Part shown: piece by piece, positions 1 through 64,000 of the stretch
Numbering within the stretch: position 1 is the stretch's first letter
Layout: each line of letters begins with the position of its first letter
Assembly (NCBI RefSeq): GCF_036242395.1
Contig: NZ_CP108458.1
Span: forward strand, 434,001-498,000
Reading direction: 5' to 3'
DNA: 64,000 nt
Source: Kitasatospora sp. NBC_01266
Lineage (GTDB): Bacteria; Actinomycetota; Actinomycetes; Streptomycetales; Streptomycetaceae
Made by a program: the position numbers and the translations under genes
Notes under the pieces: model-generated
Databases searched by the model: none
What the model was told of the DNA's origin: nothing
Seen by the model: the letters and a program-made list of their open reading frames with translations, nothing else

Positions 1-1
1 A

Positions 2-310
2 CCGCAGCACCTGCTGGCCCACGCGCAACGCGAACAGGTGGCCCGCTCCCACGCCCCGCTGCCGCCCCCCACAGGCTTCCGCACCGACGGGCCCGGCGTG
101 CTGACCTCCATCGACGAACTCCTCAACGACCCGCACGGCCGTGACGTGCTGGTCGGGCACCTCCCCATGCTCGCCGCCGACGGCCTGCGCCAGATGGTCG
201 CCCACCTCTCCCCCTACCGCCTCGCCGCGATGACACCGGCAATCAGCGCCGACCAACTGCGCAAACTGGAAGCCGATCTCAACGCCGCCGACACGGAGGT
301 CCCCGCATGA
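2..310 (+). CDS. C-terminal part of a probable GH3 family beta-glucosidase (5' end outside window)
   Basis: The reading frame is open from the first bases of the window, so the start lies upstream. The visible ~100 residues (about TSIDELLNDPHGRDVL, HLPMLA, a run of short helices, then LRKLEADL) resemble the small C-terminal helical segment that ends many actinobacterial glycoside hydrolase family 3 proteins, where a motif of the form 'lldDP.a..vl..hlP' precedes 'ml..ia' and a final helix. No catalytic residues are visible in this piece, so substrate cannot be inferred. The stop overlaps the start of the downstream esterase in an ATGA arrangement, implying translational coupling and a joint role, plausibly degradation of acylated glycosides. 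The GH3 assignment is an inference from the tail only. Confidence 0.5.
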   Translation, partial: PQHLLAHAQREQVARSHAPLPPPTGFRTDGPGVLTSIDELLNDPHGRDVLVGHLPMLAADGLRQMVAHLSPYRLAAMTPAISADQLRKLEADLNAADTEVPA

Positions 311-1077
311 CCCAGCCGCACGCCGAGCACACCGAGCACACCGAGACCTTCGCCGCCGCCGACGGAACTCCCCTGCCCCTGCACGTGTTCGTCCCCCAGG
401 GCGAGGCCAGGGCCGCCCTCCTGCTGTTCCACGGGGGCGGCTGGATGATCGGCTCGCCGGCCATGTTCTTCCCGCAGGCCAAGGCCCTGGCACAAGCCGG
501 CATCCTCACCGCCAGCGCCGGCTACCGGCTCATCGGAGCCGGTGCCGACAACCCCCTCGACTGCATGGCCGACGCCGAAAACGCCGACCGACTCTTCCGG
601 ACGATCGCAGCAGCCGCAGGTCTGGACTCGATCAGCGTCGGCGGCGGATCCGCAGGCGGCCAACTGGCATTCAGCCTGGCCACCTCACCCGCACGGCACT
701 ACGACAGCCTCGTACTGTTCAACCCCGCCCTGGACGCCTGCTGCGAAGGCGCAGCCATCGCCGACCTGCTCAAGGTCACGCCCCAGCAGGCCAGGGCGTT
801 CTCGCCACTGCACCACGTGCGCCCCGGCATGCCCCCCACCGTCATGTTCCACGGAACCGACGACCAACTCGTGCCGATCACCCTCGCCCGCCGCTTCCGC
901 CAGCTGATGACCGACACCGGCACGGAGTGCGAACTCGTCGAATTCCCCGGCGCGGGGCACGGCTTCTTCAACCACGACCCGAACGGCAACCCCGCCTACG
1001 ACACCGTCCTCGAACGAACCCGCGCCCACCTCTTGCGGACGGCGGGAAGACAGTGCCTTCGCCATCGATCGTGCTGA
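307..1077 (+). CDS. alpha/beta hydrolase, carboxylesterase/acetyl-esterase type
   Basis: A 256-residue cytoplasmic alpha/beta-hydrolase of the hormone-sensitive-lipase-like esterase type. Visible motifs are the oxyanion-hole HGGGW (residues 42-46), the nucleophile elbow GGGSAGG (Ser115), a probable acid in HGTDDQLVP (Asp185/186) and the catalytic His in AGHGFF (His218), in the right order and spacing for an active enzyme. The predicted reaction is hydrolysis of short-chain carboxylic esters. It overlaps the upstream GH3-like gene by 4 bp (ATGA), so the two are probably co-translated; an esterase beside a glycosidase suggests deacylation of sugar esters. The last ~10 residues (rich in Arg and Cys) look unlike the family and may come from a rearranged 3' end next to the transposase scar downstream. 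Confidence 0.85.
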   Translation: MTQPHAEHTEHTETFAAADGTPLPLHVFVPQGEARAALLLFHGGGWMIGSPAMFFPQAKALAQAGILTASAGYRLIGAGADNPLDCMADAENADRLFRTIAAAAGLDSISVGGGSAGGQLAFSLATSPARHYDSLVLFNPALDACCEGAAIADLLKVTPQQARAFSPLHHVRPGMPPTVMFHGTDDQLVPITLARRFRQLMTDTGTECELVEFPGAGHGFFNHDPNGNPAYDTVLERTRAHLLRTAGRQCLRHRSC

Positions 1078-1091
1078 TCGAAGGGGGAGGC

Positions 1092-1250
1092 GTGACGGCG
1101 ATCGCGGCGCGACGCGCGGAGCTGGACAGGCTCGAAGAGTAGCTGGCCGAGCAGCTCGATGTCCCCCCGTCGAACACGGCTTCGCCCACCTGAAGAACTG
1201 GCGGATCCTCACCAGGCTCCGCACCGACCCCGCCCACGACCAGCACGAGC
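1092..1250 (+). pseudogene. gene scars including a C-terminal fragment of an IS5-like transposase
   Basis: Two short non-functional pieces lie here. First, a GTG-initiated stretch reading VTAIAARRAELDRLEE meets TAG and then continues in frame as LAEQLD, as if a coiled-coil-like gene acquired a stop. Second, from about 1172, a frame reads HGFAHLKNWRILTRLRTDP, which closely resembles the conserved C-terminal segment of Streptomyces IS5-type DDE transposases (usually '...F.hLK.WRvLtklRtDP'). The frame then runs on into unrelated sequence. There is no full ORF. These are read as the residue of an old insertion that ended next to the esterase gene. The transposase match is by eye. Confidence 0.55.
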
Positions 1251-1328
1251 ACCCCGGAGAGCCGTCACGCCTGCCCCTCCGACCAGCACGTTCGAAGATG
1301 GCGAGGCTTCACTGAACCGCCGCCAGGC

Positions 1329-2693
1329 TCAGCGCACCCCGCAGGCCGCGAGCGCCCGGACCTGCGGCGCGGTCGGCTCGGCCGGGAAGTAGAGGTAGCA
1401 GATCCCACCGCTGCCCGAGGTCGCCACGCCTTCGGCATTCGTCCAACTGGTGCGCAGCCAGGCGTTCTCGAACTGGTGGCGCCGGTAGACGCGGCGCACC
1501 GCCTCGTCGGAGGGCGCGGCGGGATCGTTGGCGATGACGTCGCCGTCCGTGGTGAAGCCGATGACCGTCATGAGGTGTCCGGCGGTGCCGTAGCCCGCGC
1601 CGTCCAGTTCGCTCGGCAGGAAGCAGACGGAGGTGATGACCGGGATGCCGGCCAGGATCAGCGTCTCGGCGTCCGTCAGCGAGCGCAGTCGGGTGACGAC
1701 GGCCCGCAGGTCCGGGTAGGTCGCCGCGTAGGCGGCGTTGAACGGCCAGTTCCCGCAGCCCTGGTACTGGTAGTCGTAGGTGCCCCGGGCGGCCTGGCAG
1801 ACCTGCGGGTCCGGGTAGGCGGGGTCGACCCAGGCCAGGTCGGCGGGTGCGGGCGTGCGGCCCCAGTACGCGATGACCATCTGCGAGGAGGTGGGGCTGC
1901 ACCAGGCCTCACCGCCGCTGTCGTACCGCGGGTACTGGCCCTGGTGGGTCTCCTGCGAGTAGCGCGGTACGGGCAGTTCGCAGCCGGCGGCCGGGCCGGG
2001 GCCGGTGGCCGGCACCTCGGAGCGCTCGGGCAGGTCCGAGGTCAGCACGCCCAGCCGCCGGACCACGGGGGTGAGCGCGGTGCCGGGCCTGCGGTGGAGG
2101 GTGAGGCGCAGTTGGCAGGTGGCCAGGCGCAGGCCGCTCGCCGGGGTGTCGATGGCGAAGGTGTCGGTCCGGACGCTGCTCCTGCCGTCCTGCTGGCCGT
2201 CCACGCTGGTGCGGCGGATGTCCTGGTCCCCGGCGGCCCAACGGCCCATCACGTACCAGGGCGTGCGGGTCTCGTCGGGGTAGGCGCCGCGCAGCTCGAC
2301 GGCGATCCAGGTGCCCGCGGGCGCCTCGGCGTTCCAGGAGACCACGGCTTGGGTGGCCGCCACGGCGAGCGGACGTTCGGGCGAAGTCCAGCTCGCCCAC
2401 TCCCAGTCGGCGGTGGCACCGGTGTGCGGGTCGAGGTAGTCGGCGGTGCCGGCCGCCGCCTCGATCCGGAGTCCGGGCCGGGCCCCGCTCACCACCCCGG
2501 TGCCCAGTGCCTCGCCGTCGCCCCAGTCCGCGGCGGTGGTCCAGGCCTGGTAGGCGATCCCGTCGGCCTGCGCGTCCGCTGCCTGCCGCGCCAACCGGCT
2601 CGCGGTGGCGGCGAGAGCGCGGGGGGCGACGGCCGCGGCGGTGACGGCGGCGGAGGCGGCGAGCAGCGATCTGCGCGTAGTGGGGTCGGGCAC
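1329..2693 (-). CDS. secreted C39-type peptidase family protein (Tat signal)
   Basis: A 454-residue exported protein. The N-terminus TRRSLLAASAAVTAAA with twin Arg at 7-8 followed by a hydrophobic stretch and ALA looks like a Tat signal peptide. Residues ~45-235 form a beta-rich, carbohydrate-binding-like module. The C-terminal half carries a papain-like C39_2 domain: catalytic Cys265 in EAWCSPTSSQM, His373 in AGHLMTVIGF, and Asn/Asp389-390 in IANDPAAP. This architecture is frequent in streptomycetes and is annotated as peptidase C39 family protein; the natural substrate is unknown. It stands alone, convergent with the scarred region on its 3' side. Alternative: a cysteine amidase or transglutaminase-like enzyme of the same fold. 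Confidence 0.85.
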   Translation of the reverse strand: MPDPTTRRSLLAASAAVTAAAVAPRALAATASRLARQAADAQADGIAYQAWTTAADWGDGEALGTGVVSGARPGLRIEAAAGTADYLDPHTGATADWEWASWTSPERPLAVAATQAVVSWNAEAPAGTWIAVELRGAYPDETRTPWYVMGRWAAGDQDIRRTSVDGQQDGRSSVRTDTFAIDTPASGLRLATCQLRLTLHRRPGTALTPVVRRLGVLTSDLPERSEVPATGPGPAAGCELPVPRYSQETHQGQYPRYDSGGEAWCSPTSSQMVIAYWGRTPAPADLAWVDPAYPDPQVCQAARGTYDYQYQGCGNWPFNAAYAATYPDLRAVVTRLRSLTDAETLILAGIPVITSVCFLPSELDGAGYGTAGHLMTVIGFTTDGDVIANDPAAPSDEAVRRVYRRHQFENAWLRTSWTNAEGVATSGSGGICYLYFPAEPTAPQVRALAACGVR

Positions 2694-2796
2694 ACACTCT
2701 CAACGCGGCCGACCCCGTTGGGGTCACGGACAGCGGCCCGGATGCCTCACCTGGCGGATTCCCGGGGAGAAGCCGTTCCGCGACCCGTGGCCGCGG

Positions 2797-3570
2797 TCAG
2801 AAGCCGGTGAGGGTGGTCCTGCCGATGGCCGTGCCGGACTCCAGGATCCGGTGGGCCTGGCGGAGGTTGGCGGCGTTGATCGGGCCGAGGTCCTGGGTGG
2901 CGGTGGTGCTGAGGCGGCCGTCGTCCACCAGGCGCGCGATGCGGGTCAGGATGGTGTGCTGCATCGCCTGGTCCGGGGTCTGGAACGTGGAGCGGGTGTA
3001 CATGAACTCCCAGTGGAAGGAGGCGCTCTTCGCCTTGAGCGCGCCGATGTCGAGGGATTCGAAGTCGTCGATGGCGACGATCTGGCCGAACGGGTTGAGC
3101 GCGGCGGCGTAGGCCGCGAGGTTGCGGTCGGTGCCGGCCGTGCTGAAGACGTAGTCCACGCCGCCCGGTGCCACCGCGGCCAACTGCTCGGCGAGCGGCT
3201 GCCGGTGGTCGACCACGTGCTCGACTCCCATCCGGCGTGCGAAGGCGACGGTCTCCGGGCGGGAGGCGGTGCCGATCACGGTCAACCCGGTCAGGGCCCG
3301 CGCCAGTTGGGCCACGATCGAGCCGACGCCGCCGGCCGCGGCGGTCACCAGGAGCGCGCCGGTCCGGTCCACGGCTCCGTTGCGCAGGCCCATCCGGTCG
3401 AACAGGCCTTCCCAGGCGGTGAGGAAGGTGAGCGACAGGGCGTGGGCTGGCTGCGCCTGGTTTCTGCCCCGGCGGAGAAGGCCGGCGGCAAGCTCTGGGA
3501 GGGGCCGCAGGAGGCGGAGCGACTCATGCCTCCTGCGGGAGATGATCGATTCCAAGCCGTCAGTGGTCAT
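2797..3570 (-). pseudogene. zinc-type alcohol dehydrogenase / quinone oxidoreductase, 5' end lost next to IS982
   Basis: The reading frame has 257 codons, but only about residue 37 onward resembles the medium-chain dehydrogenase/reductase superfamily (ZDR/YogA-like). Visible are LTFLTAWEGLFDR, the Rossmann glycine motif AAAGGVGSIVAQLA, VIGTASRPET, GVDYVFSTAG and a typical C-terminal IARLVDDGRLST. The whole N-terminal GroES-like catalytic half (normally ~100 more residues) is missing. The first ~36 codons are unrelated sequence that reads through a hairpin and into the tip of the adjacent IS982 element. Without the substrate domain it is very unlikely to be active. I found no matching N-terminal half beyond the IS, so this is a deletion as well as an insertion. 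Confidence 0.75.
3505..3538. terminator. hairpin abutting the IS982 end
   Basis: An 11-bp perfect inverted repeat (CCGCAGGAGGC and its complement) with a 12-nt loop sits 2 bp outside the IS982 tip and inside the non-homologous start of the broken oxidoreductase. It looks like an intrinsic terminator stem without a strong T-tract, perhaps belonging to the locus disrupted by the insertion. Confidence 0.5.
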
Positions 3571-4496
3571 AGGCAGTCAGCGACCGCATGACGGGCTGGC
3601 CGGTGTGCTCGTTGTGCCAGACGGCGGCGGTCAGCGCGAGGATTCGCTGAAGCACGCGGACCATCACGCCGCCGGGGGTGCGGCCGCGGTGGCGTTCGAG
3701 GTCGAGCTGGCCCTTGAAGGTCTCGTTGATCGACTCGATGACCTGCCGCAACGGCTTGAACAGCTGTGATCCGGCCCATTCAGCCTCGCCCTTGCGGGCC
3801 GGACGCAGCAGTTCGATGTTCAGGTCGGCCAGTTGCGACTCGAACTCGCGGCCGAAGTAGTTCTTGTCGCCGATCAGCGTCTGTCCAGGTGGCCGGTCGG
3901 TGACGAGCGTGGGTTCGGTGGCGAAGATGTCGAGGAGTGTCTCGCGTTCGTCGGCCTTTGCCCCGGTCAGCGCGAACGTGATCGGCAGCCCGCCCATCGT
4001 GCACAGCAGGTGCAGCCGAAGTCCCCAGAAGTAGCGCGTGTGGCTGGCGCAGTAGCCGTACTGCGCCCATCCGGCCAAGTCGGAGCGCTTGACGGTCTCC
4101 CGGGAGCGACCGCACTCAACCGGTGTGGAGTCCACCACCCACACGTCGTCGGTCCACAGCGCGGTGTCCACGGCCAACTCGCGCATGACGTGCCGGATGA
4201 GCCCGACCGCCTTCCGCAGCCTCTTGTTGTAGCCGGGCTGCTTCGGCGGGTACGGGAACAGGTGCCTCAGGTGGACCCGGGCATGCCGGAGCCAACGGGC
4301 CTCGGAGGTGTAGCCGAGCATGGCCTGCATCATCGACAGCGTCACCAGTTCGGCATCGCTGAGCTGCGGCGAACCCATCAGCAGGTCGTCGGTCCTGACG
4401 TAGAGTGCGGTCGCGAGGGAGTCCATGTCTGGCGTCACAACCTGACTGTGGACTCCCTCGCCTCAGGCGCGCAGCCAACCCCTGGAATCGATCATC
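3541..4496 (-). mobile_element. insertion sequence of the IS982 family, apparently complete
   Basis: A ~956-bp element bounded by 14-bp perfect terminal inverted repeats, GATGATCGATTCCA at both tips, facing inward around a single transposase gene. The tip downstream of the transposase lies only a few bases after its stop codon, and the upstream tip about 58 bp before its start, as expected for IS982. No target-site duplication is obvious in the flanks, which fits the neighbouring deletion. A second, diverged copy of the upstream tip occurs about 1.2 kb further on. Confidence 0.85.
3560..4438 (-). CDS. IS982 family transposase
   Basis: A 292-residue DDE transposase. IS982 signatures are plain: LSDAELVTL and MLGYTSEARWLR near the N-terminus, WTDDVWVVDSTPVECGRSR (first Asp, ~103), LIGDKNYFGREFE (second Asp, ~191), IESINETFKGQLDLE (Glu, ~235), and the C-terminal VWHNEHTGQPV. 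All three catalytic positions are present and length is normal (about 280-295), so it may be active. The start is uncertain: the GTG used here, or the in-frame ATG four codons later that gives the more usual MDSLATAL beginning. It has separated a truncated oxidoreductase from a mycothiol-dependent enzyme gene. Confidence 0.93.
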   Translation of the reverse strand: MTPDMDSLATALYVRTDDLLMGSPQLSDAELVTLSMMQAMLGYTSEARWLRHARVHLRHLFPYPPKQPGYNKRLRKAVGLIRHVMRELAVDTALWTDDVWVVDSTPVECGRSRETVKRSDLAGWAQYGYCASHTRYFWGLRLHLLCTMGGLPITFALTGAKADERETLLDIFATEPTLVTDRPPGQTLIGDKNYFGREFESQLADLNIELLRPARKGEAEWAGSQLFKPLRQVIESINETFKGQLDLERHRGRTPGGVMVRVLQRILALTAAVWHNEHTGQPVMRSLTAYDH

Positions 4497-4553
4497 CGTT
4501 CGGTACGAGACAGTTCGCGATTCACCCGGCAGGCTGTACGCGCTGGCGTGTCG

Positions 4554-5336
4554 TCACGTCCAGTCCTCCGGTTCCCAGGCGAAGAGCAGGTCGAGCAACT
4601 CCCGGTCCCCGTCGAGTTGCAGGGAGTCCACCGAAATGCGGTCGTACCGCCAGAGGACCAGATCACTGGCCGTGCCGCGAATGGAGAGGCCTACCGCGTC
4701 CTGGTCCTCGCCGGCAGCGGGCAGCCGGGTGGTCCGTGCACCGTCGCCGTCGACCGTGAGGCGCCAGGAGCGGCCCTCGGTGGCGTGAAAGTCGAATGCG
4801 GTGGGCTTGTGCGGCCAGGCACTCCTCGTGAAGCTGCCGATGAACAGGCTCTCCTCGACACCGTCGAGCGCCACCTCGACAGGCAGTGAGGCCGAGTCGC
4901 CCACGGTGAGCTGGGCATCGTAGGTGTGCACCGCGATCTCCTGGACCTGGTGCCGGGCGACGCCACCGGCAGTGTGCGGCGTCTGCGTGACACCCCAGCC
5001 GGTGAAGCAGCCCTGGTCCGGACCGGCCTCCCGCAGGGCCGCCAGCATCAGCTCGGTCGAGGCCGCCAGCCAGGCCAGCACGGCCTCGCGTTCCTGCGGC
5101 GCGACCGCGTCACCCTGGGCCGGGGTCTTGGATGTGGCGTCCGGCCCGGCGGCGACGGTGGCGGCCCAGAGACGGCGGCGCTCGCCGATGTGCTGTACCA
5201 GGTCGGACAGCGTCCACTCGGGGCAGGTCGGCACCTGCACGTCGAGGCTGGGCGCGGCGGCGATCGCAGCACGGAAGGCGGTTGAACGTTCGTCGATCAG
5301 TCGCAACAGATCGGGAAACTCCAGAGTCTTGTGCAC
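4554..5336 (-). CDS. maleylpyruvate isomerase family mycothiol-dependent enzyme
   Basis: Predicted 260-residue member of the MDMPI/DinB-like superfamily, whose members use a metal and often mycothiol for thiol-dependent isomerisation or transfer. The N-terminal four-helix part contains PTCPEWTLSDLVQHIGE, with the first metal His, and GGVARHQVQEIAVHTYDAQ, with the expected E-x3-H metal pair; the C-terminal lobe (FDFHATEGRSWRLTV...) is the usual MDMPI_C beta domain. Substrate is unknown. I chose the GTG giving VHKTLEFPDLL; the frame is open a further ~95 codons upstream, but that extension is transposase-derived debris. The gene lies between the intact IS982 and a diverged IS tip, so it may have been carried or trapped by IS activity. 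Confidence 0.8.
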   Translation of the reverse strand: MHKTLEFPDLLRLIDERSTAFRAAIAAAPSLDVQVPTCPEWTLSDLVQHIGERRRLWAATVAAGPDATSKTPAQGDAVAPQEREAVLAWLAASTELMLAALREAGPDQGCFTGWGVTQTPHTAGGVARHQVQEIAVHTYDAQLTVGDSASLPVEVALDGVEESLFIGSFTRSAWPHKPTAFDFHATEGRSWRLTVDGDGARTTRLPAAGEDQDAVGLSIRGTASDLVLWRYDRISVDSLQLDGDRELLDLLFAWEPEDWT

Positions 5337-5489
5337 AGCGGCAGTCCTACCATCTTGATTCACTTGCCCGACAGCGGTTTTCCCAGCCGGTGCGGCAGGG
5401 CACTCCGGCCCAGGCGAGCCCACGCTCGGGCTTCCGCTACGCCACAGCCGAGCCCCGCGTCCCAGGTGACAGACCCACGATCCACTCGC

Positions 5490-5690
5490 TCCGGCCGCCT
5501 CGGCCTCGGCCAAGATCGCGGTGGGCAGCCGCTCCCAGGTCCGGTCCAACTCCCAGGTCCGGAAGCGGCTATACACCGTCTGCCGGTGATGCTCATCCCT
5601 CGCTGCTGCCGACAGCCGCAACAGGAGACCGCATTCTTGCTGTTCAGCGCCTCAACGCGCAGCCCAGGACCCCTTGGAATCAATCATCTA
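5490..5690 (-). pseudogene. remnants of IS5-type transposase and of an IS982-like tip
   Basis: In the minus strand, bases ~5500-5600 encode HRQTVYSRFRTWELDRTWE followed by RLPTAILAEAEAAGA, the helix-turn-helix start of IS5-family transposases (DUF4096-type 'QTVYSRFRrW...gtWe.l...l...adaaG'), after which homology stops. Further upstream, bases ~5650-5689 repeat the IS982 tip of this window with changes: GATGATTGATTCCA, a G-run, then GGCTGCGCG and TGAGGCG. Both pieces are too short to function. The stretch from 5337 to 5763 contains nothing else that I recognise as a gene. Confidence 0.6.
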
Positions 5691-5763
5691 GACGCATCCA
5701 CCCAGGTCGGACGCCGTGAAAACTCCTGGCAGTCTGCCCGTCCGGCCCGGAGAGTCCGATCGT

Positions 5764-6339
5764 ATGGGAGCCGACATACATGGGTTCGTCGAGTGCCGGA
5801 CCACCTACGGAACGCTCGGCGAAGACAAGGCGCGCTGGCATGCGGCGATAGACCTGGATCTGCTGTACGGCGGTCGAAGCTACGACGCCTTCGGCTGCCT
5901 GTTCGGCGTACGGAACCACGCGGGCTTCCGCCCGCTGGCCGGAGATCGAGGCATACCCGCCGACGTGTCGCCCCGGACCCGACAGGCGTACGAGGAATGG
6001 GACCCCGATGGGCACGGCCCGTCCTGGATCAGCTGGGCCGAGCTGGCCGCGGTGGACTGGGACGAACCCGCCGAGGCTGTGGACGAGCGCGTACACGAGT
6101 ACACCCGCACGCCGGACCGGGGTTGGGTCCGGACGGGCAAGTCGTTCCGTGGCCGCCAAGGCAGGTCGGAAGGCGCTGAGTGGGTCGAGGACGGGGTGCT
6201 GCTCCGCGTCGTGCGAATGGTGCGCCGGGACGCCGTGCCGGAAGACGGCGAGTGGGCACCGGTGTGGAAGGCCATGAGCGCCCTCGCCGATGTCCATGGC
6301 GGAGAGAATGTCCGACTCGTCGTTTGGTTCGACAACTGA
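5764..6339 (+). CDS. hypothetical protein with MGADIHG start, often seen in actinomycetes and phages
   Basis: A 191-residue soluble protein beginning MGADIHGFVECRT. I recognise this as a family of uncharacterised proteins starting MGADIHG(F/Y)(V/I)E and scattered in streptomycetes and some phages; no biochemical role is known to me. It has GGRSYDAFGCLFGVRN, an acidic centre with SWISWAEL and a C-terminal hydrophobic beta strand (NVRLVVWFDN). No signal peptide, membrane segment or cofactor motif is visible. The ATG was chosen because the conserved start is there; the frame is open another 16 codons upstream. It follows directly after IS scars, consistent with accessory or mobile origin. Confidence 0.6.
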   Translation: MGADIHGFVECRTTYGTLGEDKARWHAAIDLDLLYGGRSYDAFGCLFGVRNHAGFRPLAGDRGIPADVSPRTRQAYEEWDPDGHGPSWISWAELAAVDWDEPAEAVDERVHEYTRTPDRGWVRTGKSFRGRQGRSEGAEWVEDGVLLRVVRMVRRDAVPEDGEWAPVWKAMSALADVHGGENVRLVVWFDN

Positions 6340-6402
6340 CCGCATCTCTGGACCTTCTGGAAACTCTGACCAGGAGGGCGTGACCTGCGACTACTGTGCC
6401 GC

Positions 6403-6628
6403 TGTGACTCTCACCGATGCCGAGATAGGCAGCCTGCTCGCGCCCGCCGGGTTCCGCCTCCTCGAACAGGTCCAAGGAGAGGTCCAGTTGCCGCCTCTCT
6501 TCAGGTAAGGGCTCTTCACCGCTCGCTTCGTTCCGGAGTTCACTGCGGCCTCCCTGGACGGCCGGATGATGATGAACACCACCGTCTGGGGCAATGGCAC
6601 CATCAGCGCCATCGTCATCCGCCCGTAG
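6403..6628 (+). pseudogene. decayed gene fragments
   Basis: A 33-codon frame (VTLTDAEIGSLLAPAGFRLL... ending LPPLFR) is followed, after a frame change, by 39 codons reading GLFTARFVPEFTAASLDGR, then MMMNTTVWGNGTISAIVIRP and a stop. The second piece looks like the C-terminal strands of a secreted beta-propeller or glycoside-hydrolase-type protein ('mnnTvWg...isavvirp'), but I cannot name the family securely. No start codon or ribosome site fits the second piece. Most of the 6340-6798 stretch is otherwise without a credible gene. Confidence 0.35.
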
Positions 6629-6798
6629 CTCGGCCGAGCGAAGGTCCGACCGTGAGCCACCCACTCAGTCAGCGAGCAGACTCATCGGGTTCCCGGCGGA
6701 GAGCTCGGCTGGTGGCTGTGCGCCCTCGCGCAGCCACCAGCCGAGTTGGGCGGGTAGGTCAGTAGCCGGCAGGCGAGCGCTCAAGGGCGCCGCCCCGG

Positions 6799-7908
6799 TC
6801 AGCCGTCGAGGTCGATCGCGTTCTTGGCCCGTTCGACCGACTCCTCGGCGGCCGGGCCGCCGGGGTTCTCCGTGGCCAGCGCCTGGTTGAGCTCGACGAA
6901 CGGGCGCATCCGTGCCTCGTAGCCGGCCAGCGCCGCGCGGTGGTCGCCGGCGGCCCGGCCGAGCGCGTCGGCCAGCACGTAGGCGCCCACCAGGGCCAGG
7001 CTGGTCCCCTGGCCCGACAGCGGGGAGGCGCAGTAGCCCGCGTCGCCGAGCAGCACCGCGCGGCCCTGCGACCAGCGGTCCATCCGGACCTGGGCCATCA
7101 CGTCGAAGTAGAAGTCGGGCGCCTCCCACAGGGCCTTCAGCAGCCGGGGGGTCTCCCAGCGCAGCGAGGCCATCCGGTCGGCGACGAACTGCTTCTGCGC
7201 TTCGGGGGCGAGCCGGCCGTCGGCGGGCGGCTCGCCCCCGAAGCCGAAGGTGATCCTCAACTCGGTGTTGTCGCGCACCGGGTAGATGCCGTAGCCGGCC
7301 TCGCCGTCCCTGAGCCACTGCTGCCAGTGCGCCAGGCCCAGGAAGTTGTCCGCGCTGAAGATCGCCGCGCAGGAGCCCAGGTGCTGGGTGAACCGCTCCG
7401 AGGGCCCGAAGACCAGGCGTCGCACGGCCGAGTGCAGGCCGTCGGCCCCCACCACCAGGTCGAAGGTGCGCGGGCCGCCGTGTGCGAAGGCGACCTGGAC
7501 GCCGTGCTGGTCCTGGTCGATCGCGGTGATGCTGTCGCCGAAGACGAACTCGGCTTCGGCTGCGGCCCGTTCGTGCAGCAGCCGGACCAGGTCCTCGCGC
7601 AGCAGCTCGATGTCCTCGCTGTCGAGCCGGCCGCTGCTGAACGTCTCCTCGGTGGACCGGTGGATCTCGTTGCCGTCCGCGTCCAGCACCGACATGCCGC
7701 GCATCCGGGTGCGGTGGGCGCGTACCTGGTCCAGCAGGCCGATCCGCCGCACGACGTCGAGCGCCGCGCCGCGGATGTCGACCGCCTGGCCGCCGCCGCG
7801 CGGGCCCGGCGCGTGTTCGACCACCGTCGGGGCGAAGCCGTGGCGGCGCAGGCAGCAGGCGAGCGCGGAGCCCGCGACACCGGCACCGGAGATGAGCACA
7901 GTCTTCAT
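6799..7908 (-). CDS. FAD-dependent monooxygenase (class A flavoprotein)
   Basis: A 369-residue aromatic-hydroxylase-type flavoprotein. It starts MKTVLISGAGVAGSALACCL (GxGxxG FAD-binding fold), has the DG motif in LVVGADGLHSAVRRLVFGP (about 155-170) and the GD motif in GRAVLLGDAGYCASPLSGQG (about 280-300), all in canonical spacing. It probably hydroxylates or otherwise oxidises a small aromatic or drug using NAD(P)H and O2; substrate is unknown. The ATG was chosen because GAGGAGC lies 7 nt upstream; the frame is open 23 codons further but without a ribosome site. It is divergent from the GntR-TetR regulator gene, with an inverted repeat just upstream of the start, so local repression is likely. 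Confidence 0.9.
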   Translation of the reverse strand: MKTVLISGAGVAGSALACCLRRHGFAPTVVEHAPGPRGGGQAVDIRGAALDVVRRIGLLDQVRAHRTRMRGMSVLDADGNEIHRSTEETFSSGRLDSEDIELLREDLVRLLHERAAAEAEFVFGDSITAIDQDQHGVQVAFAHGGPRTFDLVVGADGLHSAVRRLVFGPSERFTQHLGSCAAIFSADNFLGLAHWQQWLRDGEAGYGIYPVRDNTELRITFGFGGEPPADGRLAPEAQKQFVADRMASLRWETPRLLKALWEAPDFYFDVMAQVRMDRWSQGRAVLLGDAGYCASPLSGQGTSLALVGAYVLADALGRAAGDHRAALAGYEARMRPFVELNQALATENPGGPAAEESVERAKNAIDLDG

Positions 7909-7920
7909 CGAAAGCTCCTC

Positions 7921-7956
7921 AATACGCTGTACGTGCTGCTGAATGTACGGCGTATT
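7921..7956. promoter_or_regulatory. putative TetR-type operator upstream of the FAD monooxygenase
   Basis: Inverted repeat AATACGCTGTAC / GTACGGCGTATT with 12-bp arms (11 of 12 paired) around a 12-bp spacer, starting 12 bp upstream of the monooxygenase start codon. Position and shape suit a repressor operator. A related half-site, GTACGGTGTACT, lies just before the second FAD monooxygenase at 23465. Confidence 0.6.
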
Positions 7957-7987
7957 TTCAGGCCCGCCAACTGCCAACTTTCCAGCA

Positions 7988-8048
7988 CTGAGCTAGTACA
8001 GCTGGCGCGTTCCGGCGGTTCCCGCTGGTAGCGTCTGAGCTAGTACAG
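7988..8048. repeat. paired direct repeat CTGAGCTAGTACAG in the divergent promoter region
   Basis: The 14-mer CTGAGCTAGTACAG occurs twice, at 7988-8001 and 8035-8048, 47 bp apart. The repeats are identical, lie between the divergent monooxygenase and GntR-TetR regulator genes, and could be binding sites for the regulator's GntR-type domain. A separate perfect repeat GCGCGT/ACGCGC follows at about 8053-8070. Confidence 0.55.
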
Positions 8049-8097
8049 GTGCGGCGCGTGACATGACGCGCGGAAAAAATCCCAAGGAGCCGACCGC

Positions 8098-9099
8098 ATG
8101 GCCTCCCGATCCGGTCCACCGTTCCGGCGCATCGCCGACGAGATCGCGCGACGCATCGCCGACGGCGAGCTCGCCCCGGGCGAACGCGTGCCCTCGACGC
8201 GGCAGATCTCCCGCGAGTGGGGAGTCGCGCTCGCCACCGCCACCAAGGCCCTCACCGCGCTGCGCCTGGAAGGGCTGGTCGAGGCCCGCCCCCGGGTCGG
8301 CACCGTGGTGGCCGCCGGGGCGGCGGCAGGGACGGCGGCAGCGGCGGCCGCCGGGGAGCGGGCGGCCGCCCGGCCGAGCCGCCGGACCGCCTCGGGGGCC
8401 GGCTCCGACCGTGAGCTGACCCGCGAGCGGATCGTCCGCGCGGCCGTCGACCTCGCCGACAGCGAGGGGCTGGCCGCGCTGTCCATGCGCAGCGTCGCCG
8501 CCCGGCTCGGTGTGGCCGCAATGTCGCCCTACCGGTACGTCAACAGCAAGGAGGACCTGCTGCTGCTGATGGCGGACGCGGCGTTCGGCGAGGAGCGCTA
8601 CCCGGCCGAGCCGCCCGGGGGCTGGCGGGCCCGCCTGGAGCTCGGCGCGCGGACCCTGTGGCGGATCTACCGCAGGCATCCCTGGCTGGCGCAGATCGAC
8701 TCACTCGGCCGCCCCTTGCTGGTGCCGAACCTGCTGGTGCACGCCGAGTGGGCGCTCGCCGCCCTGGACGGCCACGGCCTCGATCCGGTGACCATGTTCG
8801 ACCTGCACGTCCTGCTCTACAGCCACACCCACGGCCTGGCGGTCCACCTGGAGCGGGAGGCCCAGGCCGAGGCCGCCACGGGGCTGACCGGGGACCAGTG
8901 GCTGGACCGCCGGGCGCCCGCCTTCCAGGAGATCACCCGGGCGACCGGGTACCCGGTGTTCGCCCGGGTCGTCGCGAGCTTGGGCCCCGCAGGCTACGAC
9001 CTCGACCTGGACGCGCTCTTCGAATTCGGCCTGACCCCGCTGCTCGACGGCATCGCCGTCATCGTCGAGAACCCGCCGCCGGGCCGCACCACCGGGTGA
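8098..9099 (+). CDS. GntR-TetR fusion transcriptional regulator
   Basis: A 333-residue regulator with two DNA-binding domains. Residues ~8-70 are a GntR-type winged helix (RRIADEIARRIADGELAPGERVPSTRQIS, then ATATKALTALRLEGLV). After an Ala-rich linker (~72-100), residues ~108-155 are a TetR helix-turn-helix (TRERIVRAAVDLADSEG, then MRSVAARLGVAAMSPYRYV), followed by a TetR_C-type helical ligand domain to the end. AAGGAG precedes the ATG at good spacing. Such fusions are known in streptomycetes. It is divergent from an FAD monooxygenase, so it most likely represses that gene until a substrate-like ligand binds the TetR part. Confidence 0.9.
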   Translation: MASRSGPPFRRIADEIARRIADGELAPGERVPSTRQISREWGVALATATKALTALRLEGLVEARPRVGTVVAAGAAAGTAAAAAAGERAAARPSRRTASGAGSDRELTRERIVRAAVDLADSEGLAALSMRSVAARLGVAAMSPYRYVNSKEDLLLLMADAAFGEERYPAEPPGGWRARLELGARTLWRIYRRHPWLAQIDSLGRPLLVPNLLVHAEWALAALDGHGLDPVTMFDLHVLLYSHTHGLAVHLEREAQAEAATGLTGDQWLDRRAPAFQEITRATGYPVFARVVASLGPAGYDLDLDALFEFGLTPLLDGIAVIVENPPPGRTTG

Positions 9100-9115
9100 C
9101 CGGGTCGCCAGACCC

Positions 9116-9844
9116 TCAGGCCCGGGGCTGTGCGGCCGCGCACTGCGGATGTCCCCAGCTGCTGCCGACCTTGGTGATCGTGTCGCCCTTGGCGTAGGGG
9201 CGCGAGCACGGGCAGGTGCCGGGGAACCGCGCGGCCAGCGTCCGCGAACCACCCGAGGAGGCCCGCTTGGCCCCGGCGGCGGACGAGGCCTTGGCCGTGG
9301 ACGCAGACGAGGACGAGGACGAGGAGCGGGCGGCCCGCGGCGCGGAAGCGGGGACCGGGTCCGGCACCGGAAGGTCGGCCGCGGTGCCGCCGGCGCCCTG
9401 CTGGGAGCGGGCCGCGTCACTGGCGGCCTTGTCGGCGATCGCGTTGAGCGGATCCCCGTTCACCTGGTGGGCCGGGACGTAGACGAAGGTGACGTCCCGC
9501 CCCTCCAGCAGGGCGTCGATGCGCTGGATCAGCTCCTGGTTGGCCACCGGCTTGCCGGCGGCGGTCCGGAAGCCGTTGCGCTTCCAGCCCGCCAGCCACT
9601 TCGTCACCGCGTCCCGGGTGTAGGTGCTGTCGAGGCGCACCTCCAGCGGAACAGCGGGGTCCGTCGCGCCCAGCAACTGCTCCAGCGCGGTCAGTTCGCC
9701 GATGTTGTTGGTGCTGTGCCCGAGCGGACCGGCCTGCCACTGCTGCGGCGCTCCTGTGCTGTCCGCGACCACGAAGGCCCAGGCAGCCGGCCCGGGGTTG
9801 CCCTTGGCCGCTCCGTCACACGCCGCGATGATTCGTTCAACCAT
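9116..9844 (-). CDS. type 1 ribonuclease H-like protein with Cys-containing C-terminal tail
   Basis: A 242-residue protein. The first ~145 residues are an RNase HI fold: Asp10 in IIAACDGAAKGNPGP, Glu50 in NNIGELTALE, Asp72 in VRLDSTY, His126 in VPAHQVNGDPLN and Asp138 in AIADKAAS, so the DEDD active site is intact and hydrolysis of RNA in RNA-DNA hybrids is expected. A low-complexity Ser/Ala linker (~160-195) leads to a C-terminal tail CPCSRPYAKGDTI...WGHPQCA with three Cys and one His, a possible small zinc knuckle. The tail is not part of classical RNase HI; its role is unknown. The ATG gives MVERIIAACDG, matching family starts. Confidence 0.88.
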   Translation of the reverse strand: MVERIIAACDGAAKGNPGPAAWAFVVADSTGAPQQWQAGPLGHSTNNIGELTALEQLLGATDPAVPLEVRLDSTYTRDAVTKWLAGWKRNGFRTAAGKPVANQELIQRIDALLEGRDVTFVYVPAHQVNGDPLNAIADKAASDAARSQQGAGGTAADLPVPDPVPASAPRAARSSSSSSSASTAKASSAAGAKRASSGGSRTLAARFPGTCPCSRPYAKGDTITKVGSSWGHPQCAAAQPRA

Positions 9845-9968
9845 GCCACGATGATCGCAGGTCGGGCGGCCGGGCCGGAATCGGCGCACCCGCCGCCCCG
9901 CTCCCCCGACCGCTCCCCCGGCCCGCCGAGAGGGTCGCAAAAGCCGGGGGAGGTGATATGACGCATCG

Positions 9969-11315
9969 TCAGGAGGGCAGGTTCCAGACCTGGTTGGCCG
10001 CTCCGGTGCAGTCCCAGATCTCCACCTGGGTGCCCGGCGTGGTGGACCACCCGGTGTCGTCCAGGCACTTGTTGGACTGGGGGTTGTAGAGCGACCCGTT
10101 GGACTGCGGTATCCAGACCTGCGAGCCGGTGTCGTTGCAGTCGTAGAGGTCCACCAGGGTGCCGTCCGCGGTGCCGCCGCCGTCCACGTCCAGGCACTTG
10201 CCCAGCACGTGCAGGGTGCTGCCGGCCTGGACGACCGTCCACTGCTGGGCGGCGGTGCCGTTGCAGGTGTAGACCTGCACCGGGTTGTAGTCGGCGGTGG
10301 AAGCCGAACGGTCGTCCAGGCACAGGCCGCCGTAGCCGGTGATCGCCGAACCGCCACCGCCACCGCCACCGCCGGTGGTGGTGTACGCCGCGACGTAGCC
10401 CACGCTCATCGTCGCGCCCGAACTGGTGGCGGCCGTCGGCGTGGTGCACCCGCAGACGCCGTTGGGGAAGCCGCCGCCGATGGCCAGGTCGAAGATGATG
10501 GACAGGTTGTGGTCGAAGGCCTGCTGCCAGGTGGCCGTGCCGACCTGGGCCTCCGACACGCTGAAGTACGCGTTGCCGTCGAGGTACCAGGTGACCGACT
10601 CGGCGGCGGTGTTGGTGCGGTCCAGGATCATCGAGTAGGTGTGGTAGCCGCCCTGGCAGCCGGAGCAGGCGACCAGCCCGCTGCCGATGCCGTTGCTCTC
10701 GTTGCACGGGCCGCCCGGGTCGGTGCCGCAGTGGATCGTGCCGGCGACGTTCGACAGCGCGTTGACGTCCTCCATGATGTCGATCTCGCCGTTCTCGGGC
10801 CACTGCCCCGGGCCCAGCATCCAGAAGGCCGGCCAGTAGCCCAGCCCGCTGCCCGGATCGGGCTGCATGATCGACGCCGTGACCTCGAGCTTGCCGCCGG
10901 CCGGCGCGCCGACGTCGGCACTCGGCGTCTGGATCCGGCCCGAGGTCCAGTTGCCGCCGTTGTTCAGGGCGGTGATGTCCAGGTGGCCGTTGCCGTCGAG
11001 GTACACGTTGGAGGTCGAGTTGGTCATCGTCTCGATCTCACCGGTGCCGAAGTTCGAACCGGGGCCGGTGTCGTAGATCCAGTTCGACCCGGACGGCGGC
11101 GAACCGGCCGCGCCCGAGAAGTCGTCGCTGAACACCGTCGTCCAGCCCGCCGGCGGCCCGGGGACGGTCGCCGCGGTGGCGGCCGGTGCCCGGGTCAGCA
11201 GCGCGAGCAGCATGCCCAGGATCGCCAGCACCGCGAGCCGGCGACTGGGGTGGGCGAGGACGTGGAAGAAGTGAACGCGCCGGACGGTGCTCCGGCGCGG
11301 AAGGTCACGGGTCAT
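9969..11315 (-). CDS. secreted GH16 endo-beta-glucanase with C-terminal ricin-B lectin module
   Basis: A 448-residue exported enzyme. A long n-region and hydrophobic core (LAVLAILGMLLALL) ending at ATAA form the signal peptide. Residues ~55-305 are a GH16 domain with the catalytic motif GEIDIMED (Glu177, Asp179, Glu182), GYWPAFWML and WYLDG. A Gly-rich linker at about 310-320 precedes a ricin-type beta-trefoil with three QxW-like repeats (QQWT, QVWI, QVWN), a carbohydrate-binding module. Likely substrate is beta-1,3-glucan such as laminarin or fungal cell wall. The gene is divergent from the Mrr-like gene. Confidence in the fold is high; specificity is inferred. Confidence 0.93.
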   Translation of the reverse strand: MTRDLPRRSTVRRVHFFHVLAHPSRRLAVLAILGMLLALLTRAPAATAATVPGPPAGWTTVFSDDFSGAAGSPPSGSNWIYDTGPGSNFGTGEIETMTNSTSNVYLDGNGHLDITALNNGGNWTSGRIQTPSADVGAPAGGKLEVTASIMQPDPGSGLGYWPAFWMLGPGQWPENGEIDIMEDVNALSNVAGTIHCGTDPGGPCNESNGIGSGLVACSGCQGGYHTYSMILDRTNTAAESVTWYLDGNAYFSVSEAQVGTATWQQAFDHNLSIIFDLAIGGGFPNGVCGCTTPTAATSSGATMSVGYVAAYTTTGGGGGGGGSAITGYGGLCLDDRSASTADYNPVQVYTCNGTAAQQWTVVQAGSTLHVLGKCLDVDGGGTADGTLVDLYDCNDTGSQVWIPQSNGSLYNPQSNKCLDDTGWSTTPGTQVEIWDCTGAANQVWNLPS

Positions 11316-11627
11316 CTGCGGCTCCCGGCAGAAGGGGGGCGCGGGCCCGGCGGACGAGGTGGGGGCCGGTCCCGCGCGTGCGGAGCTACTGGATTCATCC
11401 CATCAGGTACCTGGCTGGCGTTCATTCAACTCCTGTACCTGTCAACGCGTCAAGGCGTCGGCAGAACGTTCCGTCAGGTCAACTCGTGAACGCGGCGGGC
11501 CCGCGCGCGAGCGGGCCGACGGCGGGACCGGCCGACTTCCTGAGCACGGTGCGGAGCCCGTTGGCCGTTCGGCCCTCAACGCCCGGCGTGGTGCTCCACA
11601 ATGATCCTGGAGAGCAAGGGGGACTCT

Positions 11628-12272
11628 GTGGCAGCATCGCGCCGTCCTGCACGACGACCGGGCCGGCGCCCGGCCCGGCGGCGTTCCGGCGGCCCGGGGC
11701 CGCTGCTCGCCGCCGGCGTCCTGCTGCTGCTCCTGATCGCGGCCGTGCGCGTGGTGGCCGCCCACCCGGTCGCCGCCACCCTGACCGGACTGGGCGGGGT
11801 CGGCGCCGTGGTCGCGGCGATCGTCGTCCGCGGCAGGCAGCAGGCCGCCCGGCAGGCCGTCGAGACGGTGCGGATCAGCCACATCGGCGCCTACCATCGG
11901 ATGACCCCGCGCGAGTTCGAGCACGCGCTGGCCGCGCTCTGCCGGCGCGACGGCTGCACCGACGTCCGGGTGGTCGGCGGCGCCGGGGACCTCGCCGCGG
12001 ACGTCATCGCGACCGCCCCGGACGGTCGGCGGATCGTCATCCAGGCCAAGCGGTTCGGGCCGAGCAGCAGCGTCGGCAGCGGCGACGTCCAGAAGGTCAA
12101 CGGCACCTACGCCGCCATCCACGGCGGCCAGCTCGCCGCGATCGTCACCACCTCGCGGTTCACCCGCCCCGCCGCCGAACTCGCGGCCCGGGTCGGCATT
12201 CGCGCCTACGACCAGCAGGCGCTGGCCGGCTGGGCCTCGGGGACCGGGCCCGCGCCCTGGGACAGGTTCTGA
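11628..12272 (+). CDS. membrane-anchored Mrr-like restriction endonuclease-fold protein
   Basis: A 214-residue protein with an Arg-rich N-terminus and two transmembrane helices (LLAAGVLLLLLIAAVRVVAA and the following TLTGLGGVGAVVAAIVV), then a Mrr_cat domain: MTPREFEHALAALCRRDG, DLAADVIATAPDGRRIVIQAKRF (the D-x(n)-Q-x-K nuclease signature) and a C-terminal LVTTSRFT-like strand. In this family cytosolic enzymes cut modified DNA; these short two-helix forms are widespread in streptomycetes with no proven target. The GTG was chosen because AAGGGGGA lies just upstream; an ATG nine codons earlier is possible. It may guard the membrane or DNA uptake, which is inference. Confidence 0.8.
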   Translation: MAASRRPARRPGRRPARRRSGGPGPLLAAGVLLLLLIAAVRVVAAHPVAATLTGLGGVGAVVAAIVVRGRQQAARQAVETVRISHIGAYHRMTPREFEHALAALCRRDGCTDVRVVGGAGDLAADVIATAPDGRRIVIQAKRFGPSSSVGSGDVQKVNGTYAAIHGGQLAAIVTTSRFTRPAAELAARVGIRAYDQQALAGWASGTGPAPWDRF

Positions 12273-12421
12273 GTGCGACCGCCACCCGGCGGACCCGGCC
12301 GGTGGCAGCGGCGCCGCCGACGGCCCAGAGTTGTGGGGGTGGGGACGCCGGCGCCACCGCGGACACGGCCCCGCCACCGCCCCGCCACCGCCTGACCCCC
12401 GCCTGAGGAAGGACCTCCGCC

Positions 12422-13444
12422 ATGCCCATCAGCACCCGAGCCATGCAGGTCGCCGAGCCCGGCACCGGCTTCCGCCTCGTCCAGGTCGACACGCCGGAAC
12501 CCGGCCCCGGGCAGGTCCGGGTCGTCGTCGAGGCGTGCGGCATCTGCCACTCCGACGCGATGATCACCGGCGGCCACATCCCCGGTACGACCTTCCCGGT
12601 GACCACCGGACACGAGATCGCCGGCCGGATCGAGTCGATCGGCGAGGGGGTCGAGGGCTGGCAGGTGGGCACCCGGGTCGCGGTCGGCTGGTACGGCGGC
12701 GGCTGCGGGTACTGCGACGCCTGCCGCGAGGGCGACGGCGTCAACTGCCCCCGGCTGCGGATTCCCGGGGTCGCCTACCCCGGCGGGTACGCCGACGCGG
12801 TGCTGGTTCCCGCCGTCGCGCTGGCGCGGATCCCGGACGGGCTGACCGCCGTCGAGGCGGCGCCGCTGGCCTGCGCGGGTGTCACGACGTTCAACGCGCT
12901 GCGCCGCAGTTCCGCCCGCGCCGGCGATGTCGTGGCGATCCTCGGCGTGGGCGGCCTGGGACACCTGGGCGTGCAGTTCGCGGCCCGGATGGGTTTCGAC
13001 ACCGTGGCCATCGCCCGCGGCGCGGACAAGGCGGAGCTCGCCCATCAGCTGGGGGCCGAGCACTACATCGACAGCACCGGCGAGGACGTCGCGAAGGCGC
13101 TGCAGCGGCTCGGCGGCGCCAAGGTGGTCCTCGCCACGGTGACCAACGGCGCCGCGATGGCCGCCACCGTCGACGGGCTGGCGCGGCGCGGGGAGCTGAT
13201 CATCGCGGGTGCCACCGCCGACCCGCTGCCGATCAGCGGACTGCAGCTGCTGGGCGGCACCCGGCGCGTCTACGGCCACGCCTCCGGGATCGCCACGGAC
13301 ACCGAGCAGACGCTGCGCTTCGCCGCCCAGACCGGCGTCCGCCCGTGGACCGAGGAGGCGCCGCTGGAGGAGGCGGGAGCCGCGTTCGAGAAGATGCTCA
13401 GCGGGGCGGCCCGGTTCCGGATGGTCCTCACCACCGGCCGCTGA
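12422..13444 (+). CDS. zinc-dependent alcohol dehydrogenase (AdhP-like)
   Basis: A 340-residue medium-chain dehydrogenase. The catalytic zinc site is visible (EACGICHSD with Cys42, and GHE with His64), the structural zinc Cys set is complete (GGCGYCDACREGDGVNC: Cys95, 98, 101, 109), and the Rossmann motif GVGGLGHLG lies near residue 180. It should oxidise alcohols or reduce aldehydes with NAD(H). Its family is often found as a stand-alone detoxification enzyme. AGGAAGG precedes the ATG by a few bases. It is upstream of, but separated by a terminator-like hairpin from, the first aldo/keto reductase. Confidence 0.92.
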   Translation: MPISTRAMQVAEPGTGFRLVQVDTPEPGPGQVRVVVEACGICHSDAMITGGHIPGTTFPVTTGHEIAGRIESIGEGVEGWQVGTRVAVGWYGGGCGYCDACREGDGVNCPRLRIPGVAYPGGYADAVLVPAVALARIPDGLTAVEAAPLACAGVTTFNALRRSSARAGDVVAILGVGGLGHLGVQFAARMGFDTVAIARGADKAELAHQLGAEHYIDSTGEDVAKALQRLGGAKVVLATVTNGAAMAATVDGLARRGELIIAGATADPLPISGLQLLGGTRRVYGHASGIATDTEQTLRFAAQTGVRPWTEEAPLEEAGAAFEKMLSGAARFRMVLTTGR

Positions 13445-13490
13445 ACGACACCTGGAACGGCCGGGGCCCGGGCCGCGTGATCCGACGCGG

Positions 13491-13533
13491 CCCGGATCCG
13501 TCGCGGCCCGGATCCGTCGCGGCCCGGGGTTCG
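13491..13533. repeat. short tandem repeat GCGGCCCGGATCCGTC
   Basis: The 16-mer GCGGCCCGGATCCGTC occurs twice in direct succession and begins a third, partial copy, immediately 3' of the alcohol dehydrogenase. GGATCC makes each unit partly palindromic. No gene lies in this 260-bp gap. Confidence 0.5.
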
Positions 13534-13583
13534 GGCCCTTCTCCCCAACGCCCTTGGCCTGCTATGATGTTGGCCATCACCTG

Positions 13584-13626
13584 AGCCTTCCCGGTGCGGA
13601 TTCCGATCCGCCGGGGAGGCTTTTTT
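13584..13626 (+). terminator. intrinsic terminator with T6 tract ahead of aldo/keto reductase
   Basis: A GC-rich stem (AGCCTTCCCGG.GCGGAT pairing with ATCCGCCGGGGAGGC) is followed by TTTTTT, an unusually classical terminator for this genome. A TATGAT box sits ~20 bp upstream of it, and the next gene starts ~80 bp downstream. It may end the dehydrogenase transcript, or act as an attenuator or the end of a short RNA. Confidence 0.65.
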
Positions 13627-13704
13627 CATGCCCGGGGCCAGGCGCCCCCGGCTCCCCCGGTGCCGTTGCGACCACCGGCCCGCCCGACTCGCACAAGGAG
13701 ATCC

Positions 13705-14595
13705 ATGCCACTCTCACAGACGAACACCGCTGCTGCGGCCGGCAGTTGGCGACTGGGTGAGCTGACCGTCAACCGGGTCGGCCTCGGCACCATGCGCCTG
13801 ACGGGCACCGCGCCCTTCGACCTCGGTGTGCCGCGTGACCGGGAGCAGTCGATCGGCGTGCTCCGGCGGGCGATCGAGCTGGGCGTGAACCACCTCGACA
13901 CCGCCGCGTTCTACTTCTCGGCGACGCGCTCCGCCAACGAGCTGATCAACCGGGCACTGGCGCCGTACCCGGAGGATCTGGTGATCACCACCAAGGTCTG
14001 GCCGGGCCGCGATCCCTCGGGCGCGTGGTGGTGGGCCGCGCCCGAGCAGCTGCGCGGCCAGGTCGAGGAGAACCTGCGCCAACTCGGCCGTGACCACCTG
14101 GACGTGGTGAACCTGCGGGTGCCACCGAGCCGCCGAACCGGCTCGATCGCCGAGCACTTCGGCGCGCTGGCCGAGCTGCGCGAGGCCGGGCTGATCCGCC
14201 ACCTCGGCATCTCCAACGTCACGTCCACGCAGCTGACCGAGGCGCTGGCCGTCGCGCCGGTCGTCTGCGTGCAGAACCCGTACGGGCTCGGCGCGTCGAG
14301 CCAGGACCAGGAACTGCTGCGGCGCTGCGGCGAACTCGGCATCGCCTTCGTGCCGTTCTTCGCGATCGCCGGCCCGGGACGTCAGGCGGGACCGGGCGGT
14401 GACGACAGCGAGGCGGTGCGCGCCGTCGCCGACGCGCACCGGGTGTCCGCCGCGCAGGTCCGGCTGGCCTGGACCTTGCGGCAGGGCCCGCACGTGCTGG
14501 CCATCCCGGGGACCGGCGATCCGGACCACCTGCGGCAGAACGTGGCGGCCGGCGCGCTGCGGCTCTCGGACGAGGAGCTGGCACGGCTCGGCTGA
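13705..14595 (+). CDS. aldo/keto reductase
   Basis: A 296-residue (beta/alpha)8 NADPH-dependent oxidoreductase. Motifs include VGLGTMRLTG, GVNHLDTAAFY (Asp and Tyr of the active site), LVITTKV (Lys), and VLAIPGTGDPDHL for the cofactor phosphate. The position usually held by the active-site His (YQ.H) reads VVNLRV here, as in its nearby paralogue, so this subfamily may use a different polar residue. AAGGAG lies 5 nt before the ATG. Substrate is unknown, probably small aldehydes or ketones. A paralogous gene follows about 1.8 kb downstream. Confidence 0.9.
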   Translation: MPLSQTNTAAAAGSWRLGELTVNRVGLGTMRLTGTAPFDLGVPRDREQSIGVLRRAIELGVNHLDTAAFYFSATRSANELINRALAPYPEDLVITTKVWPGRDPSGAWWWAAPEQLRGQVEENLRQLGRDHLDVVNLRVPPSRRTGSIAEHFGALAELREAGLIRHLGISNVTSTQLTEALAVAPVVCVQNPYGLGASSQDQELLRRCGELGIAFVPFFAIAGPGRQAGPGGDDSEAVRAVADAHRVSAAQVRLAWTLRQGPHVLAIPGTGDPDHLRQNVAAGALRLSDEELARLG

Positions 14596-14667
14596 CCACG
14601 TCCGGCCGGGCGGTGGCGCCTCGATCACCGCCCGGCAGGCGGGGTGGCCGCCCGATAGCCTGGCAGC

Positions 14668-15309
14668 GTGACATTCGAAGGCTGGCAGGACGAGGCGCTG
14701 GAGTTCTACGAGCGCCTGGAGATCGACAACTCGAAGGGTTTCTGGGCCGAGCACAAGGAGCTCTACGAGCGCGCGGTGCGCGGGCCGATGGTGGAGCTGC
14801 TGGCGCGGCTGGAACCCGAGTTCGGGCCGGGAAAGATCTTCCGCCCCAACCGGGACATCCGGTTCAGCGCCGACAAGACGCCGTACAAGACCCACCTCGG
14901 CGGCCACCTGGAGGCCGGGGGCTACATCCAGCTCTCCGCCGACGGGTTGGCCTGCGGCAACGGCATGTACCAGCTGGCCGCCGACCAGTTGGAGCGCTAC
15001 CGTGCCGCCGTCGCCGAGGACCTGACCGGCGCCGAGCTGGAACGGGTGATCGCCCGAGTGGCCGCATCGGGCCCGGTGGTCTCCGGCCGCGATCCGCTGA
15101 AGACCGCACCGCGCGGCTACCCCAAGGAGCACCCGCGGATCGGCCTGCTGCGCAACAAGGGCCTGGTCGCCTGGCAGCAGTGGGAACCCGCCGACTGGCT
15201 GGGCACCCCTGAGGCGTACCGGCGGATCACCACGTTCCTGCGCGCCTCACAGCCGCTGAAGGACTGGCTCGACGCCCATGTCGGCCCCAGCGAGCTGCCG
15301 CCGCGCTGA
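14668..15309 (+). CDS. DUF2461 / TIGR02453 family protein
   Basis: A 213-residue soluble protein with the DUF2461 features NSKGFWAEHKELYE near the start, GPGKIFRPNRDIRFSADKTPYKTH in the centre, GMYQLAADQLERYR, and LKTAPRGYPKEHPR in the second half. The family is widespread in bacteria and fungi and has no established function. The GTG start gives VTFEGW, the usual beginning. It lies between the aldo/keto reductase and the convergent ArsR-type regulator; the gap to the former is 72 bp, so co-transcription is possible. Confidence 0.85.
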   Translation: MTFEGWQDEALEFYERLEIDNSKGFWAEHKELYERAVRGPMVELLARLEPEFGPGKIFRPNRDIRFSADKTPYKTHLGGHLEAGGYIQLSADGLACGNGMYQLAADQLERYRAAVAEDLTGAELERVIARVAASGPVVSGRDPLKTAPRGYPKEHPRIGLLRNKGLVAWQQWEPADWLGTPEAYRRITTFLRASQPLKDWLDAHVGPSELPPR

Positions 15310-15328
15310 ACGCCGCACGGCGTGGTCG

Positions 15329-16330
15329 TCATCCCGCGCCGACGCCCGCCAGCACCGCCTCCGCCACCGCGGTCCGGGCGTAGAGCACCGAGCGGCCGGC
15401 CCGGTGGGCGCTGACCAGTCCGGCGTCGCGCAGGGCGGTGAGGTACTGGGAGACCCCCGGGGCGGAGAGGCCGGTGCGGCGGGCCAGTTCGGTGGTGGAG
15501 GCCGGGGTCTCCAGTTCGGCCAGCAGCAGGGTGCGCGAGCGGCCGAGGACGGCGGCGAGCGCGGCGGTCCCGGCGAGCGGCCGGGGTTCCCAGAGATTAC
15601 CGGCACCGCGTGCCGGATAGGCGAGTTGGGGCGGCTGCGGCGGGGTGAGGCGGGTGCGCAGGCCGGGACCGGCGAAGGCGGACGGGATCAGCAGCAGGCC
15701 GGCGCCCGCGCGCTCCCGGGACAGGGTCCGGGCGGGCCGGGCCAGCTGCAGCCCCCTCTCGTCCCACCGCATCGCCGGGTGGAGGTCGTTGAAGAGGTGC
15801 CCGGCGCCGTACTCGGCCACCTGGCGGGCCCGGTGGAGGACGTCGGCGTCGAGCAGGGCGCGGATCCGCGCCCAGTAGGGGGCGATCGCCAGGTCCCAGT
15901 AGGCCTCGATCGCCTCGGTGACCTTGGCCAGGCGGGTCTGCGGCTCGGCGTACAGGCTCCGCAGTCTCGGGCCGAGCGAACCCTGGTGGTACTTCAGGTG
16001 GTCGAGGTCGCTGCGGACCTGGTCGGCGGGGGTGGCCAGGATCGCGGCCAGCTCCTGCGCCAGGGTCGGGGCCGGTCCGGCGGGTGCCGGGTTGAGGAAG
16101 TCGGGGACGTAGCCCGAGGGCGGGATCAGCTCGGCGAGCCATCCCCGGGCCGGGGCGGCCGCCGACAGCCGAGGGCGTACCTGCTCGACCCAGCGCCGGT
16201 GCACCGGGTGTGCGGGCTGCGCGGGGTCCCGGGTCAGCAGCCGGAAGCTGGGCGTGATCTCCCACATCGGTGAGACGGCGAACCGCAGTTGCGCCAGGTC
16301 GCTCGCGGTGAACGTCAACTCGGCCGGCAT
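15329..16330 (-). CDS. ArsR-type winged-helix regulator with long N-terminal domain
   Basis: A 333-residue protein. The last ~90 residues form an ArsR/HTH_5 winged helix (LLAELETPASTTELARRTGLSAPGVSQYLTALRDAGLVSAHRAGRSVLYAR), while residues ~1-230 are a DUF5937-like helical domain (FTASDLAQLRFAVSPMWE at the start) seen in many streptomycete regulators. No metal-binding Cys cluster is visible, so it is unlikely to be an arsenic sensor. Its start lies ~70 bp from the divergent second aldo/keto reductase, the most likely target. Confidence 0.88.
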   Translation of the reverse strand: MPAELTFTASDLAQLRFAVSPMWEITPSFRLLTRDPAQPAHPVHRRWVEQVRPRLSAAAPARGWLAELIPPSGYVPDFLNPAPAGPAPTLAQELAAILATPADQVRSDLDHLKYHQGSLGPRLRSLYAEPQTRLAKVTEAIEAYWDLAIAPYWARIRALLDADVLHRARQVAEYGAGHLFNDLHPAMRWDERGLQLARPARTLSRERAGAGLLLIPSAFAGPGLRTRLTPPQPPQLAYPARGAGNLWEPRPLAGTAALAAVLGRSRTLLLAELETPASTTELARRTGLSAPGVSQYLTALRDAGLVSAHRAGRSVLYARTAVAEAVLAGVGAG

Positions 16331-16400
16331 GGCCGCCCTCCAGGATTCAGCTATGCCCTAATCAATGGCGGCCACGCTACCGCGTGGCGATCATTCCGGC

Positions 16401-17313
16401 ATGACCTCCACCATCACCACCACCACCGCGACGGCGGGCAGCTGGCAGCTCGGCGACCTGACCGTGCGGCGGATCGGGTTCGGCGCGATGCGCCTGACCC
16501 AGCGCGGCGAGGCGTTCGCCGCCGACGCCGTGCCGAGCGATCGCGGGCAGGCGATCAGCGTGCTGCGCCGCGCGGTCGAACTCGGCGTCAACCACCTGGA
16601 CACGGCCGCGTTCTACTTCTCGCCGCTGCGCTCCGCCAACGAGCTGATCAACCGGGCGCTGGCCCCCTACCCGGACGACCTGGTGATCACCACCAAGGTC
16701 GGGGCCGAGCCGGGCCCCGTCGGGCGAGTTCCTGCCGCACGCCACCGCGGCGCAGCTGCGCGGCCAGGTGGAGGAGAACCTGCGCCAACTCGGCCGCGAC
16801 CACCTCGACGTGGTGAACCTGCGGATCCTGGGAGCCGATTCGATCGCCGAGCGGTTCGGCGCGCTGGCCGACCTGCGCGCGGCCGGGCTGATCCGCCACC
16901 TCGGGCTCTCCAACGTCCATCCGCACCAGCTCGCCGAGGCACGGGCGATCGCGCCGGTGGTCTGCGTGCAGAACCGGTACGGCCTCGGCATCCGCCCCGA
17001 TCACGACGAGTTCCTGCGCGCCTGCGGCCGGCAGGGCATCGCCTACGTGCCGTTCTACTCGATCGCCGGGACCGGCGGCCAGGCGGGCGCGAGCGGCGAG
17101 GAAAGTGCCGAGGTGCTCGCCGTCGCCCGGGCCCACGGCACGAGCGCGGCGCAGGTCCGGATCGCCTGGACGCTGCACCGCGGTCCGCATGTGCTGGCCA
17201 TCCCCGGCACCGGCAACCCCGAGCACCTGGCGGCCAACGTGGCCGCCGGCGCGCTGCGGCTCAGCGAGGACGAGCTGGCCGTCCTGGAGGCCGTTCATCG
17301 ATGCGCCGGTTGA
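16401..17313 (+). pseudogene. aldo/keto reductase, paralogue, interrupted by a +1 frameshift
   Basis: Close paralogue of the reductase at 13705. The first half (MTSTITTTTATAGSWQLGDL ... LVITTKVGAEPGP) and second half (GEFLPHATAAQLRGQVEEN ... LAIPGTGNPEHL) are in different frames. Removing one C from the CCCC run at 16715-16718 restores a continuous ~303-residue protein of family length with all motifs (DTAAFY, TTKV, NLRI). Either a recent inactivating mutation or a sequencing error. If functional it would be a second NADPH-dependent reductase. It is divergent from the ArsR-type regulator. Confidence 0.85.
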
Positions 17314-17435
17314 TCCCGTGTCAAGCGCCTCCGGGGCACCACTCTCGAACAGCAGTGCCTCTTTCGGGGGATATTCCGGCAACCGGGTCACCCGGCGTTC
17401 AACGGCCGGTTACCCTCGGCGGCGTGGAGCACAAG

Positions 17436-17876
17436 ATGAATCCCGCCGATGTGGCGCTGCAGGACCAGATCCGGGCGGCCAGCGCGGACGCGGCGGGCCT
17501 GGGGGTGGCGGAGGGCTGGGGAGCGCCGCGGAAGATCTCCGTCGAGCAGGCACCGCAGTGGTACCGGACGGCCTCGGCCACCATGCAGCAGGCGCTGGCC
17601 AGCGGCGAGCTGACGTACTGCGCGCATCTCGACGGCGGTCCGCAACCGGTGGCGCTGCTGGCCGAGGAGCCGAAGCGCTGGTACTGCCTGCCCTGCTTCC
17701 GGCGCGCGCAGGCCACCCGCCGGTGCCTGGGCTGCGGGGCGCCCTCGGGTGAACTCACGCCGCGCGGTAGGCACGAGGACGTGATCCAGGGGCCGGTGGT
17801 GACCTACTCGATGGTCCGCTGCCCGGCCTGCTACCAGCGCGGTCGCACGGTGCCGGCCACCTTCGGCCGGGGCTGA
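17436..17876 (+). CDS. hypothetical zinc-ribbon-like protein
   Basis: A 146-residue protein rich in Cys pairs in its second half: WYCLPCFRRAQ, RRCLGCGAPSG and VRCPACYQRG, that is three CxxC motifs, suggesting one or two structural zinc sites. The N-terminal half (MNPADVALQDQIRAASADAAG) is helical and charged. I do not recognise a named family. GTGGAG lies 7 nt before the ATG used here; a GTG four codons upstream is an alternative. It follows the frameshifted reductase with about 120 bp between and may be cotranscribed; function unknown. Confidence 0.7.
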   Translation: MNPADVALQDQIRAASADAAGLGVAEGWGAPRKISVEQAPQWYRTASATMQQALASGELTYCAHLDGGPQPVALLAEEPKRWYCLPCFRRAQATRRCLGCGAPSGELTPRGRHEDVIQGPVVTYSMVRCPACYQRGRTVPATFGRG

Positions 17877-17930
17877 CCGCGGCTCTCCGCGCCACGGCTC
17901 CGTCATCACCTGCTGGACCACGTCCTGCGA

Positions 17931-19064
17931 TCAGCCGCCGCCCGGCGGCCGGCGGGTCACCGCCAGCAGCGCCATGTCGTCGTCGCGCGGGCCGCCGGTC
18001 CACCACGCGACGTCCTCGGCCACGGCCTCCACCAGCTCCAGCGGCGACCCGTGCCACCCGAGGGTGGCCAGCCGCGGGGTGGGGTCGTAGAACTCCCCCG
18101 CGCTGTTCCTGGCCTCGGTCACCCCGTCGGTCACCAGCAGCAGCGTGTCCCCCGCCGCGAAGGGCCAGCTGTCGGCCACCGGGCGCGGGCCGCCGAGCGC
18201 GCCCATGCCCAGCGGCAGGCCGGGATCGCGGGCGTCCAGCCGGCTGACCAGTCCCCCGCCGCCCGGCAGCAGATAGGGCCCGGGGTGGCCGCAGTCGAGC
18301 AGCCGCAGCTCGTCGTGCTCGGGGTCGAACTCGCCGAGCAGCGCGGTGATGAAGCCCTCCATCCGCAGTTCCTCGCTGCCGTGCGCGACCTCGCGGATCA
18401 GGGTGTGCTCCACGGCGTCGGCGAGCGTGCACAGGTCGGGCTCCCGCTCGGCCGCCTCCCGGAAGGCTCCGAGCAGCACCGAGACGGCCCGCACCGCCTG
18501 CAGCCCCTTGCCCCGCACGTCCGCGATCATGACCCGGACGCCGAACGGGCTGTCCTGGACGGCATACGCGTCGCCACCGATCAGCGCCTCCGTCTGGGCC
18601 GAGCTGTAGTGGGTGCCCACGGCCAGCGGCCCGACCTCGGGCGGCGGGACGGGCAGCACGGCCTGCTGGGCCGTCCGGGCCACCGACCGCACCGTGCGCA
18701 ACCGGCGCCCGTGCCGGGCGACCACCTGGTTGACCCAGAGCCCGACGGCCACCGCGAAGAGCGTGTTCAGCAGTTCGAGGTAGCCGCTGTTGTTGCTGAC
18801 CGAGCCGTCGTGGGCGGTCAGCGCGAAGACCCCGAGGAAGATGGCGGCGCCGACGATCACGGTGCCCCGCAGCGAGAGCAGCGCGCCCGCCATCACGGCC
18901 GCCGCCGCCAGCATCGGGTCGCCCCAGTACTCGGTGGGTGCCTGGAAGTCCCAGATCAGCCCGCCGACGATCAGCGCCCACAGGGCGAGCCGGACGTGTC
19001 GGGGCACTCCTAAGGGCTTCGACGCCATGGCGACCATGCATCCCATCAGAGGGGCGGGGGCCAT
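17931..19064 (-). CDS. membrane PP2C/SpoIIE-type Ser/Thr protein phosphatase
   Basis: A 377-residue protein with about four transmembrane helices in residues 25-120 (VRLALWALIVGGLIW, MLAAAAVMAGALLSL, TVIVGAAIFLGVFAL, LLNTLFAVAVGLWVNQVV) and a cytoplasmic SpoIIE phosphatase domain: AQTEALIGGDAYAV, VMIADVRGKGLQAV, LDCGHPGPYLL, LLLVTDGVTEARN and RDDDMALLAV supply the metal-binding Asp residues. In streptomycetes such phosphatases act on anti-sigma-factor antagonists. There is no kinase or anti-anti-sigma partner next door, so the target is unknown. Confidence 0.9.
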   Translation of the reverse strand: MAPAPLMGCMVAMASKPLGVPRHVRLALWALIVGGLIWDFQAPTEYWGDPMLAAAAVMAGALLSLRGTVIVGAAIFLGVFALTAHDGSVSNNSGYLELLNTLFAVAVGLWVNQVVARHGRRLRTVRSVARTAQQAVLPVPPPEVGPLAVGTHYSSAQTEALIGGDAYAVQDSPFGVRVMIADVRGKGLQAVRAVSVLLGAFREAAEREPDLCTLADAVEHTLIREVAHGSEELRMEGFITALLGEFDPEHDELRLLDCGHPGPYLLPGGGGLVSRLDARDPGLPLGMGALGGPRPVADSWPFAAGDTLLLVTDGVTEARNSAGEFYDPTPRLATLGWHGSPLELVEAVAEDVAWWTGGPRDDDMALLAVTRRPPGGG

Positions 19065-19110
19065 ACCGATTTTATCCGCCCGGCGGCCAACCGGCCGGGG
19101 GACGGCCGAC

Positions 19111-19149
19111 CCGGGCCCGCCCCCGGAGCGTCTCCAGGGGCGGGCCCGG
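19111..19149 (-). terminator. terminator downstream of the EF-G paralogue
   Basis: A perfect 13-bp stem (CCGGGCCCGCCCC and its complement) with a 13-nt loop lies about 40 bp beyond the stop codon of the EF-G gene. There is no T-tract, as is usual for this genus. Confidence 0.7.
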
Positions 19150-19187
19150 CCGCGGGCGCCGACCGCACGGGCGGGCGCTACCGGGCG

Positions 19188-21296
19188 CTACCGGACGCGC
19201 AGGGCCTCGGCGAGCCCGCTCGGCACCGGGGCGTAGCCGGCGGGCCGGGTGGTGAAGGTGCCCCGGCCCTGGGTGCGCCCGCGCAGCCGGGTCGCGTAGC
19301 CGAACAGCTCGGCCAGCGGCACCGTCGCGGTGACCTGCGCCGTGCCGCCGCGCGCCGCCTGGCTCGAGACCCGGCCGCGACGGGCCGCCAGGTCGCCGAG
19401 CACCACGCCCACGGCGTCCTCCGGCACCGTGACCGTGACCTCGGCCATCGGCTCCAGCAGCGCCAGCTCAGCGGCCCGCAGCGCCGCCCGCAGCGCGAAC
19501 CGGCCCGCCGTGCGGAATGCCAACTCCGAGGAGTCCTTGCTGTGCGTCGCCCCGTCGGTCAGGGTGACCCGCAGCCCGGTCACCGGATAGCCCCCGAGCG
19601 GCCCTTCGAGCAGGGCGTCCCGGCAGCCGGCTTCCACCGCCCGCACGTACTCCTGCGGCACCCGGCCACCGACCACGGTGGAGCCGAACGCGAACTCCGC
19701 CGCACCGGCCGCCCCCTCGGCGGTCTCGCCCGGGTCGGCGGCCAGCGGTGCCACGTCGATGACGACGTGCGCGAACTGCCCGGCGCCGCCGTCCTGCTTG
19801 ACGTGCCGGTACACCAGACCGGTGACGCCGCGCACGACGGTCTCCCGGTAGGACACCTGCGGCCGGCCGACGCCCACCTCCACCCCGTGGGCGCGCCGGA
19901 GCTTCTCCACCGCGACCTCCAGGTGCAGCTCGCCCATCCCCGACAGCACCGTCTGCCCGGTCTCGGGGTCGGTGCGGACCACCAGCGAGGGGTCCTCCTC
20001 GACCAGCCGGGCCAGCGCCGAGGCCAGCCGCTCGGTGTCGCCGCTCCGGCGGGCCTCGACGGCCACCGAGACGACCGGATCGGCCACCGTCGGCGGCTCC
20101 AGCAGCAGCGGGGCCGACGGCGTGCAGAGGGTGGCACCGGCGCGGGCGGCCTTCGGTCCGACCACCGCGACGATGTCCCCGGCCACCGCCCGCTCCACCT
20201 CGAAGTGGCGGTCGGCCTGCACGCGCAGGATCCGCGCGATCCGCTCGGTTCGCCTCGCGCCCACGTCCTGCACCACCTCTCCCTTGCCCAGCGTTCCCGA
20301 GTACACCCGCAGGAAGGTCAGCCGACCGGTCGGCGCCGCCTGCACCTTGAAGACCAGCGCCGCGAACGGCTGCGCCGGATCGGCCGGCCGCTGCTGCTCG
20401 TCCGAACCCGCGGTGCCGCGCACCGGCGGCAGGTCGAGCGGCGAGGGCAGGTAGGCCACGGCGGCGTCCAGCAGCGGCTCGATCCCCCGGTTGCGGTACG
20501 CGGAGCCGCAGAGCACCACGACACCCGCGCCGGTGCGGGTCAGCTCGCGCAGCGCCGCGCTGAGCGTGGGCTCCGTGAGGGCCGAGGTGGCGCAGAACTC
20601 CTCCAGCGCCACCGGGTCCAGCTCCGCCACCGCCTCCTCCAGCAGGTGGCGCCGCCGGGCGGCCTCCTCGGCCAGGGCGTCCGGCACCGGGCCCTCGGTG
20701 ACGGTGCTCTTACCGTCGGCCCAGACCAGGGCGCGCATCCGGACCAGGTCGACCACTCCGGTGAAGCCTTCCTCCCGGCCGATCGGCAGCTGGACCACCA
20801 GCGGGACGGTGCCCAGCCGCTCCCGGATCGAGGCGACCGCGCTGTCCAGCTCCGCCCCGACCCGGTCCAGCTTGTTGACGAAGGCGATCCGCGGCACCCC
20901 GTGCCGGTCGGCCTGCCGCCACACCGACTCGCTCTGCGGCTCGACCCCGGCGACGGCGTCGAACACCGCGATCGCGCCGTCCAGCACGCGCAGCGAACGC
21001 TCGACCTCGTCGGCGAAGTCCACGTGGCCGGGGGTGTCGATCAGGTTGACCCGGTGACCGTCCCAGTCGCAGCTGACCGCCGCGGCGAAGATGGTGATCC
21101 CGCGTTCGCGCTCCTGCGGGTCGAAGTCGGTGACGGTCGTGCCGTCATGGACCTCACCGCGCTTGTGCGTGTTGCCGGCCAGGAACAGGATCCGCTCGGT
21201 GACGGTGGTCTTGCCCGCGTCGACGTGCGCGAGGATCCCCAGATTGCGCACGGTGGCAAGGGGGTTGAAGGTGTTCGGGGGCAGGTTGGTACGCAC
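19188..21296 (-). CDS. elongation factor G paralogue (translational GTPase)
   Basis: A 702-residue EF-G-like GTPase. G1 is AHVDAGKTT (23-31), G2 RGITI (65-69), G3 DTPGH (87-91), G4 NKLD (141-144), G5 GSAYRN. Domain IV keeps the functional tip [10 protein letters not shown] and domain V the pattern [13 protein letters not shown]. The HVDAGKTT form and isolation from rpsL/rpsG/tuf show this is not the housekeeping fusA but a paralogue, like the fusB type of streptomycetes. It may translocate ribosomes under special conditions or protect against an EF-G or ribosome inhibitor; both are inference. It is preceded by a 330-nt leader with its own small ORF and hairpins, suggesting induction by translational stress. 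Confidence 0.9.
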
Positions 21297-21349
21297 GGCC
21301 GATGGCCTTTCCTGGTGTTCCGCATGAGGGCGGCGCGACTTCCCGGGCG

Positions 21350-21460
21350 CTGCGGCCTTCGGTCAGGCCGTCTCGCAGATCCCGACCCCGGCGCCAACCA
21401 GCGGGCAGGGGTCAGGACTTCGCCACGGGACTCCGGTGCCAACCGCGCAGCGGGCACCGG
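21350..21460 (-). promoter_or_regulatory. attenuator-like leader with three hairpins upstream of the EF-G paralogue
   Basis: Three stems lie in the transcribed leader: CCGGTGCC/GGCACCGG (21433-21460, inside the leader ORF), GACCCC/GGGGTC (21384-21413, containing the leader stop region), and CTGCG...CGCAG with inner GGCCT/AGGCC (21350-21378), the last nearest to the EF-G start. Two of them share the repeated element GGTTGGC(A/G)CCGG(A/G)GTC in the mRNA sense, so alternative pairing is possible. Confidence 0.6.
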
Positions 21461-21528
21461 AGGGGCGAGGACACCAGAATCACCTCGGAGAGCGAGGAGG
21501 GGACGACGACAGCGATGCGGTCACGCAT
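21412..21528 (-). CDS. leader peptide upstream of the EF-G paralogue
   Basis: A 38-codon ORF beginning MRDRIAVVVPSSLSEV and ending HRSPVAKS. Its ATG is preceded by GAGAGGGGGGA at ideal spacing, stronger than that of the downstream gene. It ends 115 bp before the EF-G start and overlaps two of the leader hairpins. It contains rare-in-short-peptide features for attenuation (three successive Val codons, two Ser pairs), but no obvious biosynthetic amino-acid run, so ribosome stalling by a drug or EF-G shortage is the likelier trigger. No homologue is known to me. Confidence 0.6.
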   Translation of the reverse strand: MRDRIAVVVPSSLSEVILVSSPLRCPLRGWHRSPVAKS

Positions 21529-21658
21529 GGCTGGTCCCCCCTCTCATCGCGGGCGCACCGCCGCTCGGTTGGGCGGTGCGCGATCTGGAGGCGAGTGTAG
21601 GCAGGCCCGCGCGGCCACCGAAAGCGAAATAGCGTCCGGGTCCTGACGGGCCGACGGC

Positions 21659-22855
21659 TCAGCCGCGGCGCGACAGCGCCTCGCAGAGCCGGTCGATCTC
21701 CTCCTCGGTGTTGTAGTAGTGCACGGAGGCGCGCACCAGCGAGGCGAGCCCGCGGGCCTCGAGGTCCCAGCGGGCGGAAGTCACCACCGAGACCGACACG
21801 TTGATCCGCTCCGCCTGCAGTTCCTCGGCGATCCGGTGGCTGTCCCGGCCGTCGACGGTGAAGGAGACGATGCCGCTGAGCCGGGTCCCGCGATCCCGCA
21901 CGAGCACCCCGGGCAGGGCGCGCAGGCGCTGCCGCAGGGTGTCGGCGAGCTGGGTGACGCGGGCCTCGATGGCGTCCAGGCCCAGGTCGAGGGCGTAGTC
22001 GACGGCGACCCCGAGGCCGATCTTCCCGGCGTAGGAGGTCTCCCAGCTCTCGAAGCGGCGGGCGTCCGCGCGCACCTGGTAGCTGTCGGCGCCGGTCCAG
22101 GTCGCGGCGTGCAGGTCGAGGAACGGCGGTTCCAGGTGCTCGCGGATGCGCGGTGAGCAGTAGAGGAACCCGGTGCCGCGCGGGCCGCGCAGGAACTTGC
22201 GGCCGGTCGCGGTGAGCAGGTCGCAGCCGATCTCGCCGACGTCGACCGGCAGTTGGCCGACCGACTGGCAGGCGTCGAGCAGGTAGGTGATGCCCGCCTC
22301 GCGGGCGACCTTGCCGATCTCGACCGCCGGGTTGACCAGGCCGCCCTGGGTGGGGACGTGGGTGACGGCGATCAGCTTGACCCGCTCGTCGATCAACTCC
22401 CGCAGGGCGTCGACGTCCAGCGCGCCGCTCTCGTCGTCGGGCACCACCTCGACCTGGACGCCGTGCCGGCGGGCGGTCTGCAGCAGGGCGATCGCGTTGC
22501 TGGCGTACTCGGCCCGCGCGGTCAGGATCCGGTCGCCCGGGGCCCAGGGCAGCGAGTAGAAGCCCATGTCCCAGGCCCGGGTGGCGTTCTCCACCACCGC
22601 GATGTCCTCCCGGGCGGCGCCCACCAGCCGGGCCAGCGCGTCATAGGTGTGCTCCAGGCGATCGGCCCGCTCGGCGGCGGCCTCGTAGCCGCCGATCTCC
22701 TCCTCCAGTCGCAGGTGCTCCACCACCGCGTCCACCACCGGGCGGGGCGACAGGGCGGCCCCGGCATTGTTCAGGTGCGTGACCCGCTCGCAGCCCGCCG
22801 TGTCCCGGCGCACCCGCTCGACATCGATTCCCGTCATCCCCGCCATCCCCACCAC
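21659..22855 (-). CDS. class V aminotransferase-fold PLP-dependent enzyme
   Basis: A 398-residue PLP enzyme of the class V group (cysteine desulfurase / isopenicillin N epimerase-like). It has HLNNAGAALSP near residue 27, VENATRAW, AEYASNAIALLQ, VTHVPTQGGLVNPAVEIG, DACQSVGQLPVD with the cofactor Asp, and the Schiff-base Lys220 in TATGRKFLRGPRGTGFLY. There is no clear mobile-loop desulfurase Cys, which argues for a lyase, epimerase or aminotransferase. Substrate is unknown. The start is uncertain; MTGIDVERV six codons in is plausible. Confidence 0.87.
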   Translation of the reverse strand: MVGMAGMTGIDVERVRRDTAGCERVTHLNNAGAALSPRPVVDAVVEHLRLEEEIGGYEAAAERADRLEHTYDALARLVGAAREDIAVVENATRAWDMGFYSLPWAPGDRILTARAEYASNAIALLQTARRHGVQVEVVPDDESGALDVDALRELIDERVKLIAVTHVPTQGGLVNPAVEIGKVAREAGITYLLDACQSVGQLPVDVGEIGCDLLTATGRKFLRGPRGTGFLYCSPRIREHLEPPFLDLHAATWTGADSYQVRADARRFESWETSYAGKIGLGVAVDYALDLGLDAIEARVTQLADTLRQRLRALPGVLVRDRGTRLSGIVSFTVDGRDSHRIAEELQAERINVSVSVVTSARWDLEARGLASLVRASVHYYNTEEEIDRLCEALSRRG

Positions 22856-22950
22856 TGCCCTCGGTCATCTTCGCGGTCCATGCGCTCTGATCTACCCCAG
22901 AACGCTCGGTCCCGCACCGATGTCCCCGACGGCCGCCGGCACTACCGGCA

Positions 22951-23220
22951 CTACCGGCCGACTTTGCGCCGCCCCCAGGCCGGGCTGACCACGGCGACCA
23001 GCAGCACCGCGAAACCGATCTGCAGGATGTGGCGGATCCAGTCGATCCCCGAGGTGTGCCGCACCCCGATCCAGCCGGCCACCGCGTTGCCGAGCAGTGC
23101 GCCGAGCGCGCCGAGCACGACGGTGAGCCAGAGCGGAATCGCCTGCGGGCCGCGCAGGATCAGCCGGGCCAGGCCGCCGAGCACGAGGCCGATGATGAGG
23201 ATCCAGATGATCTGGAACAC
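22951..23220 (-). CDS. GlsB/YeaQ/YmgE-like small membrane protein
   Basis: An 89-residue integral membrane protein with three hydrophobic helices: IIWILIIGLVLGGLARLIL, IPLWLTVVLGALGALLGNAVAGWIG and a C-terminal ILQIGFAVLLVAVVSP. The Gly-rich pattern GLxxGxLARLIL and GxLGALLGN is that of the transglycosylase-associated/YeaQ family, implicated in stress responses but mechanistically obscure. The GTG is preceded by GGGAGGC at good spacing; the frame upstream of it is open but lacks a ribosome site. It stands alone. Confidence 0.8.
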   Translation of the reverse strand: MFQIIWILIIGLVLGGLARLILRGPQAIPLWLTVVLGALGALLGNAVAGWIGVRHTSGIDWIRHILQIGFAVLLVAVVSPAWGRRKVGR

Positions 23221-23314
23221 GACGCCTCCCGAGTTGCCAACGGAGATGGACACTGCTTCGAGGCTATGGCGCGCCCGGCGGCCCGGCATCCGGGCCACCG
23301 ACCGGCACCCCCTG

Positions 23315-23406
23315 CGCACTAGTGCGGCCAGCTGGACGGCGAGCCGCGTCCAAGGCGGCGAACGGGCGATCGAGCAGCCGCCGTCCGCCACTTGCGCACT
23401 AGTACG
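23315..23406. repeat. paired CGCACTAGT(G/A)CG palindromes
   Basis: CGCACTAGTGCG at 23315-23326 is a perfect 12-bp palindrome; CGCACTAGTACG at 23395-23406 repeats it with one change, exactly 80 bp away and preceded in both cases by TG. They lie between the YeaQ-like gene and the second FAD monooxygenase, a good position for cooperative operators. Confidence 0.55.
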
Positions 23407-23464
23407 CCCAACCACTCAAGGCGCCAACCCCTAAGAAATTCGTGTTGCTTGTCAGCCGTGATGC

Positions 23465-23476
23465 GTACGGTGTACT
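23465..23476. promoter_or_regulatory. GTACGGTGTACT half-site before FAD monooxygenase
   Basis: GTAC-GGT-GTAC lies 10 bp upstream of the start codon and resembles the right arm (GTACGGCGTATT) of the operator in front of the monooxygenase at 6799-7908. Only one arm is seen, so this is tentative. Confidence 0.35.
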
Positions 23477-23485
23477 CTCGCAGCC

Positions 23486-24694
23486 ATGGAGAACACCGAC
23501 ATCCTCATCTCCGGCGCCAGCATCGCCGGCCCCGCCCTGGCGTACTGGCTACGCAAGGCCGGACACAACGTCACCGTGGTCGAGCGCGCCCCGGCGCCCC
23601 GGCCGGGCGGCCAGACGGTGGACCTGCGCGGCGCCGCCCGGGAGGTGATCGCCCGGATGGGGCTGATGGACCAGGCGCGGGCCATCACGGTCCAGCAGCG
23701 CGGCCTGGCCCTGGTCGACGCCACCGGGCGACTCACCGCGCGGATGACGGAGGACAGCTTCGGCGGCGAGGGGATCATCTCCGAGATCGAGATCCTCCGC
23801 GGCGACCTTGGCCAGCTGCTGTACGAGGCCACCCTGCCGAGGGTCGAGTACCTCTTCGACGACACCATCACCGGCCTGGTCCAGGACGAGGACGGCGTCA
23901 GCGTCACCTTCGAGAAGGCCGCCGCCCGGCGGTTCGGCCTGGTCGTCGGCGCGGACGGGCTGCACTCGACGGTCCGCACGCTGGCCTTCGGGCCGGCCGA
24001 CGACCACGTCCGCCCGCTGGGCTTCTACAACGCCTGGTTCACCGCCGAGTCGGACCTGGACCTGGACGGCTGGTTCCAGATGTTCAACGCACCGGGTGGC
24101 CTGGTCGCCTCCGCCCGGCCCGGCCGCCTGCCGGGCGAGATCAAGGCGAGCCTCGGCTTCCGGTCGGCGGCGCTCGCCTACGACCGCCGCGACACCGCCG
24201 CGCAGCGGGAGCTGGTGGCGCAGCGCTTCGCCGGCGTCGGCTGGGAGGTGCCGCGACTGCTGGCCGGGATGCGGACCGCCACCGACTTCTCCTTCGACTC
24301 GGTGGGCCAGGTGCACCTGGCCAGCTGGTCGCACGGCCGGGTGGTCCTGCTCGGCGACGCCGGCTGGTGTCCGACCCCGATCACCGGACTGGGCACCAGC
24401 CTGGCCCTGGTCGGTGCCTACATCCTGGCCGGCGAACTCGGCAAGGCCGCCGGGAACCACCGCACCGCCTTCCGCGCGTACGAGCAGCTGATGCGCCCGT
24501 ACGTCACCCAGGCGCAGCAGCTCCCGCCGGGCGGCGTCAACAGCTACGCGCCCACCGGTGCGCTGGCCATCCGGCTGCGCGCCATGTCGATGCGCTCGAT
24601 GAGCCGCTGGCCGATGAGCAAGCTGCTCGCCGCGCAGGCCGAGAAGGCGGGGGACATCAAGCTGCCGACCTACGGGCAGTCGGCGGCGCGGTAG
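23486..24694 (+). CDS. FAD-dependent monooxygenase, second copy in window
   Basis: A 402-residue class A flavoprotein related to the one at 6799-7908. ILISGASIAGPALAYWLR is the dinucleotide-binding start, GQTVDLRGAA follows, LVVGADGLHSTVRTLAFGP is the DG motif, and GRVVLLGDAGWCPTPITGLGTSLALVGAY is the GD motif. It is predicted to use NAD(P)H and O2 on an unknown aromatic or drug-like substrate. No regulator gene is adjacent, but the upstream region holds paired palindromes and an operator-like half-site. A long hairpin follows the gene. Confidence 0.9.
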   Translation: MENTDILISGASIAGPALAYWLRKAGHNVTVVERAPAPRPGGQTVDLRGAAREVIARMGLMDQARAITVQQRGLALVDATGRLTARMTEDSFGGEGIISEIEILRGDLGQLLYEATLPRVEYLFDDTITGLVQDEDGVSVTFEKAAARRFGLVVGADGLHSTVRTLAFGPADDHVRPLGFYNAWFTAESDLDLDGWFQMFNAPGGLVASARPGRLPGEIKASLGFRSAALAYDRRDTAAQRELVAQRFAGVGWEVPRLLAGMRTATDFSFDSVGQVHLASWSHGRVVLLGDAGWCPTPITGLGTSLALVGAYILAGELGKAAGNHRTAFRAYEQLMRPYVTQAQQLPPGGVNSYAPTGALAIRLRAMSMRSMSRWPMSKLLAAQAEKAGDIKLPTYGQSAAR

Positions 24695-24763
24695 TTCGGC
24701 ACGCCGATCGGCGACCAGGGGTTCGCACGACGATCGGCGTTGGGGGCTCGACCGGGGTGCTTG

Positions 24764-24819
24764 ACCGGCAACCAGCGGCGCGGCAGGTCGACGCAATCCT
24801 GCCGCGCGCGGTTGCCGGT
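24764..24819 (+). terminator. long stem-loop after FAD monooxygenase
   Basis: ACCGGCAACC followed by a GCG-rich segment and GGCAGG pairs with its complement across a 10-nt loop, giving a near-perfect stem of about 22 bp. No T-run follows. The 345-bp gap that holds it has no gene; the remainder probably carries the promoter of the S53 peptidase. Confidence 0.7.
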
Positions 24820-25039
24820 GCAGGTCCGGGACTTGATCGACAGCCAGGTGCGAGGATTCTGTGTGTTTCCTGGGAGGGGCATTGTTGTCATGGTCACGCG
24901 CCCCTACTCTCTTGCCCAGCCGCACAGTTGACCGGTCCCGACGACGGCACACCGTCAGCGACCGTGCGCGGCCGGCCAGAGGGCACCCCACGCCCGGACG
25001 GCCCTCCCCCACTGGTGCACCTCACAGAGGAGCAGGGTT

Positions 25040-26341
25040 TTGCGTACCCCCACGAGTTCGAAGGCCCGGCGTACCACGCTGGCCCTCACCGCCGCGACCG
25101 GTCTGGCGATCGCCGGGCTCGGCGTCGGCAGCCAGGCCGCGTTCGCCGGCACGGCCACCGCCCAGCAGGCCCACCACAAGGTGACGTTCACCCGGTCCTG
25201 CGCGGTTCCGCAGCACGCGGGCTACCTGGCCTGCAACGCCCTGCGGGTGACCGGCGGAAGCACCGTCAAGACCCACCTCGTGCACCCGGCCGCCGCCACC
25301 GGCGCCCGGCAGGCGAACGCCCAGGCCGACGCCACGGTGTCCGGCTACGGCCCGGCCGACATCCAGAGCGCGTACAACCTGGCCAGCGCCGCGGCGGCCA
25401 ACGGCGCCGGCGAGACGGTGGCGATCGTCGACGCCCAGGACGACCCCAACGCCGAGTCCGACCTGGCCACCTACCGCAGCCAGTTCGGCCTGCCCGCCTG
25501 CACCTCCGCCGGCGGCTGCTTCAGCAAGGTGGACGAGAACGGCGGGACCAACTACCCATCCCCCGACTCCGGTTGGGCCGGCGAGATATCGCTGGACCTG
25601 GACATGGTCAGCGCCACCTGCCCGAACTGCAACATCCTGCTGGTCGAGGCCAGTTCGGCCAGCACCCAGGACCTGGGCACGGCGGTGAACCAGGCGGTCG
25701 CGCTGGGCGCCAAGTTCGTCTCCAACAGCTACGGCGGCTCGGAGTCCTCGGACGAGGTCAACGCCGACAGCTCGTACTACAACCACCCGGGCGTCGCGAT
25801 CACGGCCTCGGCCGGTGACAGCGGCTACGGCGTGGAGTACCCGGCGGCCTCCCCGTACGTCACCGCCGTCGGCGGGACCTCGCTGACCCAGGACTCCAGC
25901 GCCCGCGGCTGGAGCGAGTCGGTCTGGGGCACCAGCGCCACCGAGGGCACCGGCTCGGGCTGCTCCGCCTACGAGACCAAGCCGACCTGGCAGACCGACA
26001 GCGGCTGCGCCAACCGCACCGTGGCCGACGTCTCGGCGGTCGCCGACCCGGCCACCGGCGTGGCCGTGTACGACACCTACGGCGCCTCCGGCTGGAACGT
26101 CTACGGCGGCACCAGCGCCTCCTCCCCGATCATCGCCAGCGTCTACGCGCTGGCCGGCAACCCCGGCGCGAACACCACGCCGGCCGCCGACCTGTACGCC
26201 GCCGACCCGTCCAACCTGAACAACGTCACCACCGGCTCCAACGGTGACTGCGGCGGCACCTACCTGTGCACCGCCGGCCCGGGCTACAACGGCCCGACCG
26301 GCCTCGGCACCCCGAACGGCACGGGCGCCTTCAGCGGCTGA
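25040..26341 (+). CDS. secreted S53 (sedolisin) family serine-carboxyl peptidase
   Basis: A 433-residue exported peptidase starting at a TTG, supported by GAGGAG seven bases upstream. Signal peptide: KARRTTLALTAATGLAIAG ending near AFAG. The sedolisin catalytic set is visible: Glu182 and Asp186 in WAGEISLDLDMV (E-x3-D), oxyanion Asp260 in SAGDSGYG, and nucleophile Ser359 in GGTSASSP. The region between signal and catalytic domain is short (~65 residues) compared with the ~180-residue prodomain of classical sedolisins, as is common in streptomycete forms. It should cleave proteins extracellularly at acidic pH. An SSI-type inhibitor gene follows in the same direction. Confidence 0.9.
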   Translation: MRTPTSSKARRTTLALTAATGLAIAGLGVGSQAAFAGTATAQQAHHKVTFTRSCAVPQHAGYLACNALRVTGGSTVKTHLVHPAAATGARQANAQADATVSGYGPADIQSAYNLASAAAANGAGETVAIVDAQDDPNAESDLATYRSQFGLPACTSAGGCFSKVDENGGTNYPSPDSGWAGEISLDLDMVSATCPNCNILLVEASSASTQDLGTAVNQAVALGAKFVSNSYGGSESSDEVNADSSYYNHPGVAITASAGDSGYGVEYPAASPYVTAVGGTSLTQDSSARGWSESVWGTSATEGTGSGCSAYETKPTWQTDSGCANRTVADVSAVADPATGVAVYDTYGASGWNVYGGTSASSPIIASVYALAGNPGANTTPAADLYAADPSNLNNVTTGSNGDCGGTYLCTAGPGYNGPTGLGTPNGTGAFSG

Positions 26342-26391
26342 TCCGGCGCCGCCGTACCGCTCCACCTGATCCATCCGTTCCACCCGAACCA

Positions 26392-26435
26392 CCGGCCATC
26401 GCGCGGGGCACCCCACGGTCCCGCGCGGTGGCCGG
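26392..26435 (+). terminator. terminator after S53 peptidase
   Basis: CCGGCCATCGCGCGGG pairs with CCCGCGCGGTGGCCGG (15 of 16 pairs) around a 12-nt loop, 50 bp beyond the peptidase stop. It implies that the downstream inhibitor has its own promoter in the remaining ~315 bp of the gap, where I see no gene. Confidence 0.8.
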
Positions 26436-26751
26436 CTGCCGTTGGCGGTCCGTCGCCCATCGTGCCGCCGATCCGTCACTCGTGGTGCACCGACGTTCGA
26501 CGGATGGTGGCCATCTCGGCCGTTCGGGAGTGGCCGACACGCCGGGGCCGGATCACGGGCCGGACCGGCGCAGCGGTGGCCGATGGGACTCATGGCGAGT
26601 CGTGGTGACCGTGGGACGGAGGTGCGGGCGGATCCCGGCCACCGGGGCGACGGCCGAGATTGGCCGTCGAACGCCGTCCGATTGCGTCCATGACAACTTC
26701 TTGTGGTGATACTGCCGAGTCCGTCCGGACAGTCGACCAAAGGAGTTCGAT

Positions 26752-27180
26752 ATGCGTACTCGCAGTGTCCTCATGGCAGTTGTCGGCGCCCTCGCCGGTG
26801 CCACGCTGGTGGCCGGCAGCGCGCTGCCCGCCGCCGCGCAGACCAGCCCCGCCGCCCCGGCCGGCCCCGACCTGCTGATCCTCTCGGTGACGGCGGCCGC
26901 CCAGAACACCACCACACCGGACCAGACCGTGACGCTCGACTGCGGCGGCGCGCAGCCCGCCGGGGACCACCCCGACGCGCCGGGCGCCTGTGCGGACCTG
27001 GTGGGCGCGCAGGGCGACTTCGCCGCCCTGACGCCGTCCCACGTGTTCTGTCCCGATCTCTACCTGCCGGTGACCGCCACCGCCGTGGGCTTCTGGGGCG
27101 GTCAACCCGTCATGTACCAGCAGACGTTCACCAACGAGTGCTCGTTGCAGCGGGCGACCGGGCGGGTCTTCGCGTTCTGA
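26752..27180 (+). CDS. SSI-type (subtilisin inhibitor family I16) secreted protease inhibitor with Asp at P1
   Basis: A 142-residue precursor: signal peptide to about PAAAQ (30), then the inhibitor domain. Family landmarks are VTLDC, GACADL.GAQGDF.AL, FCPDLYLPVTATAVGFW, YQQTFTNEC and the C-terminal RVFAF; the four Cys (64, 80, 100, 130) that form the two conserved disulphides are present. In SSI the reactive bond is Met73-Val74 within CPMVYDPV; the aligned segment here is CPDLYLPV, so P1 is Asp102 and P1' Leu. That predicts altered specificity. It lies just after an S53 protease; the pairing may regulate extracellular proteolysis. Confidence 0.9.
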   Translation: MRTRSVLMAVVGALAGATLVAGSALPAAAQTSPAAPAGPDLLILSVTAAAQNTTTPDQTVTLDCGGAQPAGDHPDAPGACADLVGAQGDFAALTPSHVFCPDLYLPVTATAVGFWGGQPVMYQQTFTNECSLQRATGRVFAF

Positions 27181-27200
27181 CCCGGGGCCCCGGCAGTGGT

Positions 27201-27244
27201 GGGCGCGGTCGGTGGTGGCGAACCAGCCACCGCCGACCGCGCCC
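27201..27244 (+). terminator. terminator after SSI-type inhibitor
   Basis: GGGCGCGGTCGG.GGTGG pairs with its complement CCACC.CCGACCGCGCCC around a short loop, 20 bp past the inhibitor stop. Strong GC stem, no T-tract. Confidence 0.75.
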
Positions 27245-27299
27245 GCTCCCGCTCCCGCGTGCGACATTCTCCTTACCCACCGGCCGATACGATCGTCAG

Positions 27300-27749
27300 G
27301 TGTATGAGCTACGGATGACGCTGGCCGCCCACGAGGGCACGCTGCGGCGTTGGCTGCCGACCGCGTTCCGCACGGCCGGCTTCCTGCTGATGCCGTGGAT
27401 CGTGGTCCTCGCGATGGATGTGAAGGGCCACTTCGGCGCGCGGAACCTCTCCAACTCCTGGGTCTGGCTGGACGTGATGGAGGTCTCGGCGCTCTTCCTG
27501 CTGGCCTCGCTGGTCCGCCGACGGCACCGCGCCACCAGCCCGGTGGCCTCGGCGACCGCGGTACTGCTCGGCATGGACGCGTTCTTCGACCTGTGGTCGG
27601 CCCACCGCGGCTCCTCCTATCTGCAGGCCAAGGCGCTCGCCTACTTCGCCGAGCTGCCCAGCGCCACCGTGCTCGCCGCGCTCTCCTGGTACTCGCTGGC
27701 CTGGGCCGCCGTCGCGGCAGCACCCCGGCCGGCCCCGGCCCGCCGCTGA
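27300..27749 (+). CDS. hypothetical four-helix membrane protein
   Basis: About 149 residues (GTG start; ATG five codons later is equally possible because neither has a strong ribosome site). Four hydrophobic segments are visible: AGFLLMPWIVVLAMDV, WLDVMEVSALFLLASLV, SATAVLLGMDAFFDLW and TVLAALSWYSLAWAAVAAA, with a conserved-looking acidic residue in or near several helices (MDV, LDVME, GMDAFFD). I do not recognise the family beyond uncharacterised streptomycete membrane proteins. It is convergent with the ABC transporter gene. Confidence 0.7.
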   Translation: MYELRMTLAAHEGTLRRWLPTAFRTAGFLLMPWIVVLAMDVKGHFGARNLSNSWVWLDVMEVSALFLLASLVRRRHRATSPVASATAVLLGMDAFFDLWSAHRGSSYLQAKALAYFAELPSATVLAALSWYSLAWAAVAAAPRPAPARR

Positions 27750-27777
27750 GCGGTCCGCGGGCCGGCCCGGCCGGGCG

Positions 27778-29772
27778 CTACGCGCTGCCGGTCCGCTGGA
27801 GGGGGACGGCGCGGTCGCGCTGCAGGTCCAGCAGTTCGCGGAAGAGGCCGTCCGGCTGCGCGGCCAGCTCCGCCCAGCTGCCGCTCTGCACGATCCGGCC
27901 CTGGTCCAGCACGATCACCCGGTCCGCCACCGCCGCGTTCGCGATGTTGTGGGTGACCAGCAGCGTGATCCGCTCGGGGGCGAAGGCGCGCAGCGCGTGC
28001 AGGATCTTGTGCTCGGCCCGGGGGTCGAGGTCGGAGGTCGGCTCGTCCAGGATCAGCAGGCCGGGGTTGAGCGTGGTGCGGTAGAGGGCGCGGGCCACCG
28101 CCGCGCGCTGCCAGCCGCCGCCGGACAGCTCGGCGCCGCCCAGCCAGCCCTGCGCGAGCAGCGTCCGCCAGCCGGAGCGCAGCCGGGCCACCACTTCGTC
28201 GAAGCCGGTGTGCGCCGCCGCCCGGCGCACCTCGGCCATCAGGTCCTCGGTGAGCTGGCCCAGGTGCACGTTCTCGGCGGCGGCCAGCGGCCAGCGGGCG
28301 AACTCCTGCGGCACCCGGGCGACCCGGCGCCACATGCCCTCGGCGTCCAGCTCCTCGACCGGCACGCCGTCCCAGCTGATCTGCCCGCTCTGCGGCAGGT
28401 AGAGCCCGGCCAGGTGCTTGAGCAGGGTGGACTTGCCGCTGCCGTTCTGCCCGATCACGGCGACCACCTCGCCGCGCCGCAGCGTCATGCTGACCTCGCG
28501 CAGCGCGGGTTCCTGCTGCTCGCCCGGGTAGGTGTGGGAGAGCGCCTTGATCTCGACCAGCTCGGGCGCTGCGGGGACCACCGAGCCGCGCCGGATCCGG
28601 TGACCCCCGGCCTCGTCCAGGAACCTGAAGTAGTCGTCCAGGTAGAGGCCGGTGCGGTAGAGCCGGGCGCCGTTGCCCACCATGCCCTGCACACCGCCGG
28701 ACGCCGTGCGCAGCGCGAAGGTGGCGGCACCGGCGGCGGCCAGGTCGATCCGGCCGCTGGCGACCAGGTAGAGCAGCACGCCCCAGATCAGCGCGCTCCC
28801 CGCGCCGGTGCCGAGCGCGGCCAGCAGCGAGACCATCGCCGCCTTCCGGGTGGCCTGGTCGGTGGCCGCGACGATCCTGGCCTCGGCCTGCCGGTACTTG
28901 GCCATCATGAACGGGGTGACCTGGTCGGACCTGACCTGGTCGGCACGGCCCTTGTCGATCAGGAACCAGCGGTAGATCCGCAGCGCCTGCCGCTCCTCGT
29001 TGGTGGTGACGGCGGCCAGGTAGTGGATCCGGGCGGTGCGCACGGCGGCGATGCCGGACGGCACCGAGCCGAGCAGCAGGAACGGGACCAGCCAGGGGTG
29101 CAGGGTGGCCAGCACCCCGGCCGCCGCGACCAGCGAGACCGTGGAGGCGATCACGTCCTGGGCATTGGAGAGCAGGTCAGGGGTGGTGGCCGCGCCCCGG
29201 TCGGCGGACTCCCACTGCTCGGCGTAGGCCGGTTCGTCGTACGCCTTGAGTTCGGCGGCGCAGCCGGCGGCGATCAGCGCGAGGTCCGCCTCCCGGTTGA
29301 TCCGGGGCGCCACCTTGGTCGACAGGCTGGTCACGGTGATGCCGAGCACCGCGCGCAGCGCGGTGGCGGCGGTGAGCAGTGCCAGCGACGGGGCGGCGTG
29401 GCGCAGGTGCGCGCCGACCGGGCCGGGGACCAGCAGGGCGCCCAGCGTGCCGGTGGTGGCGTACAGCGCCAGTGCGCCGAAGATCCCGGAGAGCAGTTGG
29501 CAGCAGAGCAGCAGCACGGTGGCGGTGCGGTCGGCCTGCCAGGCCAGGGCGAGGGCGCGGCGGACGAGTTGGGGCAGGCGGCGCACCATCGCGGTGGCGG
29601 AGACCGACTCGCCGGCCCGGCGGCGGTTGTCGCCGTGGAAGTGCGCCCGGATCTGCTCGCTGTCGGCGGGCTCGACGTCGGTCTGCGCGGTGTCGGTCGG
29701 CGCGGCATCGGCGGGCTGGTGCCCGGTGTCGGTGGTCACGGTCTGCTCGGTTCTGACGGCGTGCTCGGACAC
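27778..29772 (-). CDS. ABC transporter, fused permease and ATP-binding protein
   Basis: A 664-residue half-transporter. Residues ~85-385 hold a six-helix exporter-type permease (LALLTAATALRAVLGI, LLAALGTGAGSALIWGVLLYLVA and others). The C-terminal nucleotide-binding domain has Walker A GQNGSGKST, a signature LSGGGWQR, Walker B LLILDEPTSDLD and H-loop VTHNI. The first ~60 residues are polar and disordered. The GTG is supported by GGGGAGCA; the frame continues upstream by chance. Probably a homodimeric exporter of a lipid, peptide or drug. It is transcribed away from the TetR gene, and its operators could also influence this promoter. Confidence 0.88.
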   Translation of the reverse strand: MSEHAVRTEQTVTTDTGHQPADAAPTDTAQTDVEPADSEQIRAHFHGDNRRRAGESVSATAMVRRLPQLVRRALALAWQADRTATVLLLCCQLLSGIFGALALYATTGTLGALLVPGPVGAHLRHAAPSLALLTAATALRAVLGITVTSLSTKVAPRINREADLALIAAGCAAELKAYDEPAYAEQWESADRGAATTPDLLSNAQDVIASTVSLVAAAGVLATLHPWLVPFLLLGSVPSGIAAVRTARIHYLAAVTTNEERQALRIYRWFLIDKGRADQVRSDQVTPFMMAKYRQAEARIVAATDQATRKAAMVSLLAALGTGAGSALIWGVLLYLVASGRIDLAAAGAATFALRTASGGVQGMVGNGARLYRTGLYLDDYFRFLDEAGGHRIRRGSVVPAAPELVEIKALSHTYPGEQQEPALREVSMTLRRGEVVAVIGQNGSGKSTLLKHLAGLYLPQSGQISWDGVPVEELDAEGMWRRVARVPQEFARWPLAAAENVHLGQLTEDLMAEVRRAAAHTGFDEVVARLRSGWRTLLAQGWLGGAELSGGGWQRAAVARALYRTTLNPGLLILDEPTSDLDPRAEHKILHALRAFAPERITLLVTHNIANAAVADRVIVLDQGRIVQSGSWAELAAQPDGLFRELLDLQRDRAVPLQRTGSA

Positions 29773-29995
29773 ACTGCTCCCCTGGTTCGGTGGGCTGACG
29801 GCGCGGCTGCGGGCACCCCTGCGGCTAAGGCCTGTCCGGGGCGGGTGCCGGGTGTGGTCCCCGATCCTGGCAGCGGTCTGACGGCCCCCTCGGCGTGTCC
29901 CGGCGGGTCTCACTCGATCCGGGCGAATCCGTGTCCGCGTCGGCGAGTTGATGGCAGTCGATCTTCGGAGGAGTCGGCCTGTCGCCGAATCGCTA

Positions 29996-30043
29996 ACGAA
30001 CACGTTCGTCCAGAACTTGTTCGTAACGAACGCGTTCGTTACG
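29996..30043. promoter_or_regulatory. two palindromic TetR operators
   Basis: CGTAACGAACG followed directly by its reverse complement makes a perfect 22-bp palindrome at 30022-30043, ending 8 bp before the tetR ATG. A second site, ACGAAC-AC-GTTCGT, lies at 29996-30009, 30 bp away centre to centre (about three helical turns). The shared core ACGAAC..GTTCGT and the position strongly suggest autoregulation by the adjacent TetR protein. Confidence 0.85.
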
Positions 30044-30051
30044 GTGGAGCC

Positions 30052-30783
30052 ATGACAGCAGCCCCTCCCCCCACCCCCCGCAGCCGCCGCGAGCGCCCGG
30101 CGAAGCCCGCGCTGAGCCGGGACGGCATCGTCGCGGTCGCCGTCGAGGTGATGCGGGCCGAAGGCCTGGAGCGGGTCACCATGCGCCGCCTCGCGCAGGA
30201 GCTCGACACCGGTGCGGCCTCGCTCTACGTATACGTCCGCAACACCGCCGAGCTGCACGCCGCGATCCTGGACGAGCTGCTCGGCGAGGTCGACCTGGGC
30301 CCGGTGCGCGCCACCGGTGACTGGCGCGCGCGGCTGGCGACGGTGCTGACCTCCTACACCGCCGTGCTGTTCGAGCACCCGGGCCTGGCCCGCTCGGCGC
30401 TGGTCGCCCGGCCCAGCGGCGCGCACTACCTGGACCTGCTGGAGGCGCTGCTCGCGCTGCTCGCCGAGGGCGGGGTCCCCGCCGAGCGCGCCGCCTGGGC
30501 GGTCGACGTGCTGCTGCAGCTCGCCACCGCCAGCGCGGCCGAGCACGCCACCCGGGGCGAGGCGGACCACGCCCGGACCAGCGCCGAGATGGACGCCCTC
30601 GGCACCGCGCTGAGCGGCGCCGACCCCGCCCGGCACCCGCAGCTCGCCGCGCTCGGCACCGAACTGCTCTCCGGCACCGGCCAGGACCGCCTCGCCTGGA
30701 GCCTCCAGGTGCTGATCAGCGGCATTCTCCAGACACCGCGGCCGGACCGATCCGACGACCCCGAGCGACCCGAGGAGTACTGA
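30052..30783 (+). CDS. TetR family transcriptional regulator
   Basis: A 243-residue regulator. The helix-turn-helix is in GIVAVAVEVMRAEGLERVTMRRLAQELDTGAASLYVYVRN (residues ~25-68), matching TetR members with a TetR_C-type ligand domain. The rest is helical, including DLLEALLALLAEGG and a long Ala-rich segment. A perfect 22-bp palindrome overlaps its promoter, so it is almost certainly a self-repressor. It abuts the TetX-like monooxygenase gene (2 bp between stop and ATG), making an operon in which ligand recognition and drug oxidation would be coupled. Confidence 0.92.
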   Translation: MTAAPPPTPRSRRERPAKPALSRDGIVAVAVEVMRAEGLERVTMRRLAQELDTGAASLYVYVRNTAELHAAILDELLGEVDLGPVRATGDWRARLATVLTSYTAVLFEHPGLARSALVARPSGAHYLDLLEALLALLAEGGVPAERAAWAVDVLLQLATASAAEHATRGEADHARTSAEMDALGTALSGADPARHPQLAALGTELLSGTGQDRLAWSLQVLISGILQTPRPDRSDDPERPEEY

Positions 30784-30784
30784 G

Positions 30785-31939
30785 ATGACCACCGAGCCCA
30801 CCACCCATCACCCGATCGCCGTGGTCGGCGCCGGCCTCGGCGGCCTGGTGCTCGCCCGGGTGCTGCACGTGCACGGGATCGAGGCCGCCGTCCACGAGCT
30901 CGACCCCGCGCCCACCGCCCGCGCGCAGGGCGGCATGCTCGACATCCACCAGGAGTCCGGCCAGGCCGCGCTGCGGGCCGCCGACCTGCACGAGGAGTTC
31001 CGCGCGCTGATCCACGCCGGCGGCGAGGAGCTGCGGATCCTGGACCGGCACGCCGTGCTGCGGCTGCGGGAGGAGGACACCGGCGACGGCGGGCGACCCG
31101 AGGTCGACCGCGGCCGGCTGCGCGCGCTGCTGCTCGCCTCGCTGCCCCAGGGCACCATCCGCTGGGGTGCCAAGGTCACCGCCGCCGTGGGACTGGGCGA
31201 CGGCCGCCACCGGGTGACCCTCGCCGACGGCAGCGCCTTCAGCACCGACCTGCTGGTCGGCGCCGACGGTGCCTGGTCGAAGATCCGCCCGCTGGTCTCC
31301 GACGCCTCGCCGGCCTACACCGGCATATCCCTGGTGGAGCTGGACCTGGTGGACGCCGACACCCGGCACCCGGTCAGCGCGGCCCTGGTCGGCGGCGGCA
31401 TGTTCTTCGCGCTCGGTGACGGCCGGGGCTTCCTCGCGCACCGCGAACCCGACGGCAGCGTGCACGCCTACACCGCGCTGCGGGCGCCCCGGGGGTGGCA
31501 CACCGCGATCGACTTCACCGATGCCGAGGCCGCCAAGGCCGCGCTGCTGGAGCACTTCGACGGCTGGGACGAGCGGCTGCGGTCGCTGATCGCCGACGCC
31601 GACGGCGCGCTGGTGCCGCGCGAGATCCACGCACTGCCCGTCGGCCACCACTGGCAGCCCACCCCCGGCGTCACCCTGCTCGGCGACGCCGCCCACCTGA
31701 TGTCCCCCTTCGCCGGCGAGGGCGCCAACCTCGCCATGCTCGACGGCGCCGAACTCGCCGCCGCGATCGCCACTCACCCCGGCGACCCGGCCGCCGCCCT
31801 GGCCCGCTACGAGCAGGCGCTCTTCCCGCGCAGCGAGGCCGCCGCCGCCGATTCCGCCGCGAACCTGATCCGCTGCTTCAGCCCGACGGCGCCGCAGGAA
31901 CTGCTCGACCTGTTCGCCGCCCACCGAACAACCGGCTGA
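30785..31939 (+). CDS. TetX-like FAD-dependent monooxygenase
   Basis: A 384-residue flavoprotein that follows the TetX pattern along its length: VVGAGLGGLVLARVL, GGMLDIHQESGQAALRAADL, RPEVDRGRLRALLLASLP, WDERLRSLI, GVTLLGDAAHLMSPFAGEGANLAMLDGAELA, and a C-terminal EAAAADSAANLIRCF...PQELLDLF corresponding to the TetX last helix. TetX hydroxylates and inactivates tetracyclines; related enzymes act on other polyketides, so substrate is not certain. It is co-transcribed with the TetR regulator. Of the three monooxygenases in this window it is the best candidate for an antibiotic-modifying enzyme. Confidence 0.9.
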   Translation: MTTEPTTHHPIAVVGAGLGGLVLARVLHVHGIEAAVHELDPAPTARAQGGMLDIHQESGQAALRAADLHEEFRALIHAGGEELRILDRHAVLRLREEDTGDGGRPEVDRGRLRALLLASLPQGTIRWGAKVTAAVGLGDGRHRVTLADGSAFSTDLLVGADGAWSKIRPLVSDASPAYTGISLVELDLVDADTRHPVSAALVGGGMFFALGDGRGFLAHREPDGSVHAYTALRAPRGWHTAIDFTDAEAAKAALLEHFDGWDERLRSLIADADGALVPREIHALPVGHHWQPTPGVTLLGDAAHLMSPFAGEGANLAMLDGAELAAAIATHPGDPAAALARYEQALFPRSEAAAADSAANLIRCFSPTAPQELLDLFAAHRTTG

Positions 31940-32081
31940 CCCCGGGCCGACCAACCTCTGGCCGATTGCCCGAACGCGGCCCCGGGCAGCTCCGGTTCGG
32001 CGCGTTTTTCCTGGTCACCTGAGGGTCCCCGGGAAATCGGAACCCATCCGTGCTCCACTCCAGCAGCAGGACGATGGCATC

Positions 32082-33518
32082 ATGGCGGATCGCATCGCCG
32101 TCCGTTTGGGACGCCCCACGCGATGTCCTGATCGAGCACGGAGCCTGGTTTTGCCCAATTCTGTTCGCGATACGGTGGCCCCCGCGGCCGCCCCCGCCGA
32201 TCTCCGGCGTGTCCAGCGCGGCTGGTACCTCAACGACTGGGCCAACGCGGCCTTCTCGGCGACCGTCCTGACCGTCTTCCTGGGCCCGTACCTGACGGAC
32301 GTCGCCACCAAGGCCGCGGACGCGCACGGCGACGTCCACCCGCTCGGCATCCCGGTGCGGGCCGGCTCGTTCTTCCCGTACACCGTCTCGGCCTCGGTGC
32401 TGCTCTCGGTGGTGGTGATGCTGCTGGCCGGCGCCGCGGCCGACCGCACCGGCAAGCACAAGACCCTGCTGGGCGCCTTCGCCTACGCCGGGGCGGCGGC
32501 GACCGTCGGGATGTTCTTCCTGAACGGCGACCGCTACCTGCTGGGCGGCGCGCTGCTGGTGGTGGCCAACATCTGCTACGCGGTCTCGGCGGCGCTGGCC
32601 AACGCCTTCCTGCCGGGGCTGGCGGCGCCGGCCGAACGGGACTCGGTCTCCTCCAAGGGCTGGGCCTTCGGTTACGCGGGCGGCGGGCTGCTGCTGGTGC
32701 TCAACCTCGGGCTCTTCCTGGGGCACAGCGCGCTGGGGCTCTCCTCCGGGACGGCGGTGCGGCTCTGCCTGGCCTCGGCGGGCCTGTGGTGGGCCGCCTT
32801 CACGATCTTCCCGATGCTGCGGCTGCCCCAGCGGCCGGCCACCGCGCCCATCGCCCGGCCGGTGGACGAGCACGCCGGCGGCACCCTGCGCGAGCTCGCC
32901 GGGACGCTGCGCGGGATGCGGCGCTTCCCGCTCACCCTGCTCTTCCTGGCCGCCTTCCTCTGCTACAACGACGGCATCCAGACCGTCATCTCGCAGGCCT
33001 CGCTGTTCGGCAGCGAGGAACTGCACATGGGGCAGACCACGCTGATCGCGGGCGTGCTGCTGGTGCAGATCGTGGCGATCGGCGGCGCGCTGCTGCTGGG
33101 ACGGATCGCGAAGCGGCACGGCGCCAAGAAGACCATCCTGGGCTCGCTGGTCGCCTGGGTGATCACGCTGGCCTTCGGCTACCTGATGCCGGCGAACCAG
33201 CCGATCTGGTTCTACGCGCTGGCCGCCGCGATCGGTCTGGTCCTCGGCGGCAGCCAGGCGCTGTCGCGCTCGCTCTTCTCCCACCTGATCCCGGCCGGGC
33301 GGGAGGCGGAGTACTTCAGCCTGTACAAGATCAGCGACCGGGGCACCAGCTGGATGGGCCCGCTGGTCTTCGGCCTGGCCTTCCAGCTGACCGGGAGTTA
33401 CCGGGTGGCGATCATCTCGCTGCTGGTCTTCTTCGCGATCGGCTTCGCGGTGCTGCTGCGGGTACCGGTCCGGCGGGCGATCGAGGCGGTCGGCAACGAG
33501 GCACCCGAGGTGCTCTGA
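32082..33518 (+). CDS. MFS transporter, UMF1/Atg22-like
   Basis: About 478 residues with roughly twelve transmembrane helices. The Atg22/UMF1 hallmarks are WYLNDWANAAFSATVLTVFLGPYL near the start of the membrane part, ALANAFLPGLA, SSKGWAFGYAGGG, FLCYNDGIQTV and GGSQALSRSLFSHLIP with GREAEYFSLY. Relatives export amino acids or small solutes. The start is uncertain: this ATG has only a weak ribosome site, and the real start may be a GTG about 31 codons later (VAPAAAPADLRRVQRG). A terminator with a TTTT run follows. Confidence 0.85.
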   Translation: MADRIAVRLGRPTRCPDRARSLVLPNSVRDTVAPAAAPADLRRVQRGWYLNDWANAAFSATVLTVFLGPYLTDVATKAADAHGDVHPLGIPVRAGSFFPYTVSASVLLSVVVMLLAGAAADRTGKHKTLLGAFAYAGAAATVGMFFLNGDRYLLGGALLVVANICYAVSAALANAFLPGLAAPAERDSVSSKGWAFGYAGGGLLLVLNLGLFLGHSALGLSSGTAVRLCLASAGLWWAAFTIFPMLRLPQRPATAPIARPVDEHAGGTLRELAGTLRGMRRFPLTLLFLAAFLCYNDGIQTVISQASLFGSEELHMGQTTLIAGVLLVQIVAIGGALLLGRIAKRHGAKKTILGSLVAWVITLAFGYLMPANQPIWFYALAAAIGLVLGGSQALSRSLFSHLIPAGREAEYFSLYKISDRGTSWMGPLVFGLAFQLTGSYRVAIISLLVFFAIGFAVLLRVPVRRAIEAVGNEAPEVL

Positions 33519-33531
33519 CCGGGGACAGCGC

Positions 33532-33577
33532 GAGCGGCGGGTGGCGGGCGAGGAGCCCACCGCCCGCCGCTCCGTTT
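33532..33577 (+). terminator. terminator after UMF1-type transporter
   Basis: GAGCGGCGGG with inner GTGG pairs with its complement CCAC..CCCGCCGCTC, then GTTTTC follows. Stem and T-run are both good for this genome. Confidence 0.75.
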
Positions 33578-33664
33578 TCGCTCCCGCTCCGTTTTCCACC
33601 CCGGGTGGGACGAAAGGGCGGTATCGGTCACCTGGTCGGCCCGCAGCGCGTAGCGTGACCCGGT

Positions 33665-34120
33665 ATGGCAGACGATGGCTCCGAGCTGACTCGGGATGAA
33701 GTCCTGCGGGCGCTGGCGGCGTTGGAGGCCGGCTGGCAGCACGACGAGCACGCGCTGGCGGTGCTCGGCGAACGCCGGGGGGACGAGCGGACGCTGCCGG
33801 CGCTGCTCGCCCTGTACGGCGAGCGGACCCTGCGCGCCCTGCTGACGCTGGCCGTCGGCGGCCAGGACGGGCTCTCCTCGCAGCAGGCCCTGGACGCGGC
33901 GGAGGAGCTGGACCGCAGCGTGGTGGGCCGGATCAGCGGAGTGCTCGGCGAGGCCCTGGAGTCCTGGGCGCAGGCGGCCGGTGACGACAGCTCGGCGGCC
34001 GGGCAGATCGCCCGCACGGTGATCGGCGCCATCGCGGCGGTCAGCCAGGACGCCGAGGGCGACGACGTGCTGCCGCTGATCGCCGCCCTGCGGGCGCAGA
34101 CCCTGCGCGAGTCCTGCTGA
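33665..34120 (+). CDS. hypothetical helical protein
   Basis: A 151-residue acidic, almost entirely alpha-helical protein (LTRDEVLRALAALEAGWQHDEHALAVLGERRGDERTL and VGRISGVLGEALESW). There is no signal, membrane segment, Cys cluster or recognisable motif. I do not know the family. ATG is preceded by a purine-poor region (GACCCGGT), so the ribosome site is weak. It is followed by a bidirectional terminator shared with the convergent universal stress protein gene. Confidence 0.65.
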   Translation: MADDGSELTRDEVLRALAALEAGWQHDEHALAVLGERRGDERTLPALLALYGERTLRALLTLAVGGQDGLSSQQALDAAEELDRSVVGRISGVLGEALESWAQAAGDDSSAAGQIARTVIGAIAAVSQDAEGDDVLPLIAALRAQTLRESC

Positions 34121-34141
34121 TCGGGCGTCGGGAAAAACGGG

Positions 34142-34170
34142 CGTCGGGCACCCCGGCGGGGTGCCCGACG
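34142..34170. terminator. bidirectional terminator between convergent genes
   Basis: A 13-bp perfect stem (CGTCGGGCACCCC and its complement) with a 3-nt loop lies between the stop codons of the hypothetical helical protein and the universal stress protein. Confidence 0.8.
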
Positions 34171-34175
34171 TGACG

Positions 34176-34685
34176 TCAGGCCGCCATCGCGAAGTGGCCG
34201 CGGCCGCGGCGCGGGTTGCCGGTGGTGGGCTCGGTCTCGGCCGGGACGGAGATGACCGCGCAGGTGGCGCGGGCCAGGCAGTAGCGGCTGACCCTGGCGA
34301 AGAGCGGGCGCAGCAGGCCGCGGCGGCCGGTCCCGACCACCAGCAGGTCATCGGCGCGGTCGGCGATCTGGAGCAGCGCGGGGCCGACCTCGCCCTGGAT
34401 CACCACGGGCGAGACCCGCAGGTTCGCCGGGTAGCCGCCGAAGGCCTCGGCGAGGGCCTGGTCGAGGCGGGCCTGGGCGGCCTGCGCCCAGGCGGCGGCG
34501 AGCGGCGGGCAGGGGTGGGTGCGATAGGCGCTCTCGCCACCGACCGGGGTCCAGGCCATCACCGGCACGAGTTCGGCGCCGCGCCGGGCCGCCTCCGCCG
34601 CAGCGCGCTGCAGGACCGCCGCGCTGCGCCGCGAGCCGCTGACGCCGACGATGACCCGGGTGGACTCGGCCATGATGAGCTGCAC
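34176..34685 (-). CDS. universal stress protein (UspA family)
   Basis: A 169-residue UspA-fold protein: RVIVGVSGSRRSAAVLQRAAAEA at the start, then a VPVMAWTP strand, and the nucleotide-binding signature near residue 118 (VVGTGRRGLLRPLFARVSRYCL, form GxGxxGx9S). Such proteins bind ATP or AMP and help cells survive stress; a specific role here is unknown. Two starts are possible; the second ATG (MAESTRV) is the more usual for the family. The 340 bp upstream (34686-35025) contains no gene that I can support and presumably holds this promoter and that of the divergent GNAT gene. Confidence 0.88.
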   Translation of the reverse strand: MQLIMAESTRVIVGVSGSRRSAAVLQRAAAEAARRGAELVPVMAWTPVGGESAYRTHPCPPLAAAWAQAAQARLDQALAEAFGGYPANLRVSPVVIQGEVGPALLQIADRADDLLVVGTGRRGLLRPLFARVSRYCLARATCAVISVPAETEPTTGNPRRGRGHFAMAA

Positions 34686-35025
34686 TTCCCTCAGTTGTGG
34701 GACCGCGGTCTCCGCTGATCCTCTGTTTATCAGGCGTGCTGATCCTATCGCCTTGTATTCCTAGGTCAAGTGGCGGGGCTCGGCACAGATCCATAAGACA
34801 TCACCCGGGCCCTGCCTTCGGTTCCTCTTGACGCCTCCTTGACGCCGGGCGCCCGTCCGCTAACAGGCTCCTAACGCCGCCTCCGACCTGCGCCGTTCTG
34901 CCCGACGGCAGCTCCACCGCCGCCGGCGACCCGGATCGGCAAGGATCCGTCAGAGCGCTGCCCGCGGCCGACAGGGATTCGTCAGGAGCCGATCGCCGCC
35001 GGGGCCCGCCCGGTTCACTGGGGCG

Positions 35026-35850
35026 ATGTCCCACCGCCCGCTGTCGACCGCGCCGCTCAGGAGTACCCCGACCCGCACCCTGCTGCCGCCGCCGGATGTC
35101 CCGCTCCCCCGCCACGGCCGACCGCGCACGCCGGCCCGCTGGTTCCTGCCGGAGCAGCCCGGCCCCGGCACGCTGGCCGCGCATGTGCTGCTCACCGGAC
35201 GCGGCTCGCTGTGGACCGACCAGCCCGCCGCGCCCCGGGTGGCGGTGGCCGCCTGCGGTCCGTACCGGGTGCTGCGCGGCGACCCCCGGCTGCTGCCACG
35301 CGAGCTCCTCGCTCCGCTGGAGCGCGGGCAGTTCAGCGCGCCCGACCGCTTCCTGCCGCTGCTCGGCCGCAGCTTCAGCACGGTCACCCCCTGGGTGCGG
35401 CTGGTCTGCACGCAGCAGCACCGGCCGCGCCGCCGTCCCGTCCCGGCGGGCGTGCGGCTGCGTCCGCTGACCCGGGCGGACGCGGACCTGCTCGACGCCA
35501 CCGGAGCGGAGTTGCGCTGGGTCACCGAGACCTGGGGGTCGAGCCGGGCGCTCGCCTCGTCGGGTGGCGCGTGGGGCGCCTTCGTCGACGGGCGGCTGGT
35601 CGCACTCGCGGCCGGCCACCTGCGCGGGCTCGCCCACGAGGACCTGGCGGTGGCCACCGTCCCGGAGTTCCGCCGAGCCGGTCTGGGCCTGGCCTGCGTA
35701 CTGGCCGCCGCGACGGCGGTCCGCCACCGCGGCAAGCTCCCCAGCTGGACCGCGCCCCGGTCCAACGGACCCAGCCTGGCACTGGCCGAGGCGGCCGGCT
35801 TCCGGCCGGTCCGCGAGGAACTCGCCTACTGGGTCGGCCCGGCGGTGTGA
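35026..35850 (+). CDS. GNAT family acetyltransferase
   Basis: A 274-residue protein whose C-terminal half is a GNAT domain: GVRLRPLTRADADLLDAT, GGAWGAFVDGRLVALAAGHL, VATVPEFRRAGLGLACVLAAA (the acetyl-CoA pyrophosphate loop R-R-A-G-L-G), and SLALAEAAGFRPV. The N-terminal half (Pro- and Arg-rich) is unusual for GNATs and may form a separate domain. Substrate unknown. Its stop is 24 bp from the end of the convergent phospholipase D gene. Confidence 0.8.
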   Translation: MSHRPLSTAPLRSTPTRTLLPPPDVPLPRHGRPRTPARWFLPEQPGPGTLAAHVLLTGRGSLWTDQPAAPRVAVAACGPYRVLRGDPRLLPRELLAPLERGQFSAPDRFLPLLGRSFSTVTPWVRLVCTQQHRPRRRPVPAGVRLRPLTRADADLLDATGAELRWVTETWGSSRALASSGGAWGAFVDGRLVALAAGHLRGLAHEDLAVATVPEFRRAGLGLACVLAAATAVRHRGKLPSWTAPRSNGPSLALAEAAGFRPVREELAYWVGPAV

Positions 35851-35874
35851 GCGCCGGTCCGACCGGTGCGGCGG

Positions 35875-37569
35875 TCAGGCCGAGCAGAGCCCCCGGGTGT
35901 AGTCGACCGTCGCGGCGGTCTGCGAGTACTGCCACTCGGGGGTGAGCAGTTGGGCGTCCAGCTGGGCGGCGGCCGTGCGGTCCTCCGTCACATAGCCGAA
36001 GTCCTGCAGCCAGGCCGGGTAGAGGTTCTTGGAGCCGAGGTAGAACGCGGCGCCGTCCACCGAGACCAGCTTGTGGTGCAGCGCGTACGGGTGGCCGTCG
36101 GCCCAGGTGTCGCCGGGCGCCGCGCGGAAGGCGGCGAGCTGGAGGTTCTGGCACATGGTGGCCTTGGCGCCGGCCCGGTCCTGGCCGGTGGCCGCGCTGA
36201 TCCGGTCCAGCAGCACATCGCTCACCTCGGAGAGCGACTTGATCTGCGAGTAGCCGCCACTGCCGACCGCGCCCCGGTTGGCCGGGTCGCTGACCACGAT
36301 CCGCACCTTCACGCCGGCGGCGAGCTTGGCCGCCAGGGTGTCGTAGAGCCGGGCGTCGTAGCGGGGCAGCGGCGGGCAGGTGCCGTTGAGGTCCTGCTGC
36401 GATATCTCGATGTGGCTGGTCGCGCTGGCGACCAGCGCGCGCAGGGCGCTCTCCTCGGGGTTCACCGTGGCGTAGTCGCGGTCGGCGTTGGTGTGGTCGG
36501 GCAGCTTGATCGGGCCGCAGGAGGTGGCCGGGCTGCCGGTCGGGCTGACCGGGCTCGGCTGGAAGGCCGAGGCCGGGTCGACGCTCTGGATGCCCACGCC
36601 CAGGCCGCCGACCGCGATCACCGGCACGCTGCCGGTGGCGGCCGGGGTGGCCGGGTTGGCGTCCTGCTCCAGGGTGGCCAGGCAGCCGGCGCCGTTCGAG
36701 GCGGCGAACCAGGCCGCCGAGAACGGGCCGCTGTTGCGGCAGGTCCAGCTCCACAGGGTGTCCAGGTAGCGGCCGGCCGTCGCGGCGGCGGGGCCGGTCA
36801 GCGCGAGGTCGGCGTCGGTGACCGGGTGGCCGGTCTCCAGGTAGTCGGCCTTCCAGTCGTTGATGCCGCCGGTGATCACGCTCTGCCCGTCGACCACCAG
36901 CAGCTTGGCGTGGTTCCAGGAGAAGGCGGTCTTCGCGGTGGTCATCGAGGCCACGTTGAGCGTGACGGAGTCGGCCGCGTCGCCCAGCTTGCCCACCAGT
37001 TCGTCCCGGTAGGAGGTGGGCAGGGCGGTGATGTTGTAGAGCGGGGCGGCGCCCACCAGGATCCGCACCTGGATCCGGTGCCCGGACGCCACCGCGGACT
37101 TGAGCCCGGCCACGATGGCGTCCTCGAAGGCGCCGTTCGGCAGCGGGGCGAGCGAGGAGATGTCGACCGTGCGGGTGGCGGCGGCGATGTTGGCGGTCAT
37201 CTTCGCCAGCAGCGCCTGGCTGCCCGGACGGTCGGCGCAGGACGGGTCGCCCCAGCAGCCCGGCGTCTGCAGCAGCCAGCCGCCCGGGTCGCCGGCCGGG
37301 GCGTCCAGCGCGTTGCCCGCGGTGCGCTGCCAGACCGTGCCCTCCAGTCCGGGCGAGACCTGGCGCAGCACCTGCTCGACGGCGTCCAGGTGCGGGGTCG
37401 AACTCGAGGCCGAGGCGGGGGCCGGGGCGGGGGCCGCCGGGGTGGCGGCGTCGCCGGGCGCCGCGGCGAGCGCTGGGGTGGCCGACGCCCCGGCGAGCAG
37501 CAGGGCGAGGGTCAGGACGGTCCGCGCCGGACGGCGGGACGGGCGGGCGGCGGCCCTGGAGAGCGGCAT
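35875..37569 (-). CDS. pld: secreted phospholipase D
   Basis: A 564-residue exported enzyme closely matching the classical Streptomyces phospholipase D over its whole length. The signal peptide ([19 protein letters not shown]) is followed by an Ala/Pro linker, then [21 protein letters not shown]. Two HKD motifs are intact: [13 protein letters not shown] (His220, Lys222, Asp227) and [12 protein letters not shown] (His498, Lys500, Asp505). It hydrolyses phosphatidylcholine and also transfers phosphatidyl groups to alcohols. The N-terminal Ala/Pro-rich segment (about 38-57) is longer than usual. It stands as a single gene with its own promoter region. Confidence 0.97.
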
Positions 37570-37814
37570 CGTGAGGATCCTTCAGGTAACTCGGAACATT
37601 TGTTCACCGAAATAACTCGCTCAAGCTACTGGCCGGTTACCCAACGTTTCGACAACTCCTGGCCCGATCCAGCCGATCGGCGGGGGAAGTCCCGCCGATC
37701 GACGGGTGTCGGGCCGGGCTGCCGCGCCCCTCCCCGGCCCCGCATGGCAGGCTACGAGGCCAGCACCGCCGCACCCCCGCACGCCGCCGCACCCCGCATC
37801 AGGAGCCGACCCCC

Positions 37815-38864
37815 ATGGACCGCCCGAGCGCCACCTTCCGCCTCGACGCCCCCGCCAGCGCCGATCCGGCGGGGATCCTGACCGCCGCCGCCGCGGCCGA
37901 GGAGTGGGGCATGGACCGGCTGCTGGTCGCCGAGACCGCCTACGACCCGTTCCTCCAACTGGCCCGCGCCGCCGACCGGACCAGCTCGATCGAACTGGCC
38001 ACCGGCGTCGCGGTCGCCTTCGCCCGCACCCCGATGACCCTGGCCTACCAGGCCTGGGGCCTGCACGCGGCCAGCGGCGGACGGGCCGTCATCGGCCTGG
38101 GCTCACAGGTCAAGCCGCACATCGAGAAGCGCTTCGGGATGCCCTGGGACCGCCCCGCCGCGCGGATGAACGAGTACGTCCACGCGGTGCGGGCGATCTG
38201 GCACAGCTGGCAGACCGGCGAACGGCTCAGGTTCCGTGGCGACTTCTACACGCACACCGTGATGACCCCGGTCTTCGCCCCCGACCCGATCCCGGCCGGC
38301 CCGCCCCGGATCCTGCTGGCCGGGGTCGGGCCGCTGATGACCCGGACCGCCGGCGCGGTCGCCGACGGTTTCGTCAGCCACCCCTTCACCTCCGTCGCCT
38401 ACCTGACCGAGCAGGTGCTGCCCGGGGTGACGGCCGCCCGCGCCCAGGCCGAGGCCGAGGGCGCCCCGTGGACCACCCGCCCCTTCGAGATCGCCGGCAA
38501 CGTGCTGACCGCCACCGGCCGCACCGAGGAGGAGCTGCGCGCCAACCTGGCCGGCGTCCGCGAACGGCTGGCCTTCTACGCCTCCACCCCCGCCTACCGC
38601 CCGGTGCTGGCCCAGCACGGCTGGCTCGAGCTGCACGAGGAACTGCACCGGCTCTCGCTGCGCGGACGCTGGCAGCAGATGGCCGACCTGATCGACGACG
38701 AGGTCTTCGCCGCCTTCGCCGTCACCGGAACCGTCCCGGAGGTCGCCCGCGAAATCCACCGCCGCTACGCCGGCCTGGTCACCCGCCTGTCCGTCAGCCT
38801 GCCCGACCAGGCCGACCCCGGACTCGGCCTGGAGGTCCTGGCGGCGGTGCGGGAGTTGGGGTAG
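37815..38864 (+). CDS. LLM class F420-dependent oxidoreductase
   Basis: A 349-residue luciferase-like (beta/alpha)8 oxidoreductase of the TIGR03617 type. Characteristic parts are AAAAAEEWGMDRLLVAE, FARTPMTLAYQAWGLH, GGRAVIGLGSQVKPHIEKRFG, PPRILLAGVGPLMTRTAGAVADGFVSHPF, and an F420-typical absence of flavin-specific segments. Substrate is unknown. The gene is preceded by GGAGCC and starts MDRPSATFRLD. It is convergent with the hypothetical gene at 38897. Confidence 0.9.
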   Translation: MDRPSATFRLDAPASADPAGILTAAAAAEEWGMDRLLVAETAYDPFLQLARAADRTSSIELATGVAVAFARTPMTLAYQAWGLHAASGGRAVIGLGSQVKPHIEKRFGMPWDRPAARMNEYVHAVRAIWHSWQTGERLRFRGDFYTHTVMTPVFAPDPIPAGPPRILLAGVGPLMTRTAGAVADGFVSHPFTSVAYLTEQVLPGVTAARAQAEAEGAPWTTRPFEIAGNVLTATGRTEEELRANLAGVRERLAFYASTPAYRPVLAQHGWLELHEELHRLSLRGRWQQMADLIDDEVFAAFAVTGTVPEVAREIHRRYAGLVTRLSVSLPDQADPGLGLEVLAAVRELG

Positions 38865-38896
38865 CCCCCGCTCCGCTCGCACGACAGGCCCCAGGC

Positions 38897-39574
38897 CTAC
38901 CGGCCCGGTTCGCGCTCCGCCACCAGCCCCTGGGACACCGCCGCCGCGTGCAGGGCGGCGCTCACCGCGCGCACCGAGGCGAGCAGCGAGGCCGCCGAGG
39001 TCCAGCCGCCGGAGCGCCAGAGCAGCAGCGTGGAGCCCTCGACCCGCCAGCTGCACGGTTCGGGGGTGCCGCGCAGCAGGTCCAGGCCGGACGTGGAGAG
39101 GACCGTGCGCACCAGGCGCGGGTCGGTGGCGTGGACCTCGAAGTGGCTGTCGAACCAGCCGTCGCCACTGCTCAGCCGGTCGCCGGAGAGCGGGACGAGG
39201 ACCCGGGTCGAGTGGAAGACGGGCTCGTGGCGCACCTCGATCCGCGACTCGACCGCCTCGGGCAGCCTGACCAGCACCGCGCCGTAGAAGTGCGTCGAGC
39301 CGTTCTCCCGGCAGCGGTAGCCGACCGAGGTCAGCGGCAGGCCTTCGAGGCTGCCGGTCACCTCGCTCACCAACCGCTGCGCGCTGCCGTAGTGGAACGG
39401 CGGCCCGGCCAGGTCGGGGCCGTCGCCGCTGCTCGGCCGGAACCCGTGACCTGCGGTCAGCTCCTCGGCGATCGCGCCGGTGCGGCGCCGGTCGAGGACC
39501 GGACCGATCCGGGGCGCGGTCAGCACCAGCGCGACCAGCGCGACGAAGAGCACGATCGGGACGATGACGCCCAT
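38897..39574 (-). CDS. hypothetical protein with one N-terminal transmembrane helix
   Basis: A 225-residue protein anchored by MGVIVPIVLFVALVALVLTAP, followed by a cytoplasmic or extracytoplasmic globular part (GFRPSSGDGPDLAGPPFHYGSAQRLVSEVTGSLEG ... WRVEGSTLLLWRSGG). I recognise it only as a common uncharacterised streptomycete type. The ATG was chosen because GGGGAGGCGCC precedes it; an upstream in-frame start lacks a ribosome site. No operon partner. Confidence 0.7.
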   Translation of the reverse strand: MGVIVPIVLFVALVALVLTAPRIGPVLDRRRTGAIAEELTAGHGFRPSSGDGPDLAGPPFHYGSAQRLVSEVTGSLEGLPLTSVGYRCRENGSTHFYGAVLVRLPEAVESRIEVRHEPVFHSTRVLVPLSGDRLSSGDGWFDSHFEVHATDPRLVRTVLSTSGLDLLRGTPEPCSWRVEGSTLLLWRSGGWTSAASLLASVRAVSAALHAAAVSQGLVAEREPGR

Positions 39575-39824
39575 GGCGCCTCCCCTGGTTGAGAACCCGT
39601 CGGCAATGCCGCCCGGCACCCGCCGGGGCATGCGCGACCTTCACGCCGACCAGACTTCCCGGCACACCGCCACTGACAGTACCGATTGGTGGACGAAGCG
39701 CAAGGGTGCCCGGGGGGCTCCGGAGGCCGGTCGGCATGGACAGCGCAAGGATCGCGTCAACGCTGGCGCGTGCCGCTTGCGCGCCGCGGCAGGCCTGCTA
39801 CACCAGAGAGCAGGAGGTGCAACG

Positions 39825-40643
39825 ATGCGCCGCAGTCCCAGTCGCCACACGCCCGTTCTCCGTGGTCCCAGTTGGGTCTCGTACTGGAACCTGGACCGTT
39901 ATGTCAGCCGGGACCGGCTCGCGCTGATCGCCGCCGTGCTGGTCCCGACAGCGCTCTGCGCGATCCTGCTCCCGTTCCGCGGCAGCATGGCCAACACCAA
40001 TGTGGCGCTGCTGCTGGTCGTGGTGGTGGTCGCGGTGGCCGCGCTCGGTCGGCGGCTGGCCGGGGCGCTGGCCGCGGTGGTCGCGGCGCTCGGCTTCGAC
40101 TTCTTCTTCACCCGTCCGTACGAGCAGTTCGCGATCAGCAAGTCGGCCGACCTGACCACCGCCGTGCTGCTCCTCGCGGTCGGCCTGGCGGTCTCCCAAC
40201 TGGCCGTCCGGGCACGTCAGTTCCGGGTGCTGGCGATCACCGACGCCGGCTACCTGGCGCAGATCCGGGACACCGCGGTACTGGCACGCAGCGCGAACTC
40301 GGCGCTGACCGTGGTCGACCAGGTCCGCGACCAGCTGGTCGGGCTGCTCCAACTGCGGGGCTGCCGCTTCGAGTACGGCTCGCTGCTCGGCCACCCGCCG
40401 CGCCTGGAGCACGACGGCTCGGTGCTGGTCGGACACCGGCTCTGGGACGCCGACCGGCTCGGGCTGCCGGCCGAGGACGTGGAACTGCGGATGTTCGGCA
40501 ACGGCAAGTACATCGGCCGCTTCATGCTCGAACCCACCCCTGGCACGGTGCCATCCCTGCAGGCCCGGCTGGTCGCGGTCACCCTGGCCGACCAGGCCGG
40601 AGCCGCACTGGACTCGCTGCACCGGCCGGTGCGGGCGGCCTGA
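39825..40643 (+). CDS. DUF4118 (KdpD-like sensor) membrane protein without kinase domain
   Basis: A 272-residue protein: the DUF4118 four-helix unit (LALIAAVLVPTALCAILLPF, NTNVALLLVVVVVAVAALGRR, GALAAVVAALGFDFFFTRPYEQF, TTAVLLLAVGLAVSQLAV) is followed by a GAF-like cytoplasmic domain (YLAQIRDTAVLARS ... ADQAGAALDSL). In KdpD and related sensors these units precede a histidine kinase; here the protein ends without one. CAGGAGG precedes the ATG. It may be an orphan sensor or scaffold. No potassium-transport genes are near. Confidence 0.85.
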   Translation: MRRSPSRHTPVLRGPSWVSYWNLDRYVSRDRLALIAAVLVPTALCAILLPFRGSMANTNVALLLVVVVVAVAALGRRLAGALAAVVAALGFDFFFTRPYEQFAISKSADLTTAVLLLAVGLAVSQLAVRARQFRVLAITDAGYLAQIRDTAVLARSANSALTVVDQVRDQLVGLLQLRGCRFEYGSLLGHPPRLEHDGSVLVGHRLWDADRLGLPAEDVELRMFGNGKYIGRFMLEPTPGTVPSLQARLVAVTLADQAGAALDSLHRPVRAA

Positions 40644-40664
40644 GGCGGTCCGTCCCACCGAGCC

Positions 40665-40937
40665 CTACAGTCCCCGCAGTTCCACCACCACGGTCCCCAG
40701 GTGCCGGCCCTCGATGACCTCGAGCAGCGCGTTCGGCGCGTTCTCGATCCCGGCCACGCGGACCTGCGGGAAGGTGATCTCACCGGCGCGCAGCCAGTCG
40801 CCGGACCGCTGGAGCCACTCGGCGTGCGCCTCGGGGTCGTCGTCGGCGCTGTAGCCGCGGATGGTGATCCGCTTCAGCAGGAGCTGGACCCCGTCCAGCT
40901 CCACCGGGGCCGTGCGGCCGGGGCCGTGCTGCGCCAA
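40665..40937 (-). pseudogene. C-terminal remnant of an NADP-dependent oxidoreductase
   Basis: About 90 codons resembling the tail of leukotriene-B4-dehydrogenase-like/CurA-type reductases: LDGVQLLLKRITIRGYSADD, HAEWLQRSGDWLRAGEI, then VAGIENAPNALLEVIEGRHLGTVVVEL. The N-terminal catalytic and Rossmann regions (~240 residues) are absent, and upstream sequence on that strand is unrelated. It is a leftover of a deletion at the promoter of the next gene, so function is improbable. Confidence 0.7.
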
Positions 40938-40991
40938 CTGCCCGGCGGACCTGACGTCCTGTCACCCGGGGCGGTCTGCCAAGCTGTGCCG

Positions 40992-41849
40992 GTGACCGAG
41001 ATAGCCGGGCAGCCGCCAACAGCAGCACCGTCGCCGCAGCAGACCCAGCCCCAGCGGACCCAGCCGCAGTCGCAGCCGAAGGCGCGCCGGCAGTTCGTCC
41101 CGCTGGTGGTCACAACGGCCGCGCTCGGCATCGCGCTGGTGCACGTGCTGCGACCCGACCTGAAGATCGACACCATCACCGTGGTGCTGCTGGTGGTCGC
41201 CCTGCTGCCCTGGCTGGGCACGCTGATCGAGAGCATCGAGTTCCCCGGCGGCGGCAAGGTGCAGTACCGCCAGCTGCGCGCGGAGACGGCGGAGGCCCGG
41301 CACGAGGCGGACGAGGCCCGGCAGGAGGCCGGCGAGGCCGTGCGGACCGCGCTGGCGGCGGTCAGCGCCCAGGCGCCGGCCGAGCAGGTGACGATGGCGG
41401 ACCTCGAACGGCTGGCCGCCCGCTACACCGAGCTGCGGCAGTCGATGCCCGGCGGCTCGGCCCGCACGGCCCAGGTGGACCGGCTCTTCGGCACGATGAT
41501 GGTGGTCACCCCGCGGGTGGCCGACTTCGACCTGCTGGCCGCCCTGCGCTCCACCGACCCCGGCCTGCGCCTGGCCGCCTACGCCTGCGTGTTCGCCGAG
41601 CCCGAGGCCGCGCTCACCCGTTCGGCCGAGCTGCTGCCCGAGCTCGTCGCCGCGCTGACCGAGCGCGAGCCGTTCGGCAGCAGCCGGTACTGGGGCGCCC
41701 GTGCCCTGGACGCGGTCACCGACGTGATCGACCCCGCCACCCTGCCGGCCGGCCTCGGCCGCCGACTCACCGGGCCACTGGCCGAACTGCCTGCGGAAAG
41801 CGCCCGGGCCGCGACGCTGCGACGGGTGATCGCCAAGCTGGCGGGCTGA
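40992..41849 (+). CDS. hypothetical two-helix membrane protein with coiled coil
   Basis: A 285-residue protein. A Gln/Pro-rich tail (SPQQTQPQRTQPQSQPKARR) is followed by two transmembrane helices (FVPLVVTTAALGIALVHVL and IDTITVVLLVVALLPWLGTLI), a heptad-like charged segment of repeats of the form E-A-R-x-E-A (RAETAEARHEADEARQEA) and a helical domain (LRSTDPGLRLAAYACVFAEPEAALTR) that looks like HEAT-type repeats. GTG start with GCCG upstream, so no strong ribosome site. No named family. A strong terminator follows. Confidence 0.7.
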   Translation: MTEIAGQPPTAAPSPQQTQPQRTQPQSQPKARRQFVPLVVTTAALGIALVHVLRPDLKIDTITVVLLVVALLPWLGTLIESIEFPGGGKVQYRQLRAETAEARHEADEARQEAGEAVRTALAAVSAQAPAEQVTMADLERLAARYTELRQSMPGGSARTAQVDRLFGTMMVVTPRVADFDLLAALRSTDPGLRLAAYACVFAEPEAALTRSAELLPELVAALTEREPFGSSRYWGARALDAVTDVIDPATLPAGLGRRLTGPLAELPAESARAATLRRVIAKLAG

Positions 41850-41869
41850 GAATCCGGCACCGGTGTGCC

Positions 41870-41907
41870 GGGGGCGCGCGACCCGTTTCCCCCGGACGCG
41901 CGCCCCC
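41870..41907 (+). terminator. terminator after the two-helix membrane protein
   Basis: GGGGGCGCGCG and its exact complement form an 11-bp stem with a 16-nt loop, 20 bp after the stop codon. The rest of the 288-bp gap holds no gene that I can support. Confidence 0.8.
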
Positions 41908-42137
41908 ACCCCATCACCTGGCCGCCGATGGTGGTCACCGAAACCGGTGCAGCTTCATCGGCGTGGCACCGCCTCGGTCCCCCACGGACGGGGCGGCGCC
42001 TTACCTCTCGACCAACGTAGGCGCCCCCTGATCGGTTCCCGGGTTTCCTGATGCTCCCTTGTCGCCCGGCAAGCCGATCTTGACGGTTCGCTAGCGGGCC
42101 GTGCCCGGGGCGCCGCCGGCACGCTGTCGGGGCGCCG

Positions 42138-42407
42138 TCAGCGCACGACGGGCCGCTGGCCCCCGCCTCCTTCGTGGTGCGCGATCCAGCGGGCCAGCCA
42201 CCCCAGCACCGCCAGCACCGTCACGCCCCAGACGATCGAGAAGAGCACCAGCACCCAGAGGGTCTCCACCTGTGCCCCCACCAGGCCGAGCCCCATCGAC
42301 ACCCCGACCAGCCACAGCACCGCCCAGGTCGGCGCCTGCGCGATCGACTGCACCACATCACGGAACGGATGCACGTTCTGCGAGTCACGCTCGAGACGCT
42401 CCGCCAT
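42138..42407 (-). CDS. small two-transmembrane protein
   Basis: An 89-residue protein: a short polar N-terminus (MAERLERDSQNVHPFRDVVQSIAQ), then helices WAVLWLVGVSMGLGLVGAQV and LWVLVLFSIVWGVTVLAVLGWLARWI, and a Gly-rich tail. GGAGGAGG precedes the ATG by about 8 bp, which decides the start. It resembles uncharacterised small membrane proteins often annotated as low-affinity iron permease-like or 2TM domain proteins, but evidence for transport is absent. Divergent from the HtrA-type protease. Confidence 0.65.
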   Translation of the reverse strand: MAERLERDSQNVHPFRDVVQSIAQAPTWAVLWLVGVSMGLGLVGAQVETLWVLVLFSIVWGVTVLAVLGWLARWIAHHEGGGGQRPVVR

Positions 42408-42504
42408 CACCGCCACCTCCTCCGCTCGCACGGCCTTCGGCGGTCTCCGGCGGTTTGCCGGGGATCACCGGCTTCCATCGTCCCCCCGCCCGTCCCGGGC
42501 CGCC

Positions 42505-42569
42505 GCCGGAGGGACGGGCGGCGCCGGAGGGACGGTCGGCGCCGGGAAGGGCAGCGGCGCCGACCGTCC
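42505..42569. repeat. 18-bp tandem repeat and hairpin between divergent genes
   Basis: GCCGGAGGGACGG(G/T)CGGC occurs twice in tandem (42505-42540) with a degenerate third unit to 42558. The second unit's GGACGGTCGGC pairs with GCCGACCGTCC at 42559-42569, giving an 11-bp stem. It lies between the divergent membrane protein and HtrA genes. Confidence 0.6.
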
Positions 42570-42613
42570 TGATGGTTGGCTGATGGTTAAAGGACAAGCT
42601 CATCCTCAGCTCA
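42570..42613 (+). promoter_or_regulatory. direct repeats upstream of the HtrA-like protease
   Basis: CTGATGGTT is repeated 12 bp apart, then AGCTCA occurs at 42597 and 42608, 11 bp apart. An 11-bp direct repeat is the typical spacing for OmpR-type response regulators, and in streptomycetes htrA-like genes are known targets of envelope-stress two-component systems. Which regulator acts here cannot be seen. Confidence 0.5.
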
Positions 42614-42679
42614 CGTACTTCAAGGCGTTTGCTCGCATGATGGAGGGAAGCAGAACTCGCTTCGTCTGGTGGGGCCGAC

Positions 42680-44140
42680 ATGAGCGCAGATCAGGGACCA
42701 GCAGAACCGGCCGGGCCCGGTGGCACGGACCACGGCGGCCAGCAGAACCACGACAGCCAGGGCGGCGTCCCGCCTGAGGCGCGGCACGGCGACCACCGCA
42801 CCCCGCACTGGAGCTGGGGCCCGCCGCCGCAGCCCGGTACCGCGATCCCGGGTGCGCCACCGGTTCAGCCGCCGGCGTCCGGGTATCCGTACGGGCCGGT
42901 GCCGCCACCACCCCCGTATCCGCCCGGTCCGATGCCCCCGGCGTACTACGGCTACCCGCCGGTACGGCGGCGTCCGCTGCGCACCTCGCTGGTGCTGGCG
43001 GCGGTGCTGGCGCTGGCCGTGGGTGCCGGGATCGGCCTCGACCAGGCGTTCTGGCAGAACTCCTCGTCCGCCGGCCCCGCGCCGTCCAACCCGATGGCGC
43101 CGTACGTCCCGCCGGGTTCGGGCGGGGGCACCGGCACCACCGGGGCGAGCGGGGTCGCCGGCAAGGTCGATCCCACGCTGGTGAACATCAACGTCACGAT
43201 CGGTTACCAGGGTGCCCAGGCGGCCGGGACCGGCATCGTGCTCAGCTCCAACGGCGAGATCCTCACCAACAACCACGTGATCGACGGCGCCACCGCGATA
43301 TCCGCGACCGATGTCGGCAACGGCCGTACCTACACGGCGACGGTGGTCGGCTACGACCGCACCGGCGACCTGGCGGTGATCCAGCTGAAGGACGCCTCCG
43401 GGCTGGCCACCGCGAAGCTGGGCGACTCCTCGAAGGTGTCCGTGGGTGACACGGTGACGGCGATCGGCAATGCCGGCGGGACCGATCAGACGCCGACGGC
43501 GGCCGCCGGCAGCGTGACCGGGCTCGACCAGGCGATCACCGCCAGCGACCAGGCGAGCGGGACGTCCGAGCAGCTCACCGGGATGATCCAGGTGGACGCG
43601 AACGTGCAGCCCGGCGACTCCGGCGGCTCGCTGGTGAACTCCTCCGGTGCCGTGATCGGCATCGACACGGCCGGTTCCGACGGCTCCGGCCAGCAGCAGG
43701 CGGGCACCCAGGGCTTCGCCATCCCGATCGACACGGCGGTGCCGCTGGCCGCCCAGATGATGGCCGGCAAGGCGAGCACGGATGTGCACATCGGGCCGAC
43801 CGCCTTCCTCGGCGTGGAGGTCGCGACGGATTCGGGCTCCGGCTCGGGCAACGGTGGCTCCAGCGGCGGCGGTTCGGGCGGCGGCGGTTCGGGCAACGGC
43901 GACTCGGGCAACGGGGTGCCGATCGCCGGCGCGGTCCCGGGCTCGCCGGCGGCGCAGGCCGGACTCGGCCAGGGTGACGAGATCACGGCGGTCGACGGGC
44001 ACACGGTGCTCGACCCCGATGCGCTGACCGGCCTGATGGCGAGTCAGACCCCCGGCAACCAGGTGACCGTCCAGTGGACCGACGCCGGCGGCGCCTCGCA
44101 CAGCAGCACGGTCACCCTGGTCAGCGGACCGGCCGACTGA
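42680..44140 (+). CDS. membrane-anchored HtrA/DegP-like serine protease with PDZ domain
   Basis: A 486-residue protein. A Pro/Gly/Tyr-rich cytoplasmic tail (1-95) leads to one transmembrane helix (LRTSLVLAAVLALAVGAGI, 100-119), a trypsin-like domain with triad His199 (LTNNHVI), Asp230 (RTGDLAVI) and Ser314 (PGDSGGSL), a Gly/Ser-rich linker (~389-417) inserted after the protease, and a C-terminal PDZ (GSPAAQAGLGQGDEITAVDGHTV). It should degrade misfolded proteins outside the membrane. The Gly/Ser linker is unusually long for the family. Terminated by a long stem-loop. Confidence 0.93.
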   Translation: MSADQGPAEPAGPGGTDHGGQQNHDSQGGVPPEARHGDHRTPHWSWGPPPQPGTAIPGAPPVQPPASGYPYGPVPPPPPYPPGPMPPAYYGYPPVRRRPLRTSLVLAAVLALAVGAGIGLDQAFWQNSSSAGPAPSNPMAPYVPPGSGGGTGTTGASGVAGKVDPTLVNINVTIGYQGAQAAGTGIVLSSNGEILTNNHVIDGATAISATDVGNGRTYTATVVGYDRTGDLAVIQLKDASGLATAKLGDSSKVSVGDTVTAIGNAGGTDQTPTAAAGSVTGLDQAITASDQASGTSEQLTGMIQVDANVQPGDSGGSLVNSSGAVIGIDTAGSDGSGQQQAGTQGFAIPIDTAVPLAAQMMAGKASTDVHIGPTAFLGVEVATDSGSGSGNGGSSGGGSGGGGSGNGDSGNGVPIAGAVPGSPAAQAGLGQGDEITAVDGHTVLDPDALTGLMASQTPGNQVTVQWTDAGGASHSSTVTLVSGPAD

Positions 44141-44154
44141 GTGCGCTGACCACC

Positions 44155-44208
44155 GGCGGGCCTGGCACCGACTCCTGACGTCACGTCAGCTGCGGTGCCA
44201 GGCCCGCC
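44155..44208. terminator. long bidirectional terminator
   Basis: GGCGGGCCTGGCACC and its exact complement make a 15-bp stem; the loop contains a further palindrome, CTGACGT-C-ACGTCAG. It serves the HtrA gene and includes the last codons of the convergent LLM gene. Confidence 0.85.
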
Positions 44209-45248
44209 GCTTCGGCGAGCAGCCGGTAGGAGTCCAGCAGCGCCGTCCGGTCGTGGGCGTGCGTGGTGACCAGGAACTCGTCGGCGCCGGTGCGCTCCAG
44301 CAGGGCGCGCAGTTCGGCGACGGCCTGCTGCGGCGTCCCGGCGATCTGGCCGTCGAGCGCTTTCTGGTAGGCGGCGCGCTCGCGTGCGGTCATCGACCGG
44401 GCCTGGATCTCCGGGACCGGGGCGAGCGGCGGGAACTCCCCGTGGGTGCGGGCGAAGGCGCTGGACCAGGCTTCGGAGATGAGCAACTCCCGTGCCGCCT
44501 CGACGGTTTCGGCGACCGCCACGTTGCCCGAGACGACCACGTAGGGCCGCGCGGCCTGCCCGGAGGGGCGGAACCCGGACCGGTAGCGGTCGATGGCGGC
44601 CAGCATCGCGTCCGCCCCGCGCAGTCCCCCGATCACCAGCGGCAGGCCGGCCTCGGCGGCGAGGTCGGCGCCCGCACCGGTGGCGAGCACGAAGGCGGGC
44701 ACCCGCAGGCCCTCGGCCGGGCGCACGTGCACCTCGGGGCGGGCGCTGCCGCTGGTGTCGAAGTAGCCGAGCAGCTCGGCCAGTTGCTCGGCGAAGTGGT
44801 CGGCGGCGTCCTTGTCCCGGCCGAGCGCGCGCCGGATGCCGTCGGTGAACGCCACCGAGCGGCCGAGCCCCATGTCGATCCGGTCGGGATAGAGCGAGGC
44901 CAGCACCCCGAACTGCTCGGCCACGATCATCGGTTGGTGGTTGGGGAGCATCACACCGCCGGTGCCGACCCGGATCCGGCTGGTCGCCGCCGCCACGGCC
45001 GCCGCGAGCACGGTGGGCGCGGAGCCCGCCACCCCCGGCACGCCGTGGTGCTCCGCGACCCAGAACCGGTGGTAGCCGAGCCGCTCCGCCTGCCGCGCGA
45101 AGGCCACCGTGTCGCGCAGCGCCTGCGGCGGGTCCTCGCCCTGCCTGGTCCGCGAGCGGTCCAGCACCGAGAGCCGAAGGGGACCCGTCCCGGCAGTCCC
45201 GGCAGTCGCGGCGGGCACAGCACTCTCAGGAGTCGCAGCGGTGTTCAC
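44181..45248 (-). CDS. LLM class flavin-dependent oxidoreductase
   Basis: A ~355-residue luciferase-like monooxygenase of the single-subunit type: LRLSVLDRSRTRQGEDPPQAL, AERLGYHRFWVAEHHGVPGVAGSAPTVL (typical of this group), RIRVGTGGVMLPNHQPMIVAEQFGVLASLYPDRIDMGLGRS, and a C-terminal TGADEFLVTTHAHD. It probably uses FMNH2 and O2 on an unknown substrate. The start is uncertain; a GTG (VNTAATPES) is used, without a clear ribosome site. Upstream sequence in frame is not homologous. The 3' end lies in the terminator stem. Confidence 0.88.
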   Translation of the reverse strand: MNTAATPESAVPAATAGTAGTGPLRLSVLDRSRTRQGEDPPQALRDTVAFARQAERLGYHRFWVAEHHGVPGVAGSAPTVLAAAVAAATSRIRVGTGGVMLPNHQPMIVAEQFGVLASLYPDRIDMGLGRSVAFTDGIRRALGRDKDAADHFAEQLAELLGYFDTSGSARPEVHVRPAEGLRVPAFVLATGAGADLAAEAGLPLVIGGLRGADAMLAAIDRYRSGFRPSGQAARPYVVVSGNVAVAETVEAARELLISEAWSSAFARTHGEFPPLAPVPEIQARSMTARERAAYQKALDGQIAGTPQQAVAELRALLERTGADEFLVTTHAHDRTALLDSYRLLAEAAGLAPQLT

Positions 45249-45298
45249 GCAGGCGGGAACGCCCGCCGGTGTCGGCGGCATTCCCGGTGGGCCACGGG

Positions 45299-45835
45299 TC
45301 AGCCCGGCCGCTCCGCCTGGCCCGACTGATCCGCCTGGCCCGATTGATCCGCCTGGTCCGCCTGGTCCGCCCGGTCTGCCTGGTCCGACCAGGAGAGCAG
45401 TTCGGCCGCCGAGGCGTGGTTGCCGGTGCGGGCGGCGGCGGCCATGGCGGCGACCGCGACCTTCGGATCGGTGCGGGGTGGCACCACCAGCAGCAGGACG
45501 TGGTCCTGGGTGCCCGTGGTCAGGCTGATCGTGTCGTCGCCGGCGGTGACCCGGGCGACCCTGACCAGCAGCCCGTTCGCCGCCACCTCGCGGGGCACGG
45601 CGTCCCAGGTCACGGTGTCCAGGCCGACCTTCAGGATCGGGCCGAGGTGCGCGCTGAGCGCCGTGATCATGTCGGGCAGTTCGGCCCGCAGGTTGGTCGA
45701 CCGGGGCCACCAGGCACCGTCGAACATCCCGGTGTGTTCCTGGGTCGGCTCGAGCGCCAGGCGCGGCAGCGCGGGCACGCCGAGGCCCGGCCAGGGGCCT
45801 CGGGAGTAGGGAGGAGGAAGGGAAACCGGCGTCAT
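45299..45835 (-). CDS. DUF5994 family protein with repetitive acidic tail
   Basis: A 178-residue protein. Residues ~20-140 match DUF5994: LALEPTQEHTGMFDGAWWPRSTNLRAELPDMI, then VTWDAVPREVAANGL and HVLLLVVPPRTDPKVAVAAMAAA. Actinobacteria carry many copies and function is unknown. The last ~30 residues are tandem repeats of D-Q-A/S-D/G units (DQADRADQADQADQSGQ), encoded by a 9- to 12-bp repeat array. The ATG giving MTPVSLPPP was chosen; an upstream GTG is possible. Repeat-length variation between strains is likely. Confidence 0.8.
   Translation of the reverse strand: MTPVSLPPPYSRGPWPGLGVPALPRLALEPTQEHTGMFDGAWWPRSTNLRAELPDMITALSAHLGPILKVGLDTVTWDAVPREVAANGLLVRVARVTAGDDTISLTTGTQDHVLLLVVPPRTDPKVAVAAMAAAARTGNHASAAELLSWSDQADRADQADQADQSGQADQSGQAERPG
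45310..45390. repeat. 9-12 bp tandem repeat array in DUF5994 3' end
   Basis: Units of the form CCGCCTGG(C/T)CCGA(C/T)TGAT and shorter CCGCCTGGT occur seven to eight times in a row. In the coding sense they give the Asp/Gln/Ala/Ser tail; the opposite strand would give Pro-Gly repeats, but no start supports its use. Confidence 0.65.
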
Positions 45836-46085
45836 CGGGTGCCGCCCGCCCGGTCCGTGCGCGGGACCGATCGTGACCCAGGGCGACACCGGCGCGAGTG
45901 CCGGTGTGCGACATGTCCTCGGTTACTGCCACGGTACTCCGCGCGACCGGGGCCGCGATCGCCGCGGAGTAGGCTGGATTCATCCAGGGCACCTCGTATC
46001 CCGGTCACTGTTCCGGCCTCGTTCTGGGTGAACGACAGTTCCGGGCGACCGGCGAAGCCGCCCGGGGGCAGGCACTGGTGACGTC

Positions 46086-46505
46086 ATGACCATTCACCAG
46101 ACTCGGTCGGACGCGGGCGGCCTCACGGTCGCCGACGCTATGGAACCGTTCGAGTACCAGATCTCCGACGACAGCACGGTCGATCGGGCCAACGACATCT
46201 TCGGCAGTGCCCATGTGAGTTACCTGCTGGTGCGCGACCACAACGGTCGCTGCGAGGGCGTGGTGACCCAGATCGGTCTGCACTCCTTCCGGACCGGCTC
46301 CTGGTACAACGAGTTCACCCCGGTGAGCGACACCGCGCACCAGCGCGGTCCGTTCGCCTGGCCCGGGATGACCTTGGGGCTGGCCCGAATCGCCATGCAG
46401 ATCAAGCGGTTGGCGGTGTGGCCGGTCATCGACGAGGACGGCTACACCGTCGGCATCCTCACCGCGGACCGCGTCCGCGGCCTGCTGGCCGCACCGGCGG
46501 CGTGA
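46086..46505 (+). CDS. CBS domain protein
   Basis: A 139-residue protein of a single pair of CBS motifs: TVADAMEPFEYQISDDSTVDRANDIFGSAHVSYLLVRDHNGRCEGVVT and KRLAVWPVIDEDGYTVGILTADRVRGLL, with an insertion (QIGLHSFRTGSWYNEF) between. CBS pairs bind adenosine nucleotides and report energy or ionic state. It resembles the many stand-alone CBS proteins of streptomycetes. It lies 64 bp before the PadR gene, though no operon link is clear. Confidence 0.85.
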   Translation: MTIHQTRSDAGGLTVADAMEPFEYQISDDSTVDRANDIFGSAHVSYLLVRDHNGRCEGVVTQIGLHSFRTGSWYNEFTPVSDTAHQRGPFAWPGMTLGLARIAMQIKRLAVWPVIDEDGYTVGILTADRVRGLLAAPAA

Positions 46506-46569
46506 CCGGCGACCCGGCTGCGCCGGGCAACCGCCGCAGCCGGGCGCGTCGGCGCGATAACGTCACGGC

Positions 46570-47088
46570 ATGGCTGACACCCGGCTGACCACGCCCTCCT
46601 TCCTCGTCCTCGGCATCATCGACGCACTCGGCGAGGCCAGCCCGTACGACGTGAAGGTCGAAGCCGCCCGCACGGTGGCGCCGTTCTGGGCTATGCCGCA
46701 CGCCCAGGTGTACGCACAGTGCGACCGACTCGCCGAGGCGGGCCTGCTCTCGGAGGTCCGGCAGGAGGGCGGGCGCAACCGGCGCCTGATGAAGCTGACC
46801 GACGCCGGGCGGACGGCGCTGGCCCAGTGGCTCGCCGATCCCACCTTCGTGCCGGTGGAAGCGCGCGAGCGCGGCATCCTCAAGCTCTGGTTCGGCGGGC
46901 GGCCCGAGGTGCTGGCTCCCGAGCAACTCACCGAGCACCGCCACACCTTGACGAACTACGAGGAACTTGCTTCCAGCGTAGGCGAGTTGCTGACCCGGGG
47001 CCAGCGCGAGGCGTTGGAGTTCGGGATCCGCTACGAGCGGATGATGGTGGACTTCTGGCAGTGGGTGGCGCAGCGCGGCGAGTCGTGA
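46570..47088 (+). CDS. PadR family transcriptional regulator
   Basis: A 172-residue regulator: LTTPSFLVLGIIDALGEASPYDVKVEAARTVAPFWAMPHAQVYAQCDRLAEAGLLSEVRQEGGRNRRLMKLTDAGR is the PadR winged helix (residues ~5-80), followed by a C-terminal helical dimerisation domain (EQLTEHRHTLTNYEEL). It probably represses a neighbouring or distant transport or degradation gene; the only sequence directly downstream is a short membrane-protein-like fragment that may be the remains of its former target. Confidence 0.9.
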   Translation: MADTRLTTPSFLVLGIIDALGEASPYDVKVEAARTVAPFWAMPHAQVYAQCDRLAEAGLLSEVRQEGGRNRRLMKLTDAGRTALAQWLADPTFVPVEARERGILKLWFGGRPEVLAPEQLTEHRHTLTNYEELASSVGELLTRGQREALEFGIRYERMMVDFWQWVAQRGES

Positions 47089-47127
47089 CCCGGACGCGGT
47101 GACCCGGGCGGGACCGCGCTGCCGGGC

Positions 47128-47286
47128 GTGGCGCTCGCCGTCGCGCTGGTGCTGGGCGTGCGCGGCGCGCAGGTGCGCTGGGCGTCCGGTCCGGGGCTGT
47201 CGCTGGTCACGCTGGTCGGCGGGCTGCTGGTGGCCGGGCTGGTCGGGCAGCTGCTGCTGGCCCGGCGGCCGGCGGCGGAGCGCTGA
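47128..47286 (+). pseudogene. short hydrophobic reading frame, probable membrane-protein fragment
   Basis: About 52 codons (VALAVALVLGVRGAQVRWASGPGLSLVTLVGGLLVAGLVGQLLLARR and a short tail) form two hydrophobic helices separated by a polar turn, in the same frame as the upstream PadR gene but after its stop. There is no ATG and no ribosome site; a GTG is possible. It looks like the C-terminal two helices of a transporter or a decayed small membrane protein. It ends 31 bp before the cystathionine beta-synthase stop. Confidence 0.35.
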
Positions 47287-47317
47287 GGCCCGCCACCGGC
47301 CGACCACCGGCTACCGA

Positions 47318-48733
47318 CTAACCGAGCAGCGCGCGCAGTTCGGCCGAGCCGAGGAGGCCGACGCCGTGCCCGTCGTGCACCACCACGGCGGTGTCGAACC
47401 CGCTCGCGGTCAGCTCGGCGAGGGCCTGCGCCGCGGCCTCGCCGGTGCCGAACCTCGGCAGCGGGGCCGCGAGGTGGTCGCGGATCGGATCGCCGGGCGC
47501 GGCCTTGCCCTGGGCCACGGCGGTCTCCAACTGCTCCAGCGAGAGCGCGCCGATCAGTTCCAGCGCGGTCGGCTGACGTCCCGGCGCGACCGGGGCCGGA
47601 CCGGCCGGCAGCACCGGCTCGGCGCCCTGGGCCGCCCGGGCGCGCAGCGCGTCCAGCGCCTGGGCCACCGTGCCGCGGTGGTCCAGGTAGGGCAGCGGGT
47701 GCTCGCGCACCGCCGCCGGGACGGCGTCACCCACCAGCGGCCGGCCCCGGTCGCCGTCCAGGAAGCCGTTGCGCAGCATCCACTCGTCGTTGAAGTACTT
47801 GGACAGGTACTGCCGCCCCGAGTCCGGCAGCATCACCACCACCAGTTGCTCGGGCCCCAGTTCGGCGGCCACCCGGAGCGCCGCCGTGACCGCGGTGCCG
47901 GAGGAGCCGCCGACCAGCAGGCCCTCCTCGCGGGCCAGTCGGCGGATCGTCAGCAGTGCGTCGCGGTCGGCGATCGGCAGGATCTCGTCCACCACCTCGC
48001 GGTGGAAGGAGACCGGCCAGGTGTCGTCGACCGTCTCGGGGTGGCGGAACCGCCCGGCGGCCTCCACGAAGTAGGGGCGTCCGTCGCCGCCGGAGTAGAC
48101 CGAGGAGGCCGGGTCGGCACCGATCACCCGGACCGCGTCGCCGCTGGCCTCCTTGAGGAAGCGGCCGGTGCCGCTGATCGTGCCGCCGGTGCCCACGCAG
48201 GAGACCAGGTGGGTCACCCGACCCTCGGTCTGCCGCCAGATCTCCGGTCCGGTGGTCCGGTAGTGCGCGTCAGGGTTGGCCGGATTGTCGTACTGCTGGG
48301 CGAACCAGCCGCCCGGGGTCTGCTCGGCGATCCTGCGGGCGAGGTTGACGATGTGCTCCGGGTCCTCCAGCGGCAGCCCACCGGGGCGGACCACCACCTC
48401 GGCACCGTAGGCGCGCAGCGTGGCGATCTTCTCCGCGCTGCTCTTGTCCGGCAGCACCACGATGGTCCGGTAGCCCTTGGCCGCGGCCACCATGGCGAGC
48501 CCGGCCCCGGTGTTGCCCGAGGTGGCCTCGACCACCGTCCCGCCGGGCCGCAGCGCCCCGGACCGCTCGGCCTCCTCGATCATGCGCAGGCCGGGCCGGT
48601 CCTTGACGCTGCCGCCCGCGCTCAGGTACTCGAGCTTGGCGTAGACGGGGGCGGTCCGGCCGTCACCGGGCGTGCGCAGGCGCACCAGCGGTGTGTTGCC
48701 GATGAGTTCGAGCAGGGATTCATGAGCGTCCAT
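47318..48733 (-). CDS. cbs: cystathionine beta-synthase
   Basis: A 471-residue PLP enzyme of the OAS-sulfhydrylase/CBS fold followed by two CBS motifs. PLP Lys44 is in SVKDRPG, TSGNTGAGLA binds the phosphate, VGTGGTISGTG is the second cofactor loop, and SGRQYLSKYFNDEWM is a typical CBS segment. The C-terminal part (RPLVGDAVPAAV onward, then VVVHDGHGVGLLGSAELRALL) is the regulatory CBS pair. It condenses serine or O-acylserine with homocysteine (or sulfide) in the transsulfuration pathway. No cystathionine gamma-lyase gene is adjacent. Confidence 0.92.
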   Translation of the reverse strand: MDAHESLLELIGNTPLVRLRTPGDGRTAPVYAKLEYLSAGGSVKDRPGLRMIEEAERSGALRPGGTVVEATSGNTGAGLAMVAAAKGYRTIVVLPDKSSAEKIATLRAYGAEVVVRPGGLPLEDPEHIVNLARRIAEQTPGGWFAQQYDNPANPDAHYRTTGPEIWRQTEGRVTHLVSCVGTGGTISGTGRFLKEASGDAVRVIGADPASSVYSGGDGRPYFVEAAGRFRHPETVDDTWPVSFHREVVDEILPIADRDALLTIRRLAREEGLLVGGSSGTAVTAALRVAAELGPEQLVVVMLPDSGRQYLSKYFNDEWMLRNGFLDGDRGRPLVGDAVPAAVREHPLPYLDHRGTVAQALDALRARAAQGAEPVLPAGPAPVAPGRQPTALELIGALSLEQLETAVAQGKAAPGDPIRDHLAAPLPRFGTGEAAAQALAELTASGFDTAVVVHDGHGVGLLGSAELRALLG

Positions 48734-48783
48734 CCCCGCAGACTATCCGCAGGCCGCGAACCGGGACCGCCCCGGACGGACCG

Positions 48784-48915
48784 TCAGGCCGGCGCCCCGA
48801 CCCCGCTGCCGGTGCTGGCGCTGGTGCTGGTGCCGGCGCTGCTGCCGAGGTCCTGGGCAAGCCGGGACCCGAGGCCGGCGGCGGGGATCACCGCGCGGCG
48901 GATGGTCTGGGGCAT
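48784..48915 (-). CDS. 43-residue ORF with nucleotidyltransferase-like start, probable gene remnant
   Basis: A short ORF: MPQTIRRAVIPAAGLGSRLAQDLG, then Ser/Thr/Gly/Ala-rich sequence and stop. AVIPAAGLGSRL is the N-terminal nucleotide-binding signature of GalU-type sugar nucleotidyltransferases (usual length ~290). Behind CGGGAGAC at good spacing, it may still be translated. Either a truncated nucleotidyltransferase gene or a small ORF that happens to match. It lies in the gap between the cbs and SHOCT genes (48734-49032), which holds nothing else visible. Confidence 0.45.
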   Translation of the reverse strand: MPQTIRRAVIPAAGLGSRLAQDLGSSAGTSTSASTGSGVGAPA

Positions 48916-49032
48916 CGAACGTCTCCCGTGGTTCGGCGGACGGACGCGCCGGGTGGCGCAACTGTGCTCGACGCTACCAAGGTTGACTGATGCTCAGGCG
49001 AGCAGCGCCCGGGCCTGGCCGGCCGCGGCAAC

Positions 49033-49434
49033 TCAGGCCAGCACCTTGCGCTTGGCACTCTGGTACTCCTCCTCGGTCAGGTCACCGTTCTTCTTGAGCT
49101 CGGCGAGCCGGGCCAGGGCGTCCACGTGGCCCGCCGAGCCACCGTCCGTGCTGCCGGCCGCCTGCTGGATGTAACTGCGCATCTCCTGCTCGGCATCCAT
49201 CGAGCGCTGGATCTCGCGGGCCCCCATGCCCTTGCCCCGCGCGATCAGGTAGACGATCACGCCGAGGAACGGGACCAGGATCAGGAAGATCGACCAGCCG
49301 GCCTTGCCCCCGCCGCTCACCGAGTCGTCGCGGAACAGGTCCCCGAACACCCGGAAGAGCAGGAAGAACCAGAGGATCCACAGGAAGACCCACATGGTCG
49401 TGAAGAAGATGTCGAGCAACGGATAGGAGTTCAC
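49033..49434 (-). CDS. SHOCT-domain membrane protein (PLDc_N type)
   Basis: A 133-residue protein: two transmembrane helices (LLDIFFTTMWVFLWILWFFLLFRVFG and AGWSIFLILVPFLGVIVYLIARGKGM) form a PLDc_N-like hairpin, followed by a polar stretch and a C-terminal SHOCT motif (DALARLAELKKNGDLTEEEYQSAKRKVL). SHOCT motifs occur at the ends of many actinobacterial membrane proteins and are thought to mediate oligomerisation. GGAGGCACATC precedes the GTG. No clear partner. The 300-bp gap upstream (49435-49734) has three GGCCGGAC repeats near 49610-49650 and otherwise the promoter region of the DHA2 pump. Confidence 0.85.
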   Translation of the reverse strand: MNSYPLLDIFFTTMWVFLWILWFFLLFRVFGDLFRDDSVSGGGKAGWSIFLILVPFLGVIVYLIARGKGMGAREIQRSMDAEQEMRSYIQQAAGSTDGGSAGHVDALARLAELKKNGDLTEEEYQSAKRKVLA

Positions 49435-49734
49435 GATGTGCCTCCGGAACTGGGGCCGCCCGCCACGGGTCGACCACGACAGGCGCGAAGCACGGATCCA
49501 CGGCCGGACGGCTCGGGCCCGACGAGCCACCGGGCACGCCGGGAGTCGCCGATCGCGTCTCTTCGGCTTCTCCCTTCAGCCTCCTCCCCTTCGGGCGGTC
49601 GGCAAGGCAGGGCCGGACAGGGGGCCGGACAGGTGGGCCGGACGGCCACCTCGAGCACGCTACGCAGCACAGTGATCACCCGCTGCTACGGTTCCGGTGT
49701 TGTCGACGCGAGTTGAGCGGGTTGAGGAGACGCG

Positions 49735-51342
49735 GTGAACCGCTGGAGAGCGCTGATCGTCCTGGGGACGGCACAGTTCCTGATGGTGCTGGACGCCTCG
49801 GTGATGAACGTGTCGATCAGCCAGCTGGTCAAGGACTTCAACACCGAAGTGACCGCGATCCAGGCGGTGATCACCCTCTACACCCTGGTGATGGCCGCCT
49901 TCATGATCACCGGTGGCAAGCTCGGCGACATGTTCGGGCGCCGCCGGATGTTCATCGTCGGGCTGATGATCTACGGCGTCGGCTCCGCGCTGACCGCCGT
50001 CGCGCCCACCCTCTGGGTCCTCGCGCTCGGCTGGTCGGTCATCGAGGGCCTCGGTGCGGCCCTGGTGCTGCCCGCGCTCGCGGCCCTGGTCGCCGGCGCC
50101 TACCAGGGCCGCGAGCGCGCGACCGCCTACGGGGTGATCGGCGGGCTGGCCGGTGCCGGGATCGCGGTGGGACCGCTGCTGGGCGGCTGGCTGACCACCT
50201 ACCTGACCTGGCGGCTGGTCTTCGCCGGCGAGGTCGTGCTGGTGCTGGCCATCCTGGCGCTGATGGGCTGGATCCAGCGGGAACCGGCGCCGAAGCAGCA
50301 CCCGCCGCTGGATGTGGTCGGCACCGTGCTGTCGGTCGTCGGGCTGGCGCTGATGGTGCTGTCGGTCCTGCAGAGCGGCACCTGGGGCTGGCTGCAGCCG
50401 CGCAACCCGCCGTTCACCGTGCTCGGCTACTCCCCCACGCTGTTCGTCCTCGCGCTGGGCGGCGTGATCCTGTGGGTCTTCTGCTGGTGGGAGCAGCGGC
50501 AGGAGCATCCGCTGATGCGGCTGGGCCTCTTCGGCATCCCGGAGCTGCGGTCCGGGCTGCTCATGCTGTTCAGCCAGAACCTGGTCCTGCTGGGCCTGTT
50601 CTTCGTCATCCCGCTCTATCTGCAGGTGGTGCAGGGCCTGGACGCCTTCCAGACCGGGCTGCGCCTGCTGCCGGTGTCGATCACCATGCTCGCCGCCTCG
50701 CTCGGCGGGTCGCGGCTGGGCAGGTTCGCCTCGCCGCGCACCGTCGTGCGGGTCGGGCTGCTGGTCCTGCTGGTCGCCACCGTCTGGCTGATCGGCACGA
50801 TCAAGCCGTCGCTGGACGACGTGTCGTTCGCGCTGGCCATGGCGCTGCTCGGGCTCGGCACGGGGCTGCTCGCCTCGCAGCTGGGCAACGTGGTGCAGTC
50901 CAGCGTCGGCACGGCGGATCGCAGCGAGGTCGGCGGGCTGCAGTACACCGCGCAGAACCTGGGCTCCTCGGTGGGCACGGCGCTGATCGGGGCGCTGCTG
51001 ATCGGCGCCCTGGCGACCGCGTTCACCAACGCGATCACCGACCATCCGGCGATCTCGGACCAGGTGCGCCAGCAGGCCGGGATCAAGATGGAGGCGGGGA
51101 TCCAGTTCGTCCCGGCGGACCAGGTCGCCACCGCGCTGGCCGGCAGCGGGGTGCCGCCCGAGGAGGCGGCGGCGCTGGTCGACTCCTACCGCGACGCCCA
51201 GCTCGCCGGGCTGAAGGCGGCGCTGCTGGCGGTCGCCGTGATCACGCTGGCGTCCTTCAGCTGGACCGGCCGGCTTCCTGCGAAGCGGGCGGCGGGGGAA
51301 ACGGCGGAGGAAACGGCGGAGGGAACGGCGGAGCCGGGCTAA
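49735..51342 (+). CDS. DHA2-family (EmrB/QacA-like) drug efflux MFS transporter
   Basis: A 535-residue proton-driven exporter with 14 predicted helices. Motifs include FLMVLDASVMNVSISQLVKDF (TM1 motif D1 of DHA2), GGKLGDMFGRRRMF (motif A), GVIGGLAGAGIAVGPLLGGWLT (motif C) and late LLGLGTGLLASQLGNVVQSSV. The C-terminal tail is a Gly-Glu-Thr repeat (GETAEETAEGTAEP). GTG start with GAGGAG upstream. Probable substrates are lipophilic drugs; a regulator is not adjacent. Confidence 0.92.
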   Translation: MNRWRALIVLGTAQFLMVLDASVMNVSISQLVKDFNTEVTAIQAVITLYTLVMAAFMITGGKLGDMFGRRRMFIVGLMIYGVGSALTAVAPTLWVLALGWSVIEGLGAALVLPALAALVAGAYQGRERATAYGVIGGLAGAGIAVGPLLGGWLTTYLTWRLVFAGEVVLVLAILALMGWIQREPAPKQHPPLDVVGTVLSVVGLALMVLSVLQSGTWGWLQPRNPPFTVLGYSPTLFVLALGGVILWVFCWWEQRQEHPLMRLGLFGIPELRSGLLMLFSQNLVLLGLFFVIPLYLQVVQGLDAFQTGLRLLPVSITMLAASLGGSRLGRFASPRTVVRVGLLVLLVATVWLIGTIKPSLDDVSFALAMALLGLGTGLLASQLGNVVQSSVGTADRSEVGGLQYTAQNLGSSVGTALIGALLIGALATAFTNAITDHPAISDQVRQQAGIKMEAGIQFVPADQVATALAGSGVPPEEAAALVDSYRDAQLAGLKAALLAVAVITLASFSWTGRLPAKRAAGETAEETAEGTAEPG

Positions 51343-51343
51343 G

Positions 51344-51371
51344 GGGCGCGCCTTCCTGGTGGCGCGCGCCC
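51344..51371 (+). terminator. terminator after DHA2 exporter
   Basis: GGGCGCGC and GCGCGCCC pair around a 12-nt loop immediately after the stop codon. The remaining gap to the DedA gene (to 51627) has no gene that I can support. Confidence 0.65.
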
Positions 51372-51627
51372 GAACCCGAGGGGAGTCGGATTTCCGCGTC
51401 CGGGCGGGCCAAGCAGCGCCGCCGTTCCAGCAGCCCCCGCCAGCACCCCGCCGCCGGGCGGGCGGATCGGCCGCTGAACCGCATCGGTTCGGGATTCACT
51501 CGCCGGAGTGAAGCGGGGGTCGGTTTCACCGGGGCAGCCGGCGGCCTGGTCGGCCCGATGTCAGGCCCCGGCCGGACCCGCGGGTCTACAGTGGGCAGAA
51601 GATCACGCGGCCGGGCGGGGGTGACGG

Positions 51628-52278
51628 ATGACCTCGGCACTCAACCTCACCAGCGGCTCCTCGCTGCTCGCCGCCTACGGCGCGCTGGCGGTGCTGCTGG
51701 TGACGTTCGTCGAGGCCGGTCTGCTGGTGGTGGGGTTCTTCGTCCCCGGCGACACCCTGCTCTTCCCCGCCGGGGTGCTCTGCGCCTCCGCCCCGACCGC
51801 CGCCGAGCACCACGGCCCCTACCTCACGCTCTGGCAGGTGCTGCTCTGCGCGGCGGTCGGGTCGATCGCCGGCGCCCAGTTGGGGTTCCTGATCGGGCGG
51901 CACGGCGGACAGGCGCTGCTCTCGCGCAGCCGCAGCGCCCGGTTGAAGAGCGCCGCCGCCCGCTCCGAGGAGCTCCTGGAGCGCTACGGCCGGCGCAAGG
52001 CCATCGTGCTCGGCCGGTTCATCCCGATGGTGCGCTCGGTGCTCGCGCCGCTGGCCGGGGCACTTCGGGTGCCGGTGCGGACCTTCACCGTCTGGCAGGT
52101 GGTCGGCGGGCTGCTCTGGACGCAGACCACGATCCTGGCGGGCTACGCCCTGGGCAAGTCGGTGCCGGGGATCGACAACTACCTGCTGCCGGTGGTGCTG
52201 GCGCTGGTGGTGCTGTCGGCGCTGCCGCTGCTCTTCGCCAAGCGCAGGAACGGCACGAGCACGCGGCCCGACCGGTGA
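51628..52278 (+). CDS. DedA family membrane protein
   Basis: A 216-residue integral membrane protein of the DedA/SNARE-associated (VTT) family: FVEAGLLVVGFFVPGDTLLFPAGVL, AAVGSIAGAQLGFLIGRHGG, the conserved GRFIPMVRSVLAPLAGAL (Arg residues important for flippase or transport function), and WQVVGGLLWTQTTILAGYALGKSV. Members translocate lipid carriers such as undecaprenyl phosphate. Start supported by GGCGGGGGTGACGG. A terminator overlaps the stop codon. Confidence 0.92.
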   Translation: MTSALNLTSGSSLLAAYGALAVLLVTFVEAGLLVVGFFVPGDTLLFPAGVLCASAPTAAEHHGPYLTLWQVLLCAAVGSIAGAQLGFLIGRHGGQALLSRSRSARLKSAAARSEELLERYGRRKAIVLGRFIPMVRSVLAPLAGALRVPVRTFTVWQVVGGLLWTQTTILAGYALGKSVPGIDNYLLPVVLALVVLSALPLLFAKRRNGTSTRPDR

Positions 52279-52296
52279 GGGTCGGGCCGCGTGCTC
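52257..52296. terminator. 17-bp-stem bidirectional terminator with stop codon in loop
   Basis: GAGCACGCGGCCCGACC and its exact complement flank a 6-nt loop GGTGAG that contains the dedA TGA. It terminates dedA and, from the other side, the SLT-protein gene. The coding sequence of the last DedA codons is thus shaped by the hairpin. Confidence 0.9.
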
Positions 52297-52336
52297 GGTT
52301 GGCTACTGCTGGTCAGTCTGCGGCGACTGCCCGATA

Positions 52337-52726
52337 TCAGTAGTTGTGGTGGACCTGCCAGTAGGCCCAGGCCTGGTTCGGGCTGCCGTAGCGGGAGTTC
52401 ATGTAGTCGTAGGCCCACTTGATCTGGGTGGTGGGGTTGGTCTGCCAGTCGGCGCCGACCGAGGCCATCTTGCTGCCCGGCAGGGCCTGGGCCAGCCCGT
52501 AGGCGCCCGAGGACGGGTTGGTGGCGGTCACGTTCCAACCGCTCTCGTGGGAGATGATCTGGTCGAACGAGGCCAGCTGGTCGCCGGGCACGATGCTCGC
52601 GGCGATCGACTGCGGGGTGTCGGCGAACGCGGCGCTGGGGGCCACGGCCATACCCAGGCCGGCGAGACCGGCGGCGGAGGCGAGAAGAGCGGCGGACTTG
52701 CGCATGCGGGTGGAGAACACGGGCAT
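52337..52726 (-). CDS. secreted SLT-type (transglycosylase-like) protein
   Basis: A 129-residue exported protein. Signal peptide: MRKSAALLASAAGLAGLGMAVAPSAAFA. The mature part is a compact SLT/lysozyme-like domain with SFDQIISHESGWNVTATNPSSGAYGLAQALPGSKMASVG, including the catalytic Glu of HESGW, and a C-terminal WAYDYMNSRYGSPNQAWAYWQVH. Such small proteins trim peptidoglycan. The ATG at MPVFSTRMRK was chosen for the signal peptide; the frame continues upstream without support. Its leader (52727-52930) has GC-rich hairpins. Confidence 0.9.
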   Translation of the reverse strand: MPVFSTRMRKSAALLASAAGLAGLGMAVAPSAAFADTPQSIAASIVPGDQLASFDQIISHESGWNVTATNPSSGAYGLAQALPGSKMASVGADWQTNPTTQIKWAYDYMNSRYGSPNQAWAYWQVHHNY

Positions 52727-52829
52727 GGGGAGTTCGACCTCAATCAGGTGGGGGGCGCCACCATCCCCCGTCACGACCACGGGCACGCCACGGCGTGGCC
52801 TCACGGTCAGGGGATGCGGCACCAGGCGA

Positions 52830-52930
52830 CCCCGCGCAGTGCGGGGGCCGGACGGAATCCGCAGCACCCGGAGGACCCGGGGACCGCGGCTGGCGACTTA
52901 GCCATTGTTAGCGGGGCCCAAGTGCCCCGC
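52830..52930 (-). promoter_or_regulatory. structured leader of the SLT gene
   Basis: Two hairpins are clear: GCGGGGC/GCCCCGC with a 6-nt loop (52911-52930) and CCCCGC/GCGGGG with a 5-nt loop (52830-52846). The leader to the start codon is about 200 nt. It does not match the ydaO/c-di-AMP riboswitch consensus, which often precedes such genes, so its role is unknown. 52931-53225 contains no recognisable gene. Confidence 0.4.
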
Positions 52931-53225
52931 CAAGACCCCCTATTACGACGCCGCGTCGTAGCGAAGCCGCCTCGCTCGACCGTCCGAGAAGCGCCGCTAC
53001 CCCCCGCAAATCACCCCAAACCATCCCTTTCCGGACACCCGGTCGGTGGCCTGACCTGCGCAGACACCGACACCGGCGGCAACCACCCCACCCGCACCGC
53101 CGACGGCCCCGCCAAACCCCCGATTCGGGCAACGACCCCGCGTAGTAGACGCCGGAGCCGCGTGAGCACCGTCACCAGCCGACCCTGCCGACTGTCCGTT
53201 TTGAGGTGATCTGGGGCACTCGAAA

Positions 53226-53241
53226 ATACCCGGTGGGGTAT
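53226..53241. promoter_or_regulatory. CsoR/CstR-type operator upstream of the Cys-rich protein
   Basis: ATACCCGGTGGGGTAT is a near-palindrome of the ATACCC...GGGGTAT form bound by CsoR/CstR-family repressors, 29 bp upstream of the GTG of a small Cys-rich protein. A matching site stands before the regulator gene at 54281. Confidence 0.75.
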
Positions 53242-53270
53242 GCTGCGAGGAGCCGAGAGAGGAGCACACC

Positions 53271-53438
53271 GTGTGCCGACGCGTTACCTGCCGCAACTGC
53301 GGCAAGCTCACCTATGCCGGATGCGGCATGCACGTCGAGCAGGTGCTGGCCGGAGTCCCCGCCACCGACCGCTGCGGCTGCGATCGCGGCAGCCAGAAGT
53401 CCGGGTTCAGCCTGCGCCGGCTGTTCGGCCGCGGCTGA
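53271..53438 (+). CDS. small Cys-rich protein (55 residues)
   Basis: A 55-residue protein with six Cys: VCRRVTCRNCGKLTYAGCGMHVEQVL, then DRCGCDRGSQ and a basic C-terminus FSLRRLFGRG. The pattern C-x4-C-x2-C-x7-C and later CxC suggests metal or sulfur binding. GAGAGGAG is well placed before the GTG. A CsoR/CstR operator lies 29 bp upstream. I have seen this type beside CsoR-like regulators in actinobacteria, but its function is unknown; metal chaperone or sulfur carrier are the obvious guesses. Terminated by a stem-loop shared with the convergent DUF302 gene. Confidence 0.75.
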   Translation: MCRRVTCRNCGKLTYAGCGMHVEQVLAGVPATDRCGCDRGSQKSGFSLRRLFGRG

Positions 53439-53474
53439 CCGCGGCACGGACACCGAGAGAGCGGTGCGGACACA

Positions 53475-53520
53475 GAGAGAGGTGACGCGACCCGTTCCGA
53501 CGGGTCACGTCACCTCTCTC
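53475..53520. terminator. bidirectional terminator, Cys-rich gene / DUF302 gene
   Basis: GAGAGAGGTGACG followed by GACCCG pairs with its complement; about 20 bp of stem with a 6-nt loop and a single mismatch. It lies between two convergent genes of the same probable regulon. Confidence 0.85.
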
Positions 53521-53562
53521 CAGCGTTTCTCACTACCCCTCCAGGGCCGGCCCGCGCCCGGG

Positions 53563-53952
53563 TCAGGCCCGCAGGGCGTCCAGCGCCGCGCGCAGCCGGG
53601 TGGCGGCGTCGTCGGCGACCGGCGCGAGCTCCGGCCGTCCGGTCAGCTCGACCATGACCTGCGGGTCCATCGCCTCCACCACCGTGCGGCCGTCGGCGGT
53701 GCGCACCACCACGTTGCACGGCAGCAGCAGCCCGATCCGGCGGTCGACGCCGAGTGCGCGGTGCGCGAGCGGCGGGTTGCAGGCGCCGAGGATCAGGTAG
53801 TCCTCCAGCTCCTCGCCGAGCTTGGCCCGCAGCGTGGCCTGCACGTCGATCTCGGTCAGGATGCCGAAGCCCTGCCCCGCGAGGGCCGCGCGGACCCGCT
53901 CGACGGTGTCGGCGAACGGCAGGTCGAGGGTGACGGTGATGCCGTAGTCCAT
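53563..53952 (-). CDS. DUF302 family protein
   Basis: A 129-residue protein matching DUF302: ADTVERVRAALAGQGFGILTEIDVQATLRAKLG, YLILGACNPPLAHRAL, IGLLLPCNVVVR, and VEAMDPQVMVEL. Two Cys (in GACNP and LPCNV) are conserved in this family, which occurs in sulfur- and copper-stress clusters; the activity is not known. It is the second gene of an operon with the CsoR-family regulator (25 bp gap), so it is probably de-repressed with it. Confidence 0.85.
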   Translation of the reverse strand: MDYGITVTLDLPFADTVERVRAALAGQGFGILTEIDVQATLRAKLGEELEDYLILGACNPPLAHRALGVDRRIGLLLPCNVVVRTADGRTVVEAMDPQVMVELTGRPELAPVADDAATRLRAALDALRA

Positions 53953-53977
53953 GAATTCCTCCAGTCGACGGGTGGCC

Positions 53978-54310
<333 letters not shown>

Positions 54311-55120
54311 TCAGCGCTGCTCCGGTCCCTGGTCGGTCGGCCGGATCCGCAGTTCCACCCCGATGCCGACGTGGTCCGACAGGTACTCCATCCGCCCGTC
54401 CGCCAGCCGCACCCGCTCCCGCAGCACCAGCTCCGCCCGCGCCTCGACGGCGAGCGCGGGCGGCACGGAGAACAGGACCTGGTCGATGGCCGGCGGCTCG
54501 GGCCACCGCGGCGTCGGCCGGAAGGTCGGCTCCCGATCGCCGGCCAGGGCATCCCGCAGCCCGCTCGCGCGGACGAACTCGCCGTACGTCGAGGAGTCGC
54601 GCGGGACGTTGAAGTCCCCGGCGACCACCAGCGGGGTGCCGGGCCCGGCCGCCCGCACGACGCGACCGAGCTGCCGCAACTCGGCGGCCTCGACCCGGGT
54701 GTAGCGGTTCTGCGGGGACCAGTCGTCGTCGCGGTTGGCGCTCAGATGGGTGTTCACCACCGTCAGCCGCAGGTCGCCGACCTGATGGTGGGTCAGCAGC
54801 GCCCCCTTGAGTATGACCCACTCGCGGCGGACCGGCCGGGCGGGCCGGAAGAGGCTGAACTGCCGCCCGGTGAGCGGCAGTCGGGAGAGCGTCACCAGGC
54901 CGCCCCGGATCATCGGGAAGACCGGTGCGTATCCGACCTGGCGGTAGGAGGTGGCGACCTCGCGCAGCGCGCCGAGGTTGCGCGTCGACATCACCTCCTG
55001 CAGGCAGACGATGTCGTACTCCGAGCGCTCCAACACCGCGCCGAGCGCGCGGAGTCTGGCCCGGGCGCTGCCGCGGAAGAGCGTGTTGAACGTCAGTAGC
55101 CGCACGGTGGTGGGTGACAT
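54311..55120 (-). CDS. endonuclease/exonuclease/phosphatase family protein
   Basis: A 269-residue EEP-fold phosphodiesterase: VRLLTFNTLFRG, YDIVCLQEVMS (metal Glu), VVNTHLSANRDDD, VVAGDFNVPRDS and a final LSDHVGIGVELRI, which give the complete active-site set. It could act on DNA, sphingomyelin-type lipids or inositol phosphates; there is no signal peptide, so it is cytoplasmic. The ATG giving MSPTTVRLL matches family starts; a long in-frame extension upstream is unsupported. It is divergent from the membrane protein-kinase operon, with a palindrome between. Confidence 0.9.
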   Translation of the reverse strand: MSPTTVRLLTFNTLFRGSARARLRALGAVLERSEYDIVCLQEVMSTRNLGALREVATSYRQVGYAPVFPMIRGGLVTLSRLPLTGRQFSLFRPARPVRREWVILKGALLTHHQVGDLRLTVVNTHLSANRDDDWSPQNRYTRVEAAELRQLGRVVRAAGPGTPLVVAGDFNVPRDSSTYGEFVRASGLRDALAGDREPTFRPTPRWPEPPAIDQVLFSVPPALAVEARAELVLRERVRLADGRMEYLSDHVGIGVELRIRPTDQGPEQR

Positions 55121-55153
55121 GGGCCGAGCGTAGGGCCGGCGACCGACAGGCCG

Positions 55154-55169
55154 CATGACAAATGTCATG
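55154..55169. promoter_or_regulatory. 16-bp perfect palindrome, probable response-regulator operator
   Basis: CATGACAAATGTCATG (arms CATGACA/TGTCATG around AA) lies between the divergent EEP gene and the membrane protein-kinase-regulator operon. This shape resembles NarL/DesR-type sites, and the operon encodes such a regulator, so autoregulation is likely. Confidence 0.65.
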
Positions 55170-55219
55170 GTGCGGTGATGGGCGATCTCACTGCCCTGGC
55201 CGGGGCCGTGCGAACCACC

Positions 55220-55681
55220 ATGGTTGACATGAAGGTCGACAGCACCACCACCACGAACGGCGGCACGATCCGCCGCGAAGAGCTCCACCACCCGGACCGG
55301 CTGCGGGCGTTGCGCACGGTGGCGCTGCTGCTCGGCGCCTTCCTCGCGACCAGCGCCTGCACCCTGGTCACCATCGTCCTGCTCCGCCACCACACCACGC
55401 TGGTGACCGCCGCCGTCTGGATCCGGGGCGGCTTCGCCCTCGGCAGCGCCGTGGTCTCCTACGCCCTCGCCGTGCGCGCCACCGCCGGCTCACGCGCGGC
55501 CTACCGCCGGCTGCGGATCGTCTCGGCCGTGATGCTGATGGCCATCGTCACCATCGTCTCGCTCCCCGGCACCTTCCCGCTCTGGCTGAAGATCGAGCAG
55601 GGGTTCTGCGGCCTGCTGCTGCTCGGCGTTGTCGTGATCGTCAACGGCAGGCAGCTGCGCACCCTGTTCGCCGCCCGATGA
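55220..55681 (+). CDS. hypothetical four-helix membrane protein of a two-component operon
   Basis: A ~153-residue protein with four helices: RTVALLLGAFLATSACTLVTIVLL, AAVWIRGGFALGSAVVSYALAV, IVSAVMLMAIVTIVSLPGTFPLWL and GFCGLLLLGVVVIVNG. The start is uncertain (MVDMKVDS or MKVDS three codons later; no clear ribosome site). Its last codon overlaps the kinase start (ATGA), implying a common operon. The role may be as accessory sensor for the kinase. Family unknown. Confidence 0.7.
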   Translation: MVDMKVDSTTTTNGGTIRREELHHPDRLRALRTVALLLGAFLATSACTLVTIVLLRHHTTLVTAAVWIRGGFALGSAVVSYALAVRATAGSRAAYRRLRIVSAVMLMAIVTIVSLPGTFPLWLKIEQGFCGLLLLGVVVIVNGRQLRTLFAAR

Positions 55682-56907
55682 ACACCACCCGCAGCCGCGA
55701 CCGGGCCGCCCCGCAGGCGGACCCGGGCGCGGCTGCCCGCTCGGCCGGAACCTGCGGTGCTACCTTGATCCTCATGGAGGACACCGGGACGGAGCCGGTG
55801 AGCGGGGGGCCGCAGGGTGACCCGGCGCGTTGGGCTCGGGGTTGGCGACGGATGCTGCTGTCGGGCGGCATGCTCGCCTATCCGGCACTCTCGCTGGTCG
55901 GGGTGGCCCAGTACTCGACCGGCGCCGGCGCGATCGCCGGGTACGCGATCGCGGCCGTCTTCGCCTGCTGCTACGTGCTCGCGGTCCTGTACGCCGACCG
56001 CAGCACCCCGTCCCGACGGTGGTTGCTGCTCACTGTGATGACCGCGCTGTTCATCGCCCAACTGCCGTTCGCCAGGGAGTTCGCGTTCTTCCTCGCCACC
56101 GTCGTCGTCTGCTACGCCGCCCTCTTCCACCGGCGGCACGCGGTGGCGATCGTCGCGGCCGGTGCGCTCAGCGCGATTCTGCTGCCCCTGGCGGTCCGTC
56201 CGTGGCACAGCGGGCCCGCGTGGTTCCAGGCGGTCGCGCTGGTCTTCACGGCCATGGCCGTGAGCGCGTTCGCCGAGATCGCCGCCGCCAACTTCGCGCT
56301 GCTGGAAGCCCGCGCCGAGGTCGCCCGGCTCGCCTCGGAGGCCGAACGGACCCGGATCGCCCGCGACCTGCACGACCTGCTGGGCCACTCGCTCACGGTG
56401 ATCACGGTCAAGAGCGGCCTGGCCCGCCGGCTCGCCGCGACCGACCCCGCGCGCTCGCTCCAGGAGATCACCGAGGTCGAGGGCCTCTCCCGGCAGGCGC
56501 TCACCGAGGTGCGGGCCGCCGTCTCGGGCTACCGGGAGGTGACCCTGGGCAGCGAACTCGCCCGTGGCCGGGAGCTGCTGCGCGCCTCCGGCATCGTCGC
56601 GGACCTGCCCAAGGCCACCGACCAGGTCCCCGCCGCCCACCAGGAGCTGTTCGGCTGGGTGGTGCGCGAGGGCCTGACCAACGTGGTGCGCCACGCGCGG
56701 GCCGACCACTGCACGGTCACCCTGTCGGCGCTGGAGGTGGAGATCCGCGACAACGGCGTGGGCGGTACGGCCGGTGCCGGCAACGGCCTCACCGGGCTGC
56801 GCGAACGGGTCGCGGCGGCCGGCGGCACGGTGGCGGCCGGACCGCTGAGCCCGCACGGCTGGCGCCTGCTCGTCTCGCTCAAGCCGCCGACGGGGAAGGC
56901 GACATGA
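55678..56907 (+). CDS. NarL-type (HisKA_3) sensor histidine kinase
   Basis: A 409-residue kinase. Residues ~60-205 carry several transmembrane helices (LLSGGMLAYPALSLVGVA, AIAAVFACCYVLAVLY, WLLLTVMTALFIAQLPF, FFLATVVVCYAALF, AVALVFTAMAVSAFAEI). The HisKA_3 site is IARDLHDLLGHSLTVI with His232, and the ATPase domain shows REGLTNVVRHARA and DNGVGGTAGAGNGLTGLRERV. It resembles DesK-type sensors of membrane state. The start overlaps the previous gene (ATGA); an internal ATG (MEDTGTEP) is an alternative. It overlaps the response-regulator gene by 4 bp. Confidence 0.9.
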   Translation: MNTTRSRDRAAPQADPGAAARSAGTCGATLILMEDTGTEPVSGGPQGDPARWARGWRRMLLSGGMLAYPALSLVGVAQYSTGAGAIAGYAIAAVFACCYVLAVLYADRSTPSRRWLLLTVMTALFIAQLPFAREFAFFLATVVVCYAALFHRRHAVAIVAAGALSAILLPLAVRPWHSGPAWFQAVALVFTAMAVSAFAEIAAANFALLEARAEVARLASEAERTRIARDLHDLLGHSLTVITVKSGLARRLAATDPARSLQEITEVEGLSRQALTEVRAAVSGYREVTLGSELARGRELLRASGIVADLPKATDQVPAAHQELFGWVVREGLTNVVRHARADHCTVTLSALEVEIRDNGVGGTAGAGNGLTGLRERVAAAGGTVAAGPLSPHGWRLLVSLKPPTGKAT

Positions 56908-57512
56908 CGATCCGTCTGCTCCTCGCCGACGACCAGGCGCTGATCCGCACCGCACTCTGCGCGCTGCTCGACCTGGAGGAGGACTTCGAGGTCGTGGCCG
57001 CCGTCGGCCGCGGCGACGAGATCGTCGACGCGGCGCGCGAACACCGGCCCGACGTGGCGCTGCTCGACATCGAGATGCCGGGCCTGGACGGCCTGACCGC
57101 CGCCGCCGTGCTCGCCGCCCAACTCCCCCACTGCCGGGTGGTGATCCTGACCACCTTCGGGCGCGCGGGCTACCTGCGCCGCGCGATGGAGGCGGGCGCC
57201 GTCGGCTTCGTCGTCAAGGACGCGCCCGCCGAGGCGCTCGCGGACGCCATCCGCCGCGTGATGAACGGCGAGCGCGTGGTCGACCCCGCGCTGGCCGCCG
57301 CGACCCTGGCCGCCGGCGACTCCCCGCTCACCGCCCGCGAGCGTGACGTCCTCAACGTGACCCGCTCGGGCGCGAGCGTGGCCGAGATCGCCGCCAGGCT
57401 GTACCTGTCGGAGGGCACCGTGCGCAACTACCTGTCGGCGGCGATCGCCAAGACCGGGACGGGCAACCGGATGGCGGCCCTGCGGGTGGCGGACGAGCGC
57501 GGCTGGCTATAG
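56904..57512 (+). CDS. NarL/DesR-type response regulator
   Basis: A 202-residue regulator: receiver with IRLLLADDQALIRTAL, phospho-acceptor Asp55 in VALLDIEMPG, and Lys in VKDAPAEAL; C-terminal LuxR HTH (LTARERDVLNVTRSGASVAEIAARLYLSEGTVRNYLSAAIAKTG). Partner of the upstream kinase; likely binds the palindrome at 55154. Its stop overlaps the end of the convergent P-loop gene by 6 bp. Confidence 0.93.
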   Translation: MTIRLLLADDQALIRTALCALLDLEEDFEVVAAVGRGDEIVDAAREHRPDVALLDIEMPGLDGLTAAAVLAAQLPHCRVVILTTFGRAGYLRRAMEAGAVGFVVKDAPAEALADAIRRVMNGERVVDPALAAATLAAGDSPLTARERDVLNVTRSGASVAEIAARLYLSEGTVRNYLSAAIAKTGTGNRMAALRVADERGWL

Positions 57513-58115
57513 GGACCCGAGCGCGGGCAGGGTGCGCATCCACGCGTCGAACAGGCCCAGGTCGTACCGCTCCCGCACGGCCGGGCCTGGGGCCTCGGCG
57601 GGCCACTGCCACGCCACCCGGCCGGGGTCGACCGCGTCGAGCGCTTCGTACCACTCGCGCAGCGGCTCGGCCAGCCGGGCGTTGGTCTCGAAGTTGCGGC
57701 GGCTGCGGGTCGGGTCGCCGGCTCGGCGGCGGCGCAGCTCCGCGAGCGGCGAGAGCTGACAGACGATCAGATCGGCCATGCCAAGCCGGTGTTCGGCCAT
57801 CACCTCGCGCGCGCAGCCGAGTTGTGCCAGGAAGGCCGCCGGGGACGCCAGGCCGGCCCGGGCCAGGCACCAGGCGAAGTGCAGTTTGAGCGGATCCGTG
57901 TCGCAGACGGCCAGGCCGGTGGCCGCCTCCGCCCGGCAGGCCTGCGACCAGCGGTCGGCATTGCGCTCCGTCCAGAACCGGCCGGCCGCACTCGGCGAGG
58001 CACCGACCGGGGGAACCGTGCCGCCCGGGGTCTCGGGCACCACCGCCGGTTCCTCGAACGTCCGGCAGTAGCTGGTCTTCCCCGCCGCGCTGGGGCCCTC
58101 GACAACCAGGATCAT
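57507..58115 (-). CDS. P-loop kinase-like protein
   Basis: A 202-residue protein starting MILVVEGPSAAGKTSYCRTFEE, with a clear Walker A (GPSAAGKTS), then a nucleotide-kinase-like body (VCDTDPLKLHFAWCLARAG, LIVCQLSPLAELRRRRAGDPTRSRRNFETN). The Arg-rich lid and D-T-D motif suggest a small-molecule or nucleoside kinase, but I cannot assign substrate. The ATG nine codons inside the frame was chosen since the motif normally begins the protein. Its 3' end overlaps the response-regulator gene. Confidence 0.8.
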   Translation of the reverse strand: MILVVEGPSAAGKTSYCRTFEEPAVVPETPGGTVPPVGASPSAAGRFWTERNADRWSQACRAEAATGLAVCDTDPLKLHFAWCLARAGLASPAAFLAQLGCAREVMAEHRLGMADLIVCQLSPLAELRRRRAGDPTRSRRNFETNARLAEPLREWYEALDAVDPGRVAWQWPAEAPGPAVRERYDLGLFDAWMRTLPALGSL

Positions 58116-58358
58116 GGTCGACCAGTATGCCGCTCCCCGCACGCCTCCGGTTCCCCGGCCGCCACTGCGCTCCCGGCACCGAAGCGAAGTTCACCCAGTG
58201 GCCGTTCAGCGCTCACCCGAGTCGGTAGGAGGCCACGGTCACGGCCTCCTACCGTACGGGCTGAAGGCGCGAGCGGTCAGCCGGGATCGGTGCCGCTCGA
58301 CGCCTCGCTCGGTCGTGCCCCCAGGCCGAGCGCCCCTCGTCGAGCGGAAGATCGATCA

Positions 58359-59669
58359 ATGCGGGTTCTTGAGCACTCCTCCTCGCAGGGCAGCACTCCG
58401 GCCGTCCCGACGCCCGGTGCCCGGACCGGTCCGCTGCGCGCGCTGGTGATCACCGGCAGCGTCGGCGCCGGGCACAACGGCGCGGCGTTCGAGCTGGTCC
58501 GACGGCTGGCGGCGCGCGGGGTCGAGGCCGACTGCCGCGACTACCTGGACGCCCTGCCCCGGCGCTACCGGCTACTGCTGCGCGACGGCTACGAGTTCAC
58601 CGCCGGCCGCACGCCGTGGGCGTTCGAGTGGCTGTTCCGCAGCGAGGAGCGCGAGTCGCTGGTGCGCTCCCTCACCCTGCACCTCTGCCGTTCGGCCGCC
58701 GGTGAGTTGGCGCGCTGGGTCGGCGGCGACCACGACGTGGTGGTGACCACCTTCCCGTTCGCCGCCCAGACGCTGGGCATGCTGAAGGAGGACGGCACGC
58801 TGACCGCGCCCGCGGTCTGCTACCTCACCGACCCGGCGCCGCACCGGCTCTGGGTGCACCCGCGGCTGGACGCGCACCTGACGGTCACCGGGGCCACCGC
58901 CGCCGAGGGCAGCGCGCGCTACGGGGTGCCGATGGCGGCGGCCGGCCCGCTGGCGCCCGCGGCGTTCGGCGAGCGCCCCGACCCGGCGGTCCGGGCGGCG
59001 CTGCGGGCCGAGTTCGGCGTGCCGCCCGAGCGGCGGATGGCGCTGCTGGTGACGGGCTCGCTGGGGCTCGGTGACGTGATGTCCGCCGTCCGGGCGCTGC
59101 GGGCCGCCGAGGACACCGTGCCCGTGGTGCTCTGCGGCCGCAACGAGCGGCTGCGGCAGCGGATCGCGGCGCTGCCGGGCGTGGTGGCGCTGGGCTGGCG
59201 CACCGACGTACCCGCGCTGATGGCGGCCGCCGATGTGCTGGTGCACAACGCGGGCGGCCTCTCGCTGACCGAGGCCATGGTCGCGGGCCTGCCCGCCGTC
59301 AGCTACGAGGTGCTCTCCGGTCACGGCCGGGCGAACGCGGCCACCTTGGCCAAGGCCGGGCTGGCGCCCTGGCCGCGCGACCCCGAGCAGCTCTCCCTGG
59401 CGCTGGCCCGGCAGGCGGCGCGTGGCCGGGTCCACCTGGCACCGCTGCCGGAGCACCGGCAGGCCGCCGCCGTGGTGGCCGAGTTGGCCCGACGCCGGCG
59501 CGAGCAGGGCCCGCACGAGCAGGGCCCGCACGAGCCCGCACCGACCCGCGAGGGGGCCCGGCTGCCGGGGCTGCGGCAGGCGGGTCGGCTCCGGCTGCCG
59601 CGCAGGCGGCCGGCCGCGGGCACCGAGGCGCTCACCGAGCCGGCCGCGAGTGCCGGTCGGATCTCCTGA
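58359..59669 (+). CDS. MGDG-synthase-type glycosyltransferase
   Basis: A 436-residue GT-B enzyme: LRALVITGSVGAGHNGAAFELVRRLAARG (N-terminal MGDG_synth motif GAGHN.AA), VVVTTFPFAAQTLGML, PAVCYLTDPAPHRLWVHPRLDAHLTV, then the C-terminal nucleotide-sugar region VVLCGRNERLRQRI, ADVLVHNAGGLSLTEAMVAGLPAVSYEVLSGHG. It likely glycosylates diacylglycerol or a related lipid, perhaps a processive glucosyltransferase. The tail has repeated EQGPHEQGPHE and a basic segment. The 243 bp before the start (58116-58358) contains no gene. Confidence 0.87.
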   Translation: MRVLEHSSSQGSTPAVPTPGARTGPLRALVITGSVGAGHNGAAFELVRRLAARGVEADCRDYLDALPRRYRLLLRDGYEFTAGRTPWAFEWLFRSEERESLVRSLTLHLCRSAAGELARWVGGDHDVVVTTFPFAAQTLGMLKEDGTLTAPAVCYLTDPAPHRLWVHPRLDAHLTVTGATAAEGSARYGVPMAAAGPLAPAAFGERPDPAVRAALRAEFGVPPERRMALLVTGSLGLGDVMSAVRALRAAEDTVPVVLCGRNERLRQRIAALPGVVALGWRTDVPALMAAADVLVHNAGGLSLTEAMVAGLPAVSYEVLSGHGRANAATLAKAGLAPWPRDPEQLSLALARQAARGRVHLAPLPEHRQAAAVVAELARRRREQGPHEQGPHEPAPTREGARLPGLRQAGRLRLPRRRPAAGTEALTEPAASAGRIS

Positions 59670-59764
59670 CCCGCCGCCGGCCGACCGCGCGGGGCCGGGG
59701 CAGCTCCGCAGAAGTTCGCGAAAGGGGGTGAGCAGAGCCGTGGGCGCGTGGCAGGCTGCTCCGC

Positions 59765-60181
59765 ATGGTGATCACTGGTGGTGCGCCGCAGGTCGGCGAT
59801 GAGGGTCTGCTGGTGTGTCCCGAACTGGCGGACGCCGAGCTCAACGCGTTGTTCGACGCGTCCTGGCCGGCCCACCGGCCGATCTCGTTCGCGCCGATGT
59901 TCGCCCGGAGTCTGCTCTGGATCGCGGCTCGTCGCGGGAGCCGGCTGGCCGGGTTCGTCAACGTGGTCGGAGACGGGGGTGCGCACGCCTTCATCCTGGA
60001 CACCACCGTGCACCCGGACGAGCGCCGCCAGGGGCTCGGGGTCCGGCTGGTGCGCGCAGCCGCCGAGGGGGCGCGGGCGCGCGGTGCCCAGTGGCTGCAC
60101 GTGGACTACGAGCCGCACCTGGAGTCCTTCTACGGCCGGTGCGGGTTCCGGCCGACCGCCGCCGGCCTGCTGCGGCTCTGA
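59765..60181 (+). CDS. GNAT family N-acetyltransferase
   Basis: A 138-residue GNAT: LLVCPELADAELNALFDASW, SRLAGFVNVVGDGGAHAFILDTTVHPDERRQGLGVRLVRAAAEGARARGAQWLHVDYEPHLESFYGRCGFRP, with the R-R-Q-G-L-G acetyl-CoA loop. Substrate unknown. A GGGGGTGAGCAG segment lies upstream. Convergent with the methyltransferase gene 13 bp away. Confidence 0.9.
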   Translation: MVITGGAPQVGDEGLLVCPELADAELNALFDASWPAHRPISFAPMFARSLLWIAARRGSRLAGFVNVVGDGGAHAFILDTTVHPDERRQGLGVRLVRAAAEGARARGAQWLHVDYEPHLESFYGRCGFRPTAAGLLRL

Positions 60182-60194
60182 GCCGGCCGGCACG

Positions 60195-60878
60195 TCAGGA
60201 CCGGACGGCCGGCCCGCCGGGCTTGACGGCATACAGGAACAGGTGTTCCTCCGGCCCCATCCCGGGAAAGTCCGGCTGGAAGACGCTGAGTTGCTCGTGG
60301 ACGACGTCCAGGCCCACCTTGTGCAGCAGCTGCCCGAAGGCTTCGGCCGGGTAGCTGGTGCAGCGCACCCGCCGGCCCATCCACTGGACCTGCGCGTCCT
60401 CGGCGTCGAAGGGCACCGTGGCGAAGACGAACAGCCCGCCCGGCGCCAGCCAGTCGGCGATCCGCTCCAGGGTGGCATCCAGGTCGGCGCGCGGCATCTG
60501 GAGCAGCGGGAAGAACGCCGTGACGGCATCCCAACGGCCGGGCTCCCCACTCACGCAGCGCACGTCGACCCGCTCGAAGCGCGCACCGGGCACCTGGGCG
60601 CGGGCGAGGTCGACCATGATGGCGGACACGTCGTAGCCGGTCACGTCGTGTCCGGCCGCGGCGAGCCGCTCGGCGGTGGGCCGGCCGGTGCCGGATCCGA
60701 TGTCGAGCACCTTCGCCGGTTCGGGCAGGCCGGCCAGCAGCCAGTCGATCGCGGCCAGTTGCTCGGGCAGCTGGGCGTAGGCGTCCTCGTACAGCTTGCC
60801 GAGCGAGTCGAACAGGCGGGCGGTCGCCTCGGCCGAGCCGTGCGGCCGGGCGGGAAAGACGGCGGGTTCCACGGGCAT
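60195..60878 (-). CDS. class I SAM-dependent methyltransferase
   Basis: A 227-residue Rossmann methyltransferase: KVLDIGSGTGRPTAERLAAAGHDVTGYDVSAIMVDLARA is the SAM motif I and post-I, RWDAVTAFFPLLQM is motif II, and LAPGGLFVFATVPF motif III. It resembles small-molecule methyltransferases with a C-terminal VGLDVVHEQLSVFQP part. Substrate unknown. A palindrome CTTGAT-C-ATCAAG lies 25 bp upstream, suitable for a MarR-type operator. Confidence 0.9.
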   Translation of the reverse strand: MPVEPAVFPARPHGSAEATARLFDSLGKLYEDAYAQLPEQLAAIDWLLAGLPEPAKVLDIGSGTGRPTAERLAAAGHDVTGYDVSAIMVDLARAQVPGARFERVDVRCVSGEPGRWDAVTAFFPLLQMPRADLDATLERIADWLAPGGLFVFATVPFDAEDAQVQWMGRRVRCTSYPAEAFGQLLHKVGLDVVHEQLSVFQPDFPGMGPEEHLFLYAVKPGGPAVRS

Positions 60879-60903
60879 GGTTGGCGGGTGCTCCTGTTCC
60901 GGG

Positions 60904-60916
60904 CTTGATCATCAAG
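60904..60916. promoter_or_regulatory. 13-bp palindrome upstream of the methyltransferase
   Basis: CTTGAT-C-ATCAAG is a perfect inverted repeat, of the size used by MarR-type regulators. No MarR gene is visible in the window, so the regulator would be elsewhere. Confidence 0.4.
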
Positions 60917-61014
60917 TCCAGCCGGACACTACACTGCGGAGCCGACTTCTCACTCCGCGTCGTCGATGAGTGGCACCCGGGGCCGCGCACCCGGTAGGAT
61001 CCCGAAGAGCGGGC

Positions 61015-61953
61015 CTATCCGCGCTGTGTGAGCAACTCCGCCAGCTGGTCGACGAATTCGGTGAGCCAGGCAAGCCGCGCCCCGCCGCGCGCGACCCGGA
61101 AGCCGTGGCGGCGCCCCCAGAACGCGGCCCGGACGGCGTGGAACTGGGCCCAGCGCCGCGCGCGTTCGCGATCGAGTTCGGCGGCCTCGGTGAAGACGTC
61201 CAGCGTCCGCAGCACGGCCCGGCGCCGGTCGGGCGCCTCGATGAACGCCAGCGCGCGGGCCTTGAGCAGCGTGCCGCCGTCGTAAGCGGGGTCGCCCGCA
61301 TATCCCTTGGGGTCGACGACCAGCCACGGTTCACGCTCGGCGCGCAGGATGTTCCTGGCGTGCAGGTCGCCGTGAACGATCAGGTCCGGCTGGGCCCGGC
61401 CCAGCTCGCGCGCGGTCGCCACCGCGGCGTCCACCGCGTGGCGCGACATCGTGTGCGTCAGCTCCTCGGCATCCCGGCGCAGGCGCTCCGCCCACTCCTC
61501 GGCCTGCTCCCGCAGCCGGGGCAGGCCGGGCGGCGCGGGGACGGCCAGGCGGCGGTTGAGCCGGCCGGCGACCGAGGCGATCTCGTCGCCGTCCTCGACC
61601 TCCGCCAGGGTCGAGGTCCGCACCCGTTCGAGCAGCATCGCGAAGCGCTCGTCGTCCCGCTCGTGCAGCAGCACGGCGCCGCGCCCGCCCCAGGCCGCGA
61701 ACGCGTCCGGCTCATGGACGTTGCCGGGGTGCGGGAACGACACCTTCAGCACGGCGGCGCCCTCGCCCCCGCCCCGGCGGCGCACCGGGACGACGACCCC
61801 GACGCCGCCGTGCACCACCGCACCGTCCGGCACGCAGCTCCAGCGTTCCATCAACTCGTCCACGATCACGGGCAGTTCGGCCAGCCAGGCGGCTCCGGGG
61901 GCTCCTTCGCGGTCAACGGTGCCGCGCGCGAACTGCTCTGGTACCTCGATCAT
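61015..61953 (-). CDS. aminoglycoside phosphotransferase family kinase, APH(6)-like
   Basis: A 312-residue kinase-fold protein. VHGGVGVVVPVRR and AAVLKVSFPHP (Lys70) suggest the ATP site, HGDLHARN (194-201) carries the catalytic Asp196, and VVDPKGYAGDPAYD the metal Asp214. The pattern 'DPKG..GDPAYD' and sequence 'FAAWGGRGAVLLHERD' resemble the streptomycin 6-phosphotransferase branch. It could inactivate an aminoglycoside or phosphorylate another hydroxylated metabolite. No biosynthetic genes are near. Convergent or isolated on its strand. Confidence 0.88.
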   Translation of the reverse strand: MIEVPEQFARGTVDREGAPGAAWLAELPVIVDELMERWSCVPDGAVVHGGVGVVVPVRRRGGGEGAAVLKVSFPHPGNVHEPDAFAAWGGRGAVLLHERDDERFAMLLERVRTSTLAEVEDGDEIASVAGRLNRRLAVPAPPGLPRLREQAEEWAERLRRDAEELTHTMSRHAVDAAVATARELGRAQPDLIVHGDLHARNILRAEREPWLVVDPKGYAGDPAYDGGTLLKARALAFIEAPDRRRAVLRTLDVFTEAAELDRERARRWAQFHAVRAAFWGRRHGFRVARGGARLAWLTEFVDQLAELLTQRG

Positions 61954-61996
61954 GCGGGCACTCTAGCGGCGGCGAGACGCAGGTCACATTCGGCCA

Positions 61997-62023
61997 TGTC
62001 ACAGCGGGTCGGGCTGTCCCGTC
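61997..62023 (+). promoter_or_regulatory. ECF41-type promoter TGTCACA-N16-CGTC
   Basis: TGTCACA, 16 bp, CGTC: exactly the consensus published for ECF41 sigma factors. It lies about 40 bp before the start of the carboxymuconolactone decarboxylase family gene that is the usual ECF41 target, and upstream of the ECF41 gene itself. Confidence 0.88.
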
Positions 62024-62063
62024 TCAGGGGGTGCAAGCACAAACGACCACCGAGGAGCACGCG

Positions 62064-62537
62064 ATGGACGCACGGCTGAACTACTTCACCGACCCGACCG
62101 CCGGCAAGACCATGAAGCACGTCATGGCGACGGGCAAGGCGATCAAGGACTCGCCGCTGCCGACCGCCACCCAGGAGCTGGTGGCGCTCCGGGTCAGCCA
62201 GATCAACGGCTGCGCCGTCTGCATCGACATGCACACCAAGGACGCCACCGCGGCCGGTGAGACCCCGGTGCGGCTGAACCTGGTCGTGGCCTGGCGGGAG
62301 GCCACGGTCTTCACCGAGGCCGAGCGCGCCGCGCTGGAGCTGGCGGAGGCGGGGACCCGGGTCGCGGACGCGGCCGGCGGGGTCAGCGACGAGGTGTGGG
62401 CGCACGCCGCCGAGCACTACGACACCGAGCAGCTCACCGCCCTGGTGATCCTGATCTCCTTCATGAACATGGTGAACCGGGCGAACATCATCACCCGGCA
62501 GCCGGCCGGCAGCTACGAGCCCGGGCAGTTCCACTGA
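62064..62537 (+). CDS. carboxymuconolactone decarboxylase / AhpD-like protein (ECF41 target)
   Basis: A 157-residue protein of the CMD/AhpD-like fold: the redox or base motif is INGCAVCIDMHTKDA (Cys50, Cys53, His57), with TQELVALRVSQ before it and EAERAALELAEAGTRVAD after. Members act as peroxidase-type oxidoreductases or decarboxylases. In actinobacteria this group is the hallmark neighbour of ECF41 sigma genes. GAGGAG precedes the ATG used here, 11 codons into the open frame; an ECF41-type promoter is upstream. The sigma gene follows 72 bp downstream. Confidence 0.92.
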   Translation: MDARLNYFTDPTAGKTMKHVMATGKAIKDSPLPTATQELVALRVSQINGCAVCIDMHTKDATAAGETPVRLNLVVAWREATVFTEAERAALELAEAGTRVADAAGGVSDEVWAHAAEHYDTEQLTALVILISFMNMVNRANIITRQPAGSYEPGQFH

Positions 62538-62609
62538 GCGGCACCGGCGGGATCAGCGGGATCAGCGGGATCGTCTGAACGGCATCGGCAGCGGGGGAAG
62601 GGAGTCGGC

Positions 62610-63533
62610 GTGAGCAAGGTCGAGGAGTTCGAGGAGCTGCGACCGCTGCTCTTCTCGATCGCCTACCGGATTCTGGGCGGTGTGGGCGAGGCCGAGGACG
62701 CGGTGCAGGAGACCTGGCTGCGCTTCGCCGGCTCCGCGACCCGGCCCACGTCGACCAAGGCCTTCCTGTCGGCCACGGTGACGCGGATCTCGATCGATGT
62801 GCTCCGCTCGGCGCGGGTGCGGCGGGAGGCGTACGTGGGCCCGTGGTTTCCCGAGCCGCTGCTGAGCGACCCGTACCAGGATCCGGCGCGCTCGGTGGAG
62901 CTGGCCGACTCGGTGTCGATGGCGGCACTGCTGCTGCTGGAGCGGCTCAGCCCGCTGGAGCGCGCGGTCTTCGTGCTGCGCGAGGTGTTCGACTTCGGCT
63001 TCCCGGAGATCGCGGCGACGGTGGGGCGCAAGGAAGCGGCCTGCCGCCAGCTCGCGGCCCGGGCGCGCCGTCACATGGACGCGGGCCGACCCCGGTTCGA
63101 GGCCGACCGGGCCGAGCGCGAGGAGCTCGCCGGGCGGTTCTTCGAGGCCTTCAGGAAAGGCGACGTCGACGGCCTGCGGGAGCTGCTGGCCGCCGACGTC
63201 GAACTCGTCGGGGACGGCGGCGGCAAGGCCCCGCTCTTCGCCCGGCTCGTCGCCGGCCCCGAGCACGTGGCCCGGCTGCTCGGCGCGCTCGCCCCGCAGT
63301 ACGTCCGGGTCGGCGTGGCGGTGGAGCCGCGGCAGATCAACGGCCAACCCGGGGCGGTCTTCCGCGACCGGGACGGCAAGGTCCTCAGCATCCTGGTGCT
63401 CGATGTCCTGGACGGGCAGGTCCAGATGATCCGCTCGGTGATGAACCCCGACAAGCTCGGGCACCTCGGTCCGGTGGCGGACGCCTGGGCACTCAAGCAC
63501 GAGGTGAACCAGGCTCGCCGGACCAGGGGTTGA
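62610..63533 (+). CDS. ECF41 family RNA polymerase sigma factor with SnoaL-like extension
   Basis: A 307-residue sigma-70 factor. Region 2 includes LLFSIAYRILGGVGEAEDAVQETWLRF and region 4 LLLLERLSPLERAVFVLREVFDFGFPEIAATVGRKEAACRQLAARARRHM; residues ~180-307 are the SnoaL-like C-terminal domain that modulates activity in this group. The ECF41 diagnostics are visible: WFPEPL in the linker, DGGGK, and NPDKL. No anti-sigma gene is adjacent, as expected, since this extension replaces one. GGGGAAGGGAG precedes the GTG. The downstream gene is a GNAT. Confidence 0.94.
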   Translation: MSKVEEFEELRPLLFSIAYRILGGVGEAEDAVQETWLRFAGSATRPTSTKAFLSATVTRISIDVLRSARVRREAYVGPWFPEPLLSDPYQDPARSVELADSVSMAALLLLERLSPLERAVFVLREVFDFGFPEIAATVGRKEAACRQLAARARRHMDAGRPRFEADRAEREELAGRFFEAFRKGDVDGLRELLAADVELVGDGGGKAPLFARLVAGPEHVARLLGALAPQYVRVGVAVEPRQINGQPGAVFRDRDGKVLSILVLDVLDGQVQMIRSVMNPDKLGHLGPVADAWALKHEVNQARRTRG

Positions 63534-63535
63534 CC

Positions 63536-63548
63536 GATCATTATGATC
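63536..63548. promoter_or_regulatory. 13-bp palindrome before the terminal GNAT gene
   Basis: GATCAT-T-ATGATC is a perfect inverted repeat 5 bp ahead of the last gene's ATG, overlapping where its ribosome site should be. It might be an operator; the flanking gap is only 20 bp. Confidence 0.35.
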
Positions 63549-63553
63549 ATCAG

Positions 63554-64000
63554 ATGTCCAATGACTACCTGGCCCAGGGCGACCGCGTCGCCATCCGAGA
63601 GCTGCGGCGCGACGATCGCGCCGCCTTCACCCGGCTCGCGCGCGAGAACGCGCAGCTGCACCGTCCCTGGCTCGCCCCGCCCAGCACCGACGCCGAGTTC
63701 GACGCCTACGCCGCACGGCTCGAGGAGCCGGCCCGCGAGGGCTTCGCCATCTGCCTGCTGGAGACCGGCGAGCTGGCCGGATACGTCAGCATCAACAACA
63801 TCGTGCACGGTGCCTTCCGCTGCGGCGCGCTGGGCTACGGCGCCTTCGTGGCAGGGCGCGGGCTGGTCCGTGAAGGTGTCGGCCTGCTCCTGCGGCACGC
63901 GTTCGACACGCTCGGACTGCACCGCCTGGAGATCAACGTCCAGCCGGGCAACACCGGATCCATCGCACTGGCCAAGCGTCTCGGGTTCCGCCTCGAAGGC
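63554..64000 (+). CDS. GNAT acetyltransferase (RimJ/RimL type), 3' end beyond window
   Basis: 149 codons without a stop, so truncated by the window edge. MSNDYLAQGDRVAIRELRRDDRAAF, HRPWLAPPST, ETGELAGYVSINNI, FRCGALGYGAFVAGRGLVREGVGLLLRHAFDTLGLHRLEINVQPGNTGSIALAKRLGFRLEG are the hallmarks of RimJ/RimL-type N-acetyltransferases, with the acetyl-CoA loop GRGLVREG. It starts 20 bp after the sigma gene and may be part of the same operon, but its own palindrome suggests separate control. Confidence 0.88.
   Translation, partial: MSNDYLAQGDRVAIRELRRDDRAAFTRLARENAQLHRPWLAPPSTDAEFDAYAARLEEPAREGFAICLLETGELAGYVSINNIVHGAFRCGALGYGAFVAGRGLVREGVGLLLRHAFDTLGLHRLEINVQPGNTGSIALAKRLGFRLEG

Follow-up and report, generated by a model that had tools for sequence, protein, structure and literature searches.

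A conserved upstream open reading frame and structured leader before the fusB-type EF-G gene of Kitasatospora sp. NBC_01266 and its relatives: a candidate translational attenuator

Introduction

Many actinobacteria keep a second EF-G, which the relevant passage of PMC7157823 discusses together with genes activated by WblC in response to translation inhibitors. How the synthesis of such a spare EF-G is controlled is the question raised by a locus of Kitasatospora sp. NBC_01266, whose leader had been read in a preliminary description as a translation-sensing attenuator. Here we describe a comparative analysis of this leader in the window (the whole stretch of 64,000 nucleotides that was analysed; contig NZ_CP108458.1, positions 434,001 to 498,000) and in related genomes. 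An upstream open reading frame (uORF) and a structured leader are present before the EF-G paralogue, and comparison of the sequences identifies the uORF core, the first hairpin, the helix P3 and an element shortly upstream of the EF-G start as the conserved parts. The genes and signals of the locus are the following.

19188 to 21296, minus strand: EF-G paralogue (fusB type), 702 amino acids, GTG start at 21296 (open reading frame and TIGR00484)
21306 to 21313, minus strand: Shine-Dalgarno sequence of EF-G, AGGAAAGG (read from the sequence)
21412 to 21528, minus strand (21528-21412): uORF of 38 codons with ATG start, MRDRIAVVVPSSLSEVILVSSPLRCPLRGWHRSPVAKS (open reading frame; homologous uORF in 71/71 fusB-type loci)
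21469 to 21486, minus strand: uORF core codons Glu15-Val-Ile-Leu-Val-Ser20 (codon table of 60 leaders)
21536 to 21545, minus strand: Shine-Dalgarno sequence of the uORF, GAGAGGGGGG (sequence; possible 5' strand of a tentative hairpin with uORF codons 9-13)
21594 to 21599, minus strand: -10-like hexamer TACACT of the leader promoter (sequence)

The EF-G protein scores 783.6 bits against the NCBIfam EF-G model TIGR00484 (cutoff 659.4) and is a paralogue: the same genome has another EF-G gene, with 52% identity to it. Its putative orthologue is likely fusB (SCO6589), which comes first, before tetM, fusA and SCO1528, among the EF-G examples that the passage in PMC7157823 gives for WblC-activated genes and their paralogues; that passage is silent on which ones WblC activates, and activation of tetM is stated elsewhere. 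Since the putative orthologue is named there with the WblC response, the EF-G of the window would be one that copes with inhibitors. The gene is followed downstream by a SpoIIE-type phosphatase gene (17931-19064, minus strand), and a gene resembling class-V aminotransferases and cysteine desulfurases (21659-22855, minus strand) lies upstream of the leader on the same strand.

Loci and genomes compared

Loci were collected by searches with the EF-G protein, regardless of whether a leader was present, and those with 71-85% identity were taken as the fusB type. The first search gave 28 loci in 41 genomes, window included, of which 27 were used (L028 comes without upstream DNA); the second gave 17 new loci from 50 genomes, all without the exact core pattern; the third gave 14 loci of 120 genomes and the fourth 13 loci of 249 genomes. 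The resulting 71-locus set leaves out L028 and split or partial fusB-like matches in G009, G036 and G153. One in-frame TGA or TAG was seen in the fusB-type matches of several relatives (L014, L019, L020, L287, L298 and others), perhaps just past the true gene end.

Removal of near-copies reduced 70 leaders to 60 diverse ones. Comparisons of native with species-swapped strands and measurements of distance used 66 of the 70 (L005, L024, L137 and L300 have no called EF-G start), the P4 analysis 58 of the 60 (without L024 and L300), and the computation of opening costs 56 of these 58 (leaders above 480 nt left out). One further leader set comprised 190 of 206 leaders, those above 420 nt being left out.

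Distribution of the leader

Conservation of the uORF, on which the preliminary description had staked its reading, extends to every locus: all 71 fusB-type loci with upstream DNA, window included, carry the uORF and the leader. The uORF core was found in 27/27, 17/17, 13/14 and 13/13 loci of the four sets, and the one miss (L287) has its leader 1.2 kb upstream, where the covariance model alone found it (115.8 bits).

The covariance model R1 gave no match at E values up to 1 in 12 loci of other EF-G genes (L029, L030, L138-L147). Over 27 whole genomes, with 129 first-look candidates scored per genome, it gave one strong match in each of seven (E 1.2e-16 or better), and all seven sit before a fusB-type gene; five of these genomes had supplied leaders to the model (not G287 and G687). 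There was no strong match in the other 20 genomes, 18 of which had no fusB-type match in the first, second or fourth protein search. A second, weak R1 match (G443:C60:401053-401168; 29 bits, E 0.005) was seen away from the fusB contig of its genome.

Of 297 family genomes, 99 contain the exact core pattern; the reversed pattern, used as a control, matched none. The hosts among the matches listed are mostly Streptomyces, and also Kitasatospora, Catenulispora, Nocardia, Labedaea, Kribbella, Nonomuraea and a Microbispora MAG. Leader-bearing relatives span several actinobacterial orders. Of the 120 listed stretches 80 were read: EF-G lies downstream in 73, three are too short and four were taken as chance. 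The exact-pattern matches L064, L088, L092, L109 and L148 were rejected as leaders; no EF-G comes after them, and they were taken as chance.

The uORF and its promoter

The 38-codon reading frame that had been noticed ahead of the EF-G paralogue is present, with a good ribosome site (GAGAGGGGGG). In the 60 diverse leaders its core has the consensus (Y/F)(E/D)VI(L/P)VS, which in the window corresponds, from the E/D position, to residues 15-20. The codons are conserved as well as the amino acids. The first core valine is GTG in 60/60 leaders (GTG usage in these EF-G genes is 45%) and the second in 58/60; the core serine (21471-21469, minus strand) is TCT in 35 and TCC in 25 of the 60 and never TCG or AGC, whereas TCT makes up 2% of the serine codons in the EF-G genes. 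A partner whose pairing would explain the preference for TCT was looked for and none was found. Such conserved codons and peptide could mark a stall site, the stall itself being predicted. NCBIfam gave no match for four uORF peptides.

The reading frame after the core is not kept. Four leaders (L285, L286, L289, L290) read the hairpin P1 in another frame, and four others (L124, L126, L133, L136) have a TGA stop in place of a Cys codon, within P1. The hairpin is kept in both groups; the facing strand TCA restores the pairs in L124 and L136, and pairs are not restored in L126 and L133. At the other end of the uORF, its Shine-Dalgarno sequence may pair with codons 9-13 (GGGGA:UUCCC), a tentative hairpin with some covariation and a native-versus-swapped count of 248/5000.

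Promoter boxes of the WblC type are enriched upstream of the leaders, as judged by pattern counts. In the part of PMC7157823 that concerns it, the WblC motif is described as GAAAWY, located upstream of the -35 element at a distance of 3 nt. With promoter spacing to a following TANNNT, this box occurs in 28/60 leaders (mean 0.0 in 50 resamplings), and a relaxed pattern ending in TANNNT in 46/60 (0.2 in resampled sequence). The promoter of the window matches neither the strict nor the relaxed pattern because its upstream box is missing.

RNA structure of the leader

The structural parts of the window leader, some of them proposed, are listed below in order of transcription.

21433 to 21460, minus strand: P1 hairpin, CCGGTGCC / GGCACCGG (paired cells and covariation)
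21444 to 21448, minus strand: P1 loop GCGCG, 5' strand of the proposed P2 (GCNGCGC(G/C) in 60/60 leaders)
21421 to 21430, minus strand: P3 5' strand TCCCG-T-GGCG, inside the uORF (sequence; native versus swapped strands; L287)
21384 to 21413, minus strand: second hairpin with the repeat copy GGTTGGCGCCGGGGTC (window-specific; such a copy in 1/57 leaders)
21341 to 21349, minus strand: P3 3' strand CGCCCGGGA, adjoining the element (basis as for the 5' strand)
21333 to 21338, minus strand: element TCGCGC, 3' strand of P2, shared with P4 (sequence search over leader loci)
21328 to 21337, minus strand: candidate P4 5' strand CGCGC-C-GCCC (post-element with pre-start segment, native versus swapped 0/5000, small effect)
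21292 to 21301, minus strand: candidate P4 3' strand CGGC-C-GTGCG, over the EF-G start codon (native versus swapped; codon 2 CGN)

The first stem covaries, as had been asked of a functional leader. Its strands (CCGGUGCC...GGCACCGG) are paired in 91.3% of cells, both-sided changes occur in 6 of 10 pairs (a number reached by 6/500 shuffles), and the covariation score is 0.237 against 0.124 in shuffles (0/500 as high) and at most 0.073 when the strands are slid. The P1 region is more stable than its shuffles (mean z -2.0), and RNAalifold on the aligned blocks returned P1 alone. The distance from the uORF core to the P1 loop is exactly 35 nt in 49/60 leaders and 36-38 nt in the remaining 11; counted from the first base of the Ser20 codon, P1 begins 11 nt further on. 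With this spacing the foot of P1 would therefore lie at the front edge of a ribosome that has Val19 in its P site.

P3 joins a 5' strand after P1 to a 3' strand directly before the element (in the window UCCCG-U-GGCG with CGCCCGGGA). Native strands pair at -15.1 kcal/mol and species-swapped ones at -12.3 kcal/mol (0/5000, in permutations that do not correct for relatedness); the strands of P1 likewise pair better native than swapped, and four other pairs of leader regions gave no native-versus-swapped signal (681 to 4748 of 5000). By contiguous length the P3 signal is moderate: at least 7 bp in 37/60 native leaders against 32% of swapped pairs, and at least 5 bp in 56/60 against 81%. In wider windows P3 kept a z of -0.47 (SE 0.13) and other new signals were not obtained. 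The strands of P3 in L287 are an exact 11-bp complement across a 1.2-kb spacer. This spacer (L287:210-1430) has grown inside P3, which is intact, and consists of degenerate repeats and an assembly gap.

Over 256 leader loci the element YYGCGC takes the form TCGCGC 245 times, in 209 unique leaders, and is TTGCGC or CCGCGC in the remaining 11. Because the element was located by its own sequence, part of its occurrence follows from the way it was sought; this does not apply to its distance from the EF-G start, which has a median of 44 nt (quartiles 43-46, range 35-81; 66 leaders). In 60/60 leaders the P1 loop, GCGC(G/C), and the element are complementary, and the element variants put U or C at the first two bases, which keeps G-C or G-U pairs. 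The loop may capture the element in a helix, P2, which shows little covariation because it is nearly invariant; a match of 5-6 bp between conserved GC-rich segments could also arise by chance. P1, P2 and P3 together would form an H-type pseudoknot whose last loop contains a helix.

A competing helix, P4, may pair the element and the bases after it with bases of the EF-G start codon and of the stretch preceding it. The native-versus-swapped comparison weakly supports it: the count is 0/5000 for the outer part and 4/5000 for the whole, with a small effect (z -0.30, SE 0.12). The pairs are GCCC:GGGC in many loci and GUCC:GGAC in L285, L286, L287 and L293, and a good P4 is absent from several loci. 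EF-G codon 2 is CGN in 63/66 loci, though the residues after it vary. P2 and P4 would be mutually exclusive because both use the element. With the element masked, the computed cost of opening the EF-G ribosome site is 11.1 kcal/mol, against 12.1 kcal/mol unmasked; element capture lowers the opening cost by 0.9 kcal/mol and is favourable in 43/56 leaders, and part of this effect is also obtained when other 6-nt stretches are masked (11.5 and 11.9).

The window leader (21600-21270) folds better than 100/100 dinucleotide shuffles (z -4.0). P3 is absent from its own minimum-energy fold, in which the core is paired with the EF-G ribosome site; relatives give 681/5000 for that pairing, with no native-versus-swapped signal, and it was rejected. 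Three further candidates were also discarded: a pairing of the post-element segment with the EF-G Shine-Dalgarno sequence (1071/5000), a small hairpin at the EF-G ribosome site (2981/5000), and a GUGAU:AUCGC pairing whose variants, judged by eye, show no compensation. Rfam returned no match in the window at gathering scores, and at E values up to 10 mir-24 alone (15.8 bits; gathering score 50).

The preliminary description rested in part on a repeat, GGTTGGC(A/G)CCGG(A/G)GTC. The repeat is real in the window (GGTTGGCACCGGAGTC at 21444-21429, GGTTGGCGCCGGGGTC at 21399-21384). Its second copy is found in 1/57 leaders, the window's own, so that the repeat and the second hairpin are local and a switch based on the repeat pair was rejected as the mechanism. 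What stands of the attenuator reading is the conserved uORF, the covarying P1 and the WblC-type boxes; in place of the repeat-built hairpins, the relatives favour the pseudoknot of P1, P2 and P3.

Proposed mechanism and alternatives

The model is built on what comparison of the relatives has shown, i.e., the uORF core, P1, P3, the loop and element sequences, the near-fixed spacing, the link to fusB-type EF-G and the WblC-type box. To these it adds the predicted parts: P2, P4, the stalling and its direction, and the inducing drugs. We hold it about an even chance that the leader is a translational attenuator in which a stall permits the pseudoknot and EF-G is made. Under inhibition the ribosome would slow or stall on the VILV|S codons, its P site holding Val19, its A site Ser20 and its front edge lying at the first pair of P1, and would therefore leave P1 and P3 free to form. 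The P1 loop would then capture the YYGCGC element (P2) and bar it from P4, so that the EF-G start would be open and synthesis on. In the unstressed cell the ribosome would complete the uORF and break the pseudoknot, because the last codons of the window uORF contain P1 and the 5' strand of P3; the element would be freed and P4 would cover the EF-G start. A uORF without any ribosome would likewise give the on state. The direction of the switch is a reasoned choice and not a result, because the computed gain is small (0.9 kcal/mol).

The decision might instead fall in transcription. The uORF and pseudoknot would then control whether transcription ends ahead of the EF-G gene (by RNA polymerase, or by Rho loaded on the C-rich spacer), a mode of control like that of wblC and the ARE-ABCF genes. 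For Streptomyces the passages concerned describe the wblC leader, and terminator/anti-terminator folds for tiaA and are5sc (PMC11550727, PMC12421871), and the spacer is well folded (mean z -2.2, 58 leaders) and has more C than G in 34/39 leaders. An intrinsic terminator with a U tract was rejected: a T5 run between P1 and the EF-G ribosome site occurs in 0/58 leaders, and the window leader has no terminator-like site. The tight distance of the element from the EF-G start also speaks against transcription attenuation, and we rate it as possible but rather unlikely.

It is less probable still that the leader is a mechanical sensor of translocation, with P1, P2 and P3 held at the mRNA entry of a ribosome at Val19/Ser20. 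The pseudoknot being placed there, the step sensed would be the job of EF-G itself, driving the ribosome into the pseudoknot. When EF-G activity is too low, the pseudoknot would survive and the spare EF-G would be translated; when it suffices, ribosomes would plough through and switch synthesis off. If true, this would be a feedback loop on translocation power.

Autogenous control would have the pseudoknot bound by EF-G, by a ribosomal protein or by some other factor, with the uORF serving just to keep it open. This would suit the invariant loop GCNGCGC and a structured domain adjoining the ribosome site; it leaves the codon-level conservation of VILVS and the near-fixed distance from core to P1 unexplained and is improbable. 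Still more doubtful is a pausing or frameshift-like device, with P1 mainly slowing the uORF ribosome and mRNA stability as the outcome: P1 does start 11 nt after the first base of Ser20, roughly the position expected of a barrier at the mRNA entry, but P3 and the element would need another role. That the uORF product functions as a small protein, the RNA features being incidental, is hardly credible, for all the amino acid conservation of (Y/F)(E/D)VI(L/P)VS, given that its C-terminal half shifts frame or is cut by a stop while P1 is kept, that codon choice is constrained, and that genuine leaders precede fusB-type EF-G wherever the downstream DNA is long enough.

Conserved and, in the genomes searched, found only before fusB-type EF-G, the leader suggests that this gene is gated in translation too, by the progress of ribosomes. 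If the translational attenuator is real, it would provide a simple reporter of translocation stress and a way to study how producers of antibiotics live with inhibitors of the ribosome.

Comparison with known systems

The proposed P1-P2-P3 layout near a ribosome site resembles the preQ1-II riboswitch, an H-type pseudoknot with an extra helix before the loop-pairing strand that also lies near the ribosome site; the riboswitch differs in being controlled by a ligand and having no uORF. The stall motif of ErmCL is IFVI, with Ser next. The family described here does not have this motif, and its consensus VILV|S is a likeness at most. The leader shares with ermC/ErmCL a uORF before a ribosome-related resistance gene; unlike it, the window leader is proposed to form a pseudoknot that involves an element close to the start codon, its target is EF-G and not a methylase, and its stalling is predicted. 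In the part of PMC10219788 on ermC, stalling on the uORF is described as exposing the main Shine-Dalgarno sequence.

Among actinobacterial systems, wblC/whiB7 also has a uORF that reads translation inhibition, within the same stress response; wblC is described, in the passages concerned, with a Rho-independent terminator, whereas the fusB-type leaders lack a T run (PMC11550727, PMC7157823). The leaders of tiaA and are5sc of S. coelicolor are likewise conserved, drug-induced uORFs before translation-factor resistance genes; according to the relevant part of PMC12421871 they encode very short peptides (MLV, MVGDDDISG), without likeness to the peptide reported here, and act by a terminator/anti-terminator. 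The uORF of topAI of E. coli, as presented in the passage on it, senses several classes of ribosome-targeting antibiotics and belongs to another gene in another phylum (PMC12121999). No report of the fusB leader was found in the open literature searched, most subscription journals lying outside the search. Attenuators with a uORF before translation-stress genes are thus an already known kind, and what is new here is that a pseudoknot is proposed, that P1 is independent of the reading frame and that the target is EF-G. If the model is true, this would be the first example, within the set of leaders compared, of a uORF attenuator with a pseudoknot beside the ribosome site of an EF-G gene.
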